Assembly (NCBI RefSeq): GCF_007988805.1
Contig: NZ_BJUV01000006.1
Coordinates: 62,001-126,000 of the forward strand
Reading direction: 5' to 3'
Source: Frigoribacterium faeni
GTDB lineage: Bacteria; Actinomycetota; Actinomycetes; Actinomycetales; Microbacteriaceae
DNA length: 64,000 nt
The position numbers were made by a program, and so were the translations under genes. The notes beneath the pieces were generated by a model. The model searched no databases, had not been told where the DNA came from, and was given only the letters and a program-made list of their open reading frames with translations. Positions 1-64,000 of the stretch are shown here, piece by piece (positions within the stretch are counted from its first letter, which is position 1; each line of letters begins with the position of its first letter).

Positions 1-497
1 CGATCTACTCGCCCGTGCTGAAGGTGACCTACCGCGTCGAGGCGACTCGTGCCGGTGAGCGCACCGACTTCGACCGCCTGGTCGTCGACGTCGAGACGAA
101 GCCGGCGATCTCGCCGCGCGACGCCATCGCGTCGGCCGGTCGCACGCTGACCGAGCTGTTCGGTCTGGCTCGCGAGCTGAACACGGCCGCCGAGGGCATC
201 GAGATCGGCCCCGCGCCGGTCGACGCCGTGCTCTCGAGCGAGCTGCAGACCCCGATCGAGGACCTCGACCTGTCGGTGCGCAGCTACAACTGCCTCAAGC
301 GCGAGGGCATCAACACGGTGTCCGAGCTCGTCGCCCTGTCCGAGACGCAGCTCATGAACATCCGCAACTTCGGTCAGAAGTCGGTCGACGAGGTGAAAGA
401 CAAGCTGGTCGAGCTCGGTCTCTCGCTGAAAGACACGGTCCCCGGGTTCGACGGAGCCCACTTCTACAGCGGCTACGACGAGGAAGAGACCAACTAG
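1..497 (+). CDS. rpoA: RNA polymerase alpha subunit, 3' part
   Basis: The reading frame is open from base 3, so the gene begins before the window; about 164 C-terminal residues are present. The first visible residues, [16 protein letters not shown], match the end of the alpha N-terminal domain, which assembles the polymerase core. The alpha C-terminal domain follows (roughly [20 protein letters not shown] to LVELGLSL). It has the helix-hairpin-helix fold that binds UP elements and activators. The gene lies directly upstream of rplQ, the usual bacterial order at the end of the S13-S11-S4-alpha-L17 cluster. Identification is secure; only the start is missing. Confidence 0.97.
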
Positions 498-548
498 GTC
501 TCGTCCCCCGACGCCCTGATCATCTTCGACAGCTAGGAAACATCACTC

Positions 549-1097
549 ATGCCCAAGCCCACCAAGGGTCCCCGTCTCGGAGGCGGTCCGGCTCACGAGC
601 GTCTGATGCTCGCGAACCTCGCCGCATCGCTCTTCGAGCACAAGAGCATCAAGACGACCGAGACCAAGGCCAAGCGCCTCCGTCCCGTCGCCGAGCGTCT
701 GGTCACCTTCGCGAAGCGCGGTGACCTGCACTCGCGTCGTCGTGCCATGCAGACGCTCCGCAACAACAAGGACGCCGCGCACATCCTCTTCACCGAGATC
801 GCTCCGCTGGTCGAGAACCGTGAGGGCGGCTACACCCGCATCACGAAGCTCGGCTTCCGCAAGGGCGACAACGCGTCGATGGTCTCCATCGAGCTCGTCC
901 TCGAGCCCGTCAGCCCCAAGGTGAAGTCTACCTCGAGCACGAAGGCCGCTCCGGCCGCCGCCGCTCCGGTCGAGGAGGCCCCGGTCGAGGAGACCGAGAC
1001 CACCGAGGAGTCGGCTCCCGTCGAGACCGAGACCGAGACGGCTGCCGCCGACGAGGTCGAGACCGACGCCGCCGAGAAGTCGGACGACGCCAAGTAA
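549..1097 (+). CDS. rplQ: 50S ribosomal protein L17
   Basis: The 182-residue product begins [20 protein letters not shown], the signature start of L17, which binds 23S rRNA near the exit tunnel. The conserved body covers about residues 1-122. The last 60 residues are a low-complexity Ala/Glu/Thr/Val tail absent from short L17 proteins but common in actinobacteria. An AGGAAA ribosome-binding site precedes the ATG. The gene follows rpoA by 51 bases and is probably cotranscribed with it. A strong hairpin follows the stop codon. Confidence 0.97.
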
Positions 1098-1112
1098 TCC
1101 CGTTCCCTCCCC

Positions 1113-1149
1113 GAAGGGCCCCGCCGCACACCGTGCAGCGGGGCCCTTC
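1113..1149 (+). terminator. Hairpin after rplQ
   Basis: A 12-base perfect stem (GAAGGGCCCCGC pairing with GCGGGGCCCTTC) encloses a 13-base loop just after rplQ. There is only a weak T-rich tail, as is usual in high-GC actinobacteria. It should end the rpoA-rplQ transcript. Confidence 0.8.
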
Positions 1150-1280
1150 GTCGTCGCCGACGCGGCCAGGGCGCCTCAGGGGCGGTCGGTCCCCCTGAGC
1201 ACGGGGACGCCATGTACCCCACTCGGGGGGTGTTCACCTCGGTGTCACACGGCGGAAACCTGTGAGGATCCCAAGACTCC

Positions 1281-1286
1281 TACAGT
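1281..1286 (+). promoter_or_regulatory. Putative -10 box, secreted nuclease gene
   Basis: TACAGT fits the actinobacterial TANNNT -10 pattern and lies 32 bases before the chosen ATG, which has its own ribosome-binding site. No convincing -35 hexamer was seen. Confidence 0.4.
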
Positions 1287-1318
1287 CGGGGCGTCCCCCT
1301 CCTCCACCGAAGGAACCC

Positions 1319-4021
1319 ATGCCTCGTCGCACCCGTCCCTCCCTGAGGAGAAACGTCGCCGTCGCGACGGGTCTCGCTCTCCTGATCACCCCTCTGGTCC
1401 CGCTCTCCGCCGGCGCCGCGACGACCGAGGAGTCGACGTCGACGTCGGCCGTCGGCGGCCTCGTCATCGACGAGGCCTACCTCAAGGGCGGCAGCGCCAA
1501 CGCCCCGTTCGCGAACAAGTTCGTCGAGCTGCACAACCCGACGAGCGCCGCCGTCTCGCTGGCCGGCTGGTCGCTGCAGTACCGTGCGGGCACGGCGACG
1601 ACCGTCTCGAGCGTCGGGGCCCTGGCCGGCACCGTGCCCGCGGGTGGGAGCTTCCTCGTGCAGCTGAGCAGCAACGGCACCACGGGCGAGGCGCTGCCCA
1701 CGCCGGACGCGACCCTGGGTCTCAACCCGAGCGGGACGACCGGCACCCTCGTGCTCGCCGACCAGGCGACGGCCGTGACCCTGCCGACCGGCGCCTCCTC
1801 GGTGGGCGTCGACGGCGTCGTCGACCTGCTCGGCTACGGGACCTCGAACACCTACGAGACGGCGGTCGCCGCGACGTCGGGTGGCAACGCCGTCCCCAAC
1901 TCGCTGGTGCGGACGGGCCACGTCGACACGGACGTCAACGCGGCCGACTTCACCGTCTCGAGCGACGTCACTCCGGTCAACTCGACCGGCGGCGGCGACG
2001 TCCCGACGGATCCGGAGGAGCCGGGGGAGCCGACCGAGCCCGCTCCGGCCACCGAGGTGACCATCGCCGAGCTCCAGGGCACCGGGGCGGCCAGCCCCTT
2101 CGCCGGGCAGCGCGTCACCACCCGCGGCGTCGTGACCGCGGCCTACCCGACGGGCGGCCTGAACGGCTACGTGATCCAGACGCCCGGCACGGGTGGTGCG
2201 ATCGACCTGGGGACGCACGCCGCATCGGACGCGGTCTTCGTGTTCTCGTCGGCCACCGCCTCCTCGGTGTCGATCGGCGACTACGTCGAGGCGACGGGCG
2301 AGGCCACCGAGTACTTCGGCCTGACCGAGCTGACCGTCTCGTCGACCGCCGACCTCACGATGCTCGACGCCGGCACCGTGACGGCGCCGCTGCCCGCGAC
2401 CGTGGGCTTCCCCGAGACGGACGCCGAGCGCGAGGTGCTCGAGAGCATGCTGCTCGCTCCGCAGGGAGACTTCACCGTCAGCGACGTCTACACGACCAAC
2501 CAGTACGGCGAGGTCGTGCTCGCCTCGGGAGGCGCGCCCCTCCTGCAGCCGACCGAGGTCGCCCGCCCGGGCAGCGTCGGCTACGCCGAGCAGGTGGCCG
2601 ACAACGCGGCCCGTCGCGTCGTGCTCGACGACGGCTCGACGGTGAACTTCTTCACGGCGGCGAACCAGTCGATCCCCGTGCCGTACCTGTCGACGGAGGC
2701 GCCGGTCACGGTCGGCGCGCCCGTCACGTTCGACGCGCCCCTCGTCCTCGACTACCGCAACTCGTCGTGGAAGCTCCAGCCGACCGAGCGCGTGACCGGC
2801 GACACTCCCGCCGCCGGCCTGCCCGTCTCGTTCGAGGACATCCGCGAGGCCGCCCCGGACGACGTCGGAGGCGACCTGCGTCTGGCCGGCTTCAACGTGC
2901 TGAACTACTTCCCGACCACGGGCGACCAGCTCTCCGGCTGCACGTACTACACGGACCGCTTCGGCGAGCCCGTGACCGTCCAGGGCGGCTGCGACGCCCG
3001 CGGCGCGGCGAACCAGGCCAGCTTCGAGCGGCAGCAGGCGAAGATCGTGGCGGCCGTCAACGGCCTCGACGCCGACGTCGTCTCGCTCGAGGAGATCGAG
3101 AACTCCGCCCGGTTCGGACAGGACCGCGACGCGGCCGTGTCGACCCTGGTCGACGCGCTGAACGCGGACCTCGGCGCCGACGAGTGGGCGTACGTGCCGT
3201 CGCCCGCGACCCTGCCCGCGAACGAGGACGTCATCCGCCTCGCCTTCATCTACAAGAAGGCGACGACCCGGACGGTCGGCGAGTCGCGCATCCTGACCGA
3301 CGCCCCGGCGTTCAGCAACGCGCGCCAGCCCCTGGCGCAGACGTTCGCCCCGGTCGCGGCGTCCGACGCCGACGACGCCGACTTCGTCGTCATCGCGAAC
3401 CACTTCAAGTCGAAGGGCAGCGGCACCGGCGTCGACGCCGACACGGGCGACGGCCAGGGCGCGTCGAACGCGTCGCGGGTCAACCAGGCGGAGGCGCTGG
3501 CCGCCTTCTCGACGGAGGTCCAGGCCGACGCCGACACCGACAAGGCGTTCCTGATCGGCGACTTCAACGCCTACTCGCAGGAGGACCCGATCGAGGTGCT
3601 GCGCGAGGCCGGGTACACCGATCTCGGCTCGACCGAGACCGACGAGTACAGCTACGTCTTCGGAGGGCTGAGCGGATCGCTCGACCACGTGCTCGCCAGC
3701 CCCGCGGCCGCGGAGGCGGTCACCGGGGTCGACCTGTGGAACATCAACGCGGGCGAGTCGGTCGGTCTCGAGTACAGCCGCTACGACTACAACGCGAAGC
3801 AGCTCTACGCCGACGGCCCCTACCGCTCGAGCGACCACGACCCCGTGGTCGTCGGTCTCGAGCTCGTGTCCGAGACGGAGCCGGGCGAGCCGGGCGGTCC
3901 CGGTGAGCCCGAGCAGCCGGGACATGGAGGAGGCGCGCCCACCCTGGGTCAGATCGTCACCGCGATCGTCACGGCCGTCATCGACTGGTTCAGGAACCTC
4001 TTCGGCTGGCGCTGGCGGTAG
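1319..4021 (+). CDS. Secreted LTD-domain ExeM/NucH-type nuclease
   Basis: The 900-residue product starts at the ATG after AAGGAA; a longer in-frame start at 1262 would cut into the signal peptide and is unlikely. A Tat/Sec-like signal peptide (RRTRPSLRRN, then a hydrophobic core ending SAGAA) is followed by a lamin-tail domain at about 47-160 (VIDEAYLKGG, FVELHNPT). A middle OB-like region leads to an endonuclease/exonuclease/phosphatase domain at about 520-855 (AGFNVLNYFPT, VSLEEIEN, VIANHFKSKG, IGDFNAY, SSDHDPVVVGLEL). This is the architecture of extracellular ExeM/NucH-type DNases, which digest DNA outside the cell. A Pro/Glu/Gly linker leads to an unusual end, VIDWFRNLFGWRWR, with no LPXTG-like signal. 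The gene interrupts the common rplQ-truA order. Confidence 0.88.
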   Translation: MPRRTRPSLRRNVAVATGLALLITPLVPLSAGAATTEESTSTSAVGGLVIDEAYLKGGSANAPFANKFVELHNPTSAAVSLAGWSLQYRAGTATTVSSVGALAGTVPAGGSFLVQLSSNGTTGEALPTPDATLGLNPSGTTGTLVLADQATAVTLPTGASSVGVDGVVDLLGYGTSNTYETAVAATSGGNAVPNSLVRTGHVDTDVNAADFTVSSDVTPVNSTGGGDVPTDPEEPGEPTEPAPATEVTIAELQGTGAASPFAGQRVTTRGVVTAAYPTGGLNGYVIQTPGTGGAIDLGTHAASDAVFVFSSATASSVSIGDYVEATGEATEYFGLTELTVSSTADLTMLDAGTVTAPLPATVGFPETDAEREVLESMLLAPQGDFTVSDVYTTNQYGEVVLASGGAPLLQPTEVARPGSVGYAEQVADNAARRVVLDDGSTVNFFTAANQSIPVPYLSTEAPVTVGAPVTFDAPLVLDYRNSSWKLQPTERVTGDTPAAGLPVSFEDIREAAPDDVGGDLRLAGFNVLNYFPTTGDQLSGCTYYTDRFGEPVTVQGGCDARGAANQASFERQQAKIVAAVNGLDADVVSLEEIENSARFGQDRDAAVSTLVDALNADLGADEWAYVPSPATLPANEDVIRLAFIYKKATTRTVGESRILTDAPAFSNARQPLAQTFAPVAASDADDADFVVIANHFKSKGSGTGVDADTGDGQGASNASRVNQAEALAAFSTEVQADADTDKAFLIGDFNAYSQEDPIEVLREAGYTDLGSTETDEYSYVFGGLSGSLDHVLASPAAAEAVTGVDLWNINAGESVGLEYSRYDYNAKQLYADGPYRSSDHDPVVVGLELVSETEPGEPGGPGEPEQPGHGGGAPTLGQIVTAIVTAVIDWFRNLFGWRWR

Positions 4022-4055
4022 CGGTCCGACCCGGTGCATCCGGGTCGTGATCGAG

Positions 4056-4086
4056 CAGGGCCCCGCGTCGACGACGCGGGGCCCTG
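4056..4086 (+). terminator. Hairpin after nuclease gene
   Basis: A 14-base perfect stem (CAGGGCCCCGCGTC with its complement) closes a 3-base loop between the nuclease gene and truA. The stem ends 13 bases before the truA -10 box. Confidence 0.8.
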
Positions 4087-4099
4087 TCGCCGTCTCTCG

Positions 4100-4105
4100 T
4101 AGAAT
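4100..4105 (+). promoter_or_regulatory. -10 box for leaderless truA
   Basis: TAGAAT ends 6 bases before the GTG start of truA, so transcription should begin at or next to the start codon. There is no Shine-Dalgarno sequence between them. Confidence 0.6.
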
Positions 4106-4111
4106 CCCAGG

Positions 4112-5014
4112 GTGACGACGATCGACGACCAGGCCCTGACGCGCCTCCGGCTCGACGTGGCCTACGACGGCACGGGCTTCTCGGGCTGGAGCGATCAGCC
4201 CGGTCGACGCACCGTCCAGGGCGAGATCGAGCAGGCGCTCGTCACGCTCTTCCGTCGACTCGGCGACGTGCCGACGGTCACGGTCGCCGGTCGCACCGAC
4301 GCCGGAGTGCACGCGCGGGGCCAGGTCGTCCACCTCGACCTGACCGACGCGCAGATCGCTCAGCTGCAGCGTCCCCATCGGGGCATGGTCGACCGATCGC
4401 CCCTCGACGCCCCGACCGTGCTGGCCCGTCGGCTGAACGGTCTGGCGGGCGCGTCCGACGAGATCGTGGTCTCGGGGGGCCGGGTCGCGCCTCCCGGTTT
4501 CCACGCCCGGTTCGGAGCCCTCTGGCGCCGCTACGAGTACCGCATCGCCGACCGGGGTGCGGAGCGCGATCCCACGCGGCGCGGTCACACGCTCTGGTAC
4601 GACCAGAGGCTCGACCTCGACCTGATGAACGCCACGGCGGCGGGGCTGCTGGGCCTGCACGACTGGGCGGCGTACTGCCGGCACCGCGACTACGCGACGA
4701 CGATCCGCGAACTGCAGGAGTTCCGCTGGAGGCGCGAGGCCGACGGCGTGCTGGTCGCGACCGTGCAGGCGGACGCCTTCTGCCACAACCTCGTCCGCAA
4801 CCTCGTCGGCGCCTGCGTGGCCGTGGGGGAGGGGGCCCTGCCCGAGCATCGTGCGGTCGGGATCCGTCGCGAGGCGGAGCGCAACGGCGAGTTCCGGGTG
4901 GTCCCGGCCCACGGGCTCACGATGGTCGAGGTCGGCTACCCGCCCGACGAGGCCGTCGCCGCGCGGGTCGCGCTCACCCAGGTCAAGCGCTCCGCGGCCC
5001 AGGTCGACGAGTGA
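4112..5014 (+). CDS. truA: tRNA pseudouridine(38-40) synthase TruA
   Basis: The 300-residue enzyme converts uridines 38-40 of the tRNA anticodon stem to pseudouridine. The catalytic motif AGRTDAGVHARGQV, with its nucleophilic Asp, lies near residue 60. The N-terminal LRLDVAYDGTGFSGW and the later FHARFGALWRRYEYRI are typical of TruA. The GTG start lies 6 bases after a TAGAAT -10 box. Length is slightly above the roughly 250-270 residues of E. coli TruA because of an insertion after the active-site region. It stands between two terminator-like hairpins and appears to be transcribed alone. Confidence 0.95.
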   Translation: MTTIDDQALTRLRLDVAYDGTGFSGWSDQPGRRTVQGEIEQALVTLFRRLGDVPTVTVAGRTDAGVHARGQVVHLDLTDAQIAQLQRPHRGMVDRSPLDAPTVLARRLNGLAGASDEIVVSGGRVAPPGFHARFGALWRRYEYRIADRGAERDPTRRGHTLWYDQRLDLDLMNATAAGLLGLHDWAAYCRHRDYATTIRELQEFRWRREADGVLVATVQADAFCHNLVRNLVGACVAVGEGALPEHRAVGIRREAERNGEFRVVPAHGLTMVEVGYPPDEAVAARVALTQVKRSAAQVDE

Positions 5015-5017
5015 CGT

Positions 5018-5046
5018 TTGACGCCCGCGGGGGCGTCGGGTATCGT
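5018..5046 (+). promoter_or_regulatory. rplM-rpsI promoter
   Basis: TTGACG (5018-5023) and TATCGT (5041-5046) are separated by exactly 17 bases, a good housekeeping-sigma promoter. A 7-base GC hairpin (5020-5037, GACGCCC/GGGCGTC) lies in the spacer and could also serve as the truA terminator. Transcription from here would give rplM a leader of about 135 bases. Confidence 0.65.
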
Positions 5047-5052
5047 TGCCCC

Positions 5053-5187
5053 TTGGTGTCTGCGCAACTGCGCGCTTTCGCCCGAAGTTGAGCCCTCCAC
5101 CTGACTCGTTCTCCTCGCATCTGCGGTGACAACGGCTACGGAGCGGGATTCACGAACCTCTCACCTCGACCAGAAAGCAGCACTACT
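5053..5187 (+). promoter_or_regulatory. Long 5' leader of rplM
   Basis: About 135 untranslated bases lie between the predicted start of transcription and the rplM GTG. A small hairpin (GCGCAACTGCGC, near 5064) can be drawn. Ribosomal-protein leaders are often feedback sites, but no known L13 leader motif was recognised here, so regulation is only an inference. Confidence 0.3.
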
Positions 5188-5634
5188 GTGACGCGCACTT
5201 TCTCCCCCAAGCCGGCTGACGTTCAGCCGAACTGGCTGATCATCGACGCCAACGACGTCGTGCTCGGCCGTCTCGCCAGCCACGTGGCAGCACTGCTGCG
5301 CGGCAAGCACAAGCCGACCTTCGCCCCCCACATGGACATGGGCGACTTCGTCATCGTCATCAACGCCGACAAGGTGGCCCTCACCGGCTCCAAGCTGGCC
5401 GAGAAGCTCTACTACCGTCACTCGGGCTACCCGGGCGGCCTCACGGCCACCACGTACTCCGAGATGGTCGAGAAGCACCCCACGCGTGCGGTCGAGAAGG
5501 CCATCCGCGGCATGCTGCCGAAGAACTCGCTGGGCCGCGCCCAGATCAAGAAGCTGAAGGTGTACGCGGGTGCCGAGCACCCCCACGCTGCTCAGCAGCC
5601 CACGGTTTACACCCTCGACCAGGTCGCCCAGTAG
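5188..5634 (+). CDS. rplM: 50S ribosomal protein L13
   Basis: The 148-residue product has the L13 core: [17 protein letters not shown], then [10 protein letters not shown] and [10 protein letters not shown]13 is an early assembly protein of the large subunit. It starts with GTG. The gene is followed 32 bases later by rpsI, its near-universal partner, so the two form an operon under the promoter at 5018-5046. Confidence 0.97.
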
Positions 5635-5666
5635 CGACCGCCTTCAGACTTAAGGACTCCCACACA

Positions 5667-6152
5667 GTGGCTCAGATCGCAGATTCCATCGACCAGGCTC
5701 CCCAGAGCTTCACCACCGAGAGCACGGCCACCGAGGCCGCCGCGACCCCCCGCGCCGTTCTGAACGTCTCGGGCTCGGCCGTCGGCCGTCGCAAGGAGGC
5801 CATCGCGCGCGCTCGCCTCGTCCCCGGTTCGGGCACCTTCGTGGTGAACGGCCGCACGCTCGAGGAGTACTTCCCGAACAAGCTGCACCAGCAGCTGATC
5901 AACGACCCGTTCAAGGTCCTCGACCTGCTCGGCGCCTACGACGTCACCGTCAAGGTGACCGGTGGCGGCCCCTCGGGTCAGGCCGGCGCGCTGCGCCTCG
6001 CCATCGCCCGTTCGCTGAACGAGATCGACCGCGAGAACAACCGCGCCATCCTGAAGAAGGCCGGCTTCCTCACTCGTGACGCCCGCGTCATCGAGCGCAA
6101 GAAGGCCGGTCTCAAGAAGGCCCGCAAGGCCTCGCAGTTCTCGAAGCGCTAA
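5667..6152 (+). CDS. rpsI: 30S ribosomal protein S9
   Basis: The 161-residue product carries the S9 core from [21 protein letters not shown] to the basic C-terminus [12 protein letters not shown], whose tail reaches the ribosomal P site. The first 30 residues or so are an extra Thr/Ala-rich extension also seen in other actinobacterial S9 proteins. The GTG start is preceded by AAGGACT. It is the second gene of the rplM-rpsI operon; glmM starts only 26 bases after its stop codon and may be read through from it. Confidence 0.97.
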
Positions 6153-6178
6153 ACGCGCTCCCCACGGCAGGTCTCGCG

Positions 6179-7540
6179 ATGTCGCGTCTCTTCGGTACCG
6201 ACGGTGTTCGGGGCCTCGCCAACCGTGAGCTGACCGCCGCGCTCGCTCTGGGCCTCGCCCAGGCGAGCGCGGTGGTGCTCACCAAGGGGCATCACGCCGA
6301 TGCCCGTCGTGCCGAAGGGCGACGTCCCGTCGCCGTGGTGGCACGCGATCCCCGCATCTCGGGAGAGTTCCTCACCGCCGCCGTGTGCGCGGGTCTGGCC
6401 AGCTCCGGCGTCGACGTCCTCGACGCCGGGGTGATCCCGACCCCCGCCGCGGCGTTCCTCGTCGACGACATCGGCGCCGACTTCGGCGTGATGATCAGCG
6501 CGTCGCACAATCCGGCGCCCGACAACGGCATCAAGTTCTTCGCCTTCGGCGGCACCAAGCTGCCCGACGAGGTCGAGGACCGCATCGAGGCCGCCATGGC
6601 CGACCCGCAGCTCATGCCCATCGGCGGCGACGTGGGTCGGATCCGCCGGTTCGCCGACGCCGAGGACCGCTACGTCCTGCACCTGCTCGGCGCGCTGCCG
6701 AACCGGCTCGACGGCATCCACGTGGTGCTCGACTGCGCCCACGGCGCGGCGGCCGGCGTCTCGCCCGAGGTCTTCGTCGACGCCGGTGCGAAGGTGACGC
6801 TGATCGGGGCCGACCCCGACGGCGTGAACATCAACGACGGCGTCGGCTCGACGCACCTCGACAACCTGGCCAGGGCCGTGCTCGAGCACGGCGCCGACGT
6901 CGGCATCGCGCACGACGGCGACGCCGACCGCTGCCTCGCGGTCGACGCGAGCGGTGCGGTCGTCGACGGCGACCAGATCATGGCGATCCTGGCGGTCGCC
7001 CAGAAGGACCGCGGGGCCCTGGCCTCCGACACGCTGGTCGCGACCGTCATGAGCAACCTCGGACTCATCCGGGCCATGGCCGAGCACGGCATCACCGTCC
7101 GGCAGACGCGGGTCGGCGACCGCTACGTGCTCGAGGACATGAACGAGCACGGCTTCAGCCTCGGCGGCGAGCAGTCGGGCCACATCGTCTTCAGCGACTA
7201 CGCGACCACCGGCGACGGCATCCTCACCGGGCTCTCCCTGGTGGCGCGGATGGCCGCGACCGGCCGGAGCCTCGCCGAGCTCGCCTCCGTCATGACCGTG
7301 TTCCCGCAGATCCTCATCAACGTCACGGGCGTCGATCGCGACCGTCTCGCCGCCGACGAGGGCGTGGCCGAGGCCGTGGCCGCCTTCGAGGCCGAGCTCG
7401 GCGACACCGGCCGCGTCCTGCTGCGCCCGTCGGGCACCGAGCCCGTCATCCGCGTGATGGTCGAGGCCGCCGACCAGTCGACGGCCGACCGCGTCGCCCA
7501 CGCCCTCGCCGACGTCGTGCGCGAGCGCCTGGCCCTCTGA
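6179..7540 (+). CDS. glmM: Phosphoglucosamine mutase GlmM
   Basis: The 453-residue enzyme interconverts glucosamine-6-phosphate and glucosamine-1-phosphate for UDP-GlcNAc and peptidoglycan. It opens [10 protein letters not shown]. The phosphoserine loop is [18 protein letters not shown], the metal loop HDGDADRCL, the sugar loop GGEQSGH, and the phosphate loop [14 protein letters not shown], all intact. The start ATG lies 26 bases after rpsI. The next cell-wall gene, glmS, catalyses the preceding pathway step and lies about 1 kb away. The 3' end converges on coaA with an 8-base gap. Confidence 0.96.
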
Positions 7541-7552
7541 CCCTCAGGTCAG
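7537..7552. terminator. Small hairpin spanning glmM and coaA stops
   Basis: CTGACC and GGTCAG form a 6-base stem with a 4-base loop. The two arms contain the stop codons of the convergent genes glmM and coaA. The stem is short, so a terminator role is weak. Confidence 0.3.
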
Positions 7553-8502
7553 ATCTTGCGGAGGAGGACCGAGCTGACCTTGTGATCGGCGGCCTTCCGC
7601 AGCACCAGCGTCGCCCGCGACCGGGTCGGCAGCACGTTCTCGACCAGGTTCGGCTCGTTGACCGACCGCCAGATCCCCGATGCGAAGCGCCGCGCCTCCG
7701 TCTCGTCCATGTCGGCGAAGCGGTGGAAGTACGAGCGCTCCTGCGTGAACGCCCCCTTCTGCAGGGCGAGGAACCTCTCGACGAACCAGTTCTCGATGTC
7801 GCCGGTGCGGGCGTCGACGTAGACCGTGAAGTCGAACAGGTCGCTGAGGGCGAGGCGTCCGGCGAGCGGCGGCTGCAGGACGTTGAGCCCTTCGACGATG
7901 AGGATGTCCGGGCGGCGCACGACGACCTCGGCGCTCGGCATGATGTCGTAGCTGGTGTGCGAGTAGAACGGCGCCCTGACCTCTTCGGCCCCGCTCTTGA
8001 CCTGCGACACGAACCGCAGCAGGTGGCGCCTGTCGTACGACTCGGGGAACCCCTTGCGGTCCATGATCCCGCGGCGTTCGAGCTCGGCGTTCGGGTAGAG
8101 GAACCCGTCGGTGGTGACGAGCTCGACCCGGGGCGTGTCGTCCCAGCGGCTCAGCAGCTCGCGGAGGAGGCGCGCGACCGTGGACTTGCCGACCGCCACG
8201 GAGCCGGCGACGCCGATCACGAACGGGGTCCGCTGCGCCCGCTCGCCGAGGAAGTCGCTGGTGGCGCGGTGCAGATTCCGGGCCCCGGCGGCGTAGAGGT
8301 TGAGGAGCCGGCTGAGCGGCACGTAGACGTCCTGCACCTCGCGCATGTCGAGCCGGTCGCCCAGGCCGCGCAGCTGCACGATCTCGGTCTCGGTGAGCGG
8401 GAGGCGCGTGGCCGGCGCCAGCTCGGCCCAGGCCTCGCGATCGATCTCCACGAAGGGCGAGGCGTGGCTGGTCGGATGCGTCGTCGAGGTGGCTTCGGCC
8501 AT
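7549..8502 (-). CDS. coaA: Type I pantothenate kinase CoaA
   Basis: The 317-residue kinase phosphorylates pantothenate, the first step of coenzyme A synthesis. The P-loop GSVAVGKS lies at residues 100-107. It is followed by [12 protein letters not shown], the catalytic RKGFPESYD region and [11 protein letters not shown], all typical of the prokaryotic CoaA family. A TAGCCT -10 box on the same strand ends 7 bases before the ATG, so the transcript is probably leaderless. It is divergent from glmS and convergent with glmM. Confidence 0.95.
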
Positions 8503-8509
8503 GGGGTCG

Positions 8510-8515
8510 AGGCTA
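8510..8515 (-). promoter_or_regulatory. -10 box for leaderless coaA
   Basis: Read on the minus strand this is TAGCCT, 7 bases before the coaA ATG. The glmS -10 box lies 17 bases away facing the other direction, so the two promoters share upstream DNA. Confidence 0.5.
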
Positions 8516-8532
8516 CCCGGTGGTCGACGCCC

Positions 8533-8538
8533 TAGAAT
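8533..8538 (+). promoter_or_regulatory. -10 box for near-leaderless glmS
   Basis: TAGAAT lies 8 bases before the glmS ATG, leaving no room for a ribosome-binding site after the predicted start of transcription. Confidence 0.55.
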
Positions 8539-8546
8539 CGTGTTCC

Positions 8547-10406
8547 ATGTGCGGAATCGTGGGTTACGTCGGACAGGCCGGTCTCGGAGAGAAGAGCGTC
8601 GAGGTCCTCCTCGGGGGTCTGAAGCGACTCGAGTACCGCGGTTACGACTCGGCCGGCGTCGCGATCATCGACGCCGAGGGCACGCTCGGCAGCCGCAAGA
8701 AGGCGGGCAAGCTGCAGGTCCTGGTCGACGACCTCGAGGCCTCGCCGCTGACCGACGGCCGCACCGGCATCGGCCACACCCGGTGGGCGACCCACGGCGG
8801 CCCGACCGACGCGAACGCCCACCCCCACCTCGCCGACGACGGCAAGCTGGCGTTGATCCACAACGGCATCATCGAGAACTTCTCCGAGCTCAAGGCCGAG
8901 CTCCTCGCCGAGGGCGTCGAGTTCCTCAGCGAGACCGACTCCGAGGTCGCCGCGCACCTCGTCGCCCGCGCCTACCGCGCCTCCGGCGACCTCGCCGAGG
9001 CGCTGCGCACCGTGGTGAACACGCTCGAGGGCGCGTTCACGCTGCTCGTCGTGCACGCCGACCAGCCCGGCGTCGTCGTCGGCGCCCGCCGCAACTCGCC
9101 CCTGGTGATCGGCCTGGGCGACGGCGAGAACTTCCTCGGCAGCGACGTGGCGGCCTTCGTCGCCCACACGCGTCGCGCCATGTCGATCGGTCAGGACCAG
9201 CTCGTCACCATCCGTCCCGACTCGGTCGAGGTCGTCGACTTCGACGGTGCTCCCGTCGAGACCACCGAGTTCGAGGTCGACTGGGACGCCTCCGCCGCCG
9301 AGAAGGGCGGCTGGTCGAGCTTCATGGCGAAGGAGATCAGCGAGGAGCCCGAGGCCGTGGCCAACACGCTGCTCGGCCGCGTCGCCGACGGAGCGGTCAC
9401 GCTGACCGACCTCGACGGGGTCCGCGACCGCCTCCTCACCGTCGACCGGGTCATCGTCATCGCCTGCGGCACCGCGGCCTACGCCGGCATCCTCGGCAAG
9501 TACGCCATCGAGCAGTGGGCGCGCGTGCCCGTCGAGGTCGAGCTCGCGCACGAGTTCCGTTACCGCGACCCCGTGCTCGACGAGCGCACCCTGGTCGTCT
9601 CGATCAGCCAGTCGGGCGAGACGATGGACACCCTCATGGCCGTCAAGTACGCCCGCGAGCAGGGCGCCCAGGTGCTGTCGATCTGCAACACGCAGGGCTC
9701 GACCATCCCGCGCGAGTCCGACGCCGTGATCTACACGCACGCCGGGCCCGAGGTGGCCGTGGCGTCGACCAAGGCGTTCGTCGCGCAGGGCACCGCGCTG
9801 TTCCTGCTCGGGCTGCACCTCGCGACGCTGCGCGGCACCCTCAGCTCCGAGCAGATCGCCGAGCAGGTCACCGACCTCCAGGCGATCCCCGACAAGATCA
9901 GCCGGGTGCTGGAGAGCGCCGAGCGCATCCGCACCCTCGCCGGGTGGATGGCCGACACCCGCTCCGTGCTCTTCCTCGGTCGTCACGTCGGGTACCCGAT
10001 CGCGCTCGAGGGCGCGCTCAAGCTCAAGGAGCTCGCCTACATCCACGCCGAGGGCTTCGCCGCGGGCGAGCTCAAGCACGGCCCGATCGCCCTGATCGAG
10101 CCGGGCCAGATCGTCTTCGTCATCGTGCCGAGCCCGCGCGATCCGCGCAGTCTGCACCCCAAGGTCGTCTCGAACATCCAGGAGATCCGCGCCCGCGGCG
10201 CCCGGGTGATCGCGATCGCCGAGGAGGGCGACGCCGCCGTGCTGCCGTTCGCCGACGAGGTGCTGCACATCCCGCTCGCGGCCCCGCTCTTCGAGTCGCT
10301 GCTCGCGGTCGTGCCGCTGCACATCTTCGGCATGGAGCTCGCCGCGGCCAAGGGCCTCGACGTCGATCAGCCCCGCAACCTCGCGAAGTCCGTGACGGTC
10401 GAGTAG
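8547..10406 (+). CDS. glmS: Glutamine-fructose-6-phosphate transaminase GlmS
   Basis: The 619-residue enzyme makes glucosamine-6-phosphate from fructose-6-phosphate and glutamine. The start was set at this ATG, not at an upstream in-frame GTG, because the catalytic Cys must follow the initiator Met (MCGIVGYVG). The glutaminase domain covers about 1-230 ([13 protein letters not shown]). Two SIS sugar-isomerase domains follow ([29 protein letters not shown]), and the protein ends [12 protein letters not shown] as in other GlmS proteins. The acpS-alr-tsa operon begins 37 bases downstream. Confidence 0.96.
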
Positions 10407-10443
10407 ATCCGAGTCCGCCACCGATGACACACCGACCACCAGC

Positions 10444-10869
10444 ATGATCGTCGGGATCGGGGTCGACGTGGTCGACCTGCAGCGATTCGGACGGTCGCTC
10501 GAGCGGACCCCCGCTCTGCGTCCGCGACTGTTCGGCGACGCCGAGACGGTGCTGCGGGACGGCTCTCCCCGCTCGCTCCCGTCGCTCGCGGCGCGGTTCG
10601 CGGCGAAGGAGGCGCTCATCAAGGCGCTGGGCGGCTCCACCGGGGTCGGCTGGCACGACGTCGTGGTCGTCTCGGACGCCGAGGGGGCGCCGTCGCTGTC
10701 GCTGTCGGGGGGTGCTCGGGCGCTGGCCGACGTGCGCGGCGTCACGCACCTCCACCTCTCGCTCAGTCACGACGGCGGCGTCGCCGTCGCCTACGTCGTT
10801 GCCGAGCGCGTCGACCGCGCCCCGACCACCGACACCCGAGACGACCCCGAGGAGGCGATCAGGGAGTGA
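10444..10869 (+). CDS. acpS: Holo-[acyl-carrier-protein] synthase AcpS
   Basis: The 141-residue protein transfers the 4'-phosphopantetheine arm from CoA to acyl carrier protein. The two Mg-binding motifs are visible: GIGVDVVDLQRF near the start, and ARFAAKEALIKALGG near residue 57. The family is usually 115-130 residues; a short acidic C-terminal tail accounts for the excess. Its TGA overlaps the GTG of the next gene by four bases, so translation is probably coupled. The pairing acpS-alr is common in bacteria. Confidence 0.93.
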   Translation: MIVGIGVDVVDLQRFGRSLERTPALRPRLFGDAETVLRDGSPRSLPSLAARFAAKEALIKALGGSTGVGWHDVVVVSDAEGAPSLSLSGGARALADVRGVTHLHLSLSHDGGVAVAYVVAERVDRAPTTDTRDDPEEAIRE

Positions 10870-11954
10870 CCCAGGACGTCAAGATCACCGTCGACACGAC
10901 CGCCCTGCGTCACAACGTCGGCGTGCTGCGCGAGGTCGTGGCCCCGGCGGAGACGATGGTCGTGGTCAAGGCCGACGCCTACGGCCACGGGGCCGTCGAG
11001 TCGGCTCGCGCCTTCGTCGAGGCGGGTGTCGACTGGCTCGGCGTCGCCGACCTCGACGAGGCCCTCGAGCTGCGTCGCGCCGGCATCACCGCGCCCGTGC
11101 TCGCGTGGCTGCACGCTCCCGGCGAGACGTTCGCCTCGGCGGCCGCTCACGACGTGACTCCGGCCGTGTCCGACATCGCCCAGCTCGAGTCGGCCGCCGC
11201 GGCGGGCGTGCGGGCCGTGCACCTCTGCATCGACACCGGCCTCAGCCGCAACGGGGCCGTCGAGTCCGAATGGCCCGCCTTCTTCCGCCGGGCCGCCGAG
11301 CTCGCCCACCGCCTCCCAGTGGAGGGGCTGATGAGCCACCTCTCGAACACGTCGCCCGAGGAGGACGGTCAGCAGGCCGCGGCGTTCCTGCGGGCGACCG
11401 GCATGCTCGGCGATCTCGGCGTCGAGCCCCCGCTGCGACACCTCGCCGCCTCGGCCGCCGGCCTCAGCTACGACGGCTCACGCGGCACGCTGGTCCGGTT
11501 CGGACTCGCCGCGTACGGTCTCAGCCCCTTCGCGGGGCGTTCCGCCGCCGAGTGGGGCCTGCGCCCCGCCCTGACCCTGTCGGCCCCCGTGACCTCGACC
11601 AAGCGCGTCCCCGCCGGCGAGGGCGTGTCGTACGGGTACCTCTTCCGGCCCGAGCACGACACCACCATCGCCGTCGTGCCGGTGGGCTACGCCGACGGCG
11701 TCGACCGCGCGGCGAGCGACCGCGCCTCCGTGTCCATCGGTCAGCGCACGTACCGGGTCCGGGGTCGCATCGCGATGAACGCCCTCGTCATCGACGTCGG
11801 CGACGACCCCGTCGAGGTCGGAGACGACGTCGTCCTGTTCGGCGACCCGTCGAGGGGCCACCAGAGCGCAGCCGACTGGGCCGCCGCCTCCGGGGGGATC
11901 ACCTACGAGACCGTCGCGTGCCTGTCCGGCGCGTTGACCAGGAGGTATCTGTGA
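10866..11954 (+). CDS. alr: Alanine racemase
   Basis: The 362-residue PLP enzyme interconverts L- and D-alanine for peptidoglycan. The PLP lysine is K35 in VVKADAYGHG, the canonical motif, and the second catalytic region is GEGVSYGYLF. Later motifs include VVPVGYADGV and GRIAMNALVIDVGDD; the usual MDQ of the last motif reads MNA here. The GTG start overlaps the acpS stop and the gene's own stop overlaps the next gene. It shares about the same length and layout with the gene immediately downstream, so the two are tandem paralogues. Confidence 0.92.
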   Translation: MTQDVKITVDTTALRHNVGVLREVVAPAETMVVVKADAYGHGAVESARAFVEAGVDWLGVADLDEALELRRAGITAPVLAWLHAPGETFASAAAHDVTPAVSDIAQLESAAAAGVRAVHLCIDTGLSRNGAVESEWPAFFRRAAELAHRLPVEGLMSHLSNTSPEEDGQQAAAFLRATGMLGDLGVEPPLRHLAASAAGLSYDGSRGTLVRFGLAAYGLSPFAGRSAAEWGLRPALTLSAPVTSTKRVPAGEGVSYGYLFRPEHDTTIAVVPVGYADGVDRAASDRASVSIGQRTYRVRGRIAMNALVIDVGDDPVEVGDDVVLFGDPSRGHQSAADWAAASGGITYETVACLSGALTRRYL

Positions 11955-13084
11955 GCGAGGCGTACCTGCGCCGGGCGACCGTCGACCTGGCGGCCTACCG
12001 CGCGAACCTCTCGTCGCTGATCGAGCGGATGGCGCCGGTCGAGGTGCTGGCGATCGTCAAGGCCGACGCCTACTCGAACGGCATCGACGTCATGGTGCCC
12101 GAGGCCGTCGCCGCCGGCATCCGCTGGTTCGGCACGGTCGAGCTCGCCCCCGCTCTCCGCCTGCGCCGAGCCGGCGTCGCCCTCGAGGCCTCGTTCTTCG
12201 CCTGGCAGCTCGGCCCCGACGAGGACTACGCCGCCGCCGTCGAGCTCCGCGTCGACCTCGGCATCTCGACCATGGAGCAGCTCGAGGCCTTCGCCGACGC
12301 CGCGCGCACGGCCGGCTCCGAGGCCCTCGTGCACCTCACCATCGACACCGGCCTGCACCGCGAGGGCTGCCTGCCGGCCGACTGGGCCGCGCTGGTGACT
12401 CGGGCGGTGGCCCTCCGCGACGAGGGCGTGGTGCGCCTCCGCGGTGCCTTCTCGCACGTGTCCGAGACGTCCGAGGCCGACGACCACGCGGCCTCCCTCG
12501 TGTTCCGCAAGGCGCTCGCCGACGCCGAGGCGCTCGGCGCGACCTTCGAGAAACGGCACATGTCGTCGAGCTCGGCCGGCATGGAGCACCCCGAGCGTCG
12601 CTTCGACATGGTGCGGATGGGCTCGAACGGCTACGGCATCCCGGTGACCGAGGGGGTCACCGCGAGCGATCGGGGACTGCGCCCCGTGCTGACCGTGAGC
12701 GCCTGCGTCGTCCGGGTGAAGCGCGTGCCCGCGGGCACGGGCGTCTCGTACGACTACACCTACCGCACCGATCGCGACACGACCCTGGCCCTCGTCCCGA
12801 TCGGCTACGCCGACGGCGTCAGCCGACGCGCGCAGCACGGCGTCGAGGTCACCGTGCGGGGTCGCCGCTACCCGATCGTCGGCCGTGTCGCCATGGACCA
12901 GTTCCTGATCGACGTCGGCGACGATCCGATCGCGGTCGGCGACGAGGTCCTCCTCTTCGGATCGGGCGACCACGGCGAGCTGACGATCGGCGAGTGGGCC
13001 GACCTGACCGGGACCATCCCCGAAGAGGTCTCCTGCCGCATCGGGCGCCGCGTGCCCCGCGTGTACCGGGGGCGGCGGGCGTGA
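11951..13084 (+). CDS. Second alanine-racemase-family enzyme
   Basis: The 377-residue protein has the Alr fold motifs: PLP lysine K37 in IVKADAYSNG, VPAGTGVSYDYTY, VPIGYADGV and GRVAMDQFLIDVGDD. It departs from the first copy in the active-site loop (AYSNG instead of AYGHG) and after the catalytic Tyr (SYDY instead of SYGY), while keeping the canonical MDQ. These changes suggest a different or wider substrate range. Type B peptidoglycan in Microbacteriaceae contains a D-diamino acid in the cross-bridge, so an ornithine or lysine racemase role is plausible but unproven. The GTG start overlaps the previous stop by four bases. Confidence 0.85.
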   Translation: MSEAYLRRATVDLAAYRANLSSLIERMAPVEVLAIVKADAYSNGIDVMVPEAVAAGIRWFGTVELAPALRLRRAGVALEASFFAWQLGPDEDYAAAVELRVDLGISTMEQLEAFADAARTAGSEALVHLTIDTGLHREGCLPADWAALVTRAVALRDEGVVRLRGAFSHVSETSEADDHAASLVFRKALADAEALGATFEKRHMSSSSAGMEHPERRFDMVRMGSNGYGIPVTEGVTASDRGLRPVLTVSACVVRVKRVPAGTGVSYDYTYRTDRDTTLALVPIGYADGVSRRAQHGVEVTVRGRRYPIVGRVAMDQFLIDVGDDPIAVGDEVLLFGSGDHGELTIGEWADLTGTIPEEVSCRIGRRVPRVYRGRRA

Positions 13085-13602
13085 CCGACACCGCGCCTCC
13101 TCTGTTCGACGGGTCGGTCGCCGACCCCGAGGCGATGGAGTCCCTCGGGCGTCGCCTCGCCGGGCTGCTGCGCGCCGGCGACCTCCTCGTGCTCACCGGT
13201 CCGCTCGGGGCCGGCAAGACGACGATGACGCGAGGCCTCGGCGCGGGCCTCGAGGTGCGCGGTCAGGTGGCGAGCCCCACCTTCGTGCTGGCCCGCACCC
13301 ATCCGAGCGCCTCGGGCGTGCCGCTCGTGCACGTCGACGCCTACCGGCTGGGCGGAGCGACCGAGCTCGACGACCTCGACCTCGACTTCGACGGGTCGAT
13401 CGTCGTGGTCGAGTGGGGCGCCGGCCTGCTCGACGGCGTGGCCGAGTCGTGGCTCGACGTCGTGATCGAGCGGCCGACCGGTGCCGGGGCGGCGGACGAC
13501 CCCGACCACGACCCCGACGACCCGGACGCCTCGCTCGACGAGCCCCGACGCGTGACCATCACCGCCCACGGCCCCCGATGGGCCGGGGTGTCCTTCACCT
13601 AG
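13081..13602 (+). CDS. tsaE: tRNA t6A synthesis ATPase TsaE
   Basis: The 173-residue P-loop protein works with TsaB and TsaD to make threonylcarbamoyladenosine at position 37 of ANN-decoding tRNAs. The Walker A motif GPLGAGKTT lies near residue 40. SPTFVLARTHP, VHVDAYRL and VVEWGAGL are conserved TsaE motifs. The GTG start overlaps the racemase stop by four bases; a longer in-frame start at 12994 lies inside the racemase gene and is rejected. A run of Asp/Pro near residues 140-155 is an unusual acidic insert. All the t6A partner genes follow in order. Confidence 0.93.
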   Translation: MTDTAPPLFDGSVADPEAMESLGRRLAGLLRAGDLLVLTGPLGAGKTTMTRGLGAGLEVRGQVASPTFVLARTHPSASGVPLVHVDAYRLGGATELDDLDLDFDGSIVVVEWGAGLLDGVAESWLDVVIERPTGAGAADDPDHDPDDPDASLDEPRRVTITAHGPRWAGVSFT

Positions 13603-13631
13603 GAGGCGCGGGTCGTGTCGGTCGGACCGCC

Positions 13632-13637
13632 TACGAT
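13632..13637 (+). promoter_or_regulatory. -10 box for leaderless tsaB
   Basis: TACGAT ends 6 bases before the tsaB GTG. It lies in the 41-base gap after tsaE, so tsaB-rimI-tsaD may have their own leaderless promoter as well as read-through from upstream. Confidence 0.5.
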
Positions 13638-13643
13638 TGACCC

Positions 13644-14318
13644 GTGATCCTGGCCATCGACACCTCCGCCGGCACGACCGTCGCCGTCGTCGACCGCGAC
13701 GGCGGCGTGCTGGCCGAACGCACCGAGACCGACACCCGGCGTCACGCCGAGGTGATCGGCACGCTGATCGAGTCCGTGCTCGCAAAGGCCGGGGTCTCGC
13801 CCTCGGCGCTCAGCGCGGTCGTGGCGGGAGTCGGTCCAGGCCCCTACACGGGTCTGCGCGTCGGCATCGTCGCGGCCCGCGCGTTCGCCTTCGGGATCGG
13901 CCGCCCCTGTCTCGCGCTCGGCAGCCACGACGCGATCGCCTTCGAACGGCTGTCCGCGCTCGGCGGCGGCTCGGTCGCCGTGCCGAGCGACCGCCTCGAC
14001 TCGCCCCTCGTCGTCGTGACCGACGCGCGCCGGCGCGAGGTCGCCTGGACGGCGTACAGCGGCCTCGACGACAGTGGCCTGCCCGTCCGGGTCGACGGGC
14101 CGACGCTGGCGAAGCCCGCCGACCTCGACGAGTCGACCGGCGCCTCCTCCTCGTCCCCGCGCACCGACCCCGACCGCACCGTCGTGTCGGCGGCGGCGCT
14201 CGGGATGCTCGCCGAGCGCCTGTTCGAGCACGGTCGCGGGTTCGCCGATCCGGCGCCGCTCTACCTGCGCGAACCCGACGTCACCGTGTCGGCCGGTCCG
14301 AAGCCGGTCGGGCGATGA
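13644..14318 (+). CDS. tsaB: t6A synthesis protein TsaB
   Basis: The 224-residue protein is the inactive ASKHA-fold partner of TsaD. It opens ILAIDTSAGTTVAVVDRDG and carries the typical GVGPGPYTGLRVGI near residue 65. It has no complete metal-binding HxxxH, as expected of TsaB. The GTG start follows a TACGAT -10 box by 6 bases. Its TGA overlaps the ATG of rimI. Confidence 0.93.
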   Translation: MILAIDTSAGTTVAVVDRDGGVLAERTETDTRRHAEVIGTLIESVLAKAGVSPSALSAVVAGVGPGPYTGLRVGIVAARAFAFGIGRPCLALGSHDAIAFERLSALGGGSVAVPSDRLDSPLVVVTDARRREVAWTAYSGLDDSGLPVRVDGPTLAKPADLDESTGASSSSPRTDPDRTVVSAAALGMLAERLFEHGRGFADPAPLYLREPDVTVSAGPKPVGR

Positions 14319-14860
14319 GCTTCCGGCTGCGTCGGGCGACCCCCGACGACCTCGACGGAATCATGGCGCTCGAGACCTCGGTGTTCGTCTCCGACGCGTG
14401 GTCGCGCGAGGGGATGGCGCACGAGCTCGCGTCGCCCGACGGCTGGTATCTAGTGGCGACCCCCGAGGCTGAGCCCGACGATTCGGCAGATGACACCGCC
14501 GTCGTCGGTTACGCCGGCCTGCTCGCGCTGCCGGGAGCCCCCGACGCCGACGTGCAGACGATCGCCGTCGCGCCGGGGGCCCGCCGGCACGGACTCGGCC
14601 GCACGCTCATGACGCGGCTGCTCGACGAGGCGCGGCGGCGCAGGGTGCGTGAGGTGTTCCTCGAGGTCCGGGCCGACAACCCCTCCGCGCAGCGCCTCTA
14701 CGCGTCGCTCGGCTTCGAGCAGATCGCCGTCCGGCCGCGCTACTACATGCCCGACGCCGTCGACGCGTTCGTCATGCGGCTCGTGGTCCCGCCGACCGCC
14801 ACGTCGCTCGCCTCGCCCGGCGCCTCGTCGCCGGCCCCACAGACAGGACCCTCCTCGTGA
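14315..14860 (+). CDS. rimI: Ribosomal-protein-alanine N-acetyltransferase RimI
   Basis: The 181-residue GNAT-family enzyme is predicted to acetylate the N-terminal alanine of ribosomal protein S18. The acetyl-CoA-binding motif is [16 protein letters not shown], followed by [25 protein letters not shown], a strong RimI signature. The ATG overlaps the tsaB stop by four bases. About 20 extra Ala/Ser/Pro residues at the C-terminus lie beyond the domain. Its place between tsaB and tsaD is the standard bacterial arrangement. Confidence 0.92.
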
Positions 14861-15954
14861 CCGCGACCCGCGCCTCCTCGGCCATCGCACCGACGGCGCA
14901 CGCCGACGGGCCCCTCGTGCTCGGCATCGAGACCAGCTGCGACGAGACCGGCGTGGGCATCGTGCGGGGCACGACCCTGCTCGCGAACGTCATCTCGTCG
15001 TCGATGGACGAGCACGCGAGATACGGCGGCGTCGTGCCCGAGGTGGCGGCCCGCGCGCACCTCGACGCGATGCAGCCCGCTCTCGAGGCGGCGCTCGCCG
15101 AGGCCGGCGTCACGCTCGACGAGCTCGACGCCATCGCCGTCACGAGCGGGCCCGGGCTCGCCGGGGCGCTGATGGTCGGCGTGGGCGCGGCGAAGGCCCT
15201 CGCCCTCGCGACCGGCACGCCGCTGTACGCCGTCAACCACCTGGTCGGTCACGTCGGCGCCGACGTGCTGCGCGACGACGGCAGCGACCTCGAGCTGCCG
15301 ACCATCGCCCTGCTCGTGTCGGGCGGGCACACCTCGCTGCTGCACGTCCGCGACCTCGTCGATGACGTCGAGCTGCTCGGCGAGACCATCGACGACGCGG
15401 CGGGCGAGGCGTTCGACAAGGTCGCGCGGCTGCTCGGGCTGCCCTACCCCGGCGGTCCGCAGATCGACCGGGTGGCCGCCGACGGCGACCCCGCCGCGAT
15501 CCGGTTCCCCCGCGGGCTGACGCTGCCGAAGGACCTGGTCCGCCATCGCTACGACTTCTCGTTCTCGGGTCTGAAGACCGCGGTCGCCCGCTGGGTCGAA
15601 CGTCGGCGAGACGAGGGAGGCGCGGTTCCCGTCGCCGACGTCGCCGCCGGCTTCCGCGAGGCCGTCGCCGACGTGCTGCTCACCAAGGCGCTCGCCGCCT
15701 GCGCCGACCTCGGCGTGCCGCGGCTGCTGCTCGGCGGGGGAGTGGTGGCCAACGCCCGCGTCCGGCAGCTCGCCCTCGAGCGCTGCGCCGCGGCCGGCGT
15801 CGAGCTGCGGGTTCCGCCGCTGTCGCTCTGCACCGACAACGGGGCGATGATCGCCGCCCTCGGCGCTCAGCTCGTCTCCCGCGGGCACGCGCCGTCGCCC
15901 CTCGACTTCGGCGCCGACTCGACGCTGCCGGTGACGACGGTGCAGGTCGTCTGA
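14857..15954 (+). CDS. tsaD: tRNA threonylcarbamoyltransferase TsaD
   Basis: The 365-residue enzyme transfers the threonylcarbamoyl group to A37 of tRNA. It opens with [16 protein letters not shown]; the metal-binding HxxxH is in VNHLVGHVG near residue 128, and the phosphate loops include VSGGHTSLL and [10 protein letters not shown]. The length is typical. The GTG start overlaps the rimI stop by four bases. It is the last gene of a run whose coding regions overlap or nearly touch from acpS onward. Confidence 0.96.
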
Positions 15955-16052
15955 GGCGTCGACCACGGTTCGAGGCTCCTCCCCAGGGCGCCGTCCGCGG
16001 CGTCGGTCCGCCGTCGGCCGTGCGCGGGCGGCGGCGCCGGGGTCGATCCGCG

Positions 16053-16058
16053 TAGGCT
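16053..16058 (+). promoter_or_regulatory. Putative -10 box, DUF4190 gene 1
   Basis: 'Near 16050-16058' the sequence reads GTAGGCTC; TAGGCT is a TANNNT-type -10 about 35 bases before the ATG. A GAGAAGGAGA ribosome-binding site lies between. The exact position is approximate by a base or two. Confidence 0.35.
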
Positions 16059-16089
16059 CGGGGCACCCCCACGAGAAGGAGACCTCGGC

Positions 16090-16449
16090 ATGACCGACAA
16101 CGATCCGGCCCGCCAGGGCGCACAGCAGCCCTACGGACAGCAGCCGTCGTACCAGCAGAACCCCTACCAGGGGGCCTACGGCCAGCAGAACCCCAAGATG
16201 AACGTGCTGGCCATCGTGTCGCTCGTCGCCAGCATCCTCAGCTCGTTCTTCTTCAGCATCGTGGCGGTCGTCACCGGGCACATCGCTCTCCGTCAGATCA
16301 AGCGCACCGGCGAGCAGGGCCGGGTGCTCGCGATCATCGGGCTCGTGCTCGGCTACCTCGGGCTCGCCGGGGCCATCGTGATCGGCATCTTCGTCATCGC
16401 GGCCATCGCCGCCGGCGCCTTCAGCTACGACTACTCGACCTCTCCCTGA
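16090..16449 (+). CDS. DUF4190-type small membrane protein
   Basis: The 119-residue protein has a Gln/Tyr-rich cytosolic start (about residues 1-35, with QQPYGQQPSYQQNPY) and two hydrophobic segments around 40-65 and 80-110. The segments are separated by the short basic loop RQIKRTGEQGRV, the DUF4190 pattern. The start follows a GAGAAGGAGA ribosome-binding site. The function of the family is unknown. A larger relative lies next downstream. Confidence 0.8.
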   Translation: MTDNDPARQGAQQPYGQQPSYQQNPYQGAYGQQNPKMNVLAIVSLVASILSSFFFSIVAVVTGHIALRQIKRTGEQGRVLAIIGLVLGYLGLAGAIVIGIFVIAAIAAGAFSYDYSTSP

Positions 16450-16480
16450 CGGTTCCCGGCTCGTTCGTCGACGTCGTCGC

Positions 16481-16486
16481 TAGCAT
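16481..16486 (+). promoter_or_regulatory. Putative -10 box, DUF4190 gene 2
   Basis: TAGCAT fits the TANNNT pattern and is about 95 bases before the chosen ATG, giving a leader of moderate length. An in-frame GTG/ATG inside the leader is possible but has no ribosome-binding site. Confidence 0.35.
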
Positions 16487-16580
16487 GACGGGGTCCGCGC
16501 TCACCGGCGTGGCTCCCGTCATGGGTCGAGTCGACGCCCGACTCACCACGACCGCCGTCCTCGCACGCGAAAGGCTCCTC

Positions 16581-17558
16581 ATGGCCACCGACGACACGAC
16601 TCCCGAGCAGCCGGGCGACACGCCTCCTGCCTCCCGCCCCACGACGGGCGGCTCCGACGCCACCGGGCCCGACGCCGGGTCCGGCGCCGCCGCCTCGCCG
16701 CCGCTGCCGCCGACCGCGTTCCCCGACGCGCCGACCCAGGCCGCGCCTCCAACCCAGCCCGCGCCTCCTGCCGGGTCTCGTCCGGCGACCGACCCCTTCG
16801 TCGCACCCGGCCAGGAGCCGGGGCGGCCGCAGCAGGGCCCCGGTGCACCCGCGTCGGCGCCCTACGGCGCCCCGGCGCCCGGCTCGTCTCAGGCGCCCGG
16901 CTCCGCCCCGTATCAGGCGCCCGGCCAGGGCGCCCCGGGTCAGCGATCGCCGTACGGCGCCCCGGGGCAGGCCCCGCAGGGCCCTCCCGGATCGACGCCC
17001 TACGGGGCCGGCCAGCCGCAGCGTCCCGGGTACGGCGCCCCTGCCGGCAGCGCGGGTCAGCAGCCCGGCCAGCCGTACGGAGCGCCGCAGCAGCAGCCCT
17101 ACGGGGCGCCTCAGCAGTACGGCGCCCCTCAGCAGCAGTCTCCGTACGGCGCGCAGCAGCAGCCCTACGGGACCCCTCGTCCGCAGCAGCCGTACGGCGC
17201 CCCGCAGTACGGTGCGTCGCAGCCCTACGGGTCGCCCTATGCCCCGTACCAGCAGGGCGGGGCCGCCAAGCCGTCGAGCCTGCTGAGCATCCTGTCGATG
17301 TCGGCGTCGATCCTCGGCGTGCTGGTGTCGTTCGCCCTCTTCGGGTTCGGCATCGTCTTCTCGATCGCGGCGGTCGTCCTCGGGCACATCGGTCAGAAGC
17401 GCGAGCGTCACGCCCGCGGGTTCTGGTTGACCGGGCTCATCGTCGGCTACGTCGGCATCGGGATCGCCCTGCTGATCATCGCCTTCTGGGGCTTCGCCCT
17501 GGCCTACCTCGGCAACATGCCCGGCACGGGCGGCGGCGGCTACTACGGCGGCTCCTGA
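16581..17558 (+). CDS. DUF4190 protein with PYGAPQQQ repeats
   Basis: The 325-residue protein has about 230 N-terminal residues of Pro/Gly/Gln/Tyr low complexity with repeated PYGAPQQ units. A DUF4190-like pair of membrane segments (about 235-265 and 280-312) follows. The start was chosen at the ATG after GAAAGG; an upstream in-frame start at 16485 sits on the -10 box. Such disordered Tyr/Gln tails occur on many actinobacterial envelope proteins. The function is unknown. It is a relative of the preceding gene, so this is probably a local duplication. Confidence 0.72.
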   Translation: MATDDTTPEQPGDTPPASRPTTGGSDATGPDAGSGAAASPPLPPTAFPDAPTQAAPPTQPAPPAGSRPATDPFVAPGQEPGRPQQGPGAPASAPYGAPAPGSSQAPGSAPYQAPGQGAPGQRSPYGAPGQAPQGPPGSTPYGAGQPQRPGYGAPAGSAGQQPGQPYGAPQQQPYGAPQQYGAPQQQSPYGAQQQPYGTPRPQQPYGAPQYGASQPYGSPYAPYQQGGAAKPSSLLSILSMSASILGVLVSFALFGFGIVFSIAAVVLGHIGQKRERHARGFWLTGLIVGYVGIGIALLIIAFWGFALAYLGNMPGTGGGGYYGGS

Positions 17559-17580
17559 GCCGCACGTCTCCGGTCCGTTC

Positions 17581-17615
17581 GAGAGCCGCCGCACCCCGAG
17601 GGGGCGGCGGCTCTC
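17581..17615. terminator. Hairpin between convergent genes
   Basis: GAGAGCCGCCGC pairs with GCGGCGGCTCTC around a partly paired CCCC/GGGG core. It lies between the convergent DUF4190 gene and the methyltransferase gene and could serve both. Confidence 0.75.
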
Positions 17616-17658
17616 GTCGTGTGAGCGGCGCGGGCGCGGGTGCGGTCGTGGTCGCAGT

Positions 17659-17690
17659 CGTGACGGCGACGGCGACGGCGACGGCGTCGA
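17659..17690. repeat. Short GACGGC tandem repeat
   Basis: About four copies of the hexamer GACGGC lie just beyond the end of the methyltransferase gene. It is a simple low-complexity repeat with no visible role. Confidence 0.6.
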
Positions 17691-17744
17691 CGTCGGCGGA
17701 CCGCGGGGGTCCGGCCGCTGGCGCCCGGTGGGGCAGCGAACGGG

Positions 17745-18932
17745 TCAGGCCCGTTCGCAGAGCAGCGCGGTGTGCCGTCCGGCCACCCGCGTGAGGACGA
17801 GCGTGGCCGACCCGGAGCCCTGCAGCGAGAGCCTCTTCCGGAACGTGGCGGGGTCGACGTCGACGCCGCGCTTCTTGATCTCGAGCCGACCGATGCCCCG
17901 CGACCGCAGCTCGCGCTTCAGCGTGCGCTCGTCGAGGGGCAACGTCTCGAGCACGCGGAACCCCTGGGCGAACGGCGTCTCGACCCGCTCGTCGCTGCTG
18001 AGCCACGCGATGTCGCGGCTGATGGTCCTGGCGTCGATCGACCGGGCAAGGTCGCCGATCAGCCGCGCGCGGATGACGGCGCCGTCGGGCTCGTAGATCC
18101 ATTCGCCGAGGTCGCCGACCTCCACGTCCTCCGAGTCGGCCGGTGCCGTGAGCTCCGCCGCCCCGGAGGCGCTGATCACGAGTGCGGACCGGCCCACCCC
18201 GGCACGGGCGAGCGGCCCGAACCAGACGCCCGCCTCGACGACGTCGCGGTCGACCGAGATCCACTGGCACTCGGCGTCGCGGGGGAGCAGGTCACGGTCG
18301 ACGCCCGGACCCAGCTTCACGCCGGTCGGCAGACGTTCGGCGTAGCCGAACGCGACCTCGAGCGAGGGCGACCAGTCGGCGGGGTCGGCGATGCGCTTCG
18401 TGGCGCTGTGGCCGCTCGTGCGTCGGGCCGGGTCGAGGAAGACGCCCTGAACGTCGGTCAGATCGGCCGTCTCCGCGTCTCCCTGCCGGACTCGTGACGA
18501 GGGCCAGGGGGACAGGTTGTAGGAGGCGATGGCGGCGGTGACCTCGTCGCGGTCGACGGCGAGCACATCGAGATCGAGCGCGGCGAAGGCCAGCGCGTCG
18601 CCACCGATGCCGCAGCCGAGGTCGGCGACGCTGGTCAGCCCGGCCGACCGGTAGCGGTCGGCATGGCGGGCGGCCACGTTCAGGCGGGTGGCCTGCTCGA
18701 GACCGGCCTCGGTGAACAGCATGCGGCTCGCGAACTCGCCGAACTTGGCCTCGGCCCTGGCCCGGAGGCGCGCCTGGGTCAGCACGGCCGACACGCGCTC
18801 GGGCGGGTGCCCCTGTCGGCGGAGCGCGGCGACCGACGAGACGACGTCGTCCGAGGCGCGCCACGGCGGGAGCGAGTCGAGCAGCCGCAGCCCCTCGGGT
18901 GAGAGGACTTCGAGCAGCTCGGAGGCATCCAT
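17745..18932 (-). CDS. THUMP-like class I SAM methyltransferase
   Basis: The 395-residue protein carries a SAM-binding glycine motif, VADLGCGIGGDALAFA (near residue 97), and later VFLDPARRT. Its C-terminal domain (LPLDERTLKRELRSRGIGRLEIKKRGVDVDP) resembles the THUMP-like domain of this actinobacterial methyltransferase family. The substrate is unknown; RNA is plausible. The start was set at the ATG giving MDASELLEVL; an upstream ATG at 18992 would overlap the groES control region. The gene is divergent from groES, with 164 bases between the start codons. Confidence 0.75.
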   Translation of the reverse strand: MDASELLEVLSPEGLRLLDSLPPWRASDDVVSSVAALRRQGHPPERVSAVLTQARLRARAEAKFGEFASRMLFTEAGLEQATRLNVAARHADRYRSAGLTSVADLGCGIGGDALAFAALDLDVLAVDRDEVTAAIASYNLSPWPSSRVRQGDAETADLTDVQGVFLDPARRTSGHSATKRIADPADWSPSLEVAFGYAERLPTGVKLGPGVDRDLLPRDAECQWISVDRDVVEAGVWFGPLARAGVGRSALVISASGAAELTAPADSEDVEVGDLGEWIYEPDGAVIRARLIGDLARSIDARTISRDIAWLSSDERVETPFAQGFRVLETLPLDERTLKRELRSRGIGRLEIKKRGVDVDPATFRKRLSLQGSGSATLVLTRVAGRHTALLCERA

Positions 18933-18985
18933 GCGATCCAGTCTCGCGCATCGGAGCTCGCCGCTCCTGCCGACGGCCGTCGCGA

Positions 18986-19012
18986 TTGGCACTCGGATTG
19001 ACCGAGTGCCAG
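18986..19012 (+). promoter_or_regulatory. CIRCE operator 1 (HrcA site)
   Basis: TTGGCACTC, nine bases, then GAGTGCCAG: the CIRCE layout (consensus TTAGCACTC-N9-GAGTGCTAA) with small changes in the outer arms. The nine-base spacer contains the groES -35 element, so HrcA bound here should block polymerase directly. Confidence 0.85.
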
Positions 19013-19026
19013 CGACGCTCTAGAGT
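18998..19026 (+). promoter_or_regulatory. groES promoter
   Basis: TTGACC (18998-19003) and TAGAGT (19021-19026) are 17 bases apart, a strong housekeeping-type promoter. The -35 box lies inside the first CIRCE and the second CIRCE begins just after the -10 box. Confidence 0.8.
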
Positions 19027-19030
19027 GTTT

Positions 19031-19057
19031 CTGGCACTCGCACGTGGCAAGTGCCAA
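19031..19057 (+). promoter_or_regulatory. CIRCE operator 2 (HrcA site)
   Basis: CTGGCACTC, nine bases, then AAGTGCCAA gives a second CIRCE-type inverted repeat around the predicted transcription start. With the first copy it indicates double HrcA control. Confidence 0.8.
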
Positions 19058-19096
19058 CCCACGTTTTTCGAAGTTCCGAGAAAGTAGAGGTCAACC

Positions 19097-19393
19097 GTGT
19101 CGGTCTCCATCAAGCCGCTCGAAGATCGCATCGTCATCCAGCAGGTCGAAGCCGAGCAGACCACGGCTTCCGGCCTGGTGATCCCCGACACCGCCAAGGA
19201 GAAGCCCCAGGAGGGCGAGGTCGTGGCGGTCGGACCGGGTCGCATCGACGACAACGGCAACCGCGTCCCCCTCGACGTCGCCGTCGGCGACAAGGTCATC
19301 TACAGCAAGTACGGCGGAACCGAGGTCAAGTACGGCGGAGAGGACTTCCTCGTCCTCTCGGCTCGTGACGTCCTCGCCGTCGTCGTCCGCTAG
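19097..19393 (+). CDS. groES: Co-chaperonin GroES
   Basis: The 98-residue product opens [35 protein letters not shown] and has the mobile-loop and [25 protein letters not shown] signatures. As a heptamer it caps GroEL to close the folding chamber. The GTG start is preceded by AGAAAGTAGAGG. No groEL follows: a terminator and then rarD come next, so this is a stand-alone groES, and a GroEL gene must lie elsewhere. HrcA/CIRCE control means it should rise on heat shock. Confidence 0.97.
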
Positions 19394-19409
19394 CCGGATC
19401 CGCTTCACC

Positions 19410-19437
19410 GAGAACCCCCGCTTCGGCGGGGGTTCTC
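19410..19437 (+). terminator. Terminator after groES
   Basis: A perfect 12-base stem (GAGAACCCCCGC/GCGGGGGTTCTC) is closed by a stable TTCG tetraloop, directly after groES. Confidence 0.9.
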
Positions 19438-19602
19438 GTCGTTTCCGGTGCTTTCGTTCCTCCGCGGCGGCCCGGCGCGGCCCGGCGGCCCGGCGCGGCG
19501 TGGCATGTGCATGCAGCCCGTGGACTCGTGTCCGGGTCAGGACGGCAGCAGAACGCGCCACTCTGGCAGAGGTGGACGTGTCGCGGTGTCGGAGGGCCGC
19601 CC

Positions 19603-19608
19603 TAGAGT
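19603..19608 (+). promoter_or_regulatory. -10 box for leaderless rarD
   Basis: TAGAGT ends 6 bases before the GTG start of rarD; no Shine-Dalgarno sequence fits between. Confidence 0.55.
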
Positions 19609-19614
19609 CGTGAG

Positions 19615-20640
19615 GTGACCGCCAGCCCGCCCCGCGCCTCCTCCGCTTCCATCCCCTCCGCCGGGGCAGTCGAGGCCGCCGCCACGCCGCCCGGCGCGCC
19701 CGGCCCCGGTGCCGGCGCGGGTCTCGGCTTCGCCCTCGGCGCCTACGGGCTCTGGGGCGTCCTGCCGGTGTTCTTCCTGTTGATGTCGCCGTCGGGCCCG
19801 TTCGAGATCGTGGCCTGGCGCATCGTCTTCTCGCTGGTCTTCTGCGTCGTCCTGCTCGCCGTCACGCGCGGGTTCCCGTCGTTCGTGGCGCTGCTGCGCC
19901 AACCGCGGCTGGTCGCGACCATGGGGCTCGCCGGTGCGCTCATCGTCGTCAACTGGACGACCTTCATCGTGGCGACCCTCGCCGGGCACGTGGTCGAGGC
20001 GGCCCTCGGGTACTTCATGAACCCCATCGTCACGATCCTGCTCGCGGTGGTCGTGCTGCGCGAGCGCCTCCGACCCGCCCAGTGGGTGGCGGTCGGGCTC
20101 AGCGTCGTCGCCGTCGCCGTGATCGTCGTCGGAACGGGCCGGGTGCCGTGGGTGTCGCTCGTGCTCGCGTTCTCGTTCGGTCTCTACGGGCTGGTCAAGA
20201 AGCAGGTCGGCGGGCGCGTCGACGCCATCGGCGGTCTCACCCTCGAGACGATGCTGCTCACCCCCGTGGCGGCGGCCGCGCTCGTGGTCATGGGCGTCAC
20301 CGGCATCGGGGGCGGGCTCGTCTTCGGCACCGTCGGCGTGCTGCACACGCTCACCGTGATCAGCTCGGGCATCGTGACCGCCGTGCCGCTGCTCTTCTTC
20401 GCGGCGGCGACCCGCCGACTGCCGCTGGCGACGATCGGGCTCACCCAGTACCTCGCACCCGTGCTGCAGCTGATCGTCGGCGTCGTGCTGCTGCACGAGG
20501 AGATGCCCGTCACGAGGTGGATCGGGTTCGCCATCGTCTGGCTCGCGCTGATCGTGCTCACCGTCGACGTGATCGTGAATTCGCGACGCCAGCGCAACCC
20601 TGAGTCGATGTCACGAATTGCTAACGAAACCCCTGAGTGA
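19615..20640 (+). CDS. rarD: RarD-type EamA family transporter
   Basis: The 341-residue membrane protein has about ten hydrophobic helices in two EamA repeats. The RarD features include GAYGLWGVLPVFF, PFEIVAWRIVFSL, NWTTFIVAT, EAALGYFMNPI and the late LTQYLAPVLQ. The family moves small metabolites; in E. coli RarD is linked to chloramphenicol sensitivity. About 35 Ala/Pro/Gly-rich residues precede the first helix. The leaderless GTG start is supported by TAGAGT 6 bases upstream. The substrate is not predictable. Confidence 0.88.
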   Translation: MTASPPRASSASIPSAGAVEAAATPPGAPGPGAGAGLGFALGAYGLWGVLPVFFLLMSPSGPFEIVAWRIVFSLVFCVVLLAVTRGFPSFVALLRQPRLVATMGLAGALIVVNWTTFIVATLAGHVVEAALGYFMNPIVTILLAVVVLRERLRPAQWVAVGLSVVAVAVIVVGTGRVPWVSLVLAFSFGLYGLVKKQVGGRVDAIGGLTLETMLLTPVAAAALVVMGVTGIGGGLVFGTVGVLHTLTVISSGIVTAVPLLFFAAATRRLPLATIGLTQYLAPVLQLIVGVVLLHEEMPVTRWIGFAIVWLALIVLTVDVIVNSRRQRNPESMSRIANETPE

Positions 20641-20705
20641 CGACCAGAACACACGCCAGAAACAATCCAGCCCTAGTTTCGACTCAATCGCGAGGACCGT
20701 CTGCC

Positions 20706-20711
20706 TAGTGT
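20706..20711 (+). promoter_or_regulatory. Putative -10 box, livJ-like gene
   Basis: TAGTGT fits the TANNNT pattern 37 bases before the ATG; an AAAGGGA ribosome-binding site lies in between. The DNA just upstream (20580-20690) is less GC-rich than its surroundings, as expected of a promoter. Confidence 0.4.
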
Positions 20712-20748
20712 CGGTCCGGCTCTCCGCGCTTCACGAAAGGGACTACGG

Positions 20749-22086
20749 ATGATCCGATCCACCAAAGGCCTGAAGGCCCTGGCGCTCGCAGGGGCCGCCT
20801 CGGTCTTGCTCGCCGCCTGTTCGTCGACGTCGTCGGCTCCTGAGGACGGCGGCTCGTCGTCGCCGTCGGCTTCGCAGAAGGCCGACCCCGCAGCATCGTG
20901 CGAGGCTCCCAGCAGCCCCGGACAGGACGCACTCCGCATCGGCACGATCCTGCCGAACACGGGCACCCTCGCCTACCTCGCCCCGCCCGCCGAGGCCGGC
21001 ATAGGCCTCGCCGTCGAGGACATCAACGCCGCCGGCGGCGTCCTCGACCAGGACGTCACCGTCGAGCCCCGCACCGACTCGGGCGACAGCAACGACCTCA
21101 CCGTGTCGAGCGCTGCAGCGACGCAGCTGATCGACGCGAAGGTCCCGGTCGCGATCGGCGCCGAGTCGTCGAGCGTCACGCTCAACGTCATCGACCAGCT
21201 GACCGCCGCCTGCATCGTCGAGATCTCGCCGGCCAACACGGCCTCCGCGCTCAGCGGGTACTCGTCGTACTACTTCCGCACCGCTCCGCCGGACTCCGTG
21301 CAGGGCTCGGCGCTCGGCACGCAGATCGTCAACGACGGCCGCGCCAACGTCGCCTTCCTCGTCTTCAACGACACCTACGGCACCGGTCTCCGTGACGCCG
21401 TGCAGGAGTCGGTCGAGGCGTCCGGCGGCAGCGTCGTCTACGGCGGCACCGGCGAAGGCCAGGAGTTCCCTCCCGGTCAGACGACCTTCTCGTCCGAGGT
21501 GACGGCGGCTCTGGCCACCGACCCCGACGCGATCGTCATCCTCGCCTTCGACGAGACCAAGTCGATCGTCCCCGAGCTCGTCGCTCAGGGTGCTGACATG
21601 ACCTCGATCTACATGTCGGACGGCAACACGGCCGACTACAGCGAGGACTTCGACCCGGGCACCCTCGAGGGCGCTCAGGGCACGATCCCCGGCGCGTTCC
21701 CCTCGACCGACCTGCAGAAGCGCTTCAGCGACTTCTACCAGGAGAGCGCCGGCTCGGCCCTGACCGACTACTCGTACGCACAGGAGTCGTACGACGCCAC
21801 CATGCTCGCCGCGCTCGCCGCGGTGAAGGGCGGCGGAACCGACTCGGGCACCATCCAGGCCAACATGGCTGCGGTGTCCGGCGCCGACGGCGGTACCGAG
21901 TGCACCACCTTCGCCGACTGCAAGACGGCGATCGAGGCCGGTGACGACATCCACTACACCGGTCCCTCCGGCATCGGACCGTTCGACGACCAGAACGACC
22001 CGTCGAGCGCCTTCATCGGCATCTACAAGTTCGACGCCGACAACAAGATCGTCTACCAGACGGCGGTCGAGGGCACGGTCCAGTAA
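20749..22086 (+). CDS. Branched-chain amino-acid ABC binding lipoprotein
   Basis: The 445-residue protein has a lipoprotein signal peptide with lipobox LAAC (Cys24), so it is anchored outside the membrane. The mature part is a LivJ/LivK-type periplasmic-binding fold (Peripla_BP_6): LRIGTILPNTGTLAYLAPPAEAG, AVEDINAAGGV, and the hinge YGTGLRDAVQESVEASGG. It should capture an amino acid or similar ligand for the permease encoded by livH-livM-livG-livF. Unusually, those genes lie on the opposite strand and converge on this one across a repeat region. The ligand is unknown. Confidence 0.9.
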   Translation: MIRSTKGLKALALAGAASVLLAACSSTSSAPEDGGSSSPSASQKADPAASCEAPSSPGQDALRIGTILPNTGTLAYLAPPAEAGIGLAVEDINAAGGVLDQDVTVEPRTDSGDSNDLTVSSAAATQLIDAKVPVAIGAESSSVTLNVIDQLTAACIVEISPANTASALSGYSSYYFRTAPPDSVQGSALGTQIVNDGRANVAFLVFNDTYGTGLRDAVQESVEASGGSVVYGGTGEGQEFPPGQTTFSSEVTAALATDPDAIVILAFDETKSIVPELVAQGADMTSIYMSDGNTADYSEDFDPGTLEGAQGTIPGAFPSTDLQKRFSDFYQESAGSALTDYSYAQESYDATMLAALAAVKGGGTDSGTIQANMAAVSGADGGTECTTFADCKTAIEAGDDIHYTGPSGIGPFDDQNDPSSAFIGIYKFDADNKIVYQTAVEGTVQ

Positions 22087-22106
22087 CACGACCTGTCTCA
22101 CTCTGC

Positions 22107-22138
22107 GGAGGCCCCGGCGCGACAGCGTCGGGGCCTCC
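22107..22138 (+). terminator. Terminator after livJ-like gene
   Basis: GGAGGCCCCGGCGC and GCGTCGGGGCCTCC form a 14-base stem (one mismatch) with a 4-base loop, 21 bases after the stop codon. Confidence 0.85.
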
Positions 22139-22165
22139 GTCGTGCGCCCGCCCGTCGGCGTCTGC

Positions 22166-22223
22166 TCGAGTGGTCAGAAGATGCTCTTCGTGGCGCGGTG
22201 AAGAGCATCTTCCGACCACTCGA
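22166..22223. repeat. Long palindrome, copy A
   Basis: Two 24-base arms (22166-22189 and 22200-22223) flank a 10-base loop GTGGCGCGGT. The arms are complementary except for one A-C mismatch. Each arm contains the smaller palindrome GAAGATGCTCTTC (or its complement), so each could also fold on its own. The flanks CGGCGTCTG and TCGTGGTGCGGG are shared with copies B and C. Confidence 0.95.
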
Positions 22224-22273
22224 TCGTGGTGCGGGCGCGTGAGGGGCGCGAGGGGCACGGTGGCGTGGGGTGG

Positions 22274-22347
22274 GCGCGAGGGGCGCGTGGTGCACGTGAG
22301 GGCGTCGTGGGGGCGCGAAGGTCACGGTGGCGTGGGGCGGGCGCGAG
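22274..22347. repeat. 74-base direct repeat, first copy
   Basis: This G-rich block is repeated base for base 140 bases further on at 22414-22487. It contains GTGGTGCACGTGAGGGCG. Confidence 0.9.
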
Positions 22348-22358
22348 GGGCGCGGGGT

Positions 22359-22406
22359 GGGCGTGTGGAGGTGTGAGGCGTGGCGTGGGGCGCGTGAGAG
22401 GGGCGC
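22359..22406. repeat. 48-base direct repeat, first copy
   Basis: This block (starts GGGCGTGTGGAGGTGTGAGG) recurs at 22662-22709. It lies between the two copies of the 74-base repeat. Confidence 0.88.
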
Positions 22407-22413
22407 TAGGGGC

Positions 22414-22487
22414 GCGCGAGGGGCGCGTGGTGCACGTGAGGGCGTCGTGGGGGCGCGAAGGTCACGGTGGCGTGGGGCGGGCGCGAG
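22414..22487. repeat. 74-base direct repeat, second copy
   Basis: Exact second copy of 22274-22347. It runs into a very G-rich stretch (22473-22516) with many GGG runs. Confidence 0.9.
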
Positions 22488-22524
22488 CGGGCGCGGGCGC
22501 GGGGGCGGGCGCGGGCGTCCCTCG

Positions 22525-22574
22525 CGACGAGCGTCCAGGGGCGTCGCCCGCGACGAACCCTGGTCGGCGTCTGC
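22525..22574. repeat. 50-base lead block before copy B
   Basis: This block (starts CGACGAGCGTCCAGGGGCGT) abuts palindrome B and recurs with a few changes at 22779-22828 before palindrome C. It shows that B and C share a composite unit of about 110 bases; copy A lacks most of it. Confidence 0.85.
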
Positions 22575-22632
22575 TCGAGTGGTCAGAAGATGCTCTTCGT
22601 GGCGCGGTGAAGAGCATCTTCCGACCACTCGA
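22575..22632. repeat. Long palindrome, copy B
   Basis: Identical over all 58 bases to copy A, including the 10-base loop and the single A-C mismatch between arms. The downstream flank diverges within about 20 bases. Confidence 0.95.
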
Positions 22633-22661
22633 TCGTGGTGCGGGCACAAGGGGCGCTTGGC

Positions 22662-22709
22662 GGGCGTGTGGAGGTGTGAGGCGTGGCGTGGGGCGCGTGA
22701 GAGGGGCGC
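22662..22709. repeat. 48-base direct repeat, second copy
   Basis: Second copy of 22359-22406, 30 bases after palindrome B. Confidence 0.88.
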
Positions 22710-22778
22710 GAGCGGGCGTGGGGGTGCGATGGCGTGGGCGCCCCCGAGACGAGCGTCCGCGGCGTGAGACGCTCCCGA

Positions 22779-22828
22779 CGACGAGCGTGCAGGGGCGTCG
22801 ACCGCGCCGAACCCTGGCCGGCGTCTGA
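22779..22828. repeat. 50-base lead block before copy C
   Basis: Variant of 22525-22574. It carries a few substitutions, whereas the palindrome that follows is nearly unchanged. Confidence 0.82.
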
Positions 22829-22888
22829 TCGAGTGGTCAGAAGATGCTCTTCGTGGCGCGGGGAAGAGCATCTTCCGACCACTCGATC
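22827..22888. repeat. Long palindrome, copy C
   Basis: Same element as A and B, with arms lengthened to 26 bases because GATC pairs with GATC at the outer ends. The loop reads GTGGCGCGGG (last base G instead of T). The same A-C mismatch is kept. Confidence 0.95.
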
Positions 22889-23021
22889 GTGCGGCGGGTA
22901 CGAGAGGCGCGAGAGGCGTGCGGGGGCGTGAGGCTCGCGCGACGTACGTGGGCGTGGGTGCCCCTCCGGGCGACGCCCGCCCCGCACCGCTCCGCCCAGC
23001 CCCCCCGCCTCCACACACGAA

Positions 23022-23054
23022 GGAGGCCCCGCACGGCGAGCGTGCGGGGCCTCC
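23022..23054 (-). terminator. Terminator after livF
   Basis: GGAGGCCCCGCACG and its complement form a perfect 14-base stem with a 5-base loop, 31 bases past the livF stop on the minus strand. Its GGAGGCCCC arm resembles that of the livJ terminator at the other side of the repeat region. Confidence 0.85.
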
Positions 23055-23084
23055 GGGGTGCGCGCAGGGCACGCGATGCGCGGG

Positions 23085-23873
23085 TCAGTGCGAGTCGTCG
23101 ACGTCCTTCGCGAGGGTGCCGAGGTAGAGCTCGATGACCTTGGGGTCGTCGGCCAGCTCGCGGCCGGTGCCCGAGTAGGCGTTGCGGCCCTGGTCGAGCA
23201 CATAGCCGCGGTCGCAGATCTGCAGGCAGCGGCGGGCGTTCTGCTCGACCATGATCACCGAGACGCCGGCCTTGTTGATGCGGCGGGTGCGGATGAAGGT
23301 CTCGTCCTGCCGGACCGGCGAGAGTCCGGCGGACGGCTCGTCGAGCAGCAGCACCTTCGGGTCCATCATCAGCGCGCGCGCCATGGCGACCGACTGCCGC
23401 TCGCCGCCCGAGAGCGAACCGGCCCGCTGGCCGCGGCGGTCGCCGAGCACCGGGAACAGGTCGTAGATGTACTCGAGCCGCTCGGCGAACTTCTTGGGGC
23501 GGAGGAACATCCCCATCTGCAGGTTCTCCTCGATGGTGAGCGAGGGGAACACGTTGTTGGTCTGCGGCACGAAGCCCACGCCGGCCTGCACCAGCTTGTT
23601 GGCCTTCAGGTTCGTGATGTCCTCGCCGCCGAGCGTGACCGCTCCGGAGTGGATCTTCACCAGCCCGAAGAGCGCCTTCAGCAGAGTCGACTTGCCGGCG
23701 CCGTTCGGGCCGATGATGCCGATCAGCTCGCCCGGGTAGCAGACCAGGTCGCAGCCGTTGAGGATGTTGACCCCGGGCAGGTAGCCCGCCACGAGGTCGC
23801 TGGCGTTCATGATCGGTTCGATGCCCGCGAACTTCTCGGTTCCCGGGTGCATCTGGGTGGTCGAGGCGCTCAT
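23085..23873 (-). CDS. livF: Branched-chain amino-acid ABC ATPase LivF
   Basis: The 262-residue ATPase has Walker A GPNGAGKST near residue 55, signature LSGGERQSVAMARALM, Walker B VLLLDEPSAGL and the H-loop region VIMVEQNA. The VEQNA(R) motif is typical of LivF. It should couple ATP hydrolysis to uptake through LivH/LivM. Its ATG overlaps the end of livG by four bases. It is the last gene of the livH-livM-livG-livF operon. Confidence 0.93.
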   Translation of the reverse strand: MSASTTQMHPGTEKFAGIEPIMNASDLVAGYLPGVNILNGCDLVCYPGELIGIIGPNGAGKSTLLKALFGLVKIHSGAVTLGGEDITNLKANKLVQAGVGFVPQTNNVFPSLTIEENLQMGMFLRPKKFAERLEYIYDLFPVLGDRRGQRAGSLSGGERQSVAMARALMMDPKVLLLDEPSAGLSPVRQDETFIRTRRINKAGVSVIMVEQNARRCLQICDRGYVLDQGRNAYSGTGRELADDPKVIELYLGTLAKDVDDSH

Positions 23874-24994
23874 GCCTTCTTGTCTCCGGTCTGCTGGTCG
23901 TCCGCCGCGTTCGTGGCGGCCGGGGTCGAGGGGTCGGGCTCGCCGGGCAGGTCGCGTCCGGGGACGCCGCCGGCCGAGGAGGCGCTGGTCGCGTCGTCCG
24001 CACGAGCCGCGTCCTCCGCGGCCACCTCCTGCTCGAGCTCCTCGAGCACGGCGTCGGTGAGCAGCGCATCGTCGCCCAGGTCGGTGTCGTGGTGGGCGCC
24101 GAGGTAGGCGTCGATGACGGCCTGGTCGTCCATCACGGTGTCGGCGGGGCCCTCGGCGACGACCTTGCCCTCGGCCATGACGATGACCCAGTCCGAGATG
24201 TGCCGGACCATGTGCATGTCGTGCTCGACGAAGAGCACCGTGGTGCCCTCGTCGCGCAGCGACTGGATGTGACCGAGCAGCGACTGCGTCAGGGCCGGGT
24301 TGACCCCGGCCATCGGCTCGTCGAGCATGATCATCTCGGGGTCGCTCATGAGGGCGCGGGCCATCTCGAGGAGCTTCCGCTGGCCGCCCGAGAGGCTGCC
24401 GGCGTAGTCGTCCTTCTTCTCGTGCAGCTTGAACCGTTTGAGCAGGTCCTCGGCCTTGGCCGTGATCTCCCGCTCGCGGGCCTTCCAGAGCGGGGGGATG
24501 ATCCCGACGAAGAAGTTCTCACCCGGCTGGTCGCGGGCGCCGAGCAGCATGTTCTGCATGACGGTGAGGCGCGACAGGGCCTTGGTCAGCTGGAACGTGC
24601 GCACCATGCCGGCGCGGGCCACCTTGGCCGCGCCGACGTTGCCCATCGGCTTGCCGTTGAAGACCCACTTGGCCGTCCCGTCGCCGCGGTTGAACGTGGT
24701 CGGCGCGGAGGAGGCCTTGTCGAAGCCGGTCAGCAGGTTGAAGAAGGTCGTCTTGCCGGCCCCGTTCGGGCCGATCAGCGCCGTGATCGCGCCGCGCTGC
24801 ACCTCCACGTGTCCTACGTCGACGGCGGTCATGCCGCCGAAGCGACGGACCACGTTGTCGACCGTGAGGATCGGGTCGGGCTTGGTCGATCCGGGGGTGC
24901 GGTCGACGCTTCCGAGCTTGCCGCGGAGGACGTCGCGGTCGTAGTCGTAGCCGGCCTTGCGGGCCCGGCCACCGGTCGTGGTTGTCTCAGACAC
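23870..24994 (-). CDS. livG: Branched-chain amino-acid ABC ATPase LivG
   Basis: The 374-residue ATPase has Walker A GPNGAGKTT near residue 76, LSGGQRKLLEMARALM, IMLDEPMAGVNP and the LivG-type VEHDMHMV. The family is usually about 255-300 residues. Here an extra N-terminal segment of about 40 residues and a C-terminal acidic, Ala-rich tail of about 85 residues (from about 290) are added; both look disordered. It overlaps livM by eight bases and livF by four, so the three are translationally coupled. Confidence 0.92.
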   Translation of the reverse strand: MSETTTTGGRARKAGYDYDRDVLRGKLGSVDRTPGSTKPDPILTVDNVVRRFGGMTAVDVGHVEVQRGAITALIGPNGAGKTTFFNLLTGFDKASSAPTTFNRGDGTAKWVFNGKPMGNVGAAKVARAGMVRTFQLTKALSRLTVMQNMLLGARDQPGENFFVGIIPPLWKAREREITAKAEDLLKRFKLHEKKDDYAGSLSGGQRKLLEMARALMSDPEMIMLDEPMAGVNPALTQSLLGHIQSLRDEGTTVLFVEHDMHMVRHISDWVIVMAEGKVVAEGPADTVMDDQAVIDAYLGAHHDTDLGDDALLTDAVLEELEQEVAAEDAARADDATSASSAGGVPGRDLPGEPDPSTPAATNAADDQQTGDKKA

Positions 24995-25973
24995 TGAACG
25001 ACAGCTCCTTCTTGTTTCCGAGGATCCCTTGTGGCCTGAAGATGATCAGGCACATGAGGGCGACGCCGACGAGCACGTACGAGAACTGGTCGGCCTGTTG
25101 GTTGCTCATGATGCTCGCGGGGATGAAGTCCCCTGCCAGGGTGCGGATCAGCAGCCGGACCGTGAAGAACAGGATCGAGCCGAGCACCGGACCGAACACC
25201 GTCGCGGCGCCGCCGAGCAGCAGGGCCGTCCAGATGAAGAACGTGGTCGAGCGGCCGAGGGCGTCGGGCTGGACGGAGGACGGCAGCACGTAGATGATGC
25301 CGGCGAGCGAGCCGATCACGCCGCCGAACACCAGCGCCTGCATCTTGTACGAGAAGACGTTCTTGCCGAGGCTGCGCACGGCGTCCTCGTCCTCGCGGAT
25401 GCCCTTCAGCACGCGGCCCCAGGGGCTGCGGCTGAGGAGGAACACGATGACGCAGAGCAGGGCGACGAGGCCCCAGGCCACGATGCGGATCCACCAGCCG
25501 CTGACGCCGTTGTTGTCGTAGGTGAACCACAGGATCGTGGTCTGGCCGTCGGGCAGCGGGGACAGGGCGGTGAAGGCGTCGCGGTACGACGAGCCGGTGA
25601 TGCCGTTCGAGCCGCCGGTGACGTCGGTCAGGATGCTCGATCTGCCGACCATCCTGATGATCTCCGCCGCGCAGATGGTCACGATCGCCAGGTAGTCGCC
25701 CCTCAGCTTCAATGTCGGGACGCCGAGGATGAGCGCGAACACGAGACCGCAGAGGAGGCCGATCAGCACGGCCACGCCGATGGGCAGTCCGCTGGTGAGC
25801 GAGATGGCGAAGCCGTAGGCGCCGACCAGCAGGAACGCCGCCTGGCCCATGTTGATCAGGCCGGTGAAGCCGAAGTGGATGTTGAGGCCGATGGCCGCCA
25901 GGGCGAACGCGGCCGTGGTGGGCGCGAGCGCCTCGCCGGTGAGGGCTCGGAGGAGTGAGATGACGTAGTCCAT
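24987..25973 (-). CDS. livM: Branched-chain amino-acid ABC permease LivM
   Basis: The 328-residue membrane protein has about eight to ten hydrophobic helices and LivM motifs such as GLNIHFGFTGLINMGQAAFLLVG and SPWGRVLKGIREDEDAVRSLGKN, the cytoplasmic coupling loop. With LivH it forms the transport channel. The last bases overlap the start of livG. It follows livH by 11 bases. Confidence 0.93.
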   Translation of the reverse strand: MDYVISLLRALTGEALAPTTAAFALAAIGLNIHFGFTGLINMGQAAFLLVGAYGFAISLTSGLPIGVAVLIGLLCGLVFALILGVPTLKLRGDYLAIVTICAAEIIRMVGRSSILTDVTGGSNGITGSSYRDAFTALSPLPDGQTTILWFTYDNNGVSGWWIRIVAWGLVALLCVIVFLLSRSPWGRVLKGIREDEDAVRSLGKNVFSYKMQALVFGGVIGSLAGIIYVLPSSVQPDALGRSTTFFIWTALLLGGAATVFGPVLGSILFFTVRLLIRTLAGDFIPASIMSNQQADQFSYVLVGVALMCLIIFRPQGILGNKKELSFSV

Positions 25974-25984
25974 GAGAAGTCCCC

Positions 25985-27352
25985 TTAACCGATCCGCTCG
26001 GCGCGACCGAAGATGCCCTGCGGACGGAACAGCAGGATCACGATCAGGATCAGCAGCGCGGTGGCGTACTTGAAGTCACCCGGCAGCACCAGGTTGGTCA
26101 GCTCGACGATGACGCCGATGATGAGCGAGCCCGCGAGGGCGCCGAACGAGGTGCCCAGTCCGCCGAGGGTCACGGCGGCGAACATGAGCAGCAGGATCTG
26201 CAGACCCGTCATCCAGTTGACGCCGTTGAGCACGAGGCCGAGCATGACGCCCGAGAGACCGGCGAGAGCCGCGGCGACCGTCCACACGAGGCGGATGATG
26301 CGGTCCACGTCGATACCGGAGGCCGCGGCCAGGGCCGGGTTGTCCGACACGGCGCGGGTGGCGCGACCGGTGCGGGTCTTCGTCAGGAACAGCCCCGTCA
26401 GCACGAGCACCACGACCGAGATGCCCATGGCGACGTACGACTGCACCGTCAGCGTGATGCCGGCGAGCGTGACCGTCGACGGGTTGGCCGTCTGGATCCG
26501 CACCGTCGCGGCTCCGAAGAAGTACTGGAACGCGTACTGCAGCGCGATCGAGAGGCCGATCGTGACGATCATGAGCTGGGTCAGGCTCAACCCCCGCCGT
26601 CGCAGGGGCTTCCAGATCGCCCAGTCCTGGATGAACCCGGTCGCCGCGCAGAGCACGACGGTGATCATCGCCGCCAGGAAGATGTTCATGCCCAGCTGGT
26701 TGGCGAAGACGTACGCCAGCAGACCGCCGAGGGTCACCTGCTCGCCGTGCGAGAAGCTGCTCAGTCCGGTCGTGCCGTAGATCAGCGAGAGGCCGATGGC
26801 CGCGAGGGCCAGCAGCAGGCCGAGTCGGATGCCCGACGCGAGCTGCTGTCCGACGCGATCCCAGTTGAAGGCGGCCGCCGTGTCGCCGGTCGTGGCGCCC
26901 TCGGTCGCGCTGAGCTGGAAGATCACGCCCGCGTTGGCGCCGAGCGTGGCGTTGACCATGCGCTCGTCCTGCTCGGCGTTCGTGAGGAACTGGCCGTCGG
27001 GCAGCGAGTCGGTGTCGAGGGCGACCGTGTACTGGCCGCCTTCGGTGACGGGGAGGGCCCACCGGCCGGTGCCGTCGACCTCGGCCGTGCCGGTGAAGCC
27101 GCCGGGGCCGGTCACGGTGAGGACGACGCCGGTGGCCGGCTCGCCCTCGTCGGTGCGGATGCTGCCCTGGATGCAGGCGGTGCTCGCGTCGACGGTGCAG
27201 GAAGCGGTCGCTCCGCCCTGGGCCCTCGCGGGCTCGGGCGTGATCATCACGGAGAGGAAGGCGCCGGCGAGGCCGAGCAGCAGTGCCAGAACGGTGACGA
27301 TCAGGGCAGGCCGCAGCGGTGCCTGCGGTGCGATGGTCGTGTCGGGTTTCAC
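25985..27352 (-). CDS. livH: LivH permease fused to secreted Ig-like domain
   Basis: The 455-residue protein is longer than normal LivH (about 290-310). After a first hydrophobic segment (about 15-45), residues about 50-165 form an extracellular domain with two Cys (ASCTVDASTACIQGSI) and the carboxypeptidase-regulatory-like pattern GVVLTVTGPGGFTGTAEVDGTGRW. The LivH permease follows from about 170: AAIGLSLIYGTTGLSSFSHGEQVTLGGLLAY, GRATRAVSDNPALAAASGIDVDR and LRPQGIFG-like RPQGIFG. The outer domain may help dock the binding lipoprotein. A GGAGG ribosome-binding site precedes the ATG. Confidence 0.9.
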   Translation of the reverse strand: MKPDTTIAPQAPLRPALIVTVLALLLGLAGAFLSVMITPEPARAQGGATASCTVDASTACIQGSIRTDEGEPATGVVLTVTGPGGFTGTAEVDGTGRWALPVTEGGQYTVALDTDSLPDGQFLTNAEQDERMVNATLGANAGVIFQLSATEGATTGDTAAAFNWDRVGQQLASGIRLGLLLALAAIGLSLIYGTTGLSSFSHGEQVTLGGLLAYVFANQLGMNIFLAAMITVVLCAATGFIQDWAIWKPLRRRGLSLTQLMIVTIGLSIALQYAFQYFFGAATVRIQTANPSTVTLAGITLTVQSYVAMGISVVVLVLTGLFLTKTRTGRATRAVSDNPALAAASGIDVDRIIRLVWTVAAALAGLSGVMLGLVLNGVNWMTGLQILLLMFAAVTLGGLGTSFGALAGSLIIGVIVELTNLVLPGDFKYATALLILIVILLFRPQGIFGRAERIG

Positions 27353-27418
27353 GGAACCTCCTGGACAGGTGCCAGTCGGGGCGATGCCCCGGGTGCCGCT
27401 GGCTCACCGTCGTTGGTG

Positions 27419-27424
27419 ACGCTA
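27419..27424 (-). promoter_or_regulatory. Putative -10 box, livHMGF operon
   Basis: Read on the minus strand this is TAGCGT, 66 bases before the livH start. It lies next to an inverted repeat at 27434-27462. Confidence 0.4.
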
Positions 27425-27433
27425 CTTTCGCCG

Positions 27434-27462
27434 TGTGTCGGCCATGTTTCGTGCACGACACA
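27434..27462. promoter_or_regulatory. Candidate operator upstream of livH
   Basis: TGTGTCG and CGACACA form a 7-base inverted repeat around 15 bases. Inside it lies the perfect 10-base palindrome TCGTGCACGA (27449-27458). The site is just upstream of the predicted livH -10 box, where a repressor or activator could bind. No regulator gene is adjacent. Confidence 0.4.
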
Positions 27463-27561
27463 GGCAAGAGTCGAAAATTCGTCGCTGTTTTGTGACCTTC
27501 GCGCGCCTCCCGGGCCCTTTCCGGGCCTCCACGACCGGAATGCAGGAGGCGCGGGGCGGGT

Positions 27562-29139
<1,578 letters not shown>

Positions 29140-29140
29140 G

Positions 29141-29176
29141 CCCCGCGTGCCCGCCCGGCGCCGGGCGGGTGCGGGG
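29141..29176 (+). terminator. Terminator after guaB
   Basis: A nested hairpin: CCCGCCCGG/CCGGGCGGG near the centre, extended by CCCCGC/GCGGGG. It starts two bases after the guaB stop codon. Confidence 0.8.
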
Positions 29177-29229
29177 TGGGCTCCGGGTGACGTCGCGACG
29201 CGGCCCGGGGGCTCGACCCGGGCCTCCGG

Positions 29230-29235
29230 TAAGGT
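29230..29235 (+). promoter_or_regulatory. -10 box for leaderless guaB3-like gene
   Basis: TAAGGT ends 6 bases before the GTG start; no Shine-Dalgarno sequence lies between. Confidence 0.55.
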
Positions 29236-29241
29236 GGCACG

Positions 29242-30363
29242 GTGACTGAGGTAGAGATCGGCGTGTCCAAGCGAGCCCGACGCGCGTACGCATTCGACGA
29301 CATCGCGATCGTCCCGAGCCGCCGGACCCGCGATCCGCGCGACGTGTCGGTCGGCTGGTCGATCGACGCGTTCCAGTTCGAGACGCCGATCATCGCCGCG
29401 CCGATGGACTCCGTGGTCAGCCCGGCCACCGCCATCCGCATGGGCCAGCTCGGCGGCCTCGGCGTCCTCGACCTCGAGGGCGTCTGGACCCGCTACGACG
29501 ACCCCGAGGCCGTCCTCGCCGAGATCCGCGGTCTCTCCGACGACGAGTCCGTCGTGCGGATGCAGGAGATCTACTCCCAGCCCATCAAGCCCGAGCTCGT
29601 CACGGCGCGCATCGCCGAGATCCGCGCCGCCGGTGTGCCGGTCGCCGCCGCCCTCAGTCCGCAGCGCACCCAGGACCTCTACCAGACGGTGGTCGACGCC
29701 GGCGTCGACCTCTTCGTGATCCGGGGAACGACCGTCTCGGCCGAGCACGTCTCGAAGAACGCCGAGCCGCTCAACCTCAAGAAGTTCATCTACGAGCTCG
29801 ACGTCCCCGTCATCGTCGGCGGCGCCTCGACCTACACCGCCGCGCTGCACCTGATGCGCACGGGGGCTGCGGGCGTGCTCGTCGGGTTCGGGGGCGGCGC
29901 CGCCAGCACGACCCGCGCCTCCCTGGGCATCCACGCGCCGATGGCGAGCGCCGTCGCCGACGTCGCCGGTGCGCGCCGCGACTACCTCGACGAGTCGGGC
30001 GGGCGCTACGTGCACGTCATCGCCGACGGCGGGCTCGGCACCTCGGGCGATCTGGTCAAGGCCATCGCCTGCGGCGCCGACGCCGTCATGCTCGGGGCCG
30101 CGCTGGCCCGTGCCGACGACGTCCCCGGCGGCGGATTCCACTGGGGCGCCGAGGCTCACCACCCCGAGCTCCCGCGCGGCCGTCGCATGCAGGTCGGCAC
30201 GGTCGGCTCGCTGGAGGAGATCCTCTACGGCCCGGCCACCTCGGTCGACGGCACGTCGAACATCATGGGCGCCCTGCGCCGCTCGATGGCGACGACGGGC
30301 TACAGCGACCTCAAGGAGTTCCAGCGCGTCGAGGTCGTGGTGGCCCCCTACCAGCCTCACTAG
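29242..30363 (+). CDS. GuaB3-type IMPDH/GMPR family protein
   Basis: The 373-residue protein is a CBS-less member of the IMP dehydrogenase/GMP reductase family: FDDIAIVPSRRTRDPRDVSVGW, IIAAPMDSVVSPATAIRMGQLGGLGVLDLEG, VHVIADGGLGTSGDLVKAIACGADAVMLG. It matches the actinobacterial GuaB3 group, found next to guaB. Where GuaB has GPGSICTTR, this protein reads GGGAASTTR, so the catalytic Cys position appears to be Ser222. Cyanobacterial GuaB3 has been reported to act as a GMP reductase; activity here is uncertain. A leaderless start is likely. Confidence 0.85.
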   Translation: MTEVEIGVSKRARRAYAFDDIAIVPSRRTRDPRDVSVGWSIDAFQFETPIIAAPMDSVVSPATAIRMGQLGGLGVLDLEGVWTRYDDPEAVLAEIRGLSDDESVVRMQEIYSQPIKPELVTARIAEIRAAGVPVAAALSPQRTQDLYQTVVDAGVDLFVIRGTTVSAEHVSKNAEPLNLKKFIYELDVPVIVGGASTYTAALHLMRTGAAGVLVGFGGGAASTTRASLGIHAPMASAVADVAGARRDYLDESGGRYVHVIADGGLGTSGDLVKAIACGADAVMLGAALARADDVPGGGFHWGAEAHHPELPRGRRMQVGTVGSLEEILYGPATSVDGTSNIMGALRRSMATTGYSDLKEFQRVEVVVAPYQPH

Positions 30364-30425
30364 CGTTTGATGGGGTCGAGGGCGCGATGGCGTGCCCCCG
30401 ATCCGATCCCACGATGGAGGCTCTC

Positions 30426-32285
30426 ATGGCCAGGTCCGCGTCCGTTTCGCTCTCCACGAAGCTCGGCCCCGACGAACGGGCCGCAGCGGTCGAGGCGCTC
30501 AAGACCAGAGAGCTCGACATCCTCGTGATCGGCGGTGGCATCGTCGGGGCGGGGTCGGCCCTCGACGCCGTGACCCGCGGGCTCAGCGTCGGCATCGTCG
30601 AGGCCCGCGACTGGGGCTCCGGCACGTCGAGCCGGTCGTCGAAGCTCGTGCATGGCGGCATCCGCTACCTCGAGCAGCTCAACTTCCGGTTGGTGCGCGA
30701 GGCGCTGATCGAGCGCGGTCTGCTGCTGCAGCGCCTGGCGCCCCACCTGGTCAAGCCCGTGAGGTTCCTCTACCCCCTCAGCAAGCCCGTGTACGAGCGC
30801 TTCTACATCGGCGCCGGCATGGCCCTCTACGACATCTTCAGCTGGACGGGAGGGCGCCCGCCCGGGGTGCCGCACCACCGCCACCTGACCAAGACGCAGG
30901 TGCTGCGCGCCATCCCCAGCCTGTCGAAGGACGCGGTCGTCGGCGGGCTGACCTACTACGACGCCCAGGTCGACGACGCGCGCTACGTCTCGTCGCTGGT
31001 GCGGACCGCCGCGGCCTACGGCGCCCACGCGGCCAGCCGCATCCGCGTCGAGGGGTTCGTCAAGGTCGGCCAGCGGGTGGTCGGGGTCAAGGCGCACGAC
31101 TACCAGACCGGCGAGCACTTCGAGATCCGCGCCAGGCAGGTCGTCAACGCCACCGGCGTCTGGACGGACGACACCCAGGCGATGGTCGGCGAGCGGGGCG
31201 GCTTCAAGGTGCGGGCCTCGAAGGGCGTTCACCTCGTGGTGCCGCGCGACCGCATCCACTCCGACATGGGCATGATCTTCCGCACCGAGAAGAGCGTGCT
31301 GTTCGTGATCCCGTGGGGTCGGCACTGGCTGGTCGGCACGACCGACACCGACTGGGACCTCGACAAGGCCCACCCCGCGGCGACCGCCGCCGACATCGAC
31401 TACATCCTCGAGCACGTCAACAAGGTCATGGCCGTGCCCCTGACCCGCGACGACGTCGAGGGCGTCTACGCGGGTCTCCGCCCCCTCCTGGCGGGCGAGT
31501 CCGACCAGACGTCCAAGCTCTCGCGCGAGCACATCGTGGCGCACACCGTGCCCGGCCTGGTCGTGGTCGCCGGCGGCAAGTGGACGACCTACCGCGTGAT
31601 GGCGGAGGACGCGGTCGACGAGGCCGCGGCGGCGCTCGACGGCCGGATCCCCGAGAGCACGACGATGGAGATCCCGCTGCTGGGGGCCGAGGGCTATCAC
31701 GCGGCGTGGAACAAGCGCGGCAAGATCGCGAAGGCCTTCGGCGTGCACAAGGTGCGCATCGAGCACCTCCTGAACCGGTACGGGACGCTCACCGACGAGA
31801 TCCTCGATCTGATCCGCGACGATCCGTCGCTCGCCGAGCCGCTGCCGGGAGCGGACGACTACATCCGCGCCGAGGTGGTCTACGCGGCGAGTCACGAGAG
31901 CGCCCTGCACCTCGAGGACGTCCTGGCGCGCCGCACCCGCATCTCGATCGAGGCCTGGGACCGCGGCGAGTCGGCCGCCCCCGTCGCCGCCCGGCTGATG
32001 GCCGGCGTGCTGGGCTGGAGCGACGCCGAGGCGGAGGCCGAGGTGGCGAACTACCTCAAGCGCGTCGCCGCCGAGCGCGCGAGCCAGCTCGAGCCCGACG
32101 ACGAGTCGGCCGACCGCGTCCGACTCGAGGCGCCCGACATCACCTTCGGCTTCGACGAGGACGACATGGTCGTCCCCGGAGCGGACCAGGGAGGCGCGCC
32201 CCGGCCGGGCGAGGACGTCACCGAGCCTGCGGGCACCCCGGGCGACGACACCTCGGCGAGCGCACCGGGCGGCCGCAGCAGCTGA
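30426..32285 (+). CDS. glpD: Aerobic glycerol-3-phosphate dehydrogenase
   Basis: The 619-residue FAD enzyme oxidises glycerol-3-phosphate to dihydroxyacetone phosphate at the membrane, feeding the quinone pool. The FAD-binding motif VIGGGIVGAGSALDAV lies near residue 35, followed by GTSSRSSKLVHGGIRYLEQ; the C-terminal DAO_C domain begins near 450 (LLNRYGTLTDEILDL). The ATG was chosen because GGAGG lies 5 bases upstream; an in-frame start at 30387 lacks one. The last 60 residues are an acidic, Gly/Pro-rich tail. No glycerol kinase or facilitator gene is adjacent. Confidence 0.93.
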   Translation: MARSASVSLSTKLGPDERAAAVEALKTRELDILVIGGGIVGAGSALDAVTRGLSVGIVEARDWGSGTSSRSSKLVHGGIRYLEQLNFRLVREALIERGLLLQRLAPHLVKPVRFLYPLSKPVYERFYIGAGMALYDIFSWTGGRPPGVPHHRHLTKTQVLRAIPSLSKDAVVGGLTYYDAQVDDARYVSSLVRTAAAYGAHAASRIRVEGFVKVGQRVVGVKAHDYQTGEHFEIRARQVVNATGVWTDDTQAMVGERGGFKVRASKGVHLVVPRDRIHSDMGMIFRTEKSVLFVIPWGRHWLVGTTDTDWDLDKAHPAATAADIDYILEHVNKVMAVPLTRDDVEGVYAGLRPLLAGESDQTSKLSREHIVAHTVPGLVVVAGGKWTTYRVMAEDAVDEAAAALDGRIPESTTMEIPLLGAEGYHAAWNKRGKIAKAFGVHKVRIEHLLNRYGTLTDEILDLIRDDPSLAEPLPGADDYIRAEVVYAASHESALHLEDVLARRTRISIEAWDRGESAAPVAARLMAGVLGWSDAEAEAEVANYLKRVAAERASQLEPDDESADRVRLEAPDITFGFDEDDMVVPGADQGGAPRPGEDVTEPAGTPGDDTSASAPGGRSS

Positions 32286-32300
32286 CCCCCGCAGGGTGGA

Positions 32301-32349
32301 GACGAGGAGGCGCGGTGCCGGTGGACGGGCACCGCGCCTTCTCCTCGTC
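32301..32349 (+). terminator. Terminator after glpD
   Basis: GACGAGGAGGCGCGGTGCC pairs with GGCACCGCGCC and CCTCGTC across a small internal bulge. The left arm contains the genome-dispersed motif CGAGGAGGCGCGG, so that motif forms part of the terminator stem. Confidence 0.75.
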
Positions 32350-32447
32350 GAAGGCCCCGAGGGGCGTTCCGGGCCGGGAACAACCGCGCCCGGTCGCCGG
32401 TTGTCCCCACCGTGAGCAGCCCCGCCGGCGCGTCCGAGCCCGCGGCT

Positions 32448-32453
32448 AAGCTG
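32448..32453 (+). promoter_or_regulatory. Putative -10 box, antiporter operon
   Basis: TAAGCT lies about 34 bases before the ATG of the KhtT-like gene, with an ACGGAGAT ribosome-binding site between. The position is accurate to a base or two. Confidence 0.4.
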
Positions 32454-32487
32454 AGACGACTGCCCCTGATCCCCACGGAGATGAACC

Positions 32488-33018
32488 ATGGCTGACGTGC
32501 GTCGAGTGAAACTCCCCGGTGTGGGGGTGCTGCACACCTTCATCACCGACGACGGCGGCAAGTGCGGCGTCATCACCCACCGCTCCGGCCACAGCGACCT
32601 GATCACCTTCAGCGACGAGGCCGACGGGGCCGACGTCACCAAGGTCTCGCTGCGCCTGAGCGAGGACGAGGCGCACACCCTCGCCGAGCTGCTGGGTGGA
32701 ACCCGCATCACCGAGTCGCTGTCGGCGCTCGATCAGATCCCGGGTCTCAGCATCGACTGGTTCACCGTCGACTACGACGACCACATCGCGGGGCAGCCCC
32801 TCGGCGACCTCGGAGCCCGTGGAGTGGTCGGGCTCACCGTCGTCGCCGTCGTGCGCGGCGACGCCGCCAACCCCGCCCCCTCGGGCGACTTCAAGGTCTT
32901 CCCCGGCGACACCCTCGTGGTCGCCGGCTCACCCGAGAAGGTCGCCAAGGCCTTCTCGTTCTATCGCACGGGCGAGCTGAAGCACCGGTCGCCGGTCGAC
33001 GCCCCGCCCGGGGGCTGA
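32488..33018 (+). CDS. KhtT-like K+/H+ antiporter regulatory subunit
   Basis: The 176-residue soluble protein has an N-terminal domain starting DVRRVKLPGVGVLHTFITDDGG and a C-terminal TrkA-C (RCK-C) domain at about 90-165 (LSIDWFTVDYDDHIAGQPLGDLG, FPGDTLVVAGSPEKVAKAF). This matches the regulatory subunit of KhtTU/AmhM-type cation:proton antiporters. In B. subtilis KhtT gates its antiporter and binds c-di-AMP. The partner antiporter gene starts six bases after its stop codon. Confidence 0.87.
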   Translation: MADVRRVKLPGVGVLHTFITDDGGKCGVITHRSGHSDLITFSDEADGADVTKVSLRLSEDEAHTLAELLGGTRITESLSALDQIPGLSIDWFTVDYDDHIAGQPLGDLGARGVVGLTVVAVVRGDAANPAPSGDFKVFPGDTLVVAGSPEKVAKAFSFYRTGELKHRSPVDAPPGG

Positions 33019-33023
33019 CGCCG

Positions 33024-34514
33024 ATGCACCTGGGCGAAGAACTGATCGTCCTCGGCATCCTCCTGCTGCTGGCGTACGTGCTCGGTCGAGCGGGCAAGCT
33101 GATCGGGCTGCCCTCGATCCCGGTCTACATGCTGGTCGGCCTGCTGGCGAGCACGAACACCGGCTGGTTCCCGTTGAGCTTCGAGACCGACAGCATCGAG
33201 CTGATCGCGATCTTCGGGCTCATCCTGCTGCTGTTCAACCTGGGTCTCGAATTCGACCAGGACGAGTTCTTCTCGAACGCGGGGCGCCTGATCGTGTCGG
33301 GCGGCAGCTACATCGCCGTCAACATGGGCGTCGGTCTGGTGTTCGGCTTCATGCTGGGCTGGGGCACCCGCGAGGCGCTGATCATCGCGGGCATGACGGC
33401 CACGTCGTCGAGCGCCATCGTGACCAAGCTGCTGATCGAGCTGAACCGGCTGGCGAACCGCGAGACCCCGATGATCCTCGGGGTGACGGTCGTCGAGGAC
33501 ATCTTCATCGCGATCTACCTCGCGGTCGTCTCGGTCGTGCTGAGCGGTGAGACCGACCCGGTTCCGGTGATCCTGAAGCTGCTGGTCGCCTTCGCGTTCC
33601 TCGTGATCATGTTCTCGATCGCGCGCTGGGGCGGCAAGGTCGTCTCGCGCCTGATGCGGACGAAGGACGACGAGCTGTTCACCGTGCTCTTCTTCGGGCT
33701 CGCCGTCCTGTTCGGCGGTCTCGGCGAGGTGCTCGGGGTCACCGACGCGATCGGGGCGTTCCTGATCGGCCTGATCGCCGGCGCGACGCGCTACCGCAAC
33801 CGCATCGAGCAGTTCGCGCTCCCGATGCGCGACGTCTTCGGAGCGTTCTTCTTCCTGAACTTCGGTCTCGGTCTGAACCCGGCGCTGTTCCCGACGGTCC
33901 TCGGGCCGGTGGCGATCGCGATCGGCATCACCGTGGGGCTCAACATCATCGCCGGGCAGTTCGTGGCGTGGCTCAACAAGCTGGGTCCGCAGGCCGGCAT
34001 CAACACGGCGGCCATCCTGCAGAACCGCGGCGAGTTCGCGCTCATCCTCGCGACCCTGTCGATGGGGGCGGGGCTCGACGAGCGCCTGCAGCCGTTCGCC
34101 GGCCTGTACGTGCTGGTCATGGCCGTAATCGGTCCGCTGCTGGCCTCGAACTCCGAGCGGATCGGCGGCGTGCTGCTGCGCTCGCGCCGGCGCGCCGAGC
34201 GCGAGGCCGCCGAACGGCGTCGCCGCGAGAAGGAGGCGCGTGGTTCGGAGGAGATCGCCCTGATGGAGGCGGCGCTCGCCGACCGGGACGGCGGCGACCC
34301 GATCGACGGATCCGACGACGAGCCCCGGCGCGGTCCCGCGACGGCCGCCCCGGTGGCCGCGAGCCTCGACGCGGTGCGGACCACGGCGGAGGCGGACGAC
34401 GACGACCTCGACGACCTCGACGAGCTGGACGCCGCCGAGGCGGCGATCTGGGCCGACCAGGCCGGGCAGCAGTCCGATCAGCGCGCCACCCGTCAGCGCG
34501 ACCCCGAGTACTAG
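33024..34514 (+). CDS. KhtU/Kef-type cation:proton antiporter
   Basis: The 496-residue protein has about twelve membrane helices of the CPA2 family up to about residue 385 (GLPSIPVYMLVGLLAS, LLLFNLGLEFDQDEFF, GMTATSSSAIVTKLL, TDAIGAFLIGLIAG, ILQNRGEFALILATL). A highly charged, disordered cytoplasmic tail of about 100 residues follows. It should export K+ in exchange for protons under control of the preceding subunit. The ATG lies six bases after that gene's stop, so the pair is an operon. Confidence 0.9.
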   Translation: MHLGEELIVLGILLLLAYVLGRAGKLIGLPSIPVYMLVGLLASTNTGWFPLSFETDSIELIAIFGLILLLFNLGLEFDQDEFFSNAGRLIVSGGSYIAVNMGVGLVFGFMLGWGTREALIIAGMTATSSSAIVTKLLIELNRLANRETPMILGVTVVEDIFIAIYLAVVSVVLSGETDPVPVILKLLVAFAFLVIMFSIARWGGKVVSRLMRTKDDELFTVLFFGLAVLFGGLGEVLGVTDAIGAFLIGLIAGATRYRNRIEQFALPMRDVFGAFFFLNFGLGLNPALFPTVLGPVAIAIGITVGLNIIAGQFVAWLNKLGPQAGINTAAILQNRGEFALILATLSMGAGLDERLQPFAGLYVLVMAVIGPLLASNSERIGGVLLRSRRRAEREAAERRRREKEARGSEEIALMEAALADRDGGDPIDGSDDEPRRGPATAAPVAASLDAVRTTAEADDDDLDDLDELDAAEAAIWADQAGQQSDQRATRQRDPEY

Positions 34515-34604
34515 CCGGGGGCCCGCAGGGGGTGACCGGCGGGGCCGTCGCGATCCGCGCCTCCTGCCGGGCCGTCACCCAGCGGGGTCACCGGCGCACG
34601 ACGG

Positions 34605-34610
34605 TACGAT
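34605..34610 (+). promoter_or_regulatory. -10 box for leaderless SURF1 gene
   Basis: TACGAT ends 6 bases before the GTG start of the SURF1-family gene. Confidence 0.55.
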
Positions 34611-34616
34611 GCGTTC

Positions 34617-35444
34617 GTGAGCCGCCTCGACGAACGTCCCCTGACGACCGGTCCCGACGGTTCGCCCCTGCCCGAGACCATGTGGCAGGTCGCCCGCCGC
34701 GGTCGCTGGATCGCGATGCTGGTGCTCTCGCTCGTCATCTCGGGCATCTTCGCCTGGCTCGGTCATTGGCAGATCGAGCGCAGCATCGAGAGCGGGCAGG
34801 TCGCGAACCCCGAGACCGAGACGGTCAAGGTGCTCTCCGACGTGGCCGAGCCGCAGAGCCCGTTCTACGACAAGGTCGGCGGGCAGATGGTGACGGTCTC
34901 GGGCGAGTTCGCCCCCGACGACTTCCGCGTCGTGTCCGACCGGGTCAACGACGGCGACGTCGGCTACTGGCTGGTCGGCCGCTTCGTCGACGACGCGAAC
35001 GGAGCCTCCACCGCCGTGGCCCTCGGCTGGTCCGCCGACGAGTCCGCCGCGACCGCCGCGGTCGACGACGTGCCCGTCGGCACCGAGCTGACCCTGACCG
35101 GGCGGTACTCGCCCAGCGAGGCTCCCAGCGACGGCGACTTCGAGAACGGGCGCGAGTCGGTGCTGTCGCTGGCCGCCCTGGTCAACGAGTGGACCGACTT
35201 CGACGGCGACGTCTACGGCGGCTACGTGGTGGCCGCCGACAGCTGGGGGTCGCTCGAGCGGATCTCCTCCCCGGCGCCGAGCGCCGACGTCTCGGTGAAC
35301 TGGCTCAACATCTTCTACGCGATCGAGTGGGTCGTGTTCGCCGGGTTCGCGATCTTCCTCTGGTTCCGCCTCGTGCGCGACGCGTTCGAGCGCGAGATCG
35401 ACGAGGCCGAAGAGGCGCGCGCCGAGGCCGACGCGACCGTCTGA
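34617..35444 (+). CDS. SURF1-family protein
   Basis: The 275-residue protein has the SURF1 layout: a short cytoplasmic start, a first membrane helix (about 30-50, WIAMLVLSLVISGIFAWLGHWQIERS), an external domain (FAPDDFRVVSDRVNDGDVGYWLVGRF), and a second helix near the C-terminus (about 220-245, NIFYAIEWVVFAGFAIFLWFRL). SURF1 proteins help insert haem a into cytochrome c oxidase subunit I. The WLGHWQ-type motif is conserved. The start is leaderless. It is a single gene between the antiporter operon and the DUF3817-guaA pair. Confidence 0.88.
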   Translation: MSRLDERPLTTGPDGSPLPETMWQVARRGRWIAMLVLSLVISGIFAWLGHWQIERSIESGQVANPETETVKVLSDVAEPQSPFYDKVGGQMVTVSGEFAPDDFRVVSDRVNDGDVGYWLVGRFVDDANGASTAVALGWSADESAATAAVDDVPVGTELTLTGRYSPSEAPSDGDFENGRESVLSLAALVNEWTDFDGDVYGGYVVAADSWGSLERISSPAPSADVSVNWLNIFYAIEWVVFAGFAIFLWFRLVRDAFEREIDEAEEARAEADATV

Positions 35445-35495
35445 CCCCCTCGGCCCGCGCCTCCTCGGGGGGCGAATCGGCCGGTCCGCCCCGAG

Positions 35496-35501
35496 TAGAA
35501 T
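35496..35501 (+). promoter_or_regulatory. -10 box for leaderless DUF3817 gene
   Basis: TAGAAT ends 7 bases before the ATG. The dispersed motif CGCGCCTCCTCG lies about 30 bases upstream at 35456. Confidence 0.55.
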
Positions 35502-35508
35502 CGACGCC

Positions 35509-35964
35509 ATGCCTCCCAAGCCCCGGCAACGCGACATCCCGAAGATCCCGGGTGCAGTGAAGTTCTATCGCATCTCGGCGTACATCACCGGCGTCATGCT
35601 CCTGCTGCTCATCTTCGAGATGGTGTTCAAGTACACCCCTCTGCAGCTCGAGATGCAGCTCGGCGGCGAGGGCGGGTTCCTCGTCCCGAAGGACTCCATC
35701 ACCACCGGGTTCAACCTCTCGACGGCCATCCTGATCGCCCACGGCTGGCTCTACGTCGTCTACCTCTTCGCCGACTTCCGCCTGTGGAGCCTGATGCGCT
35801 GGCCGTTCTCGCGGTTCCTCATCATCGCCCTCGGCGGTGTCGTGCCCCTGCTCTCGTTCTTCGTCGAGAGCCACATGACCAAGCTGGCCCTGCGAGAGCA
35901 CGCGGCCCTGGTCGCCGACAAGCCGGATCAGACCGCCCAGAAGCCCCAGGGAGCCCCCGCGTGA
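35509..35964 (+). CDS. DUF3817 membrane protein
   Basis: The 151-residue protein has about three hydrophobic helices ([60 protein letters not shown]) and a hydrophilic tail ending QKPQGAPA. This fits the DUF3817 family of actinobacteria and firmicutes, whose function is unknown. Its TGA overlaps the guaA GTG by four bases, so it is translated together with GMP synthase. That linkage is seen in other actinobacteria. Confidence 0.83.
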
Positions 35965-37547
35965 CAGAAGCCACCGAGACCGCCCAGAGCCCCGTGCTCG
36001 TCGTCGACTTCGGTGCGCAGTACGCGCAGCTGATCGCCCGACGCGTGCGCGAGGCCAACGTCTACTCCGAGATCGTGCCGCACACGATCACCGCGGCCGA
36101 GATCGCCGCCAAGAACCCCGTCGGCATCGTGCTCAGCGGTGGCCCGTCGAGCGTGTACGAAGAGGGCGCGCCGAGCATCGACCCGGCCATCTTCGAGCTC
36201 GAGGTCCCCGTGCTGGGCATCTGCTACGGCTTCCAGGCCATGGCGAAGGCCCTCGGCGGCGAGGTCGCGCACACCGGCCAGCGCGAGTACGGCGCCACCG
36301 ACGTCACCCTCGTGCCGGGCGAGAGCACGCTGCTGTCGGGCCAGCCGCTCGAGCAGACCACGTGGATGAGCCACGGCGACTCGGTCTCGAAGGCGCCCGA
36401 GGGCTTCGACGTGCTCGCCTCGAGCGCCTCGACCCCGGTCGCGGCCTTCTCGAGCGACGCCCGCAGGCTCTACGGCGTGCAGTGGCACCCCGAGGTCAAG
36501 CACTCGTCGTACGGCCAGGCCGTGCTCGAGAACTTCCTGCACCGCGCCGCCGGCATCCCCGCCGACTGGAACAGCGGCAACGTCATCGCCGAGCAGGTCG
36601 AGCGGATCCGCGCCCAGGTGGGCGACTCCCGTGTCATCTGCGGACTGTCGGGCGGGGTCGACTCCGCCGTGGCCGCCGCGATCGTGCACAAGGCCGTCGG
36701 CGATCAGCTCGTCTGCGTCTTCGTCGACCACGGTCTGCTGCGCGCCGACGAGCGCCGTCAGGTCGAAGAGGACTACGTCGCCTCGACGGGCGTGCGTCTG
36801 GTGACGATCGACGCCGAGCAGCAGTTCCTCGATGCGCTCGCCGGCGTCTCCGACCCCGAGCAGAAGCGCAAGATCATCGGTCGGGAGTTCATCCGCACCT
36901 TCGAGGCCGCCGCCGAGGCGCTGGTGCTCGAGGCAGCCGCCGAGGGCGACTCGGCCGTGAAGTTCCTCGTGCAGGGCACGCTCTACCCCGACGTGGTCGA
37001 GAGCGGCGGAGGCACGGGCACGGCGAACATCAAGAGCCACCACAACGTGGGCGGCCTTCCCGAAGACCTCCAGTTCGAGCTCGTCGAGCCGCTGCGCACC
37101 CTGTTCAAGGACGAGGTGCGGGCGATCGGCCGCGAGCTCGGGCTGCCGGAGGTCATCGTCGGCCGCCAGCCGTTCCCCGGGCCCGGTCTGGGCATCCGCA
37201 TCGTCGGCGAGGTCACGCACGACCGCCTCGAGCTGCTCCGTGCCGCCGACGCGATCGCTCGCGCCGAGCTGACCGCCGCCGGCCTCGACGACGAGATCTG
37301 GCAGTGCCCGGTGGTCCTGCTGGCCGACGTCCGCTCGGTCGGCGTGCAGGGCGACGGTCGCACCTACGGACACCCGATCGTGCTGCGCCCGGTGTCGTCC
37401 GAAGACGCGATGACCGCCGACTGGACCCGCCTGCCGTACGACGTGCTGGCGAAGATCTCGAACCGCATCACCAACGAGGTCGCCGGGGTCAACCGCGTCG
37501 TGCTCGACGTCACGTCGAAGCCGCCGGGGACCATCGAGTGGGAATGA
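35961..37547 (+). CDS. guaA: GMP synthase (glutamine-hydrolysing) GuaA
   Basis: The 528-residue enzyme aminates XMP to GMP. The class I glutaminase domain covers about 1-205, with the nucleophile in [10 protein letters not shown] and the His in [10 protein letters not shown]. The ATP pyrophosphatase loop [13 protein letters not shown] lies near residue 230. The C-terminal dimerisation domain ends [11 protein letters not shown], invariant in GuaA. The GTG start overlaps the DUF3817 stop. It acts directly after GuaB in the pathway. Confidence 0.97.
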
Positions 37548-37583
37548 CCCACTAGGCCGACGGCCACTGGCCGTCGACCGGTC

Positions 37584-37619
37584 GAAGGCGCCCTCCACGT
37601 TCGCGTGGCGGGCGCCTTC
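37584..37619 (+). terminator. Terminator after guaA
   Basis: GAAGGCGCCC and GGGCGCCTTC, extended by CCACG-TTCG-CGTGG, give a stem of about 15 pairs with a TTCG loop. Confidence 0.88.
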
Positions 37620-37671
37620 CTCGTTCTCGGAGGTGGCTGCGTCGCCGGCCGGGGCGGGTGCCCCATGACGA

Positions 37672-37711
37672 CGACGAGGGCCCCGTTCCGGTCGGAACGG
37701 GGCCCTCGTCG
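37672..37711 (-). terminator. Terminator after Bax inhibitor-1 gene
   Basis: CGACGAGGGCCCCGTTCC pairs perfectly with its complement across a 4-base loop, 16 bases beyond the stop of the minus-strand gene. Confidence 0.88.
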
Positions 37712-37727
37712 TGGGTGTCGCGGGCGA

Positions 37728-38573
37728 CTAGTCGTTGCCTCGCAGGATGGCGAGCATCCGCAGGATCTCGACGTACAGCCACACGACGGTCATGACGATG
37801 CCGAAGGCGGCCGACCAGCCGTAGATGCGGGGTGCGCCGCGCTCGACGCCGGTCTTCACCTGGTCGAAGTCGAGCACCAGCGAGTACGCCGCCATGAGGA
37901 TGACGAAGATGCCCAGGATGAAGCCGAGGGGGATGCCGGCGATCTCGTAGCCGCGCAGGCCCCACGGGTTGCTGTTGGCGCCGAAGGCCATCAGGCCCAG
38001 GTTGAGCAGCGAGAAGACGCCGTAGCCGATCATGCCGATCAGGAAGATCTTGGTGGCGCGCTTGGAGGCACGGACCTTGCCGCTCTTGAAGAGCAGCAGC
38101 GTGACGACGAAGACCGCGACGGTGCCGAGCAGCGCCTGCGTGACGATGCCGTCGTAGGTGCCCTCGAAGATGCGCGAGATGCCGCCGACGAACAGACCCT
38201 GGGCCGCCGAGTAGGCGAGCACGAGGCCGGCCGAGGGCTTCTTCTTGAAGATGTTGACGAGGGCGAGCACGAAGCCGGCGATGGCGCCGACGAAGGCGAG
38301 GGCGGGGACGAACCAGCCGATCGCCGCACCGACCAGGACGACGGCGAAGGCCGCGATCGTCTTGGTGATGGTGTCTTCGTAGGTCATGCGGTCGGTCTGC
38401 GACGGACCGGCGGAGGGCTGCGTGTAGAGGTTCTGCAGCTGCTCGGCGGTCATGCCGTCGTACTCGACGGGGCGCTGGCCAGCAGCGGCGCCGGCCTGCT
38501 GCTGCCGGATCACGGCAGCGCCCTTCTCTGAGAAGGCCGGCGACTGACTGAAGCCGGGATTCGAGAATGCCAT
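37728..38573 (-). CDS. Bax inhibitor-1/YccA family membrane protein
   Basis: The 281-residue protein has a soluble N-terminal region of about 75 residues (Gln/Ala-rich, MAFSNPGFSQSPAF) and seven hydrophobic helices. It carries BI-1/YccA features such as FIGAIAGFVLALVNIFKKKPSAGLVLAYSAAQGLFVGGIS and the late YGWSAAFGIVMTVVWLYVEILRMLAIL. These proteins are small pH-sensitive membrane channels or protease modulators; no function is firm here. The start was taken at the ATG preceded by AAGGATC; the reading frame stays open far upstream but with no coding character. Confidence 0.87.
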   Translation of the reverse strand: MAFSNPGFSQSPAFSEKGAAVIRQQQAGAAAGQRPVEYDGMTAEQLQNLYTQPSAGPSQTDRMTYEDTITKTIAAFAVVLVGAAIGWFVPALAFVGAIAGFVLALVNIFKKKPSAGLVLAYSAAQGLFVGGISRIFEGTYDGIVTQALLGTVAVFVVTLLLFKSGKVRASKRATKIFLIGMIGYGVFSLLNLGLMAFGANSNPWGLRGYEIAGIPLGFILGIFVILMAAYSLVLDFDQVKTGVERGAPRIYGWSAAFGIVMTVVWLYVEILRMLAILRGND

Positions 38574-38807
38574 CAGGATCCTTGTCTTGGTGATCGTGTC
38601 GGTCGCCGAGGGACTCGTCGGCCGTTCATCAACCGTAACGGCTGGTCTGTCTCGAATGGCTGGGGATTCGCCTGATGAGAGCCGTATTCGCGGCGGGCGA
38701 ACGTGCAGTGCGTGCAGGGTTGCGGCGGGGGTGCGGGGTGCGCCGCGCCTCCTCGGGGAGGGGGCCCGCGCCTCCTCGACGCCCACCCGCCGCCGGGGCG
38801 CGCCCGT

Positions 38808-38813
38808 TAGCGT
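38808..38813 (+). promoter_or_regulatory. -10 box for leaderless GDPD gene
   Basis: TAGCGT ends 6 bases before the GTG start. Two copies of the dispersed motif (38744 and 38767) lie just upstream in the otherwise featureless 246-base gap after the Bax inhibitor-1 gene. Confidence 0.5.
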
Positions 38814-38819
38814 GGTCGG

Positions 38820-39830
38820 GTGACCACGGCACCCCTCGTCATCGCCCATCGCGGAGCCAGCGGCTATCGCCCCGAGCACTCCGAGGCGGCCTACCGGCTG
38901 GCCGTCGAGCTCGGGGCCGACGCCATCGAGCCCGACATCGTCGCCAGCCGCGACGGCGTGCTCGTGCTGCGCCACGAGAACGAGATCTCGGGCACGACCG
39001 ACGTCGCGACCCGCCCCGAGTTCGCCGATCGCCGGACCACCAAGCGCATCGAGGGGGCCGACGTCGAGGGCTGGTTCACCGAGGACCTGACCTGGGCCGA
39101 GCTCGCGACGCTGACCGTGCGCGAGCGCCTGCCCGAGCTGCGGCCGCTCAGCGCGAGCCACGACGGCGAGGGGCGGATGCTGCGGCTGTCCGACCTGCTG
39201 CGTCTGCTCGACGACGCCGGGCGACGGGTGGGGCTCGTCGCCGAGATCAAGCACGCGACGTACTTCGACTCGATCGGCCTGCCCCTCGACCAGTTCGTGG
39301 CCGACGAGCTGCGGTCGGCCGGCTGGATCGACGACGAACGGCTGACGATCGAGAGCTTCGAGCAGACGGTGCTCGACCGGGTGCGCGATCGAGGCGTCGG
39401 CGGCCGTTCGGTCTACCTGCTCGAGAAGCGCGGGGCGGCGGCCGATCTCGTGGCCCGGTTCGGCTCGGCGGCCCCGACGTACACGTCGCAGCTCGAGGAG
39501 TCGTCGTTGGCGGCGCTCGCGGCGGCGGGTCGACACGGCATCAGCCTCGACAAGTCGACCCTGGTCGGCCCCGACGGGACGACGGAGGCGCGGGTCGTCG
39601 ACGCCGCGCACGCCGCGGGCCTCGAGGTCTTCACCTGGACCCTGCGGGCCGAGAACGCGTTCCTCGCCCGGGCGCACCGCGGACCGGGCGGGCGGGAGGC
39701 GCGGGGCGACTTCGCGACGGAGTTCCGGTCGCTGATGGAACTCGGCGTCGACGGCGTCTTCGCCGACCAGCCGGAGCTCGCGATCGCCGTCCGCGATGCC
39801 CTCCGACCGGGTGTCGGTGGCCGCGTTTAG
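38820..39830 (+). CDS. Glycerophosphodiester phosphodiesterase
   Basis: The 336-residue enzyme hydrolyses glycerophosphodiesters to glycerol-3-phosphate and an alcohol. The active-site motifs are present: VIAHRGASGYRPEHSE, AIEPDIVASRDGVLVLRHENE and LVAEIKH. The missing signal peptide indicates a cytoplasmic enzyme. A small insertion near residue 295 (RGPGGREARGD) contains the dispersed motif. The start is leaderless. It is followed 12 bases later by the helicase gene. Confidence 0.92.
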   Translation: MTTAPLVIAHRGASGYRPEHSEAAYRLAVELGADAIEPDIVASRDGVLVLRHENEISGTTDVATRPEFADRRTTKRIEGADVEGWFTEDLTWAELATLTVRERLPELRPLSASHDGEGRMLRLSDLLRLLDDAGRRVGLVAEIKHATYFDSIGLPLDQFVADELRSAGWIDDERLTIESFEQTVLDRVRDRGVGGRSVYLLEKRGAAADLVARFGSAAPTYTSQLEESSLAALAAAGRHGISLDKSTLVGPDGTTEARVVDAAHAAGLEVFTWTLRAENAFLARAHRGPGGREARGDFATEFRSLMELGVDGVFADQPELAIAVRDALRPGVGGRV

Positions 39831-39833
39831 ACT
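39828..39833 (+). promoter_or_regulatory. Putative -10 box, pcrA
   Basis: TAGACT overlaps the end of the preceding gene (its TAG is the stop codon) and lies 9 bases before the pcrA ATG. Confidence 0.45.
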
Positions 39834-39842
39834 GACCCCGAC

Positions 39843-42281
39843 ATGACGATCGTGCTCGACCCCTCCGACCCCACCGGCGCGTCCGGCGACCCCTTGACCG
39901 CCGGGCTGAACCCCCAGCAGAAAGAGGCGGTCGAGTACCGCGGGCAGTCCCTGCTGATCGTGGCCGGCGCCGGCTCGGGCAAGACGAGCGTGCTGACCCG
40001 CCGCATCGCCGGGCTGATCGCGTCGCGCGAGGCCTGGCCGAGCCAGATCCTCGCCATCACGTTCACCAACAAGGCCGCCGCCGAGATGCGCGAGCGCGTC
40101 GCCCACCTCGTGGGTCAGGCCGGTGAGGGCATGTGGATCTCCACCTTCCACTCGGCGTGCGTGCGGATCCTCCGGCGCGAGGCCGAGCAGTTCGGGTTCA
40201 CCAAGTCGTTCACCATCTACGACTCGGCCGACTCGCGCGCCCTGCTCAAGCGGATCCTCAAGCAGCTCGACGCCGACACCCTCGGATTCACCGTCAGCCA
40301 GGCATCCGGCAAGATCTCCAAGCTGAAGAACGAGCTGACCGACGTCGAGACCTACTCGCGCCAGGTCAACGCGGGCGACCCTCAGGACGTGATGTTCCTC
40401 GAGATCTTCCGTCAGTACACCCGAGAGCTCCAGCGCGCCAACGCCTTCGACTTCGACGACCTCATCGCGCAGACGGTCTTCCTGTTCCGCGCGTTCCCGC
40501 ACGTGGCGGCCACGTACCAGCGTCGGTTCCGGCACATCCTCGTCGACGAGTACCAGGACACCAACCACGCCCAGTACGCCCTCATCCGCGAGCTGACCCG
40601 ACCGGTCGACCCCGAGCTCGTCGACGAGCTCGAGCGCGGCGGGCAGTTCGTGCAGACGATGCGCGACGGCAGCGGGCGCATCCCCGGGGCGTCGCTCACG
40701 GTGGTCGGCGACTCCGACCAGTCGATCTACGCGTTCCGCGGGGCGGACATCCGCAACATCGTCGAGTTCGAGCGCGACTTCCCGAACTCGAAGGTGATCC
40801 TGCTCGAGCAGAACTACCGGTCGACCCAGAACATCCTCGACGCCGCCAACGCGGTCATCTCCAACAACTTCGACCGTCAGGCGAAGAACCTCTTCACGAC
40901 CGTCGGGGCGGGCGAGAAGATCGTCGGGTTCACCGGCTACACCGGGCACGACGAGGCCCAGTTCGTCGCCGACGAGATCGCGTCGCTGCACGAGGCGGGC
41001 ACGGCCTACAAAGACGTCGCCGTGTTCTACCGCACCAACTCGCAGACGCGCGCGCTCGAGGAGATCTTCATCCGCTCGGCCATCCCGTACCGCGTGCTGG
41101 GCGGCACCAAGTTCTACGAGCGGGCCGAGATCAAGGACGCCATGGCGTACCTCATCTCGGTGGCCAACCCGGCCGACCCGATGGCGCTGCGCCGCATCAT
41201 GAACGTGCCGAAGCGCGGCATCGGACCGGCGACCGAGACGGCCCTGCAGCGCTGGGCCGACACCAACGCCCCCGATGCGCCGACCCCGCTGCGCGACGCC
41301 ATGCGCAACGCCGACCAGCTGGGTCTCGGCCCCAAGGTGACGGGTGCGATCCGGGGCCTCGCCACGCTCCTCGACGAGGTCCAGGCGACGGCGGCGACCG
41401 CGCCCGTGCACGAGATCCTGACCGCGCTGATCGAGGGCAGCGGTCTGGTGGAGGTGCTGCGCGCCTCCCGCGATCCGCAAGACGAGGCGCGCGCCGAGAA
41501 CATCGACGAGCTCGTGGCCGTCACGAAGGAGTTCCAGAAGAACAACCCCGACGGCACGCTGCTCGACTTCCTCACCGAGGTCACCCTGGTGGCCGCCGCC
41601 GACGACCTCGACGACACGAGCGGCACGGTCTCGCTGATGACCCTGCACACGGCGAAGGGCCTCGAGTACGAGGCGGTGTTCCTCACCGGCGTCGAAGAGG
41701 ACCTCCTGCCGCACCGCATGTCGGCGAGCGAGCCGGGCGGACCGGCCGAAGAGCGGCGCCTGTTCTACGTCGGCATCACGCGGGCCCGTCAGAAGCTGTT
41801 CCTCTCCCTCGCCATGACGCGGGCCCAGTTCGGCGAGGTCAACGTGGCGATGCCGTCGCGCTATCTGCAAGAGATCCCCGTCGAGCTCATCGAGTGGAAG
41901 CAATCGCCCGGCATGGCGAACAGCCGCGGCGGCACGCAGCCGCGTGCGCTCAACGCGCGACGCGACGGCGCCGGCGGCGTGGGCGGCTTCGGAGGCACGC
42001 CCCGCGCCTCCGGGGGTTACGGCGGCGGCAGCTACGACCGGGCGACGGCTGCGGCGAAGACGCGACCGAAGACCGAGTGGGCGAATCGCGTCACCGGCAC
42101 CGTCCGCGACAACGGCGACCTGGAGCTCGAGGCCGGCGACCGCATCTCGCACGTCGACTTCGGCGAGGGGCGCGTGATGGCCGTCACCGGCCAGGGCGCC
42201 CGCCGCATCGCCGAGGTCTCGTTCGACTCGGCCGGCCGCAAGAAGCTGCTGATCAAGGTCGCGCCGATCGAGAAGATCTAG
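39843..42281 (+). CDS. pcrA: ATP-dependent DNA helicase PcrA/UvrD
   Basis: The 812-residue superfamily 1A helicase unwinds DNA 3'-5' in repair and replication restart. Walker A is VAGAGSGKTS near residue 42; the Walker B/DEXQ box is ILVDEYQDTN near 237, followed by GDSDQSIYAFRGA; later motifs include LLEQNYRST, VSLMTLHTAKGLEYEAVFL and RRLFYVGITRARQ. The C-terminal Tudor-like module (DRISHVDFGEGRVMAVTG) binds RNA polymerase in PcrA proteins. A Gly/Arg-rich linker at about 700-740 precedes it. Confidence 0.95.
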   Translation: MTIVLDPSDPTGASGDPLTAGLNPQQKEAVEYRGQSLLIVAGAGSGKTSVLTRRIAGLIASREAWPSQILAITFTNKAAAEMRERVAHLVGQAGEGMWISTFHSACVRILRREAEQFGFTKSFTIYDSADSRALLKRILKQLDADTLGFTVSQASGKISKLKNELTDVETYSRQVNAGDPQDVMFLEIFRQYTRELQRANAFDFDDLIAQTVFLFRAFPHVAATYQRRFRHILVDEYQDTNHAQYALIRELTRPVDPELVDELERGGQFVQTMRDGSGRIPGASLTVVGDSDQSIYAFRGADIRNIVEFERDFPNSKVILLEQNYRSTQNILDAANAVISNNFDRQAKNLFTTVGAGEKIVGFTGYTGHDEAQFVADEIASLHEAGTAYKDVAVFYRTNSQTRALEEIFIRSAIPYRVLGGTKFYERAEIKDAMAYLISVANPADPMALRRIMNVPKRGIGPATETALQRWADTNAPDAPTPLRDAMRNADQLGLGPKVTGAIRGLATLLDEVQATAATAPVHEILTALIEGSGLVEVLRASRDPQDEARAENIDELVAVTKEFQKNNPDGTLLDFLTEVTLVAAADDLDDTSGTVSLMTLHTAKGLEYEAVFLTGVEEDLLPHRMSASEPGGPAEERRLFYVGITRARQKLFLSLAMTRAQFGEVNVAMPSRYLQEIPVELIEWKQSPGMANSRGGTQPRALNARRDGAGGVGGFGGTPRASGGYGGGSYDRATAAAKTRPKTEWANRVTGTVRDNGDLELEAGDRISHVDFGEGRVMAVTGQGARRIAEVSFDSAGRKKLLIKVAPIEKI

Positions 42282-42295
42282 CGCGACGGACGCGA

Positions 42296-42316
42296 CGGAC
42301 GCGAGGGATGCGTCCG
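42296..42316. terminator. Weak hairpin after pcrA
   Basis: CGGACGC and GCGTCCG form a 7-base stem with a 7-base loop, just after pcrA and before the convergent FHA gene. It is preceded by two copies of GCGACGGAC. Confidence 0.4.
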
Positions 42317-42401
42317 CGCGGGCTGCCGGGCCAGGCACCGTGGCTCGCCGTGGTGCGATCGTGCCGTCCGGTGTTCGCGTGGTGGGCGATCGTCGGTGAT
42401 G

Positions 42402-43157
42402 TCACGGATCGGCTGGGGCTCCTGGAGGGCGTCGGACGACCCTGATGCGGTGATCGCCGAGGACGAGGGCATCGCGGCTGACGATCCGCACCGGCTCGTG
42501 AGGTGTCAGCGCTCGTGCGGGGCCGCCGGCCGACTCGAGCACGGTGCCGTTGCCCGAGTCGAGATCATCGGCCCACACGGATCCGTCGGCTCGTGCGGCG
42601 ACCCTCACGTGCCGACGTGACAGCGACCGGGTCGGATCGCTGATCGTCACGAGCGAATCGCCGTCGGGCGGCACGGTGGCCTCCGGCGCCGAGGAGGCGC
42701 GGGGTGGTCCCGACGATCGTCTCCCGATCACGATCGGTCTCCTTCCGACGGGGACGCGTCTGCCGTCGGGCAGCTCCAGATCGAGGTGCCGTGGACGCAG
42801 CAGCGTCGTGTCGAGGTCGTCGGCGAGAGGGGCGGTGGCGGCCGTCGGCGCCGGAGGTGGAGGTGGTGGTGGGGGTGGCGGGGGCGCGGCCGGGAGTGGG
42901 GGTGGCGCGGATGCGTCCGGGAGTGGGGGAGGCAGCGCGGGCAGAGGGGGCTGCGGGGCCGGCGGGAGCGCGGGTGCGGGCTCGTGGCATGCGGCGGGAG
43001 GCGGTGGGGCCGTGACCGGGGGGAGCGGCTCGGCGGGGAACCGGACCACCCTCGAGAGCCGGCCCTCCTCGCGCAGTCGCAGGATGGTGTCGGGGGTGAT
43101 GGGTCGAGCGGGATCGGGAGGCGATCCGTGCCTCCTCGACGCCTTCCTCCGCGGCAT
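42402..43157 (-). CDS. Proline-rich FHA-domain protein
   Basis: The 251-residue protein has a basic start (MPRRKASRRHG), a short helix-like segment (TPDTILRLREEGRLSRVV), a Pro/Ala-rich linker with an eleven-Pro run, and a C-terminal FHA domain. The FHA core is visible as VIGRRSS, SLSRRHVRV and DLDSGNGTVL (about 155-245), the Arg/Ser/Asn pocket that reads phosphothreonine. The ATG was preferred over one at 43208, which lies inside the divergent promoter region. It is divergent from the WXG100 gene and probably belongs to the type VII-like locus, as FHA proteins often do. Confidence 0.82.
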   Translation of the reverse strand: MPRRKASRRHGSPPDPARPITPDTILRLREEGRLSRVVRFPAEPLPPVTAPPPPAACHEPAPALPPAPQPPLPALPPPLPDASAPPPLPAAPPPPPPPPPPPAPTAATAPLADDLDTTLLRPRHLDLELPDGRRVPVGRRPIVIGRRSSGPPRASSAPEATVPPDGDSLVTISDPTRSLSRRHVRVAARADGSVWADDLDSGNGTVLESAGGPARALTPHEPVRIVSRDALVLGDHRIRVVRRPPGAPADP

Positions 43158-43198
43158 GACAGCCCCTCTCTGTGGAAAACAAAACGGTCTACTGACCC

Positions 43199-43209
43199 TA
43201 TGTGACATA
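43199..43209. promoter_or_regulatory. Candidate operator TATGTGACATA
   Basis: A perfect 5-1-5 palindrome in an AT-rich island (about 43172-43215) between the divergent FHA and WXG100 genes. It could be the control site for both halves of the locus. No matching regulator gene is adjacent. Confidence 0.4.
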
Positions 43210-43259
43210 TTGGGTCCTGGCCACCCGCTCGGGGCGGCCCTGACCGAGAGAGATCACCC

Positions 43260-43553
43260 ATGGCAAACGTCACCGTCACCTACGACGACCTCCGCACCCA
43301 GTCGACCCAGTTGCGTAACGGCCAGCGCGCCATCGAAGACCAGCTGGGTCAGCTGAAGGCGCAGATCGCGAACCTCGTCTCGTCGGGCTACGTCACCGAC
43401 AAGTCGTCCAAGGCCTTCGAGTCGACCTACACCGACTTCACGACCGGTGCGACGACGACCATCGCCGCTCTCGAGGGGCTCGCCGGGTTCCTCGAGAGCG
43501 CGGCGAACGCCCTCGAGAGCACCGACGCGCAGCTCGCCAGCAGCCTCGGCTGA
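43260..43553 (+). CDS. WXG100-family secretion substrate
   Basis: The 97-residue, two-helix protein has the size and hairpin pattern of ESAT-6/WXG100 proteins (MANVTVTYDDLRTQSTQLRNG ... LEGLAGFLESAANALES). The central W-x-G turn is replaced by SSGYVTD, a variant also known in actinobacterial members. Such proteins are secreted as dimers by the EccC/EssC ATPase, here encoded 3.5 kb downstream. The ATG follows GAGAGAG. A stem-loop follows the stop codon. Confidence 0.85.
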   Translation: MANVTVTYDDLRTQSTQLRNGQRAIEDQLGQLKAQIANLVSSGYVTDKSSKAFESTYTDFTTGATTTIAALEGLAGFLESAANALESTDAQLASSLG

Positions 43554-43566
43554 CCCACCCACCACC

Positions 43567-43599
43567 GGTGGCCGTTCCGTCGTCGACGGGACGGCCACC
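43567..43599 (+). terminator. Stem-loop inside the type VII-like operon
   Basis: GGTGGCCGTTCCGTCG pairs with CGACGGGACGGCCACC (one G-T pair). It lies between the WXG100 gene and the next gene, whose ribosome-binding site begins about 7 bases after. It may reduce expression of the downstream genes relative to the secreted substrate, or protect its mRNA end. Confidence 0.6.
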
Positions 43600-43617
43600 C
43601 TGACGAGAGGAGGCCGC

Positions 43618-43911
43618 ATGGCGCGGTCGAGCCTGACCGTTCGCGGCAGCACGCTCGAGGCGTTGTTCTCGAGTCTCAACAGCATCCGACGCGAGTTCGA
43701 GTCCGCGGACGGCTCCGCCGCCGACGCGGCTGATGCTTGCGGGCATGAGGCGCTCGCTCAGAGGGTGAGGTCGTTCGCGACCGAATGGAACGACGTGCGA
43801 CGTGGTCTGGCCGAGTCTCTTGGCGACCTCGGGCGCTCGGCCGGCGCGGTGGCCGACGGCTTCTCCGACGTCGAGAAGCGACTGGCCGGCCAGCTGTCGG
43901 AGAGGGGCTGA
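43618..43911 (+). CDS. WXG100-like helical protein
   Basis: The 97-residue protein has the same length as its neighbour and a predicted helix-turn-helix. A Trp stands near the middle (FATEWNDVRRGL) where WXG100 proteins have their turn. It is probably the partner of the WXG100 protein or of the larger protein encoded next. The ATG follows GAGAGGAGG. Only one base separates its TGA from the next ATG. Sequence similarity to named families is not clear by eye. Confidence 0.65.
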   Translation: MARSSLTVRGSTLEALFSSLNSIRREFESADGSAADAADACGHEALAQRVRSFATEWNDVRRGLAESLGDLGRSAGAVADGFSDVEKRLAGQLSERG

Positions 43912-43912
43912 G

Positions 43913-45157
43913 ATGGCCGGGGTGTGGGTGGCGCCGAAGTCGGCCGTGACGGGGGACTCGGGACGGGTGCTGGTGATGGCGGAGCGCTTCCGGTCGACGG
44001 CGGAGTCGATCCGGAGCGCGGCGCGGTCCCTGCGGGCGTTGGACGACGGCGGATCGTCGAGCGACGCGGTCGACGCCTTCATGAAGAAGGCGGGGGAGCT
44101 GGCGGGGCAGTTGGGGCGCGCGGAAGGCCGGTACGAGGCGACGGGGTCGGCGCTGTCGGTGTACGCGGGGTCGTTGGAGTCGGCGCAGCAGTCGGCGGGG
44201 CGTGCGTTGCGCGAGTACGAGGTCGCGGTCGACGACGAGGAGGCGCACGAACGTCAGGCGCGTCAGTACCGCGGTCGGGCCCTGCTCGAGACGGATGACG
44301 AGTCGAAGCGGTACTTCGAGGATCAGGCTCGGCTGCACGAGGCGAAGAGCGACGACGCGCGGGCGAGGATGTCGTCGTACGGGCGCGTGGTCGACGAGGC
44401 CCACGAGGCGGTCGCGGCGGCGGCCGCTCTCGCGATCTCGCGGATCGACGACGCGACCGGCGACGGACTGCGCGACTCGGTCTTCGACGACATCGGCGGT
44501 GTCGCCGGGGTGGCGTACGAGGGGTTCCAAACGTGGATGGTGGAGAACGACACGTGGATCAGTCAGGTCTCCTTTCTTCTCGATGTCGTCGGTCTCGTCC
44601 TGACCGCGGGCGCCGTGATCTTCCCCGTCTTGGCACCGTTTGCGATCGCCGCGATGGTCGTCTCCCTGGCGTTGTCCGTCGCCCGGGCCGCGGCCGGGAC
44701 AGGCACTCTGACCGCTGTGGCCCTCAATCTGTTCTCGGTCGTCACGTTCGGCATCGGTAAGGGGCTCGTGGTGAGTGCCCGTGCCGGAGCCAGAGGTGTC
44801 GCTGCGAACCGTGTGACGAATCTCGTCGGGCAGGGGTATTCGCCGCGATTCGCGACTCAGTGGGTCGGGCGTTCTCTAGAGCGGGCCCGGCCCACGATCG
44901 GTAGCCGGATCCTGTTGAAGTCCCTGGGCGACGTCGACGTTGCGCGGATCACGCATTTCTTGCGCGCCGGCCGGCCAGGTTGGTCTCCATCCGAGGCGGA
45001 GCAAGTGATGCAGATACTTCGGAAGCTCAAGTCCGTGCGAATCCTGGCTGCCGTCAACACTGCCAAGTCGAGCGCCGCGATCGTCGACACCCTGAGAACA
45101 CCCGTTGCGACGACACCTCTGGGCCGCATGCGGACTGTTCAAAGGCGCATCGCGTGA
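43913..45157 (+). CDS. Toxin-like protein with T7SS-secretion domain
   Basis: The 414-residue protein starts with a region (about 10-115) like the actinobacterial T7SS-secreted-protein domain: GDSGRVLVMAERFRSTAESI, VDAFMKKAGELAGQLGRAEGRYEAT, ALSVYAGSLESAQQSAGRAL. A charged coiled-coil stretch (about 115-190) follows, then two or three hydrophobic segments (about 220-290). The last 120 residues are basic and unrecognised. GC falls to about 55-63% toward its 3' end, typical of an exchanged toxin tip. A membrane-acting toxin is possible; no enzyme motif is visible. The TGA overlaps the next GTG. Confidence 0.6.
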   Translation: MAGVWVAPKSAVTGDSGRVLVMAERFRSTAESIRSAARSLRALDDGGSSSDAVDAFMKKAGELAGQLGRAEGRYEATGSALSVYAGSLESAQQSAGRALREYEVAVDDEEAHERQARQYRGRALLETDDESKRYFEDQARLHEAKSDDARARMSSYGRVVDEAHEAVAAAAALAISRIDDATGDGLRDSVFDDIGGVAGVAYEGFQTWMVENDTWISQVSFLLDVVGLVLTAGAVIFPVLAPFAIAAMVVSLALSVARAAAGTGTLTAVALNLFSVVTFGIGKGLVVSARAGARGVAANRVTNLVGQGYSPRFATQWVGRSLERARPTIGSRILLKSLGDVDVARITHFLRAGRPGWSPSEAEQVMQILRKLKSVRILAAVNTAKSSAAIVDTLRTPVATTPLGRMRTVQRRIA

Positions 45158-45720
45158 CGGAAAGCAAGGCCATGAGACGGCCCGCGCAGATGCGAATTTC
45201 CCGACGAGGAATGCCTTCCATGCGGCGTGGATTCGCTGGTCTTTTCTTCGGCGCATCAGCACTGATCTGCATGGGCACCTTTCTCGGCACGATGGCCGGG
45301 CTGTCCATCTACTCGATCGTGCTTCAGGCCAACGGGTCTGAAGCACCGACGGTGCAGGAATTGGTGCACTCAGGCGAGGCATGGCCTCCACTCGTCGTGC
45401 CGACAGTAACGATCTGGATGACGATTCCAGGTCTCGTCTTCGGTTCCGTCTACGCGATCGTCGTCAGACACGCGCGCGATTTCTTCTTCGAGCCGTGGTT
45501 CGTCACGTTCTTTCTGGCGCTCGACGCCTTCTTCGCCATCGAGTTCGCCCGGATCTTCCCGGACACCCCCGAGTGGCCTCGGGATTCGTTCTGGGCGGGT
45601 GTCATCCTGATCATCGCCGCCGTCCCCGTCGGGGTTCTCGCCGTTCAGCGGTTCGCCGCCGGTGTCGTCGGCTTCGTCCGTGACCAGGGGGAGGTGCGGC
45701 GTGCTCGACGTGGCGACTGA
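45154..45720 (+). CDS. Four-helix membrane protein, possible immunity protein
   Basis: The 188-residue protein has a basic start (MRRPAQMRISRRGMPSMRRG) and about four hydrophobic segments (GLFFGASALICMGTFLGTMAG; TVTIWMTIPGLVFGSVYAI; FVTFFLALDAFFAIEFA; WAGVILIIAAVPVGVLAV). The GTG start overlaps the toxin-like gene by four bases. Both share the lower GC. Membrane immunity proteins are known partners of membrane-depolarising type VII toxins (for example TspA/TsaI of S. aureus), which is why that role is suggested. It resembles no family I can name. Confidence 0.55.
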   Translation: MTESKAMRRPAQMRISRRGMPSMRRGFAGLFFGASALICMGTFLGTMAGLSIYSIVLQANGSEAPTVQELVHSGEAWPPLVVPTVTIWMTIPGLVFGSVYAIVVRHARDFFFEPWFVTFFLALDAFFAIEFARIFPDTPEWPRDSFWAGVILIIAAVPVGVLAVQRFAAGVVGFVRDQGEVRRARRGD

Positions 45721-46357
45721 CCACGAGCCTGCCGACCGGGAGGCGCGGTCCTACTCCCTCGTCGTCCCGCCCGGGTTCATCCGCATTCCCGGCGACGCGT
45801 CGACGGCGCCGGAGGAAGTCCTCGAGCAGCTGGCCTTCGAGGGGGAGGTGCCCGCGTCGACCGACGAGTTCGTGACCTTCTTGAACGAGGTCGAGAGCCA
45901 CGATCCGCACCGGGTCGTCCAGGAGTCGTACGTCGCCGTGAGCGACGCCTTCGCCACGGATCTGCGATGCAGCTTCGTCGTGGCGCGGCTCCCGGTGAAG
46001 GACCCGACCCGCGGCGATCTCGACGCCCTGCTCCTGTCCCGTGTGCAACGAGGCGCCACCGCGATGTCCTTGGGAGGCGAACCCGCAGTCGTGTGGGAGT
46101 CAGACGCAGGTGACGTCCGAACGGTGGGCTCACGGCGAAGCCGCCTCCTCCGACGACGAACGGTGCTCGGACGCATCCGAGGCAGCCGTCTCGCCCTGAT
46201 CGCGGTGTCGCTCACCGTGACGGCGCCCGCCCGGGACGAGCGACCCGACGACGACACCGTCGCCGCCGCGTTCGCCGAGCTCTTCGACGCCGTCGCGACG
46301 ACCTTCCGCTGGATCGACGGGCAGGGGGCCGTCATCAGCGATCGGCCCACGACGTGA
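45701..46357 (+). CDS. Unknown protein of type VII-like locus (1)
   Basis: The 218-residue soluble protein begins with GTG after GGGGGAGG and overlaps the membrane-protein gene by 20 bases. It reads SYSLVVPPGFIRIPGD, then FVVARLPVKDPTRGD, GGEPAVVWESDAGDV, and ends FDAVATTFRWIDG. The layout (P-x-G-F/W near the start, a middle strand pair, a final helix) suggests a Mog1/PsbP- or LpqN-like fold, but no family is recognised. The next gene has a similar layout. It may be an accessory or chaperone factor of the secretion locus. Confidence 0.6.
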   Translation: MLDVATDHEPADREARSYSLVVPPGFIRIPGDASTAPEEVLEQLAFEGEVPASTDEFVTFLNEVESHDPHRVVQESYVAVSDAFATDLRCSFVVARLPVKDPTRGDLDALLLSRVQRGATAMSLGGEPAVVWESDAGDVRTVGSRRSRLLRRRTVLGRIRGSRLALIAVSLTVTAPARDERPDDDTVAAAFAELFDAVATTFRWIDGQGAVISDRPTT

Positions 46358-46448
46358 CCGGGCGGCACGGCCGCCGGGGCCGATGCTCCGATTCCGGCAG
46401 AGCGGACTCGAGCCACGAAACCACCCACCACAACACAGAGAGACGACG

Positions 46449-47060
46449 ATGAACGAGACGACTACCCCCGATGCGGCTCCGATCCCGCCCGGGACCGCTG
46501 ACGTGATGATGGGTTACGACCCCGACCTCTGGGTGGCGCTGCCGACAGGCTGGCCCTTCAAGGGGCACGATTCGGCGACGACCTGGGTCGAGCTGACGCT
46601 CGGTGACATCTGCTCGCGCTCGCCCAGCATCACGCGCAGTCGCCGCCGGCATGCGCGGGCCGTGCTCGACTACCTGGCTCGATGGCCGTCCGAGGGGGAA
46701 TCACGATTCCTCCTCGCCCCGAACCTCGACGAGCTGACGGCGATCCTCCGCGTCCAGTACGCCTGGTGCGAGGGCGAGCGCGAGTCGATGCTCCGCCAGC
46801 TCGTGCTGGCCAGCGACCAGGACGCGGTCGAGCCGCCCGCCCTCGAGCGCTTCGCCTCCGAGGGACTCGGCGACGGCTGGCGAGGGGTCCGCTACAGCGA
46901 CACCGACGGAGTCCTCGAAGCGACCGCCGTCTACGCGTTCCGCTCGGAACCGTACGACCTCCGGATCAGCTGCCACGTCGGCCCGCCCGAGCTCGTCCCC
47001 GTCCTGATGCCGATCGTGGACGCGTTCGTCCACGGCACGAGCGTGGTGCCGGCCGAATGA
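46449..47060 (+). CDS. Unknown protein of type VII-like locus (2)
   Basis: The 203-residue soluble protein begins MNETTTPDAAPIPPG after GAGAGACG. Key segments are DLWVALPTGWPFKGHD, TAILRVQYAWCEGE, GWRGVRYSDTDGVLEATAVYAF and LMPIVDAFVHG. The order of segments parallels the preceding protein, so the two may be distant paralogues. Its stop overlaps the ATPase start by four bases, tying it to the secretion machinery. No function can be named. Confidence 0.6.
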   Translation: MNETTTPDAAPIPPGTADVMMGYDPDLWVALPTGWPFKGHDSATTWVELTLGDICSRSPSITRSRRRHARAVLDYLARWPSEGESRFLLAPNLDELTAILRVQYAWCEGERESMLRQLVLASDQDAVEPPALERFASEGLGDGWRGVRYSDTDGVLEATAVYAFRSEPYDLRISCHVGPPELVPVLMPIVDAFVHGTSVVPAE

Positions 47061-50000
47061 GAGTCGGTGCCACGGTCAGGCACGAACCGTCGCACCGCAC
47101 CGCCGACTTCGTCTGGGAGGTCGAGCCGACGACCACCCTCGGCGACGTCGTCGACCACGCCGCGGCACGGCTCGGCGTCCGAGACGACGTTCGTCGTCAC
47201 GTCGCCGTCGACGGACGGTACGTCGACCCGGGCTCCACCGTCGCCGATGCCGCGTTCGTCGACGGATCCGTGATCAGCTTCGGATCACCGCCCAGCATTC
47301 CGGCGCCGCCCGACGACCTGCCCACGGTGAGGATCATCGGCGGACCCGGCGCCGGCACGATCTTCGTGCTCGACCCCGGGATCGCCGTGATCGGGAGTGG
47401 AGGAGGCGCGACGATCGTCCTCGACGACCCCCACGTGCCTCCTCTGGCCGCCGCCCTCACCTTCGACGGGGCAGGCCGGTTCGTGATCGAACCGGCCGTC
47501 GGGCCCGACCACGACCTCGTCACGGGCAGCCGGACCGACGGCCTGACCGACGTGCTCGTCGACCGCCGGCGCATCACCACCGCCACCCCCGTCGACGACG
47601 ACTCGGTCATCACCATCGGCGGCACGCTCCTCGCCGTCACGAGCCGCGGGGGGCCTCTGGCCGCCACGACCGTCGCCGACGACGGGGGCCTCCTCGACTA
47701 CGCCCGGCCACCGCGCCTCCTGCCCGACGAGCCCCCGTCGGCGTTCCGCTACCCGCCGGAACCGCAGCCGCCCGCTCGACGGCCGCTCCCCATCGTCGCC
47801 GCCATCGCGCCTCTCGTCATGGCCGTCGTCATGGTGTCGGTCTTCGACAGCATGGGGTTCCTCGCCTTCGGCCTCATGTCGCCGGTCGTCCTGATCGGCA
47901 ACTACCTGTACGACCGGCGCAACGGCCGGATCTCGCACCGGCGACGCCTCGCCGACCACGAGGAGACCACGGCGGCCGTCGCCGCCGACGCGGCCGTCGC
48001 CGTCCGCGAGATCGAAGCCCGCCGACGGGCCAGCAGCCCCGATCCCGCCGCCCTGCTCGACATCGCGATGCGACGCCGTGCCCGCCTCTGGGAGCGTCGA
48101 CGCGCCCACGACGACCACCTCGCCGTGCGGATCGGCACCGCCGACGTACCGTCCGGAGTCACGGTCGAGGACCCCGCCGAACTCGAGCACCGCCGCGTCG
48201 TCGCCCGTGCGGCCCTCGACGTGCCCGTCTGCGTGACTCTCACCGAGCACGGCGTCGTGGGCCTCGCCGGCCGCACCGCCGACACGCGTTCACTCGCCAC
48301 CTGGCTCGTCGCCCAGCTCTGCGTGCTGCAGAGCCCTCGGGACGTCGAGATCGTGGTGCTCACCGACCCCGACGGGGTCGACAGCTGGTCGTGGCTGCGC
48401 TGGGTCCCGCACGCCCGCGGCGGCGAGAGCGCCGACCGCACCGTGCGGGTCGGCGTCGACGCCGCCACGGTCGCCCGCCGACTGGCCGAGCTGGGCAGGC
48501 TCGTCGACGCACGCGAGCGCGCCGTCCGAGAGAGCCCCGGCCACGACGTGACCACGGGGCCGGACATCGTCGTGGTCGTCGACGGGGCCCGCCGCCTCCG
48601 CACCCTGCCCGGGCTCGTCCCCCTCGTCCGAGACGGCCCCGCCGTGGGCGTCTACGCCATCTGCCTCGATGCGGACGCTCGCTCGCTCCCCGAGGAGTGC
48701 CTGGCCGTCGTCACCTGCGGGCGCTCGAGCCACACCGTCGCGGTCGATCGGTCGACCGGCGTCCAGAGCGTCCGGGCGGACCTCCTCCCTGCCGGCTGGC
48801 ACGACGCGGTGGCCCGGGGCCTCTCCCCCTTGGTCGACGTCGGCGAGGAGGACGATGCGGCGGGCCTGCCGACTCGTTCGCGCCTCCTCGACGTCCTCGA
48901 CCTGGACACCCCCACCGCCGCGTCGATCCGGGCTCGCTGGAACGTCACCTCTCCCACCACCGGCGTCGTCATCGGGCACGGCCTCGACGGTGCGTTCTCG
49001 TTCGACCTCCGAGTCGACGGCCCGCACGGTCTGGTGGCGGGCACCACGGGATCGGGCAAGTCGGAGCTCCTGCAGAGCATCGTCGCCTCGCTGGCGTCGT
49101 CGAACACTCCTGACGCCATGACCTTCGTCCTCATCGACTACAAGGGAGGCGCGGCATTCCGCGACCTGGCGGCCCTGCCGCACACCGTGGGCGTCGTGAC
49201 CGATCTCGACCCCCACCTCGTCGAGCGCGCACTCGACTCGCTCGGCGCGGAGCTGCGCCGCCGGGAGCACCTCCTCGCGGACGCCGGCGCCAAGGACATC
49301 GAGGACTACCTCGACCCCGGCCACGGCTCGACGACGGCGCCGACACTGCCCCGTCTCGTGATCGTCATCGACGAGTTCGCCAGCCTCGCCCGCGAACTGC
49401 CCGACTTCGTGACCGGCCTGGTGAACATCGCCCAACGGGGGCGTTCTCTCGGCATCCACCTCATCCTCGCCACGCAACGCCCCACCGGCGTCGTCACGGG
49501 AGACATCCGCGCGAACACGAACCTGCGCATCGCCCTCCGGGTGACCGACGCCGCCGAGAGCACCGACGTGATCGACGCCTCCGACGCGGCCGGGATCTCG
49601 AAGGCGAACCCGGGCCGGGCCTTCGCCCGCCTCGGCGCCGGCGCCCTCCTGCCGTTCCAGGCGGGCCGCGTCGGGGGACGTGCACCGGGCGCCGTCGCGC
49701 CCGTGGCACGCCGGCTGTGGGGTGCCGTCGTCGAGACGGGCTCGCTCGGCCACCCGCCACCCGGACCTCCCGAGGAGGCGCGGGTCGACCGCGCCGACGA
49801 GACCGACCTCGTGCAGCTGGTCGCCGCCATCGCCGCGGCCGAGGTCGATCGGGGAGGAGCCCCGCCGCACCGCCCCTGGCTCGACGCCCTGCCGGACGCG
49901 GTGACCCTCGAGGAGATCCGCCGCCAGGGTCTCGACACAGGCGGACCACGGGCCACGGCGGACGAGCCGGGTGCGCTCGCCCCGCTGCTCTTCGGTCTCG

Positions 50001-51490
50001 AGGACCACCCCGACCGGCAGTCGCGCGCCGCGGCCGTCCTCGACCTGGACCTCGACGGGCACCTGTTCATCGCCGGTTCGGCGCGGAGCGGGCGCTCGCA
50101 GGCGCTCCGGGCGCTCGCGGCGTCCATCGCGAGCGGCACCTCGGCGGCCGACGTGCACCTCTACGGGCTCGATTGCGGCAGCGGAGCGCTGCTGCCGCTC
50201 GTCCAGCTGCCTCATGCCGGCGCCGTGGTCCAACGGACCGAGATCGAGCGGACGCGCCGTCTGCTCGCCCGACTCGTCCGGGAGTGCCACCGTCGTCAGG
50301 AGATCCTCGCGTCCGGCGGTCACGCCGGGGTCGTCGAACAACGACGCGGTGCGGCGGTCGCCGAACGCCTGCCGCATCTCGTGCTGCTGATCGACCGATG
50401 GGAGGGGTTCGTCTCCGCCCTGGGGGAGCTCGACGGCGGTCACCTCGTCGATCAGGTGACCTCCCTGCTCCGAGAGGGAGCGAGCGTCGGACTCCATCTC
50501 GTCGTCACCGGCGACCGCCAGCTCATCACCGGCCGCTTCTCGACCCTCGTGGACCGCAAGGTCATCTTGCGCCTGGCCGATCGCTCGGACTACGCGCTGG
50601 CCGGCCTCGACCCCCGGAGAGTGCCCGACGACGTCTCGGACGGGCGGGCCTTCGTCGCCGACTCGGGGGTGGAGCTGCAGATCGCGCTCATCGGGCCGGA
50701 CGCGTCGGGCCGGGCTCAGGCCGCCGACCTCGCGAGACTCGGCGCCGCCGCCTCCGAGCACGACGCCGGTCTCGCCTCCGCGCGTCGGCCGTTCCGGCTC
50801 GACCGCCTGGACGGCCCACTCGGCTTCGATGACGCCTGGGCGCGGAGGCGCGTGACCGGCACGGGAGGACTCTTCGCCCTCGTGGGCGTCGGGGGAGACG
50901 AGCTCACGGCCGTCGGCCCCGACCTGGCCGACGGCTCGGGCACGTTCATGATCGGCGGACCCGGTCGGAGCGGACGCAGCACGCTCCTGCTCAGCATCAT
51001 CAGGTCGCTCGTCGCGGTCGACGCGGAGGTGGTCGTGATGGCGCCGCGAGCATCGCCCCTGCGCCGTCTCGACGGCGCTCACGGGGTCCTGACCGTGCTG
51101 ACCGGAGCGAGGCCCACCGAGGCCGACGTCGCGCCGTGGTTCGACGACGGGCCCGGCAGGCGCGTGCTCGTCATCGACGACGCCGACCTCCTCCGCGACG
51201 CTCCGGTGTCGACCTGGCTGTCGAGATTCGTCACATCATGCTCCGATCGTGGTCAGGGTCTGGTCGTGGCGGGGTCGTCGGCCGAGCTGGCGACGGGGTT
51301 CGGGGGCTGGGTGGCGGACATCCGGCGCAATCGGTGCGGCGCCGTGCTGAGCCCGCAGTCGGCGGTCGACGGCGACGTCGTCGGTGCGGCCCTGCCGAAG
51401 AGCTCGCTCTCGAGTGCGCGCCGACTCGGCATCGCTCACGTGAACGTCGGGGCGGGTGAGGTGGTCCAGGTCCGCGTGCCGTTCGGCTGA
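47057..51490 (+). CDS. EssC/EccC-like type VII secretion ATPase
   Basis: The 1477-residue FtsK/SpoIIIE protein should power export of the WXG100 proteins. Residues 1-76 look like a ubiquitin-like (YukD-type) domain; an FHA-like domain spans about 90-205; two membrane helices lie at about 243-290. Three ATPase modules follow. D1 has intact Walker A GTTGSGKSE (about 662) and Walker B VIVIDEFASL (about 767), then LATQRPTG. D2 (AGSARSGRSQ, about 1005) and D3 (GGPGRSGRST, about 1298) have Arg in place of the P-loop Lys, so both look degenerate. FHA domains at the N-terminus recall Firmicutes EssC rather than mycobacterial EccC. The ATG overlaps the previous stop. Confidence 0.9.
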   Translation: MRVGATVRHEPSHRTADFVWEVEPTTTLGDVVDHAAARLGVRDDVRRHVAVDGRYVDPGSTVADAAFVDGSVISFGSPPSIPAPPDDLPTVRIIGGPGAGTIFVLDPGIAVIGSGGGATIVLDDPHVPPLAAALTFDGAGRFVIEPAVGPDHDLVTGSRTDGLTDVLVDRRRITTATPVDDDSVITIGGTLLAVTSRGGPLAATTVADDGGLLDYARPPRLLPDEPPSAFRYPPEPQPPARRPLPIVAAIAPLVMAVVMVSVFDSMGFLAFGLMSPVVLIGNYLYDRRNGRISHRRRLADHEETTAAVAADAAVAVREIEARRRASSPDPAALLDIAMRRRARLWERRRAHDDHLAVRIGTADVPSGVTVEDPAELEHRRVVARAALDVPVCVTLTEHGVVGLAGRTADTRSLATWLVAQLCVLQSPRDVEIVVLTDPDGVDSWSWLRWVPHARGGESADRTVRVGVDAATVARRLAELGRLVDARERAVRESPGHDVTTGPDIVVVVDGARRLRTLPGLVPLVRDGPAVGVYAICLDADARSLPEECLAVVTCGRSSHTVAVDRSTGVQSVRADLLPAGWHDAVARGLSPLVDVGEEDDAAGLPTRSRLLDVLDLDTPTAASIRARWNVTSPTTGVVIGHGLDGAFSFDLRVDGPHGLVAGTTGSGKSELLQSIVASLASSNTPDAMTFVLIDYKGGAAFRDLAALPHTVGVVTDLDPHLVERALDSLGAELRRREHLLADAGAKDIEDYLDPGHGSTTAPTLPRLVIVIDEFASLARELPDFVTGLVNIAQRGRSLGIHLILATQRPTGVVTGDIRANTNLRIALRVTDAAESTDVIDASDAAGISKANPGRAFARLGAGALLPFQAGRVGGRAPGAVAPVARRLWGAVVETGSLGHPPPGPPEEARVDRADETDLVQLVAAIAAAEVDRGGAPPHRPWLDALPDAVTLEEIRRQGLDTGGPRATADEPGALAPLLFGLEDHPDRQSRAAAVLDLDLDGHLFIAGSARSGRSQALRALAASIASGTSAADVHLYGLDCGSGALLPLVQLPHAGAVVQRTEIERTRRLLARLVRECHRRQEILASGGHAGVVEQRRGAAVAERLPHLVLLIDRWEGFVSALGELDGGHLVDQVTSLLREGASVGLHLVVTGDRQLITGRFSTLVDRKVILRLADRSDYALAGLDPRRVPDDVSDGRAFVADSGVELQIALIGPDASGRAQAADLARLGAAASEHDAGLASARRPFRLDRLDGPLGFDDAWARRRVTGTGGLFALVGVGGDELTAVGPDLADGSGTFMIGGPGRSGRSTLLLSIIRSLVAVDAEVVVMAPRASPLRRLDGAHGVLTVLTGARPTEADVAPWFDDGPGRRVLVIDDADLLRDAPVSTWLSRFVTSCSDRGQGLVVAGSSAELATGFGGWVADIRRNRCGAVLSPQSAVDGDVVGAALPKSSLSSARRLGIAHVNVGAGEVVQVRVPFG

Positions 51491-51494
51491 GACC

Positions 51495-51532
51495 GGTGCG
51501 AGCGGGAGGGCGGCGGCCCGCCCGCCCGCACC
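51495..51532. terminator. Hairpin between ATPase and adhesin genes
   Basis: GGTGCG and CGCACC, with mostly paired G- and C-rich inner arms, form a long stem in the 47-base gap between the convergent genes. It could stop transcription from both sides. Confidence 0.7.
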
Positions 51533-51537
51533 TCGGT

Positions 51538-53502
51538 TCACCGCACGTCGGGAAGGCCGGGCGTCTCGGGAGCCTCGAGCGCGGCCGCCGCGCGTCGGCG
51601 GACGAGCCCCACACCGAGCGCTCCGAGGACCAGCGCCAGTCCGGTGCCGACCACTCCCGCGGCGATCCCCGCCGTGCGGGCGCCGTCCGCGCCTCCCGTG
51701 AAGGCCAGGGCCGCCGGAACCGTCGGCTCCGGCTCCGGCTCGGAAGCCGTGGGCACCTCGGGGACCTCGGGCACCTCCGGCTCGACGGCGACGACCATCT
51801 CCGTCTCGTGCACCAGGGAGTCCTCGAAGGCGGGGATCACCTGGACCTCCGACTCGTCCGGCTCCGAACCCGCGGACGAGAAGACGAACACGTGCCGGCC
51901 CGGTCGCTCGACCGTCACGCACGGCGACTCCACTCGGCCGTCGCCGTCGACCGTGGTCGTGACCCGGCCGGCCACGAGCGAGGGGTCCAGGTCGGCGATC
52001 GGTCCGAGGTCGTCGCCCTCGACGAGCACCTGGTCGATCGGGAACGGCCCCACGAGGATCGACTCGACCTCGAAGGGCGCCGACGCGGGGTTGGTGCCCG
52101 TGGTCACGAGGGCGTCGCTGACGCAGGTGCCGGTCATCACCTCCTGCGGTCCGACGACCGCCGTCTCGATGGTGGGAGCCCACGGGACGAACGTGGTCTC
52201 GGTGGCAGTCCCGAACGCGGACCGCCAGGCCCGGAGCCGGTCACCGCCCAGCTCCTCGGGGGTGTCGGCGGGGTCGATCGACTCCACCCAGGTGTAGTAG
52301 CCACCCGCCGGGAGCTCGCATCCGGGGGTGTCGTACTCGCCGGGGCCCTCGGTCGCGACGACCTCGACCTCGCACACCACCGGTGCGTCCTCCGGCCACT
52401 CGTCCGACTCGACGACGGGAGCGTCGAACGGCCCGAGCAGCGAGCTCCGCACCGTGACCGGCACGGGAGCCCATCGGCCTCCCGCCGAATGACGGCCCCA
52501 TTCGGACAGGAGCCCGTCACCGGGTGCGACCCCGAGGGTGAGGTGGTCGGTGACGACGGCACCGGGCTCGGCGACGGCGTCGCTCGCGACCGTCGCGACC
52601 GTCGGCTGGAACGGGAGCGGGGACCGCGACTCGGTGCTCGCGCTGCCGGCGGCGGTGACCGACGTGCCGCCCGAGAAGAGGATCATCTGCGAGCCGGCGG
52701 CGCTGCTGCCCACCGTGATGATGCGTCCGTAGGGCAGGCCGGTGAACTCGGCCTTCGCCTTCGCCTTGACCGTGACCACGGGGTCCACGCCCGTCGCGCG
52801 GAAGGCGATCGCCTCCCCGTTGCGAGGCGTCGCCGTCGCACGGCCGTCCTCGAAGACGGCGCCCTCGAGCGTGACCGTGCCCCGGTGGGCGGGGTCCAGC
52901 TTCGTGGGTCCGTCCGCGACGCGGTCCACGGTCAGGTCGGCGCGGACGAGACCCGTGCCGTCGTCCCGCAGATAGAGCGCCGCCGAACCGGACACCGAGC
53001 GCGAGGCCGTCGCCGTGGCCTCGGCCAGCATCTCGTTGGCGCGGCGCAGCACGACCGGCCACTGGTCGTTGGCGCGTCCGGCGTAGTACCGCTGGTCGTG
53101 GCCGTTGAGGCCGGTGATCGTCCAGACCGCGAGCTGCCCGGCGGCCGCCGTGTTCGGATCGTTCGTGCCGGCCCAGGTCCGCGCGATGTAGGCGAGTCGC
53201 GCGTGGTCCGCCGTCGAGACGCCGAACACGTCGGCGCCGGTGCGGGTGTCGTACTCGTTGCCCACGGGTGACGATTTGCCCGCCTCGAGGCAGAATGCCT
53301 GGCGACCGTCGGGCAAGCGGTACGTGCCGAGCCAGGAGACCCCGTCGCCGTTCCAGAGATGGCCCGTCCCCTTGCCCGTGGGGGTGATGGCGACGGCGGG
53401 CGCCGCCGCCAGGAGGATGGCGGCCACCGTGCAGAGGACGAGGAGCAGGGCGGTCAGGATGCGTGATCTGGGGGGCCTCAGGAGGCCGTTCGTCGATGTC
53501 AT
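51538..53502 (-). CDS. Thioester-domain surface protein, LAFTG anchor
   Basis: The 654-residue protein has a signal peptide (ILTALLLVLCTVAAILLAAAPAVA), then a thioester/TQXA-type domain: Cys71 in QAFCLEAGKSSP and Gln123 in AAAGQLAVWTITG are the expected bond-forming pair. A long beta-rich stalk follows, with a Pro/Glu linker (VPEVPEVPTASEPEPEPTVP). It ends with the sorting signal LAFTGG (about 599), a membrane helix and an Arg-rich tail. LAXTG is the signal used by class E sortases of actinobacteria. It probably attaches the cell to a surface through a covalent bond. No sortase gene is in the window. Confidence 0.85.
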   Translation of the reverse strand: MTSTNGLLRPPRSRILTALLLVLCTVAAILLAAAPAVAITPTGKGTGHLWNGDGVSWLGTYRLPDGRQAFCLEAGKSSPVGNEYDTRTGADVFGVSTADHARLAYIARTWAGTNDPNTAAAGQLAVWTITGLNGHDQRYYAGRANDQWPVVLRRANEMLAEATATASRSVSGSAALYLRDDGTGLVRADLTVDRVADGPTKLDPAHRGTVTLEGAVFEDGRATATPRNGEAIAFRATGVDPVVTVKAKAKAEFTGLPYGRIITVGSSAAGSQMILFSGGTSVTAAGSASTESRSPLPFQPTVATVASDAVAEPGAVVTDHLTLGVAPGDGLLSEWGRHSAGGRWAPVPVTVRSSLLGPFDAPVVESDEWPEDAPVVCEVEVVATEGPGEYDTPGCELPAGGYYTWVESIDPADTPEELGGDRLRAWRSAFGTATETTFVPWAPTIETAVVGPQEVMTGTCVSDALVTTGTNPASAPFEVESILVGPFPIDQVLVEGDDLGPIADLDPSLVAGRVTTTVDGDGRVESPCVTVERPGRHVFVFSSAGSEPDESEVQVIPAFEDSLVHETEMVVAVEPEVPEVPEVPTASEPEPEPTVPAALAFTGGADGARTAGIAAGVVGTGLALVLGALGVGLVRRRAAAALEAPETPGLPDVR

Positions 53503-53617
53503 GGGACGACGATGGCGGGAGGGTCCCGCGGTCGTGACCCGTGCCTCCTCGGCCTGTGGATCACTCGGAGCTCAGCACCCCGGTGGAGGATGCCGGGACC
53601 GGGGGTGTGGAACGGGC

Positions 53618-53651
53618 GATGCCCCCGTCGCGCAGCGGCGACGGGGGCATC
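53618..53651 (-). terminator. Terminator after small acidic gene
   Basis: GATGCCCCCGTCGC pairs with its complement GCGACGGGGGCATC around a 6-base loop, 18 bases past the stop of the minus-strand gene. Confidence 0.85.
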
Positions 53652-53669
53652 GGCGAGGTGCGGGAGGCG

Positions 53670-53903
53670 CTACTCGGTCTCGTCGAGATCGATGTCCTCG
53701 CCGGCCAGGTCGTTCTCGGCGGACTCGGGTGCGCCCTCACGGGGTGCGCCGCCGGTCGGGCCGTCGTTGCCCTGGCCGACTCCGGGGAAGACCGTCTCGC
53801 CCGCGACGGCGTCGTTGGTCGCGATCTGCTCGGATTCGGCGAACTCGTCGGCCTGGTCGTACGGCTGGTCTCCCGACGATGCGGGGGTGTTGGTGTCGCT
53901 CAT
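53670..53903 (-). CDS. Small acidic protein, unknown
   Basis: The 77-residue product is rich in Asp, Glu, Gly and Ala and ends [11 protein letters not shown]; it should be largely disordered. A GAGAGGACACC stretch before the ATG serves as ribosome-binding site, and the dedicated hairpin downstream supports a real gene. No family is recognised. It lies beside a SnoaL-like gene on the same strand, 40 bases away. Confidence 0.6.
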
Positions 53904-53943
53904 GAGGTGTCCTCTCGAGATGGGGAAAGGGTGGTCGGTCGGA

Positions 53944-54354
53944 TCAGGCCAGGCCGAGCTGCTGCTGCAGGCCGGCTTCGTCGGTGGCGCCCCAGCGCTC
54001 GACCAGCAGGCCGTCGTCGTCGAAGCGGCCGACCTGGATGCCGCGCACGGTGAAGGACTTGCCGGTGGGCTCGTGTCCCTGGAACGGGCCGGTGTGCGTG
54101 CCCGAGATCGTGAAGACCGCGGTCACGTGGTCGTCGTCCGCGACGAGGGTCTCGACGGCGAGGTCGACGTCGGGGAAGGCCGTGAAGAACTCCGACCAGA
54201 AGGCCTTGATGCCCTCGACCCCGGCAGGAGCGTCGGGGGCGGGATCGTGGTCGACGACGTCGGCGTGGAACCCCTCGCCGAGGCGGTCCACTTCACGAGC
54301 CGTGAGGATCTGACCGATCAGCTCCTGGGTCTTGAGGTTGTTCTCTTTCGACAT
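53944..54354 (-). CDS. SnoaL-like ester-cyclase family protein
   Basis: The 136-residue protein has the SnoaL/NTF2-like pattern: [74 protein letters not shown]. The family includes polyketide cyclases and many stand-alone proteins of unknown activity. There are no secondary-metabolite genes nearby, so a cyclase role is not implied. The ATG follows GGAGA. Confidence 0.85.
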
Positions 54355-54470
54355 GTCTGTCTCCGTTCGCGTCTGTCGGGGTGGTCTCTCGTCTACTCCT
54401 CCCCAGGTCGCGGAACGGGCCTCTGCTCACAGGTCGCATGACGGTTGACGTACCCCGCAGGGGGCCGCGC

Positions 54471-54476
54471 TAGGCT
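54471..54476 (+). promoter_or_regulatory. Putative -10 box, sucCD operon
   Basis: TAGGCT fits the TANNNT pattern. A TTGACG lies at 54445-54450 with a spacer of 20 bases, longer than ideal. The leader to the sucC GTG would be about 113 bases. Confidence 0.4.
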
Positions 54477-54595
54477 GGCCGCGGCCCGTCGTCACGACGT
54501 CGAGATGGTTCGGATCGGCGGCGACGCGGCCCCAGCCGACACGTCGGCACGACCGAGCGAAGCAATGGCGCAGCGATGCGGATTGGAAGAACAGC

Positions 54596-55759
54596 GTGGA
54601 TCTTTTCGAGTACCAGGCCAGAGACCTGTTCGAGCAGTACGGCGTCCCCGTGCTGCCGGGGATCGTGGCCGACACCCCTGAGGAGGCGCGGGCCGCGTCC
54701 GAGAAGCTCGGTGGCGTCACCGTCGTCAAGGCCCAGGTCAAGGTGGGCGGTCGAGGCAAGGCCGGCGGAGTCAAGGTGGCCAAGACCCCGGACGACGCCG
54801 AGGCCGCCGCGAAGGACATCCTCGGGCTCGACATCAAGGGCCACGTCGTCAAGCGCGTCATGATCGCCGGTGGTGCGCAGATCGCCCAGGAGTTCTACTT
54901 CTCGGTGCTGCTCGACCGCGCCAACCGCTCGTACCTCTCGCTCTGCAGCGTCGAGGGCGGCATGGAGATCGAGCAGCTCGCCGTCGAGAAGCCCGACGCC
55001 CTGGCCCGCATCGAGGTCGACCCCCGCTCGGGCATCGATCTCGCGAAGGCGACCGAGATCGCGACCGCCGGCGGGTTCCCCGCCGAGCTGGTCGAGAAGG
55101 TCGCCCCTGTGCTCGTCAAGCTCTACGACGTCTACAAGGGCGAGGACGCGACCCTCGTCGAGGTCAACCCGCTGGTCCTGACCGAGCAGGGCGACATCGT
55201 CGCCCTCGACGGCAAGGTCTCGATCGACGAGAACGCCGACTTCCGCCACCCCGGCCACGCCGACCTCGAAGACGCCGACGCGGCCGACCCGCTCGAGGCG
55301 AAGGCCAAGGCCGCAGGCCTCAACTACGTCAAGCTCGACGGCGAGGTCGGCATCATCGGCAACGGCGCGGGCCTGGTCATGTCGACCCTCGACGTCGTCG
55401 CCTACGCCGGCGAGGCCCACGGCGGCGTCAAGCCCGCGAACTTCCTCGACATCGGCGGCGGAGCGAGCGCCGAGGTCATGGCCAACGGCCTCGACGTCAT
55501 CCTCGGCGACGCGCAGGTCAAGAGCGTGTTCGTCAACGTCTTCGGCGGCATCACCGCGTGCGACGCCGTGGCCAACGGCATCGTCGCCGCACTCGGCATC
55601 CTCGGCGACACCGCGACCAAGCCGCTCGTGGTGCGCCTCGACGGCAACAACGTCGACGAGGGTCGACGCATCCTGGCGGAGGCGGCCCACCCGCTGGTCA
55701 CCGTCGTGGCGACCATGGACGAGGCAGCCGACAAGGCCGCCGAGCTGGCCTCGAAGTAA
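54596..55759 (+). CDS. sucC: Succinate-CoA ligase beta subunit
   Basis: The 387-residue protein opens [22 protein letters not shown] and has the ATP-grasp domain ([36 protein letters not shown]) and a C-terminal nucleotide-binding part ([14 protein letters not shown]). With SucD it interconverts succinyl-CoA and succinate with ATP formation in the citric acid cycle. The GTG start follows GGAAGA by 5 bases. sucD begins 15 bases after the stop. Confidence 0.96.
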
Positions 55760-55774
55760 GGACTGAACAGAACA

Positions 55775-56662
55775 ATGTCGATCTTCCTCAACAAAGACAG
55801 CAAGGTCATCGTCCAGGGCATCACCGGCGGTGAGGGCACCAAGCACACCGCCCTCATGCTCAAGGCCGGAACCCAGGTCGTCGGCGGCGTCAACGCGCGC
55901 AAGGCCGGCACCACGGTCACGCACGGCGACGTCGAGCTGCCCGTCTTCGGAACCGTCGCGGAGGCCGTCGCCGAGACGGGCGCCGACGTCTCCATCGTCT
56001 TCGTCCCGCCGGCCTTCGCCAAGGACGCCGTCGTCGAGGCCATCGAGGCCGCCGTCCCCCTCGTCGTCGTCATCACCGAGGGCATCCCCGTGCAGGACAG
56101 CGCCGAGTTCTGGGCGCTCGCGAAGTCGAAGGGCGGCGCGACCCGCATCATCGGCCCGAACTGCCCCGGCATCATCACGCCCGGCGAATCGCTCGTCGGC
56201 ATCACCCCCGCGTCGATCTCGGGATCGGGCCCGATCGGCCTCGTCTCGAAGTCGGGCACCCTGACCTACCAGATGATGTTCGAGCTGCGCGACCTCGGCT
56301 TCTCGACCGCCATCGGCATCGGCGGCGACCCCGTCATCGGCACCACGCACATCGACGCCCTCGAGGCCTTCGAGGCCGACCCCGACACGAAGGCGATCGT
56401 CATGATCGGCGAGATCGGCGGCGACGCCGAAGAGCGTGCGGCGGACTACATCAAGGCCCACGTCACGAAGCCGGTCGTCGGCTACGTCGCCGGCTTCACC
56501 GCACCCGAAGGCAAGACCATGGGCCACGCCGGCGCCATCGTCTCCGGCTCGGCCGGCACCGCGCAGGCCAAGAAGGAGGCCCTCGAGGCGGCCGGCGTCA
56601 AGGTCGGCAAGACGCCGAGCGAGACGGCCGCGCTGCTCCGCGAGGTCTACGCGGCGCTGTAG
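55775..56662 (+). CDS. sucD: Succinate-CoA ligase alpha subunit
   Basis: The 295-residue protein binds CoA through its N-terminal Rossmann fold ([25 protein letters not shown]). It carries the phosphorylated histidine H251 in [21 protein letters not shown]. Length and motifs are typical. It is cotranscribed with sucC. The order sucC-sucD-perM-purN-purH seen from here on matches that of mycobacteria and many other actinobacteria. Confidence 0.97.
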
Positions 56663-56680
56663 AGCCGACCCGCGCCTCCT

Positions 56681-56744
56681 GAACGGGCGTGTTCGTCGAG
56701 ACCGGGCGGTCGTCACCGCCCGCGACCGACGAGCACGCCCGTTC
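56681..56744 (+). terminator. Double hairpin after sucD
   Basis: GAACGGGCGTG and CACGCCCGTTC form an outer stem; an inner hairpin GGGCGGT/ACCGCCC lies within. A copy of the dispersed motif (56671) directly precedes it. Confidence 0.78.
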
Positions 56745-56794
56745 TCGTGCGCGCGGCGGCGGCGGGGCACCAGGGGAGTGTCGTCGGCCCCCGG

Positions 56795-56800
56795 TACAGT
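56795..56800 (+). promoter_or_regulatory. -10 box for leaderless perM
   Basis: TACAGT ends 7 bases before the ATG of the DUF6350 gene. Confidence 0.55.
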
Positions 56801-56807
56801 CGTCCCG

Positions 56808-58316
56808 ATGAACCGCCCTGTCACCGCCGTCTTCGCCGCCCTCGAAGCCCTGCTCGTCGTCGGCATCGGCGTGGGACTGCCGGTGGCGGTCATGAGCCTG
56901 CTCTGGGCGTTCCAGTACGGTCTGCAGCTCGACTGGGTGATCTTCTGGCGGGCCTCCGTCGACACCTGGCTCGCCGGGCACGGCGTCGACCTGACGCTGC
57001 AGCTGAGCGGCGCCGCAGCCGACGCCTCGGGCGTGGCCGGCGCCGACGCCCCCATCCACGTCACGATCGCGGCGCTCGGGTTCTCCGCCCTGACGGTGTT
57101 CCTCGGCATCCGCGCCGGCCGGGCCATCGCCGAGACGAAGCACCGGTCCATCGGGCTGCTGACCACCATCGCGACCTTCGCGCTGCTGTCCCTCGGGCTG
57201 GCCGCCACCGCGCAGCACGAGCTCGCGAGCCCCTCGCTCTGGCAGGCGGCCCTGCTGCCCACCCTCGTCTACGCCGTCCCCGTGATCGGCATGGCCGAGG
57301 TCACCCGGCGCCGTCGCGGCGAAGGCCCCGACCCCGTGTCGGCGTTCGGCACGCGAGCGATCACCCGGGTGCCGCAGACCGTCCGGATCGTCGCCGGCGG
57401 CGGCCTGCGGATCGGGCTCGCGACGGCGGCGATCGTCGTCGCCGGTGCGGCCGTCCTGGTCGCGCTGCTGCTCCTCACGCACTTCGCCCAGATCATCACG
57501 CTCTACGAAGGCGCCCACGGCGGCCTGCTCGGCGGCCTCGCCCTCACCCTCGGCCAGCTCGCCCTGCTGCCCAACATCGTCGTCTGGGCGGCGTCCTGGC
57601 TGGTCGGGCCGGGCTTCGCGCTCGGCACCGGGTCGGCCGTGTCGCCTCTGGGCACCACGGTGGGGCCGATGCCGGCCGTCCCGTTCCTCGGAGCGCTGCC
57701 GACCGCCGATCTGCCGTTCGCGTTCGTCGGGCTGCTCGTGCCCGTGGTCGCCGCCTTCGTCGTGACCACCCTGATGCGACCGCGCATCCAGTCGATGCTC
57801 GCCTCCACCGGGGCCGACGACGTGCTGCGCCGTGTGCTCGTCGGAGTCGGCGGCGGGCTCGCCGCCGGCATCGTCCTCGGCGCGGCGGCCTGGGCGTCGG
57901 CGGGATCGGCAGGGCCGGGTCGCCTCGTCGACGTCGGTCCCGACCCCTGGCTGGTCGGCGGGTTCGCCGCTCTCGAGGTCGCGGTGTCCGCCGTGCTCGC
58001 CCTGATCGTGACCCCGCCGCGGTTCGCGACGGGCGCCGGCGACCGGACCCGCGCCTCCTTCGGGGCCTCGGTCGTGACCAGGGCCCGTGAGGCGGCGGGT
58101 CGGTCCGGCGGGAGCGCCACGGCGGGCGACGACTCCGAGAAGGCGACGTCGACCTCGGGATCCAGCCCGCGGGCGCCCCGCGAGTTCGGCACCCCCCGCG
58201 TCGGCGAGAGCGCAGGAGGCGCGTCGTCCGTCGGCGACCGGGCCGCCTCGGCCGCACCCGGCGAGCACACGCCCGACCCCGACGCCACCGATCGGATCGA
58301 CGGCGTCACCCGCTGA
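56808..58316 (+). CDS. perM: DUF6350/PerM-type membrane protein
   Basis: The 502-residue protein has about ten hydrophobic helices up to about residue 405 (MNRPVTAVFAALEALLVVGIGVGLPVAVMSLLWAF, LLGGLALTLGQLALLPNIVVWAASWLVGPGFALGTG). A disordered Ser/Ala/Gly-rich tail of about 95 residues follows. The GPGFALGTG motif is typical of DUF6350. Its place between sucD and purN matches mycobacterial perM, a membrane protein linked to cell division and persistence. The role here is inferred from synteny. Confidence 0.82.
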   Translation: MNRPVTAVFAALEALLVVGIGVGLPVAVMSLLWAFQYGLQLDWVIFWRASVDTWLAGHGVDLTLQLSGAAADASGVAGADAPIHVTIAALGFSALTVFLGIRAGRAIAETKHRSIGLLTTIATFALLSLGLAATAQHELASPSLWQAALLPTLVYAVPVIGMAEVTRRRRGEGPDPVSAFGTRAITRVPQTVRIVAGGGLRIGLATAAIVVAGAAVLVALLLLTHFAQIITLYEGAHGGLLGGLALTLGQLALLPNIVVWAASWLVGPGFALGTGSAVSPLGTTVGPMPAVPFLGALPTADLPFAFVGLLVPVVAAFVVTTLMRPRIQSMLASTGADDVLRRVLVGVGGGLAAGIVLGAAAWASAGSAGPGRLVDVGPDPWLVGGFAALEVAVSAVLALIVTPPRFATGAGDRTRASFGASVVTRAREAAGRSGGSATAGDDSEKATSTSGSSPRAPREFGTPRVGESAGGASSVGDRAASAAPGEHTPDPDATDRIDGVTR

Positions 58317-58371
58317 TCCTCGGCCGTCCACAGACGCGCCCGCACGCGATCGGGTCGGCGGGGCGCCACGC

Positions 58372-58377
58372 TAGGCT
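58372..58377 (+). promoter_or_regulatory. -10 box for leaderless purN
   Basis: TAGGCT ends 6 bases before the purN GTG. Confidence 0.55.
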
Positions 58378-58383
58378 TGCCGG

Positions 58384-58977
58384 GTGCTGAAGCTCGTGGT
58401 GCTCATCTCCGGCGGCGGATCGAACCTGCGATCGCTGCTCGAAGCGGCGCACGACGCCGAGTATCCGGCGCGGGTCGTCGCCGTGGGGGCCGACCGCGAC
58501 GCCGACGGCTTCGAGCACGCCGACGCCTTCGGCATCCCGACGTTCTCCGTCCCGTTCTCGAGCTTCGCCGACCGTGAGGCCTGGGGCGACGAGCTGCTCG
58601 CGCAGGTGCAGCAGTGGCAGCCCGACCTGGTGGTGCTGAGCGGCTTCATGCGGCTCGTCCCGCCGCGCGTCGTCGAGGCGCTCGCGCCGAACCTGATCAA
58701 CACCCACCCCGCCTACCTGCCCGAGTTCCCCGGGGCCCACGGCGTCCGCGACGCCCTCGCCGCCGGCGTCGACCGGACCGGGGCGTCCGTGATCGTCGTC
58801 GACAACGGCGTCGACAGCGGGCCCGTCCTGGCGCAGCGCCGGATCCCGGTGCTGCCGGGCGACGACGAGTCCTCGCTGCACGACCGCATCAAGATCGTCG
58901 AACGCGAGCTGCTGGTGCAGACCGTGCTCGACATCGCCAACGGAACGATCGACCTCGAACAGGAGCCCACCGCATGA
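58384..58977 (+). CDS. purN: Phosphoribosylglycinamide formyltransferase PurN
   Basis: The 197-residue enzyme formylates GAR with 10-formyl-THF in purine synthesis. Motifs: [17 protein letters not shown] at the start, [13 protein letters not shown], and the catalytic region [24 protein letters not shown] with Asn/His, followed by [13 protein letters not shown]. The GTG start is leaderless. Its stop overlaps purH by four bases, so the two purine enzymes are coupled. Confidence 0.96.
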
Positions 58978-60638
58978 GCGGCCACGCCATCGACCCCAGC
59001 CTCTACCGCCACCGCGACGCCGTGCCCGTCACCCGCGCACTGATCAGCGTCAGCGACAAGACCGGGCTGCTCGAGCTGGCCGACGCCCTGGCCGCTGCGG
59101 GCGTCGAGATCGTGTCGACCGGTTCGACCGCATCGACCATCCGCGACGCCGGGCACGCGGTCACCGACGTCAGCAGCGTGACCGGGTTCCCCGAGTCGCT
59201 CGACGGCCGGGTCAAGACCCTGCACCCCGCCGTCCACGCCGGCATCCTGGCCGATCTGCGCCTCGAGTCGCACGAGGCGCAGCTCGCCGAGCTCGACATC
59301 GCCGCCTTCGAGCTCGTCGTCGTCAACCTCTACCCCTTCGTCGAGACGGTCGCCTCGGGCGCCGACGCGCCGACCGTCATCGAGAACGTCGACATCGGCG
59401 GCCCGGCCATGGTGCGCGCCGCGGCGAAGAACCACGCCAACGTCGCCATCGTCGTCTCGCCCGCGAACTACCCCCAGGTCGTCGAGTCGCTGGGCCGGGG
59501 CGGCACGACGCTCGCCCAGCGTCAGCGCCTGGCCGGCGAGGCCTTCGCCCACACCGCCTCGTACGACACGGCGGTCGCGGCCTACTTCGCGGCCGAGGTG
59601 GGCGCACCGGTCGAGGGCGACGCGGCCGCCACGGCGACCGGCGCCTCCTCGGCGGGATCGGACGCCCAGGAGGCACGGGCCGGCTTCGACCCCGTGGTCA
59701 CCCTCTCGGCCGAGCTGCAGCACACCCTCCGCTACGGCGAGAACGCCCACCAGGCCGCCGCGATCTACGCGACGCCTGGGGCTTCGGGCATCGCGCAGGC
59801 CGAGCAGCTGCACGGCAAGGAGATGTCGTACAACAACTACGTCGACGCCGACGCGGCCCTGCGTGCCGCGTACGACTTCGCCGAGCCCGCGGTCGCGATC
59901 ATCAAGCACGCGAACCCGTGCGGCATCGCGGTCGCCTCGCCCGACGCGGTCGACGCGATCGCCGACGCGCACCGTCGCGCGCACGCCTGCGATCCCGTCT
60001 CGGCGTTCGGCGGAGTCATCGCGGCGAACCGCCCGGTGACCCGCGCCATGGCCGAGACGGTGAAGGACATCTTCACCGAGGTCGTCATCGCGCCGGCGTT
60101 CGAGCCCGAGGCCGTCGAGATCCTCAGCGCCAAGAAGAACATCCGTCTGCTGACCCTGCCGGCCGACTACGCCCGCGACGTCCGCGAGGTGAAGCAGATC
60201 TCGGGCGGTCTGCTGGTGCAGGACGCCGACGGGTTCGACGGCTTCTCGTCGTCGGGCTGGACCCTCGTCGCGGGCGACGAGGCGGACGCCGCCACGCGAG
60301 CCGACCTCGAGTTCGCGTGGAAGGCCTCGCGGGCCGTCAAGTCGAACGCGATCCTGCTCGCGTCGGGTGGGGCCTCGGTCGGCGTCGGCATGGGCCAGGT
60401 CAACCGCGTCGACTCCTGCCACCTCGCCGTCGACCGCGCGGGGGAGCGCGCCCGCGGGTCGGTCGCCGCGTCCGACGCGTTCTTCCCGTTCGCCGACGGA
60501 CTCCAGGTGCTGCTCGACGCCGGGGTGACCGCCGTCGTGCAGCCGGGCGGGTCGATCCGCGACGACGAGGTCGTGGCCGCCGCCACGGCAGCGGGCGTGA
60601 CGATGTACTTCACGGGCGAGCGGCACTTCTTCCACTGA
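58974..60638 (+). CDS. purH: Bifunctional AICAR transformylase/IMP cyclohydrolase PurH
   Basis: The 554-residue enzyme carries out the last two steps to IMP. The N-terminal cyclohydrolase (MGS-like) domain has [31 protein letters not shown] and [15 protein letters not shown]; the C-terminal transformylase has [14 protein letters not shown] and ends TGERHFFH. An Ala/Thr/Ser-rich insert near 215-235 lies between the domains. The ATG overlaps the purN stop. IMP produced here feeds guaB. Confidence 0.97.
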
Positions 60639-60875
60639 GCGACGGCGGGCTGCGCTGCGCTGCGCTGGGCTGCGTCGCGTTCCGCACGCTACCTGACGCG
60701 TGAGGCCCACCGCACCGCGTTCCGAGCGCTGGACCGGGGCGCGTGCACCGCACCGCGTGCGCCGATCCGAACAGGACGGTCTTGCGGCGGACGTCGTTCC
60801 GCACCTATCCTGTAAGGCTGCTTGCAGCCGGCCCGAGAGGGTCGTCTCGATGACGACGACACGCAGGAGGACAGG
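60639..60875 (+). other. Non-coding stretch after purH with short repeats
   Basis: It holds a period-5 tandem repeat (TGCGC three times, then TGGGC and TGCG, 60651-60674) and a 13-base direct repeat CACCGCACCGCGT at 60708-60720 and 60746-60758. TATCCT at 60806-60811 is a possible -10 box for the small ORF that follows. No clear terminator for purH was seen. Confidence 0.5.
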
Positions 60876-60986
60876 ATGACGACGACGACACCGACCACGA
60901 CGGTGGCCCGCGACGCCCGCGATCTCGCCTCCCGCGCCTCCTCGGAGACACCGGCCGGCGACGCCTCGGCGTCCGTGGCGGACTGA
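60876..60986 (+). CDS. Possible 36-residue leader peptide
   Basis: The ORF encodes [20 protein letters not shown] and 16 more residues. Its ATG follows AGGAGG at good spacing, better than many true genes here. A nine-codon ORF (60850-60879, MTTTRRRTG, with tandem AGG Arg codons) overlaps its start. A 7-base hairpin (61039-61056) lies between it and the ABC exporter genes. It may be a leader peptide controlling the exporter, as BmrB does for BmrCD in B. subtilis, or a chance ORF. Confidence 0.4.
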
Positions 60987-61038
60987 CGCCCCGCCCCGCT
61001 CGACGACCAGCCAGGTCGGCGACACGCGCCGACCCGAC

Positions 61039-61056
61039 GCGGCCTCCACAGGCCGC
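61039..61056 (+). terminator. Small hairpin before ABC exporter
   Basis: GCGGCCT and AGGCCGC pair around CCAC, 76 bases before the ABC exporter gene. There is no T tract. It could be part of an attenuator, but the evidence is slight. Confidence 0.3.
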
Positions 61057-61132
61057 CGACATCACGACACATTCCCCAGGGGACAGCTGCGCCTGCCGCG
61101 CCCTCTGACAGATCACGACACTTGGATCAGCC

Positions 61133-62968
61133 ATGTCACGAACCACCACCACTCCCACGCCTCCCGACGACCAGGTGCGCAAGCCGTCGACCCTGCGCTC
61201 GCTCGCCCGTCTGTACCCCTACGCCAAGCCCGCGGTCCCGCGCATCGTGCTGGGCATGGTGGCCGCGCTGCTCGCGGCCGTCGTCGCCCTGCTGATCCCC
61301 GTCGTGCTCCAGCTGCTCGTCGACGGGCCGCTGTCGAGCGGCGACCGGGCCCAGATCTGGCCCGCCTTCGCCGTCGTCCTGGGTCTCGGCATCGTCGAGG
61401 CGGTCATGATCGCCGCCCGCCGCCGACTCGTGCTGACCCCGAGCACGTTCGTCGAGGCCTCGATGCGCAACTCGCTGTACGCCAAGCTGCAGGACCTCCC
61501 GGTGGCGTTCCACGACCGGTGGCAGAGCGGTCAGCTGCTCAGCCGCTCGGTCAGCGACCTCAGCCTGATCCGCCGCTGGCTCGCATTCGGAATCGTGCTG
61601 CTCGTCGTCAACCTGCTGACGATCGTCGTCGGCTTCGTCGTGCTCTTCTTCTACAGCTGGGTGCTCGGCCTCATCTTCGTGGTCGCGTCGATCCCCGTGT
61701 TCGTGGTCAGCCTCGCCTTCGAGAAGCGGTACTCGCTGGTCGCTCGTCGCAGCCAGGACCAGGTCGGCGATCTCGCGACCAGCGTCGAGGAGAGCGTGCA
61801 CGGCATCCGCGTGCTGAAGGCGTTCGGGCGCGGCAAGCACTCGCTGCGCGAGTTCGCGAAGCAGGCCGAGGACCTGCGCGGCACCGAGATCGAGAAGGCC
61901 AGGGCCATCTCGAAGCTCTGGCTCTGGCTGCTGCTCGTGCCCGACGTCGCGTTCGCCCTGTGCCTGCTCGGCGGCATCTACCTCGCGGCCGACGGGCAGC
62001 TCACCGTCGGGCAGCTCTTCGCGTTCTTCGCGACCGCCACCGTGCTGCGCTGGCCGGTCGAGTCGATCGGGTTCCTGCTGTCGATGACCTTCGACACCCG
62101 CACCGCCGTCGACCGCTTCTTCGAGGTGACGGACAGCACGAACACCGTCACCGACCCCGAGGACCCGAAGACGATCACCGAACCGCACGGGCGGCTCGAG
62201 TTCCGGGGAGCGCACTTCCGCTACCAGGACTCGCCCGCGCAGTTCGCCGACCTCGTCAACGGGGTCGACCTCGTGCTCGAGCCGGGCGAGACGATGGCCC
62301 TCGTCGGCCTCACCGGCTCGGGCAAGACGACCCTGCTGGCGCTCGCGCCTCGGCTCTACGACGTCACGGGCGGGCAGGTGCTGCTCGACGGCGTCGACGT
62401 GCGCGACCTCACCCGGGAGGAGCTGCGCCGCCACATCGGGATGGCCTTCGAGGACGCCACGCTGTTCAGCGCCTCGGTGCGCGACAACGTGCTGCTCGGG
62501 CGGCCCGACCTCGCCGACGATCCGGTCGAGGCGGACCGCGTGATGCGCGAGGCGCTCGACATCGCCCAGTCCGACTTCGTCGACCGTCTGCCCGAGGGCG
62601 TCGACACCCGGGTCGGCGAAGAGGGGCTCAGCCTCTCGGGCGGACAGCGTCAGCGTCTCGCGCTCGCGCGCGCCATCGCGGCTCGGCCCGCCGTGCTCGT
62701 GCTCGACGATCCGCTGTCGGCGCTCGACGTCGACACCGAAGCCCGGGTCGAGGCGGGTCTGCGCCGGGTCCTCGCGTCGACCACCTCGCTGATCGTCGCG
62801 CACCGTCCGTCGACGGTCACCCTGGCCGACCGGGTGGCCCTGCTCGAGAACGGGGTCGTGACCGCCGTCGGCACGCACTCCGACCTGCTCGCCACGAACG
62901 AGCACTACCGCTACGTCATCTCGTCGCTCGACGACGACACCACCACCCGAGACGAGGTGCTCGCATGA
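61133..62968 (+). CDS. ABC exporter, half-transporter 1
   Basis: The 611-residue protein has a six-helix exporter domain (about 25-330; [47 protein letters not shown]) and an ATPase domain. Walker A is GLTGSGKTT near residue 391, the signature [17 protein letters not shown] near 500, and Walker [13 protein letters not shown]. It is a BmrCD/MsbA-type drug or lipid exporter. Its ATGA overlap with the next gene shows the two halves form a heterodimer. The residue after Walker B is Asp (LDDP) rather than the usual Glu, as in the degenerate ATP site of heterodimeric exporters. Confidence 0.9.
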
Positions 62969-64000
62969 GCGACCAGAGACCGGACGACCGCGACGACCGC
63001 GACCGCCACGACGTGCCCGACCACGACGGCGGACACGAGCCGCTCGACGGCCGGACCCCCGCCGAGAAGCGCGTCGGGCGCGGATCGACGACCGAGGGAG
63101 TCCGCGGCGAGGAGCGCGACGACTTCACCCGCGACGAGAGCAAGCGGCTGCGGGGTCGTTCGCTGCGCCTCCTCGGCTCGTTGGTGCACCCGCTGCGGTG
63201 GCGACTGGTCGTCATGGGCGTCATCGTCGTCATCAGCACGGGTGCGCAGGTCGCCGGCCCCGCCCTGATCGCCTTCGGCATCGACAGCGCGCTGCCGGCC
63301 CTGATGGACCGTCAGGACTGGGCCCCGGCCGTGCTCGTCGTCGCCGTCTACCTCGTGACCGGCGTGATCGGCGCCGTGCTCATGGCTCAGTACACGGTGC
63401 TGTCGGCGCGCATCAGCCAGGCGATCCTGATCGACCTGCGCAAGCGACTGTTCCTGCACACGCAGCGGCTCAGCCTCGAGTTCCACGAGACCTACACGTC
63501 GGGCCGCATCATCTCGCGCCAGACCAGCGATCTCGACTCGATCCGCGAGCTGCTCGACTCGGGCATCAACCAGCTCGTCTCGGGGCTCCTGTACATGGTG
63601 TTCACGGCGATCGCCCTCGTCGCGCTCGACCCGCAGAGCGGCCTCGTGCTCGCCGTGGCGCTCGTGCCGCTGGTCGCGCTGACCCGCTGGTTCCAGGTGC
63701 GCTCGCAGAAGCTGTTCCGGGCGACCCGCGTGACCAGCGCCCGGGTCATCGTGCACTTCGTCGAGACGATGACCGGCATGCGCGCGGTGCAGGCGTTCCG
63801 CAAGGAGGCGCGCAACGAGAAGGAGTACGGCGGCTACGTCGAGGACTACCGGCAGGCCAACTCGAAGGTGTTCACGCTGTTCGGCACGTTCGACCCCGGC
63901 CTGGTGCTGATCGGCAACGCCACGCTGGCGGCGGTCGTCCTGGTCGGCGGGTTCCGGGTGATCGACGGGTCGCTCGAGATCGGCGCCCTGCTCGCGGTCG
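62965..64000 (+). CDS. ABC exporter, half-transporter 2 (5' part)
   Basis: The reading frame is open to the end of the window; about 345 residues are visible. A very acidic, His/Arg-rich start of about 65 residues ([16 protein letters not shown]) precedes the six-helix exporter domain ([78 protein letters not shown]). The ATPase domain lies beyond the window. The ATG overlaps the stop of the first half-transporter gene by four bases. Confidence 0.9.

Follow-up and report, generated by a model that had tools for sequence, protein, structure and literature searches.

The locus studied here raises the question of what three nearly identical long palindromes represent in the non-coding gap between two convergent liv genes, and whether they belong to this gap alone. 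The window, by which we mean the whole 64,000-nucleotide stretch of DNA that was analysed, is part of a Frigoribacterium genome (Microbacteriaceae), and the binding protein encoded there shares 97% identity with those of Frigoribacterium sp. CFBP 13712 and Leaf263. The gap is bounded by the gene for this LivK-like periplasmic binding protein (20749..22086, + strand; PF13458) and by an ABC transporter ATPase gene that is LivF-like by context (23085..23873, - strand; PF00005). Each gene is followed by a GC-rich hairpin that is probably a terminator. The first, after the binding-protein gene (22106..22139, + strand), is separate from the palindromes and is so read from its shape and place; the second, after the ATPase gene (23022..23054, - strand), would have the same role. 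Since each convergent gene thus has its own hairpin near its stop codon, the palindromes lie between two terminator-like hairpins. We recovered all three, described at the outset as inverted repeats of 58-62 bases; none is assigned to a strand. Copy A (22166..22223) has 24-bp arms (22166-22189 and 22200-22223) around a 10-bp loop. Copy B (22575..22632; arms 22575-22598 and 22609-22632) is identical to A over 58 bp, and copy C (22827..22888) differs from A by a T to G change in the loop and extends its pairing to 62 bp, continuing through GATCGAG...CTCGATC. The sequence GAAGATGCTCTTC occurs exactly six times in the window, confined to the three repeats; with up to two mismatches it has 13 window matches, compared with a shuffled mean of 0.75. 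Folded with RNA parameters, copy A reaches -40.8 kcal/mol (z -7.7). The inner arm also contains GCTCTTC (window 22177-22212, 22586-22621 and 22840-22875), the SapI/BspQI recognition site.

The array of three looks like the product of local tandem duplication. The copies lie in common 132-nt units of element plus flank (22116-22247, 22525-22656 and 22779-22910, together spanning 22116..22910, without strand), the A and C units being 76% and 92% identical to the B unit, and in two other gaps a single copy in the genome G003 corresponds to two and four copies here. The spacer between A and B (window 22223-22520) consists largely of GC-rich tandem-like repeats with units of 89 nt and 82 nt. In the liv gap of Leaf263 there are two related palindromes, and in that of CFBP 13712 one decayed match (three by eye); at an equal threshold, no palindrome match came from the nine further Frigoribacterium loci that were scanned.

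The unit recurs well beyond this gap, and the condition named at the outset as refuting a general repeat family, occurrence here alone, does not hold. With ATCGAGTGGTCnGAAGATGCTCTTC-N10-GAAGAGCATCTTCnGACCACTCGAT at up to 12 mismatches, we found it at 64 places (61 distinct copies) in 282 kb of the home genome, consisting of the window and 21 stretches picked around matches; one of these places, with 10 mismatches, overlaps a neighbouring copy. A pattern search of the whole home genome returned 50 copies with perfect outer 9-mers. The unit is a 60-bp dyad made of a 25-bp arm, a 10-bp loop and a 25-bp arm, and a free-spacing scan of the home-genome stretches recovered the 10-bp loop in 63 of 63 copies. 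Conservation ends at the edge of the dyad, beyond which the flanks are unpaired. The 44 non-redundant flanks are unconserved except for one G on each side (29/44); the foot reads CGAG, and these flanks contain no conserved GTAG or CGTC tag. Convincing solitary half-sites are absent from the 282 kb, where three matches were found, all at the 7-mismatch limit. In a comparison that kept 31 of 63 copies, arms are 91-92% alike between copies and loops are slightly above chance (0.381 versus 0.343 scrambled). The best match of one Rfam search was a microRNA hairpin at 30.7 bits, for a gathering score of 80, and in a second, over nine loci, no element was matched. A single motif resembling an uptake sequence can be dismissed, as 109 occurrences of CGAGTGGTC lie within elements and five lie outside, with 8.3 as the expectation of an order-1 model.

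Two finer points of the preliminary description do not hold generally. The A-C mismatch between the arms is indeed kept in all three copies of the array, but it falls in a column that varies across the home-genome set and is Watson-Crick in 24 of the 61 distinct copies there. The small palindrome nested in each arm is strong in the home genome (0.89 nested pairs versus 0.27 scrambled), but in eight of nine other sets it is no commoner than in scrambled arms at a 5% threshold, and the two folded forms proposed from it do not appear to be a family trait. G022 has a nested dyad at a neighbouring register.

Relatives were sought with the pattern CGAGTGGKC-N36..44-GMCCACTCG (total length 54-62 bp allowed), the reversed pattern serving as control. 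Within Frigoribacterium, 15 of 16 genomes carry between 8 and 50 copies, G004 carries none, and the reversed pattern gave 0 matches; with the excess of matches in the window and the 64 places in the home genome, this rejects a chance palindrome. The Microbacteriaceae sample is positive in 25 of 299 genomes and 13 of 85 genera (6 Frigoribacterium genomes and 19 others), and the order-level sample in 16 of 248 genomes. Relatives are present in at least four families besides Microbacteriaceae: outside the family, G388 has 12 copies, G435, G339, G519 and G540 have three each, and the other seven positives are single matches, as are seven of the 19 positives from other genera of the Microbacteriaceae. 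Such single matches could be due to chance in either sample, since the reversed pattern also matches once in each of six genomes of the family sample and nine of the order-level sample, G130 and G435 among them; four single 61-bp matches in the order-level sample look unrelated. Copy number is patchy: G022 has 39 copies, and five of its congeners have 0-5. Length is nearly fixed at 55-58 bp in almost all listed elements. This total length and the outer arm CGAGTGGKC are conserved, and the inner arm is lineage-specific: GAAGATGCTCTTC in the home genome, TTTGGGCCCC in G022, CGATTCGTCG in G321 and, in most G388 copies, six variable bases followed by GGTCG. Searches of the open-licence literature on Microbacteriaceae, Frigoribacterium, Micrococcales and actinobacterial palindromes returned no description of the family among the matches listed. 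The initial observation is confirmed as correct, and it had underestimated the extent of the phenomenon. Further long palindromes recur in L232, L233, L234, L237, L238, L241, L243 and L244, with the forms GACCCC..GGGGTC, CGGCGGGTTCCCGTCATC.., GAGTTGCC.. and, in one case with 24/10/24 geometry, GTGAGCCGTC... An origin from phages or plasmids was rejected: a 71-base query was unmatched, the half-site had no IMG/VR match, and the six IMG/VR matches to a wider pattern show no internal pairing by eye and look like chance.

Both the outer sequence and the base pairing of the stem appear to be under constraint, to judge from the conserved outer arm, paired changes across the genus and a mixed picture of covariation within genomes. 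The genus-wide alignment comprises 34 of 48 loci, 12 duplicates having been left out together with L184 and L186, which have another loop length. In it, 75 cells have changed on both sides compared with 29.7 in shuffles, and none of 500 shuffles reached as high a value; 22 of its rows were BLAST matches, and the 12 others were recovered with a structure model, which biases the alignment towards pairing. Within genomes, four of twelve sets show significant covariation: G022 (p 0.0002; 39/39 elements), G388 (p 0.00015; 10/12), G001 (p 0.01; 10/28) and a pool of G026 and G314 that mixes two genera (p 0.025; 5/5 and 3/8). Six adjacent variable mid-stem positions of G388 are matched in all 10 copies examined. 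The remaining eight sets have p above 0.05; they are the home genome and seven that are not significant individually, namely G006 (15/15 elements used), G012 (10/13), G011 (7/13), G007 (12/17, one listed row omitted), G321 (7/12), G130 (7/9) and G313 (5/5). Fisher's method gives 1e-7 over the twelve sets and 0.0017 without G022 and G388. In the home genome itself the arms vary independently, with 93.7% of cells paired versus 93.5% after shuffling and a covariation score that 101 of 500 shuffles reached.

Many element sites are old and vertically inherited, so that any mobility at the present day would be hypothetical. In an element-dense region, as many as six species have elements in corresponding gaps, and the arms are specific to each locus. 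At six orthologous sites, mean pairwise identity is 0.98 in the outer arms (826/846), a value inflated by the scan's requirement for the outer motif, 0.88 in the inner arms (1170/1326), 0.75 in the loops (343/460) and 0.69 in the flanks (2378/3434); loop conservation depends on the site, from 1.00 at alpha to 0.51 at beta. The early impression that the palindromes have diverged less than the DNA around them thus extends to orthologous sites, where the arms have changed less than either the loop or the flanks. Homogenisation towards a genome consensus, as a general rule, was rejected for the group of G015, G013, G008, G009, G005 and G010, in which arms follow the locus. Another gap of the window (37585..37712, no strand) contains two terminator-like hairpins only and no element, and the G002 orthologue of this 37.6-kb gap has an element between two GC-rich hairpins; a clean empty site was not found. 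Copy-number differences and local arrays imply past copying. Copies of the family are scattered, vary in number from one related genome to another and are inherited at orthologous sites. We regard the family as real, old and apparently constrained, with the architecture of a REPIN but lacking several of the features that define one. The idea that the dense C15 region is a 'cassette' was dropped; of seven proteins scanned there, five belong to common families and two to none.

Mapping of the copies to gene ends, as the preliminary description had proposed, placed most of them in the first 100 bp after a stop codon. This holds for 35 of 42 gaps in the home genome (0.36 of random intergenic placements), for 32 of 52 in other Frigoribacterium, a region-biased set (0.23 random), and for 28 of 31 in other genera (0.37 random). 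Convergent gaps account for 50%, 25% and 58% of these three sets, versus 23%, 16% and 19% at random, and 20 of the 125 placed gaps are divergent. The counts take the first element per gap, exclude three edge gaps and one in-gene gap from the home genome and one in-gene gap from other genera, and rely on a home-made codon-usage gene caller trained on the home genome. In the home-genome set a single copy was called as intragenic: a palindromic insert of 20 codons that keeps the reading frame and lies in the linker of an ABC ATPase (L080:1738-1797, with orthologues in L195-L200 and L202). It occupies the same point in eight of the 14 Frigoribacterium orthologues examined and is absent from the other six; G004 and G006 gave only ~50% identity matches. 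A protein-coding reading of the 60-bp unit as 20 codons was otherwise rejected, as 13 of the 61 distinct copies have TGA in frame at the variable column and changes also fall outside third positions; coding does occur within this one ABC gene. Positional conservation across two genera is suggested by elements near lexA (L265:1501-1557 and L322:8964-9019) that are separated by 16-17 bp from the stop codon of MetE (PF01717), both with weak inner pairing (8/14). Two side observations concern other sequences. At L091:10104-11303 of the home genome, HAD and GNAT domains share one 400-aa ORF, whereas the GNAT portion corresponds in several relatives to a shorter gene of its own; L318:9647-9729 in G321 is a ZMP/ZTP riboswitch that scores over the Rfam gathering score.

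Such placement raises the possibility of a bidirectional terminator or mRNA 3'-end hairpin, the stem of which would form in both convergent transcripts and stop polymerase or block exonucleases. The strong 3' location, the very stable folds and the MetE-side elements in two genera are consistent with this role, as is the lower frequency of another strong hairpin in convergent gaps with an element (4/34) than in those without (15/45). It fits poorly with the divergent gaps and with the other GC-rich hairpins that flank elements both in the liv gap and in the 37.6-kb gap of G002. There was also no terminator-like call at the window elements, made by a scan that needs a T run and discriminates little, since it missed two GC-rich hairpins nearby as well. 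The non-Watson-Crick pairs on the sense strand of tandem gaps comprise 36 G-U, 42 A-C and 83 others. As an mRNA-selected hairpin should favour G-U, the lack of a G-U excess leans towards a DNA reading, in a weak test of 78 cells. For published REPs, frequent G-T pairing was read as a sign of transcription (PMC3733652). An mRNA role of the hairpins is not favoured here, and we regard the terminator reading as doubtful while granting it real weight.

Were the unit instead a duplex site for a dimeric DNA-binding protein, such as a roadblock or a nucleoid or chromosome organiser, it would consist of two 25-bp half-sites at fixed spacing. The constant inverted pairing at one spacing, the lack of convincing solitary halves in 282 kb, the outer motif conserved across families and the independent variation of home-genome arms around their consensus would all suit such a site. 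The match of six adjacent variable positions in G388 would be needless for it, the genus-wide covariation also speaks against it, and local arrays and patchy copy number resemble mobile DNA; we consider this reading unlikely. Patchy copy number, together with inverted arms and dispersion, could also be claimed for a MITE-like element, the remains of a DNA transposon that has kept terminal inverted repeats of 25 bp but hardly any interior. Among 44 non-redundant flanks out of 62, however, target-site duplications of lengths 3-9 were nowhere above shuffles (length 2: 9 versus 5.8, p 0.086). The 282 kb of home-genome stretches contained no half-sites parted by cargo, and the stem changes are paired. 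A MITE origin is very improbable. The stretches scanned for single ends, these 282 kb, had no autonomous transposon with equal ends. Of the REP/BIME- or MITE-like element first suggested it is the dispersed, REP/REPIN-like repeat family that stands.

Less could be made of the proposed RAYT or other Y1 partner. PF01797 (Y1 transposase, RAYT family) had no match in the 16 genus genomes and was absent from 17 of the 18 other carriers, or 33 of the 34 genomes overall; positive controls for both searches matched in 5 of 14 reference genomes. The single match, in G026 (L321:1456-1878), is a 140-aa ORF between lexA and metE, with its stop 27 bp from an element. Aligned to IS608-type TnpA by weak PDB matches (E 0.018-0.03), it has A and R at the positions of the HUH histidines and F at that of the tyrosine. 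These are the catalytic residues of IS200/IS605 transposases, and they have apparently been lost. Such a Y1 relative beside an element hints at domestication; the ORF could be a binder that has been domesticated, or its presence there could be coincidental. It is no more than a candidate partner, since elements adjoin many genes, its gap also ends the MetE gene, and no Y1-like ORF was called beside the MetE element of the second genus. Recognition by TnpAREP is treated in PMC8266576.

The reading that we consider probable, if by a small measure, is that of a REPIN-like family of DNA hairpins without RAYT, combining recognition of a folded strand, spread by other means, survival after stop codons and, here, local duplication. 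Its unit is one inverted doublet: the outer arm, CGAGTGGKC, is conserved, the mid-stem tends to remain paired while its sequence can change, the inner motif is particular to the lineage, and the loop of ~10 bp is free. A protein reading the outer arm would recognise the unit as a folded DNA strand, either a single-stranded hairpin or a cruciform, and bursts of spread could be the work of a nuclease or transposase other than a recognisable RAYT. Copies would persist chiefly just 3' of stop codons, often between convergent genes, and in the window local tandem duplication would then have turned one copy into three. Several observations stand against this reading: no mobilising enzyme was found (PF01797 in one of 34 genomes), nor target duplication, nor a clean empty site; home-genome copies lack pairing covariation, as do seven other within-genome sets, and a nested palindrome of the REP type is no general trait. 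A tentative and rather unlikely proposal is that hairpins of several Actinomycetota families are recognised, and were copied, by a non-RAYT hairpin-reading protein and have been kept by selection as a DNA-level boundary that insulates convergent genes. Among REP-like repeats, the best understanding has come from the RAYT enzymes, and the papers cited describe such repeats mainly outside Actinomycetota. The present family offers REP-like architecture and placement without a RAYT, across many genomes and at orthologous sites that can be aligned, and makes two questions testable: what else copies hairpins, and whether selection on pairing acts at the level of DNA or of RNA.

Several known systems bear comparison with these hairpins. 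An integron attC site would have an R-box core, GTTRRRY, and go with an integron integrase. Intrinsic terminators likewise place a stable hairpin directly 3' of stop codons, but here no T run follows the stem, the sequence recurs genome-wide, and other terminator-like hairpins coexist in some gaps; the T run is perhaps no terminator criterion in the home genome, since neighbouring GC-rich hairpins also lack it. Rickettsia palindromic elements, named in PMC3733652, resemble the ABC ATPase insert as palindromic repeats inside a protein-coding gene, whereas the present family has one in-frame site, common to eight of 14 orthologues, as its only in-gene copy in the home-genome set. The CGTC-tagged REP super-family is described in that paper: its members are mostly head-head dimers 3' of ORFs and between convergent ORFs, some copies are intragenic, and a dedicated transposase is apparently missing (PMC3733652). 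Units of that super-family combine a stem of 8-9 bp and a loop of 4-5 nt with a CGTC tag and, in most cases, a CCA tail, whereas here the conserved part, CGAGTGGKC, forms the base of a single long stem. The main text of that paper does not contain the word 'actinobacteria'. A REPIN is a REP doublet that forms a hairpin (Bertels & Rainey 2011, PMC3116915). The present family differs in that 33 of 34 searched genomes lack a RAYT, the GTAG/CGTC foot is not seen, convincing solitary or decayed single units are missing from 282 kb, length is nearly fixed at 55-58 bp between outer 9-mers, and the half-unit is not generally palindromic by itself. Here too, an inverted doublet forms one hairpin, mostly extragenic and downstream of ORFs, with compensatory changes in its interior (outside the home genome and seven other sets). 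As described in that paper, REPINs are intergenic inverted doublets with conserved ends, a variable interior with compensatory changes, and tandem clusters of up to four with flank included (PMC3116915), and it is the match in conserved ends, compensatory interior and tandem clusters that recommends the REPIN-like reading of the palindromes in the liv gap.
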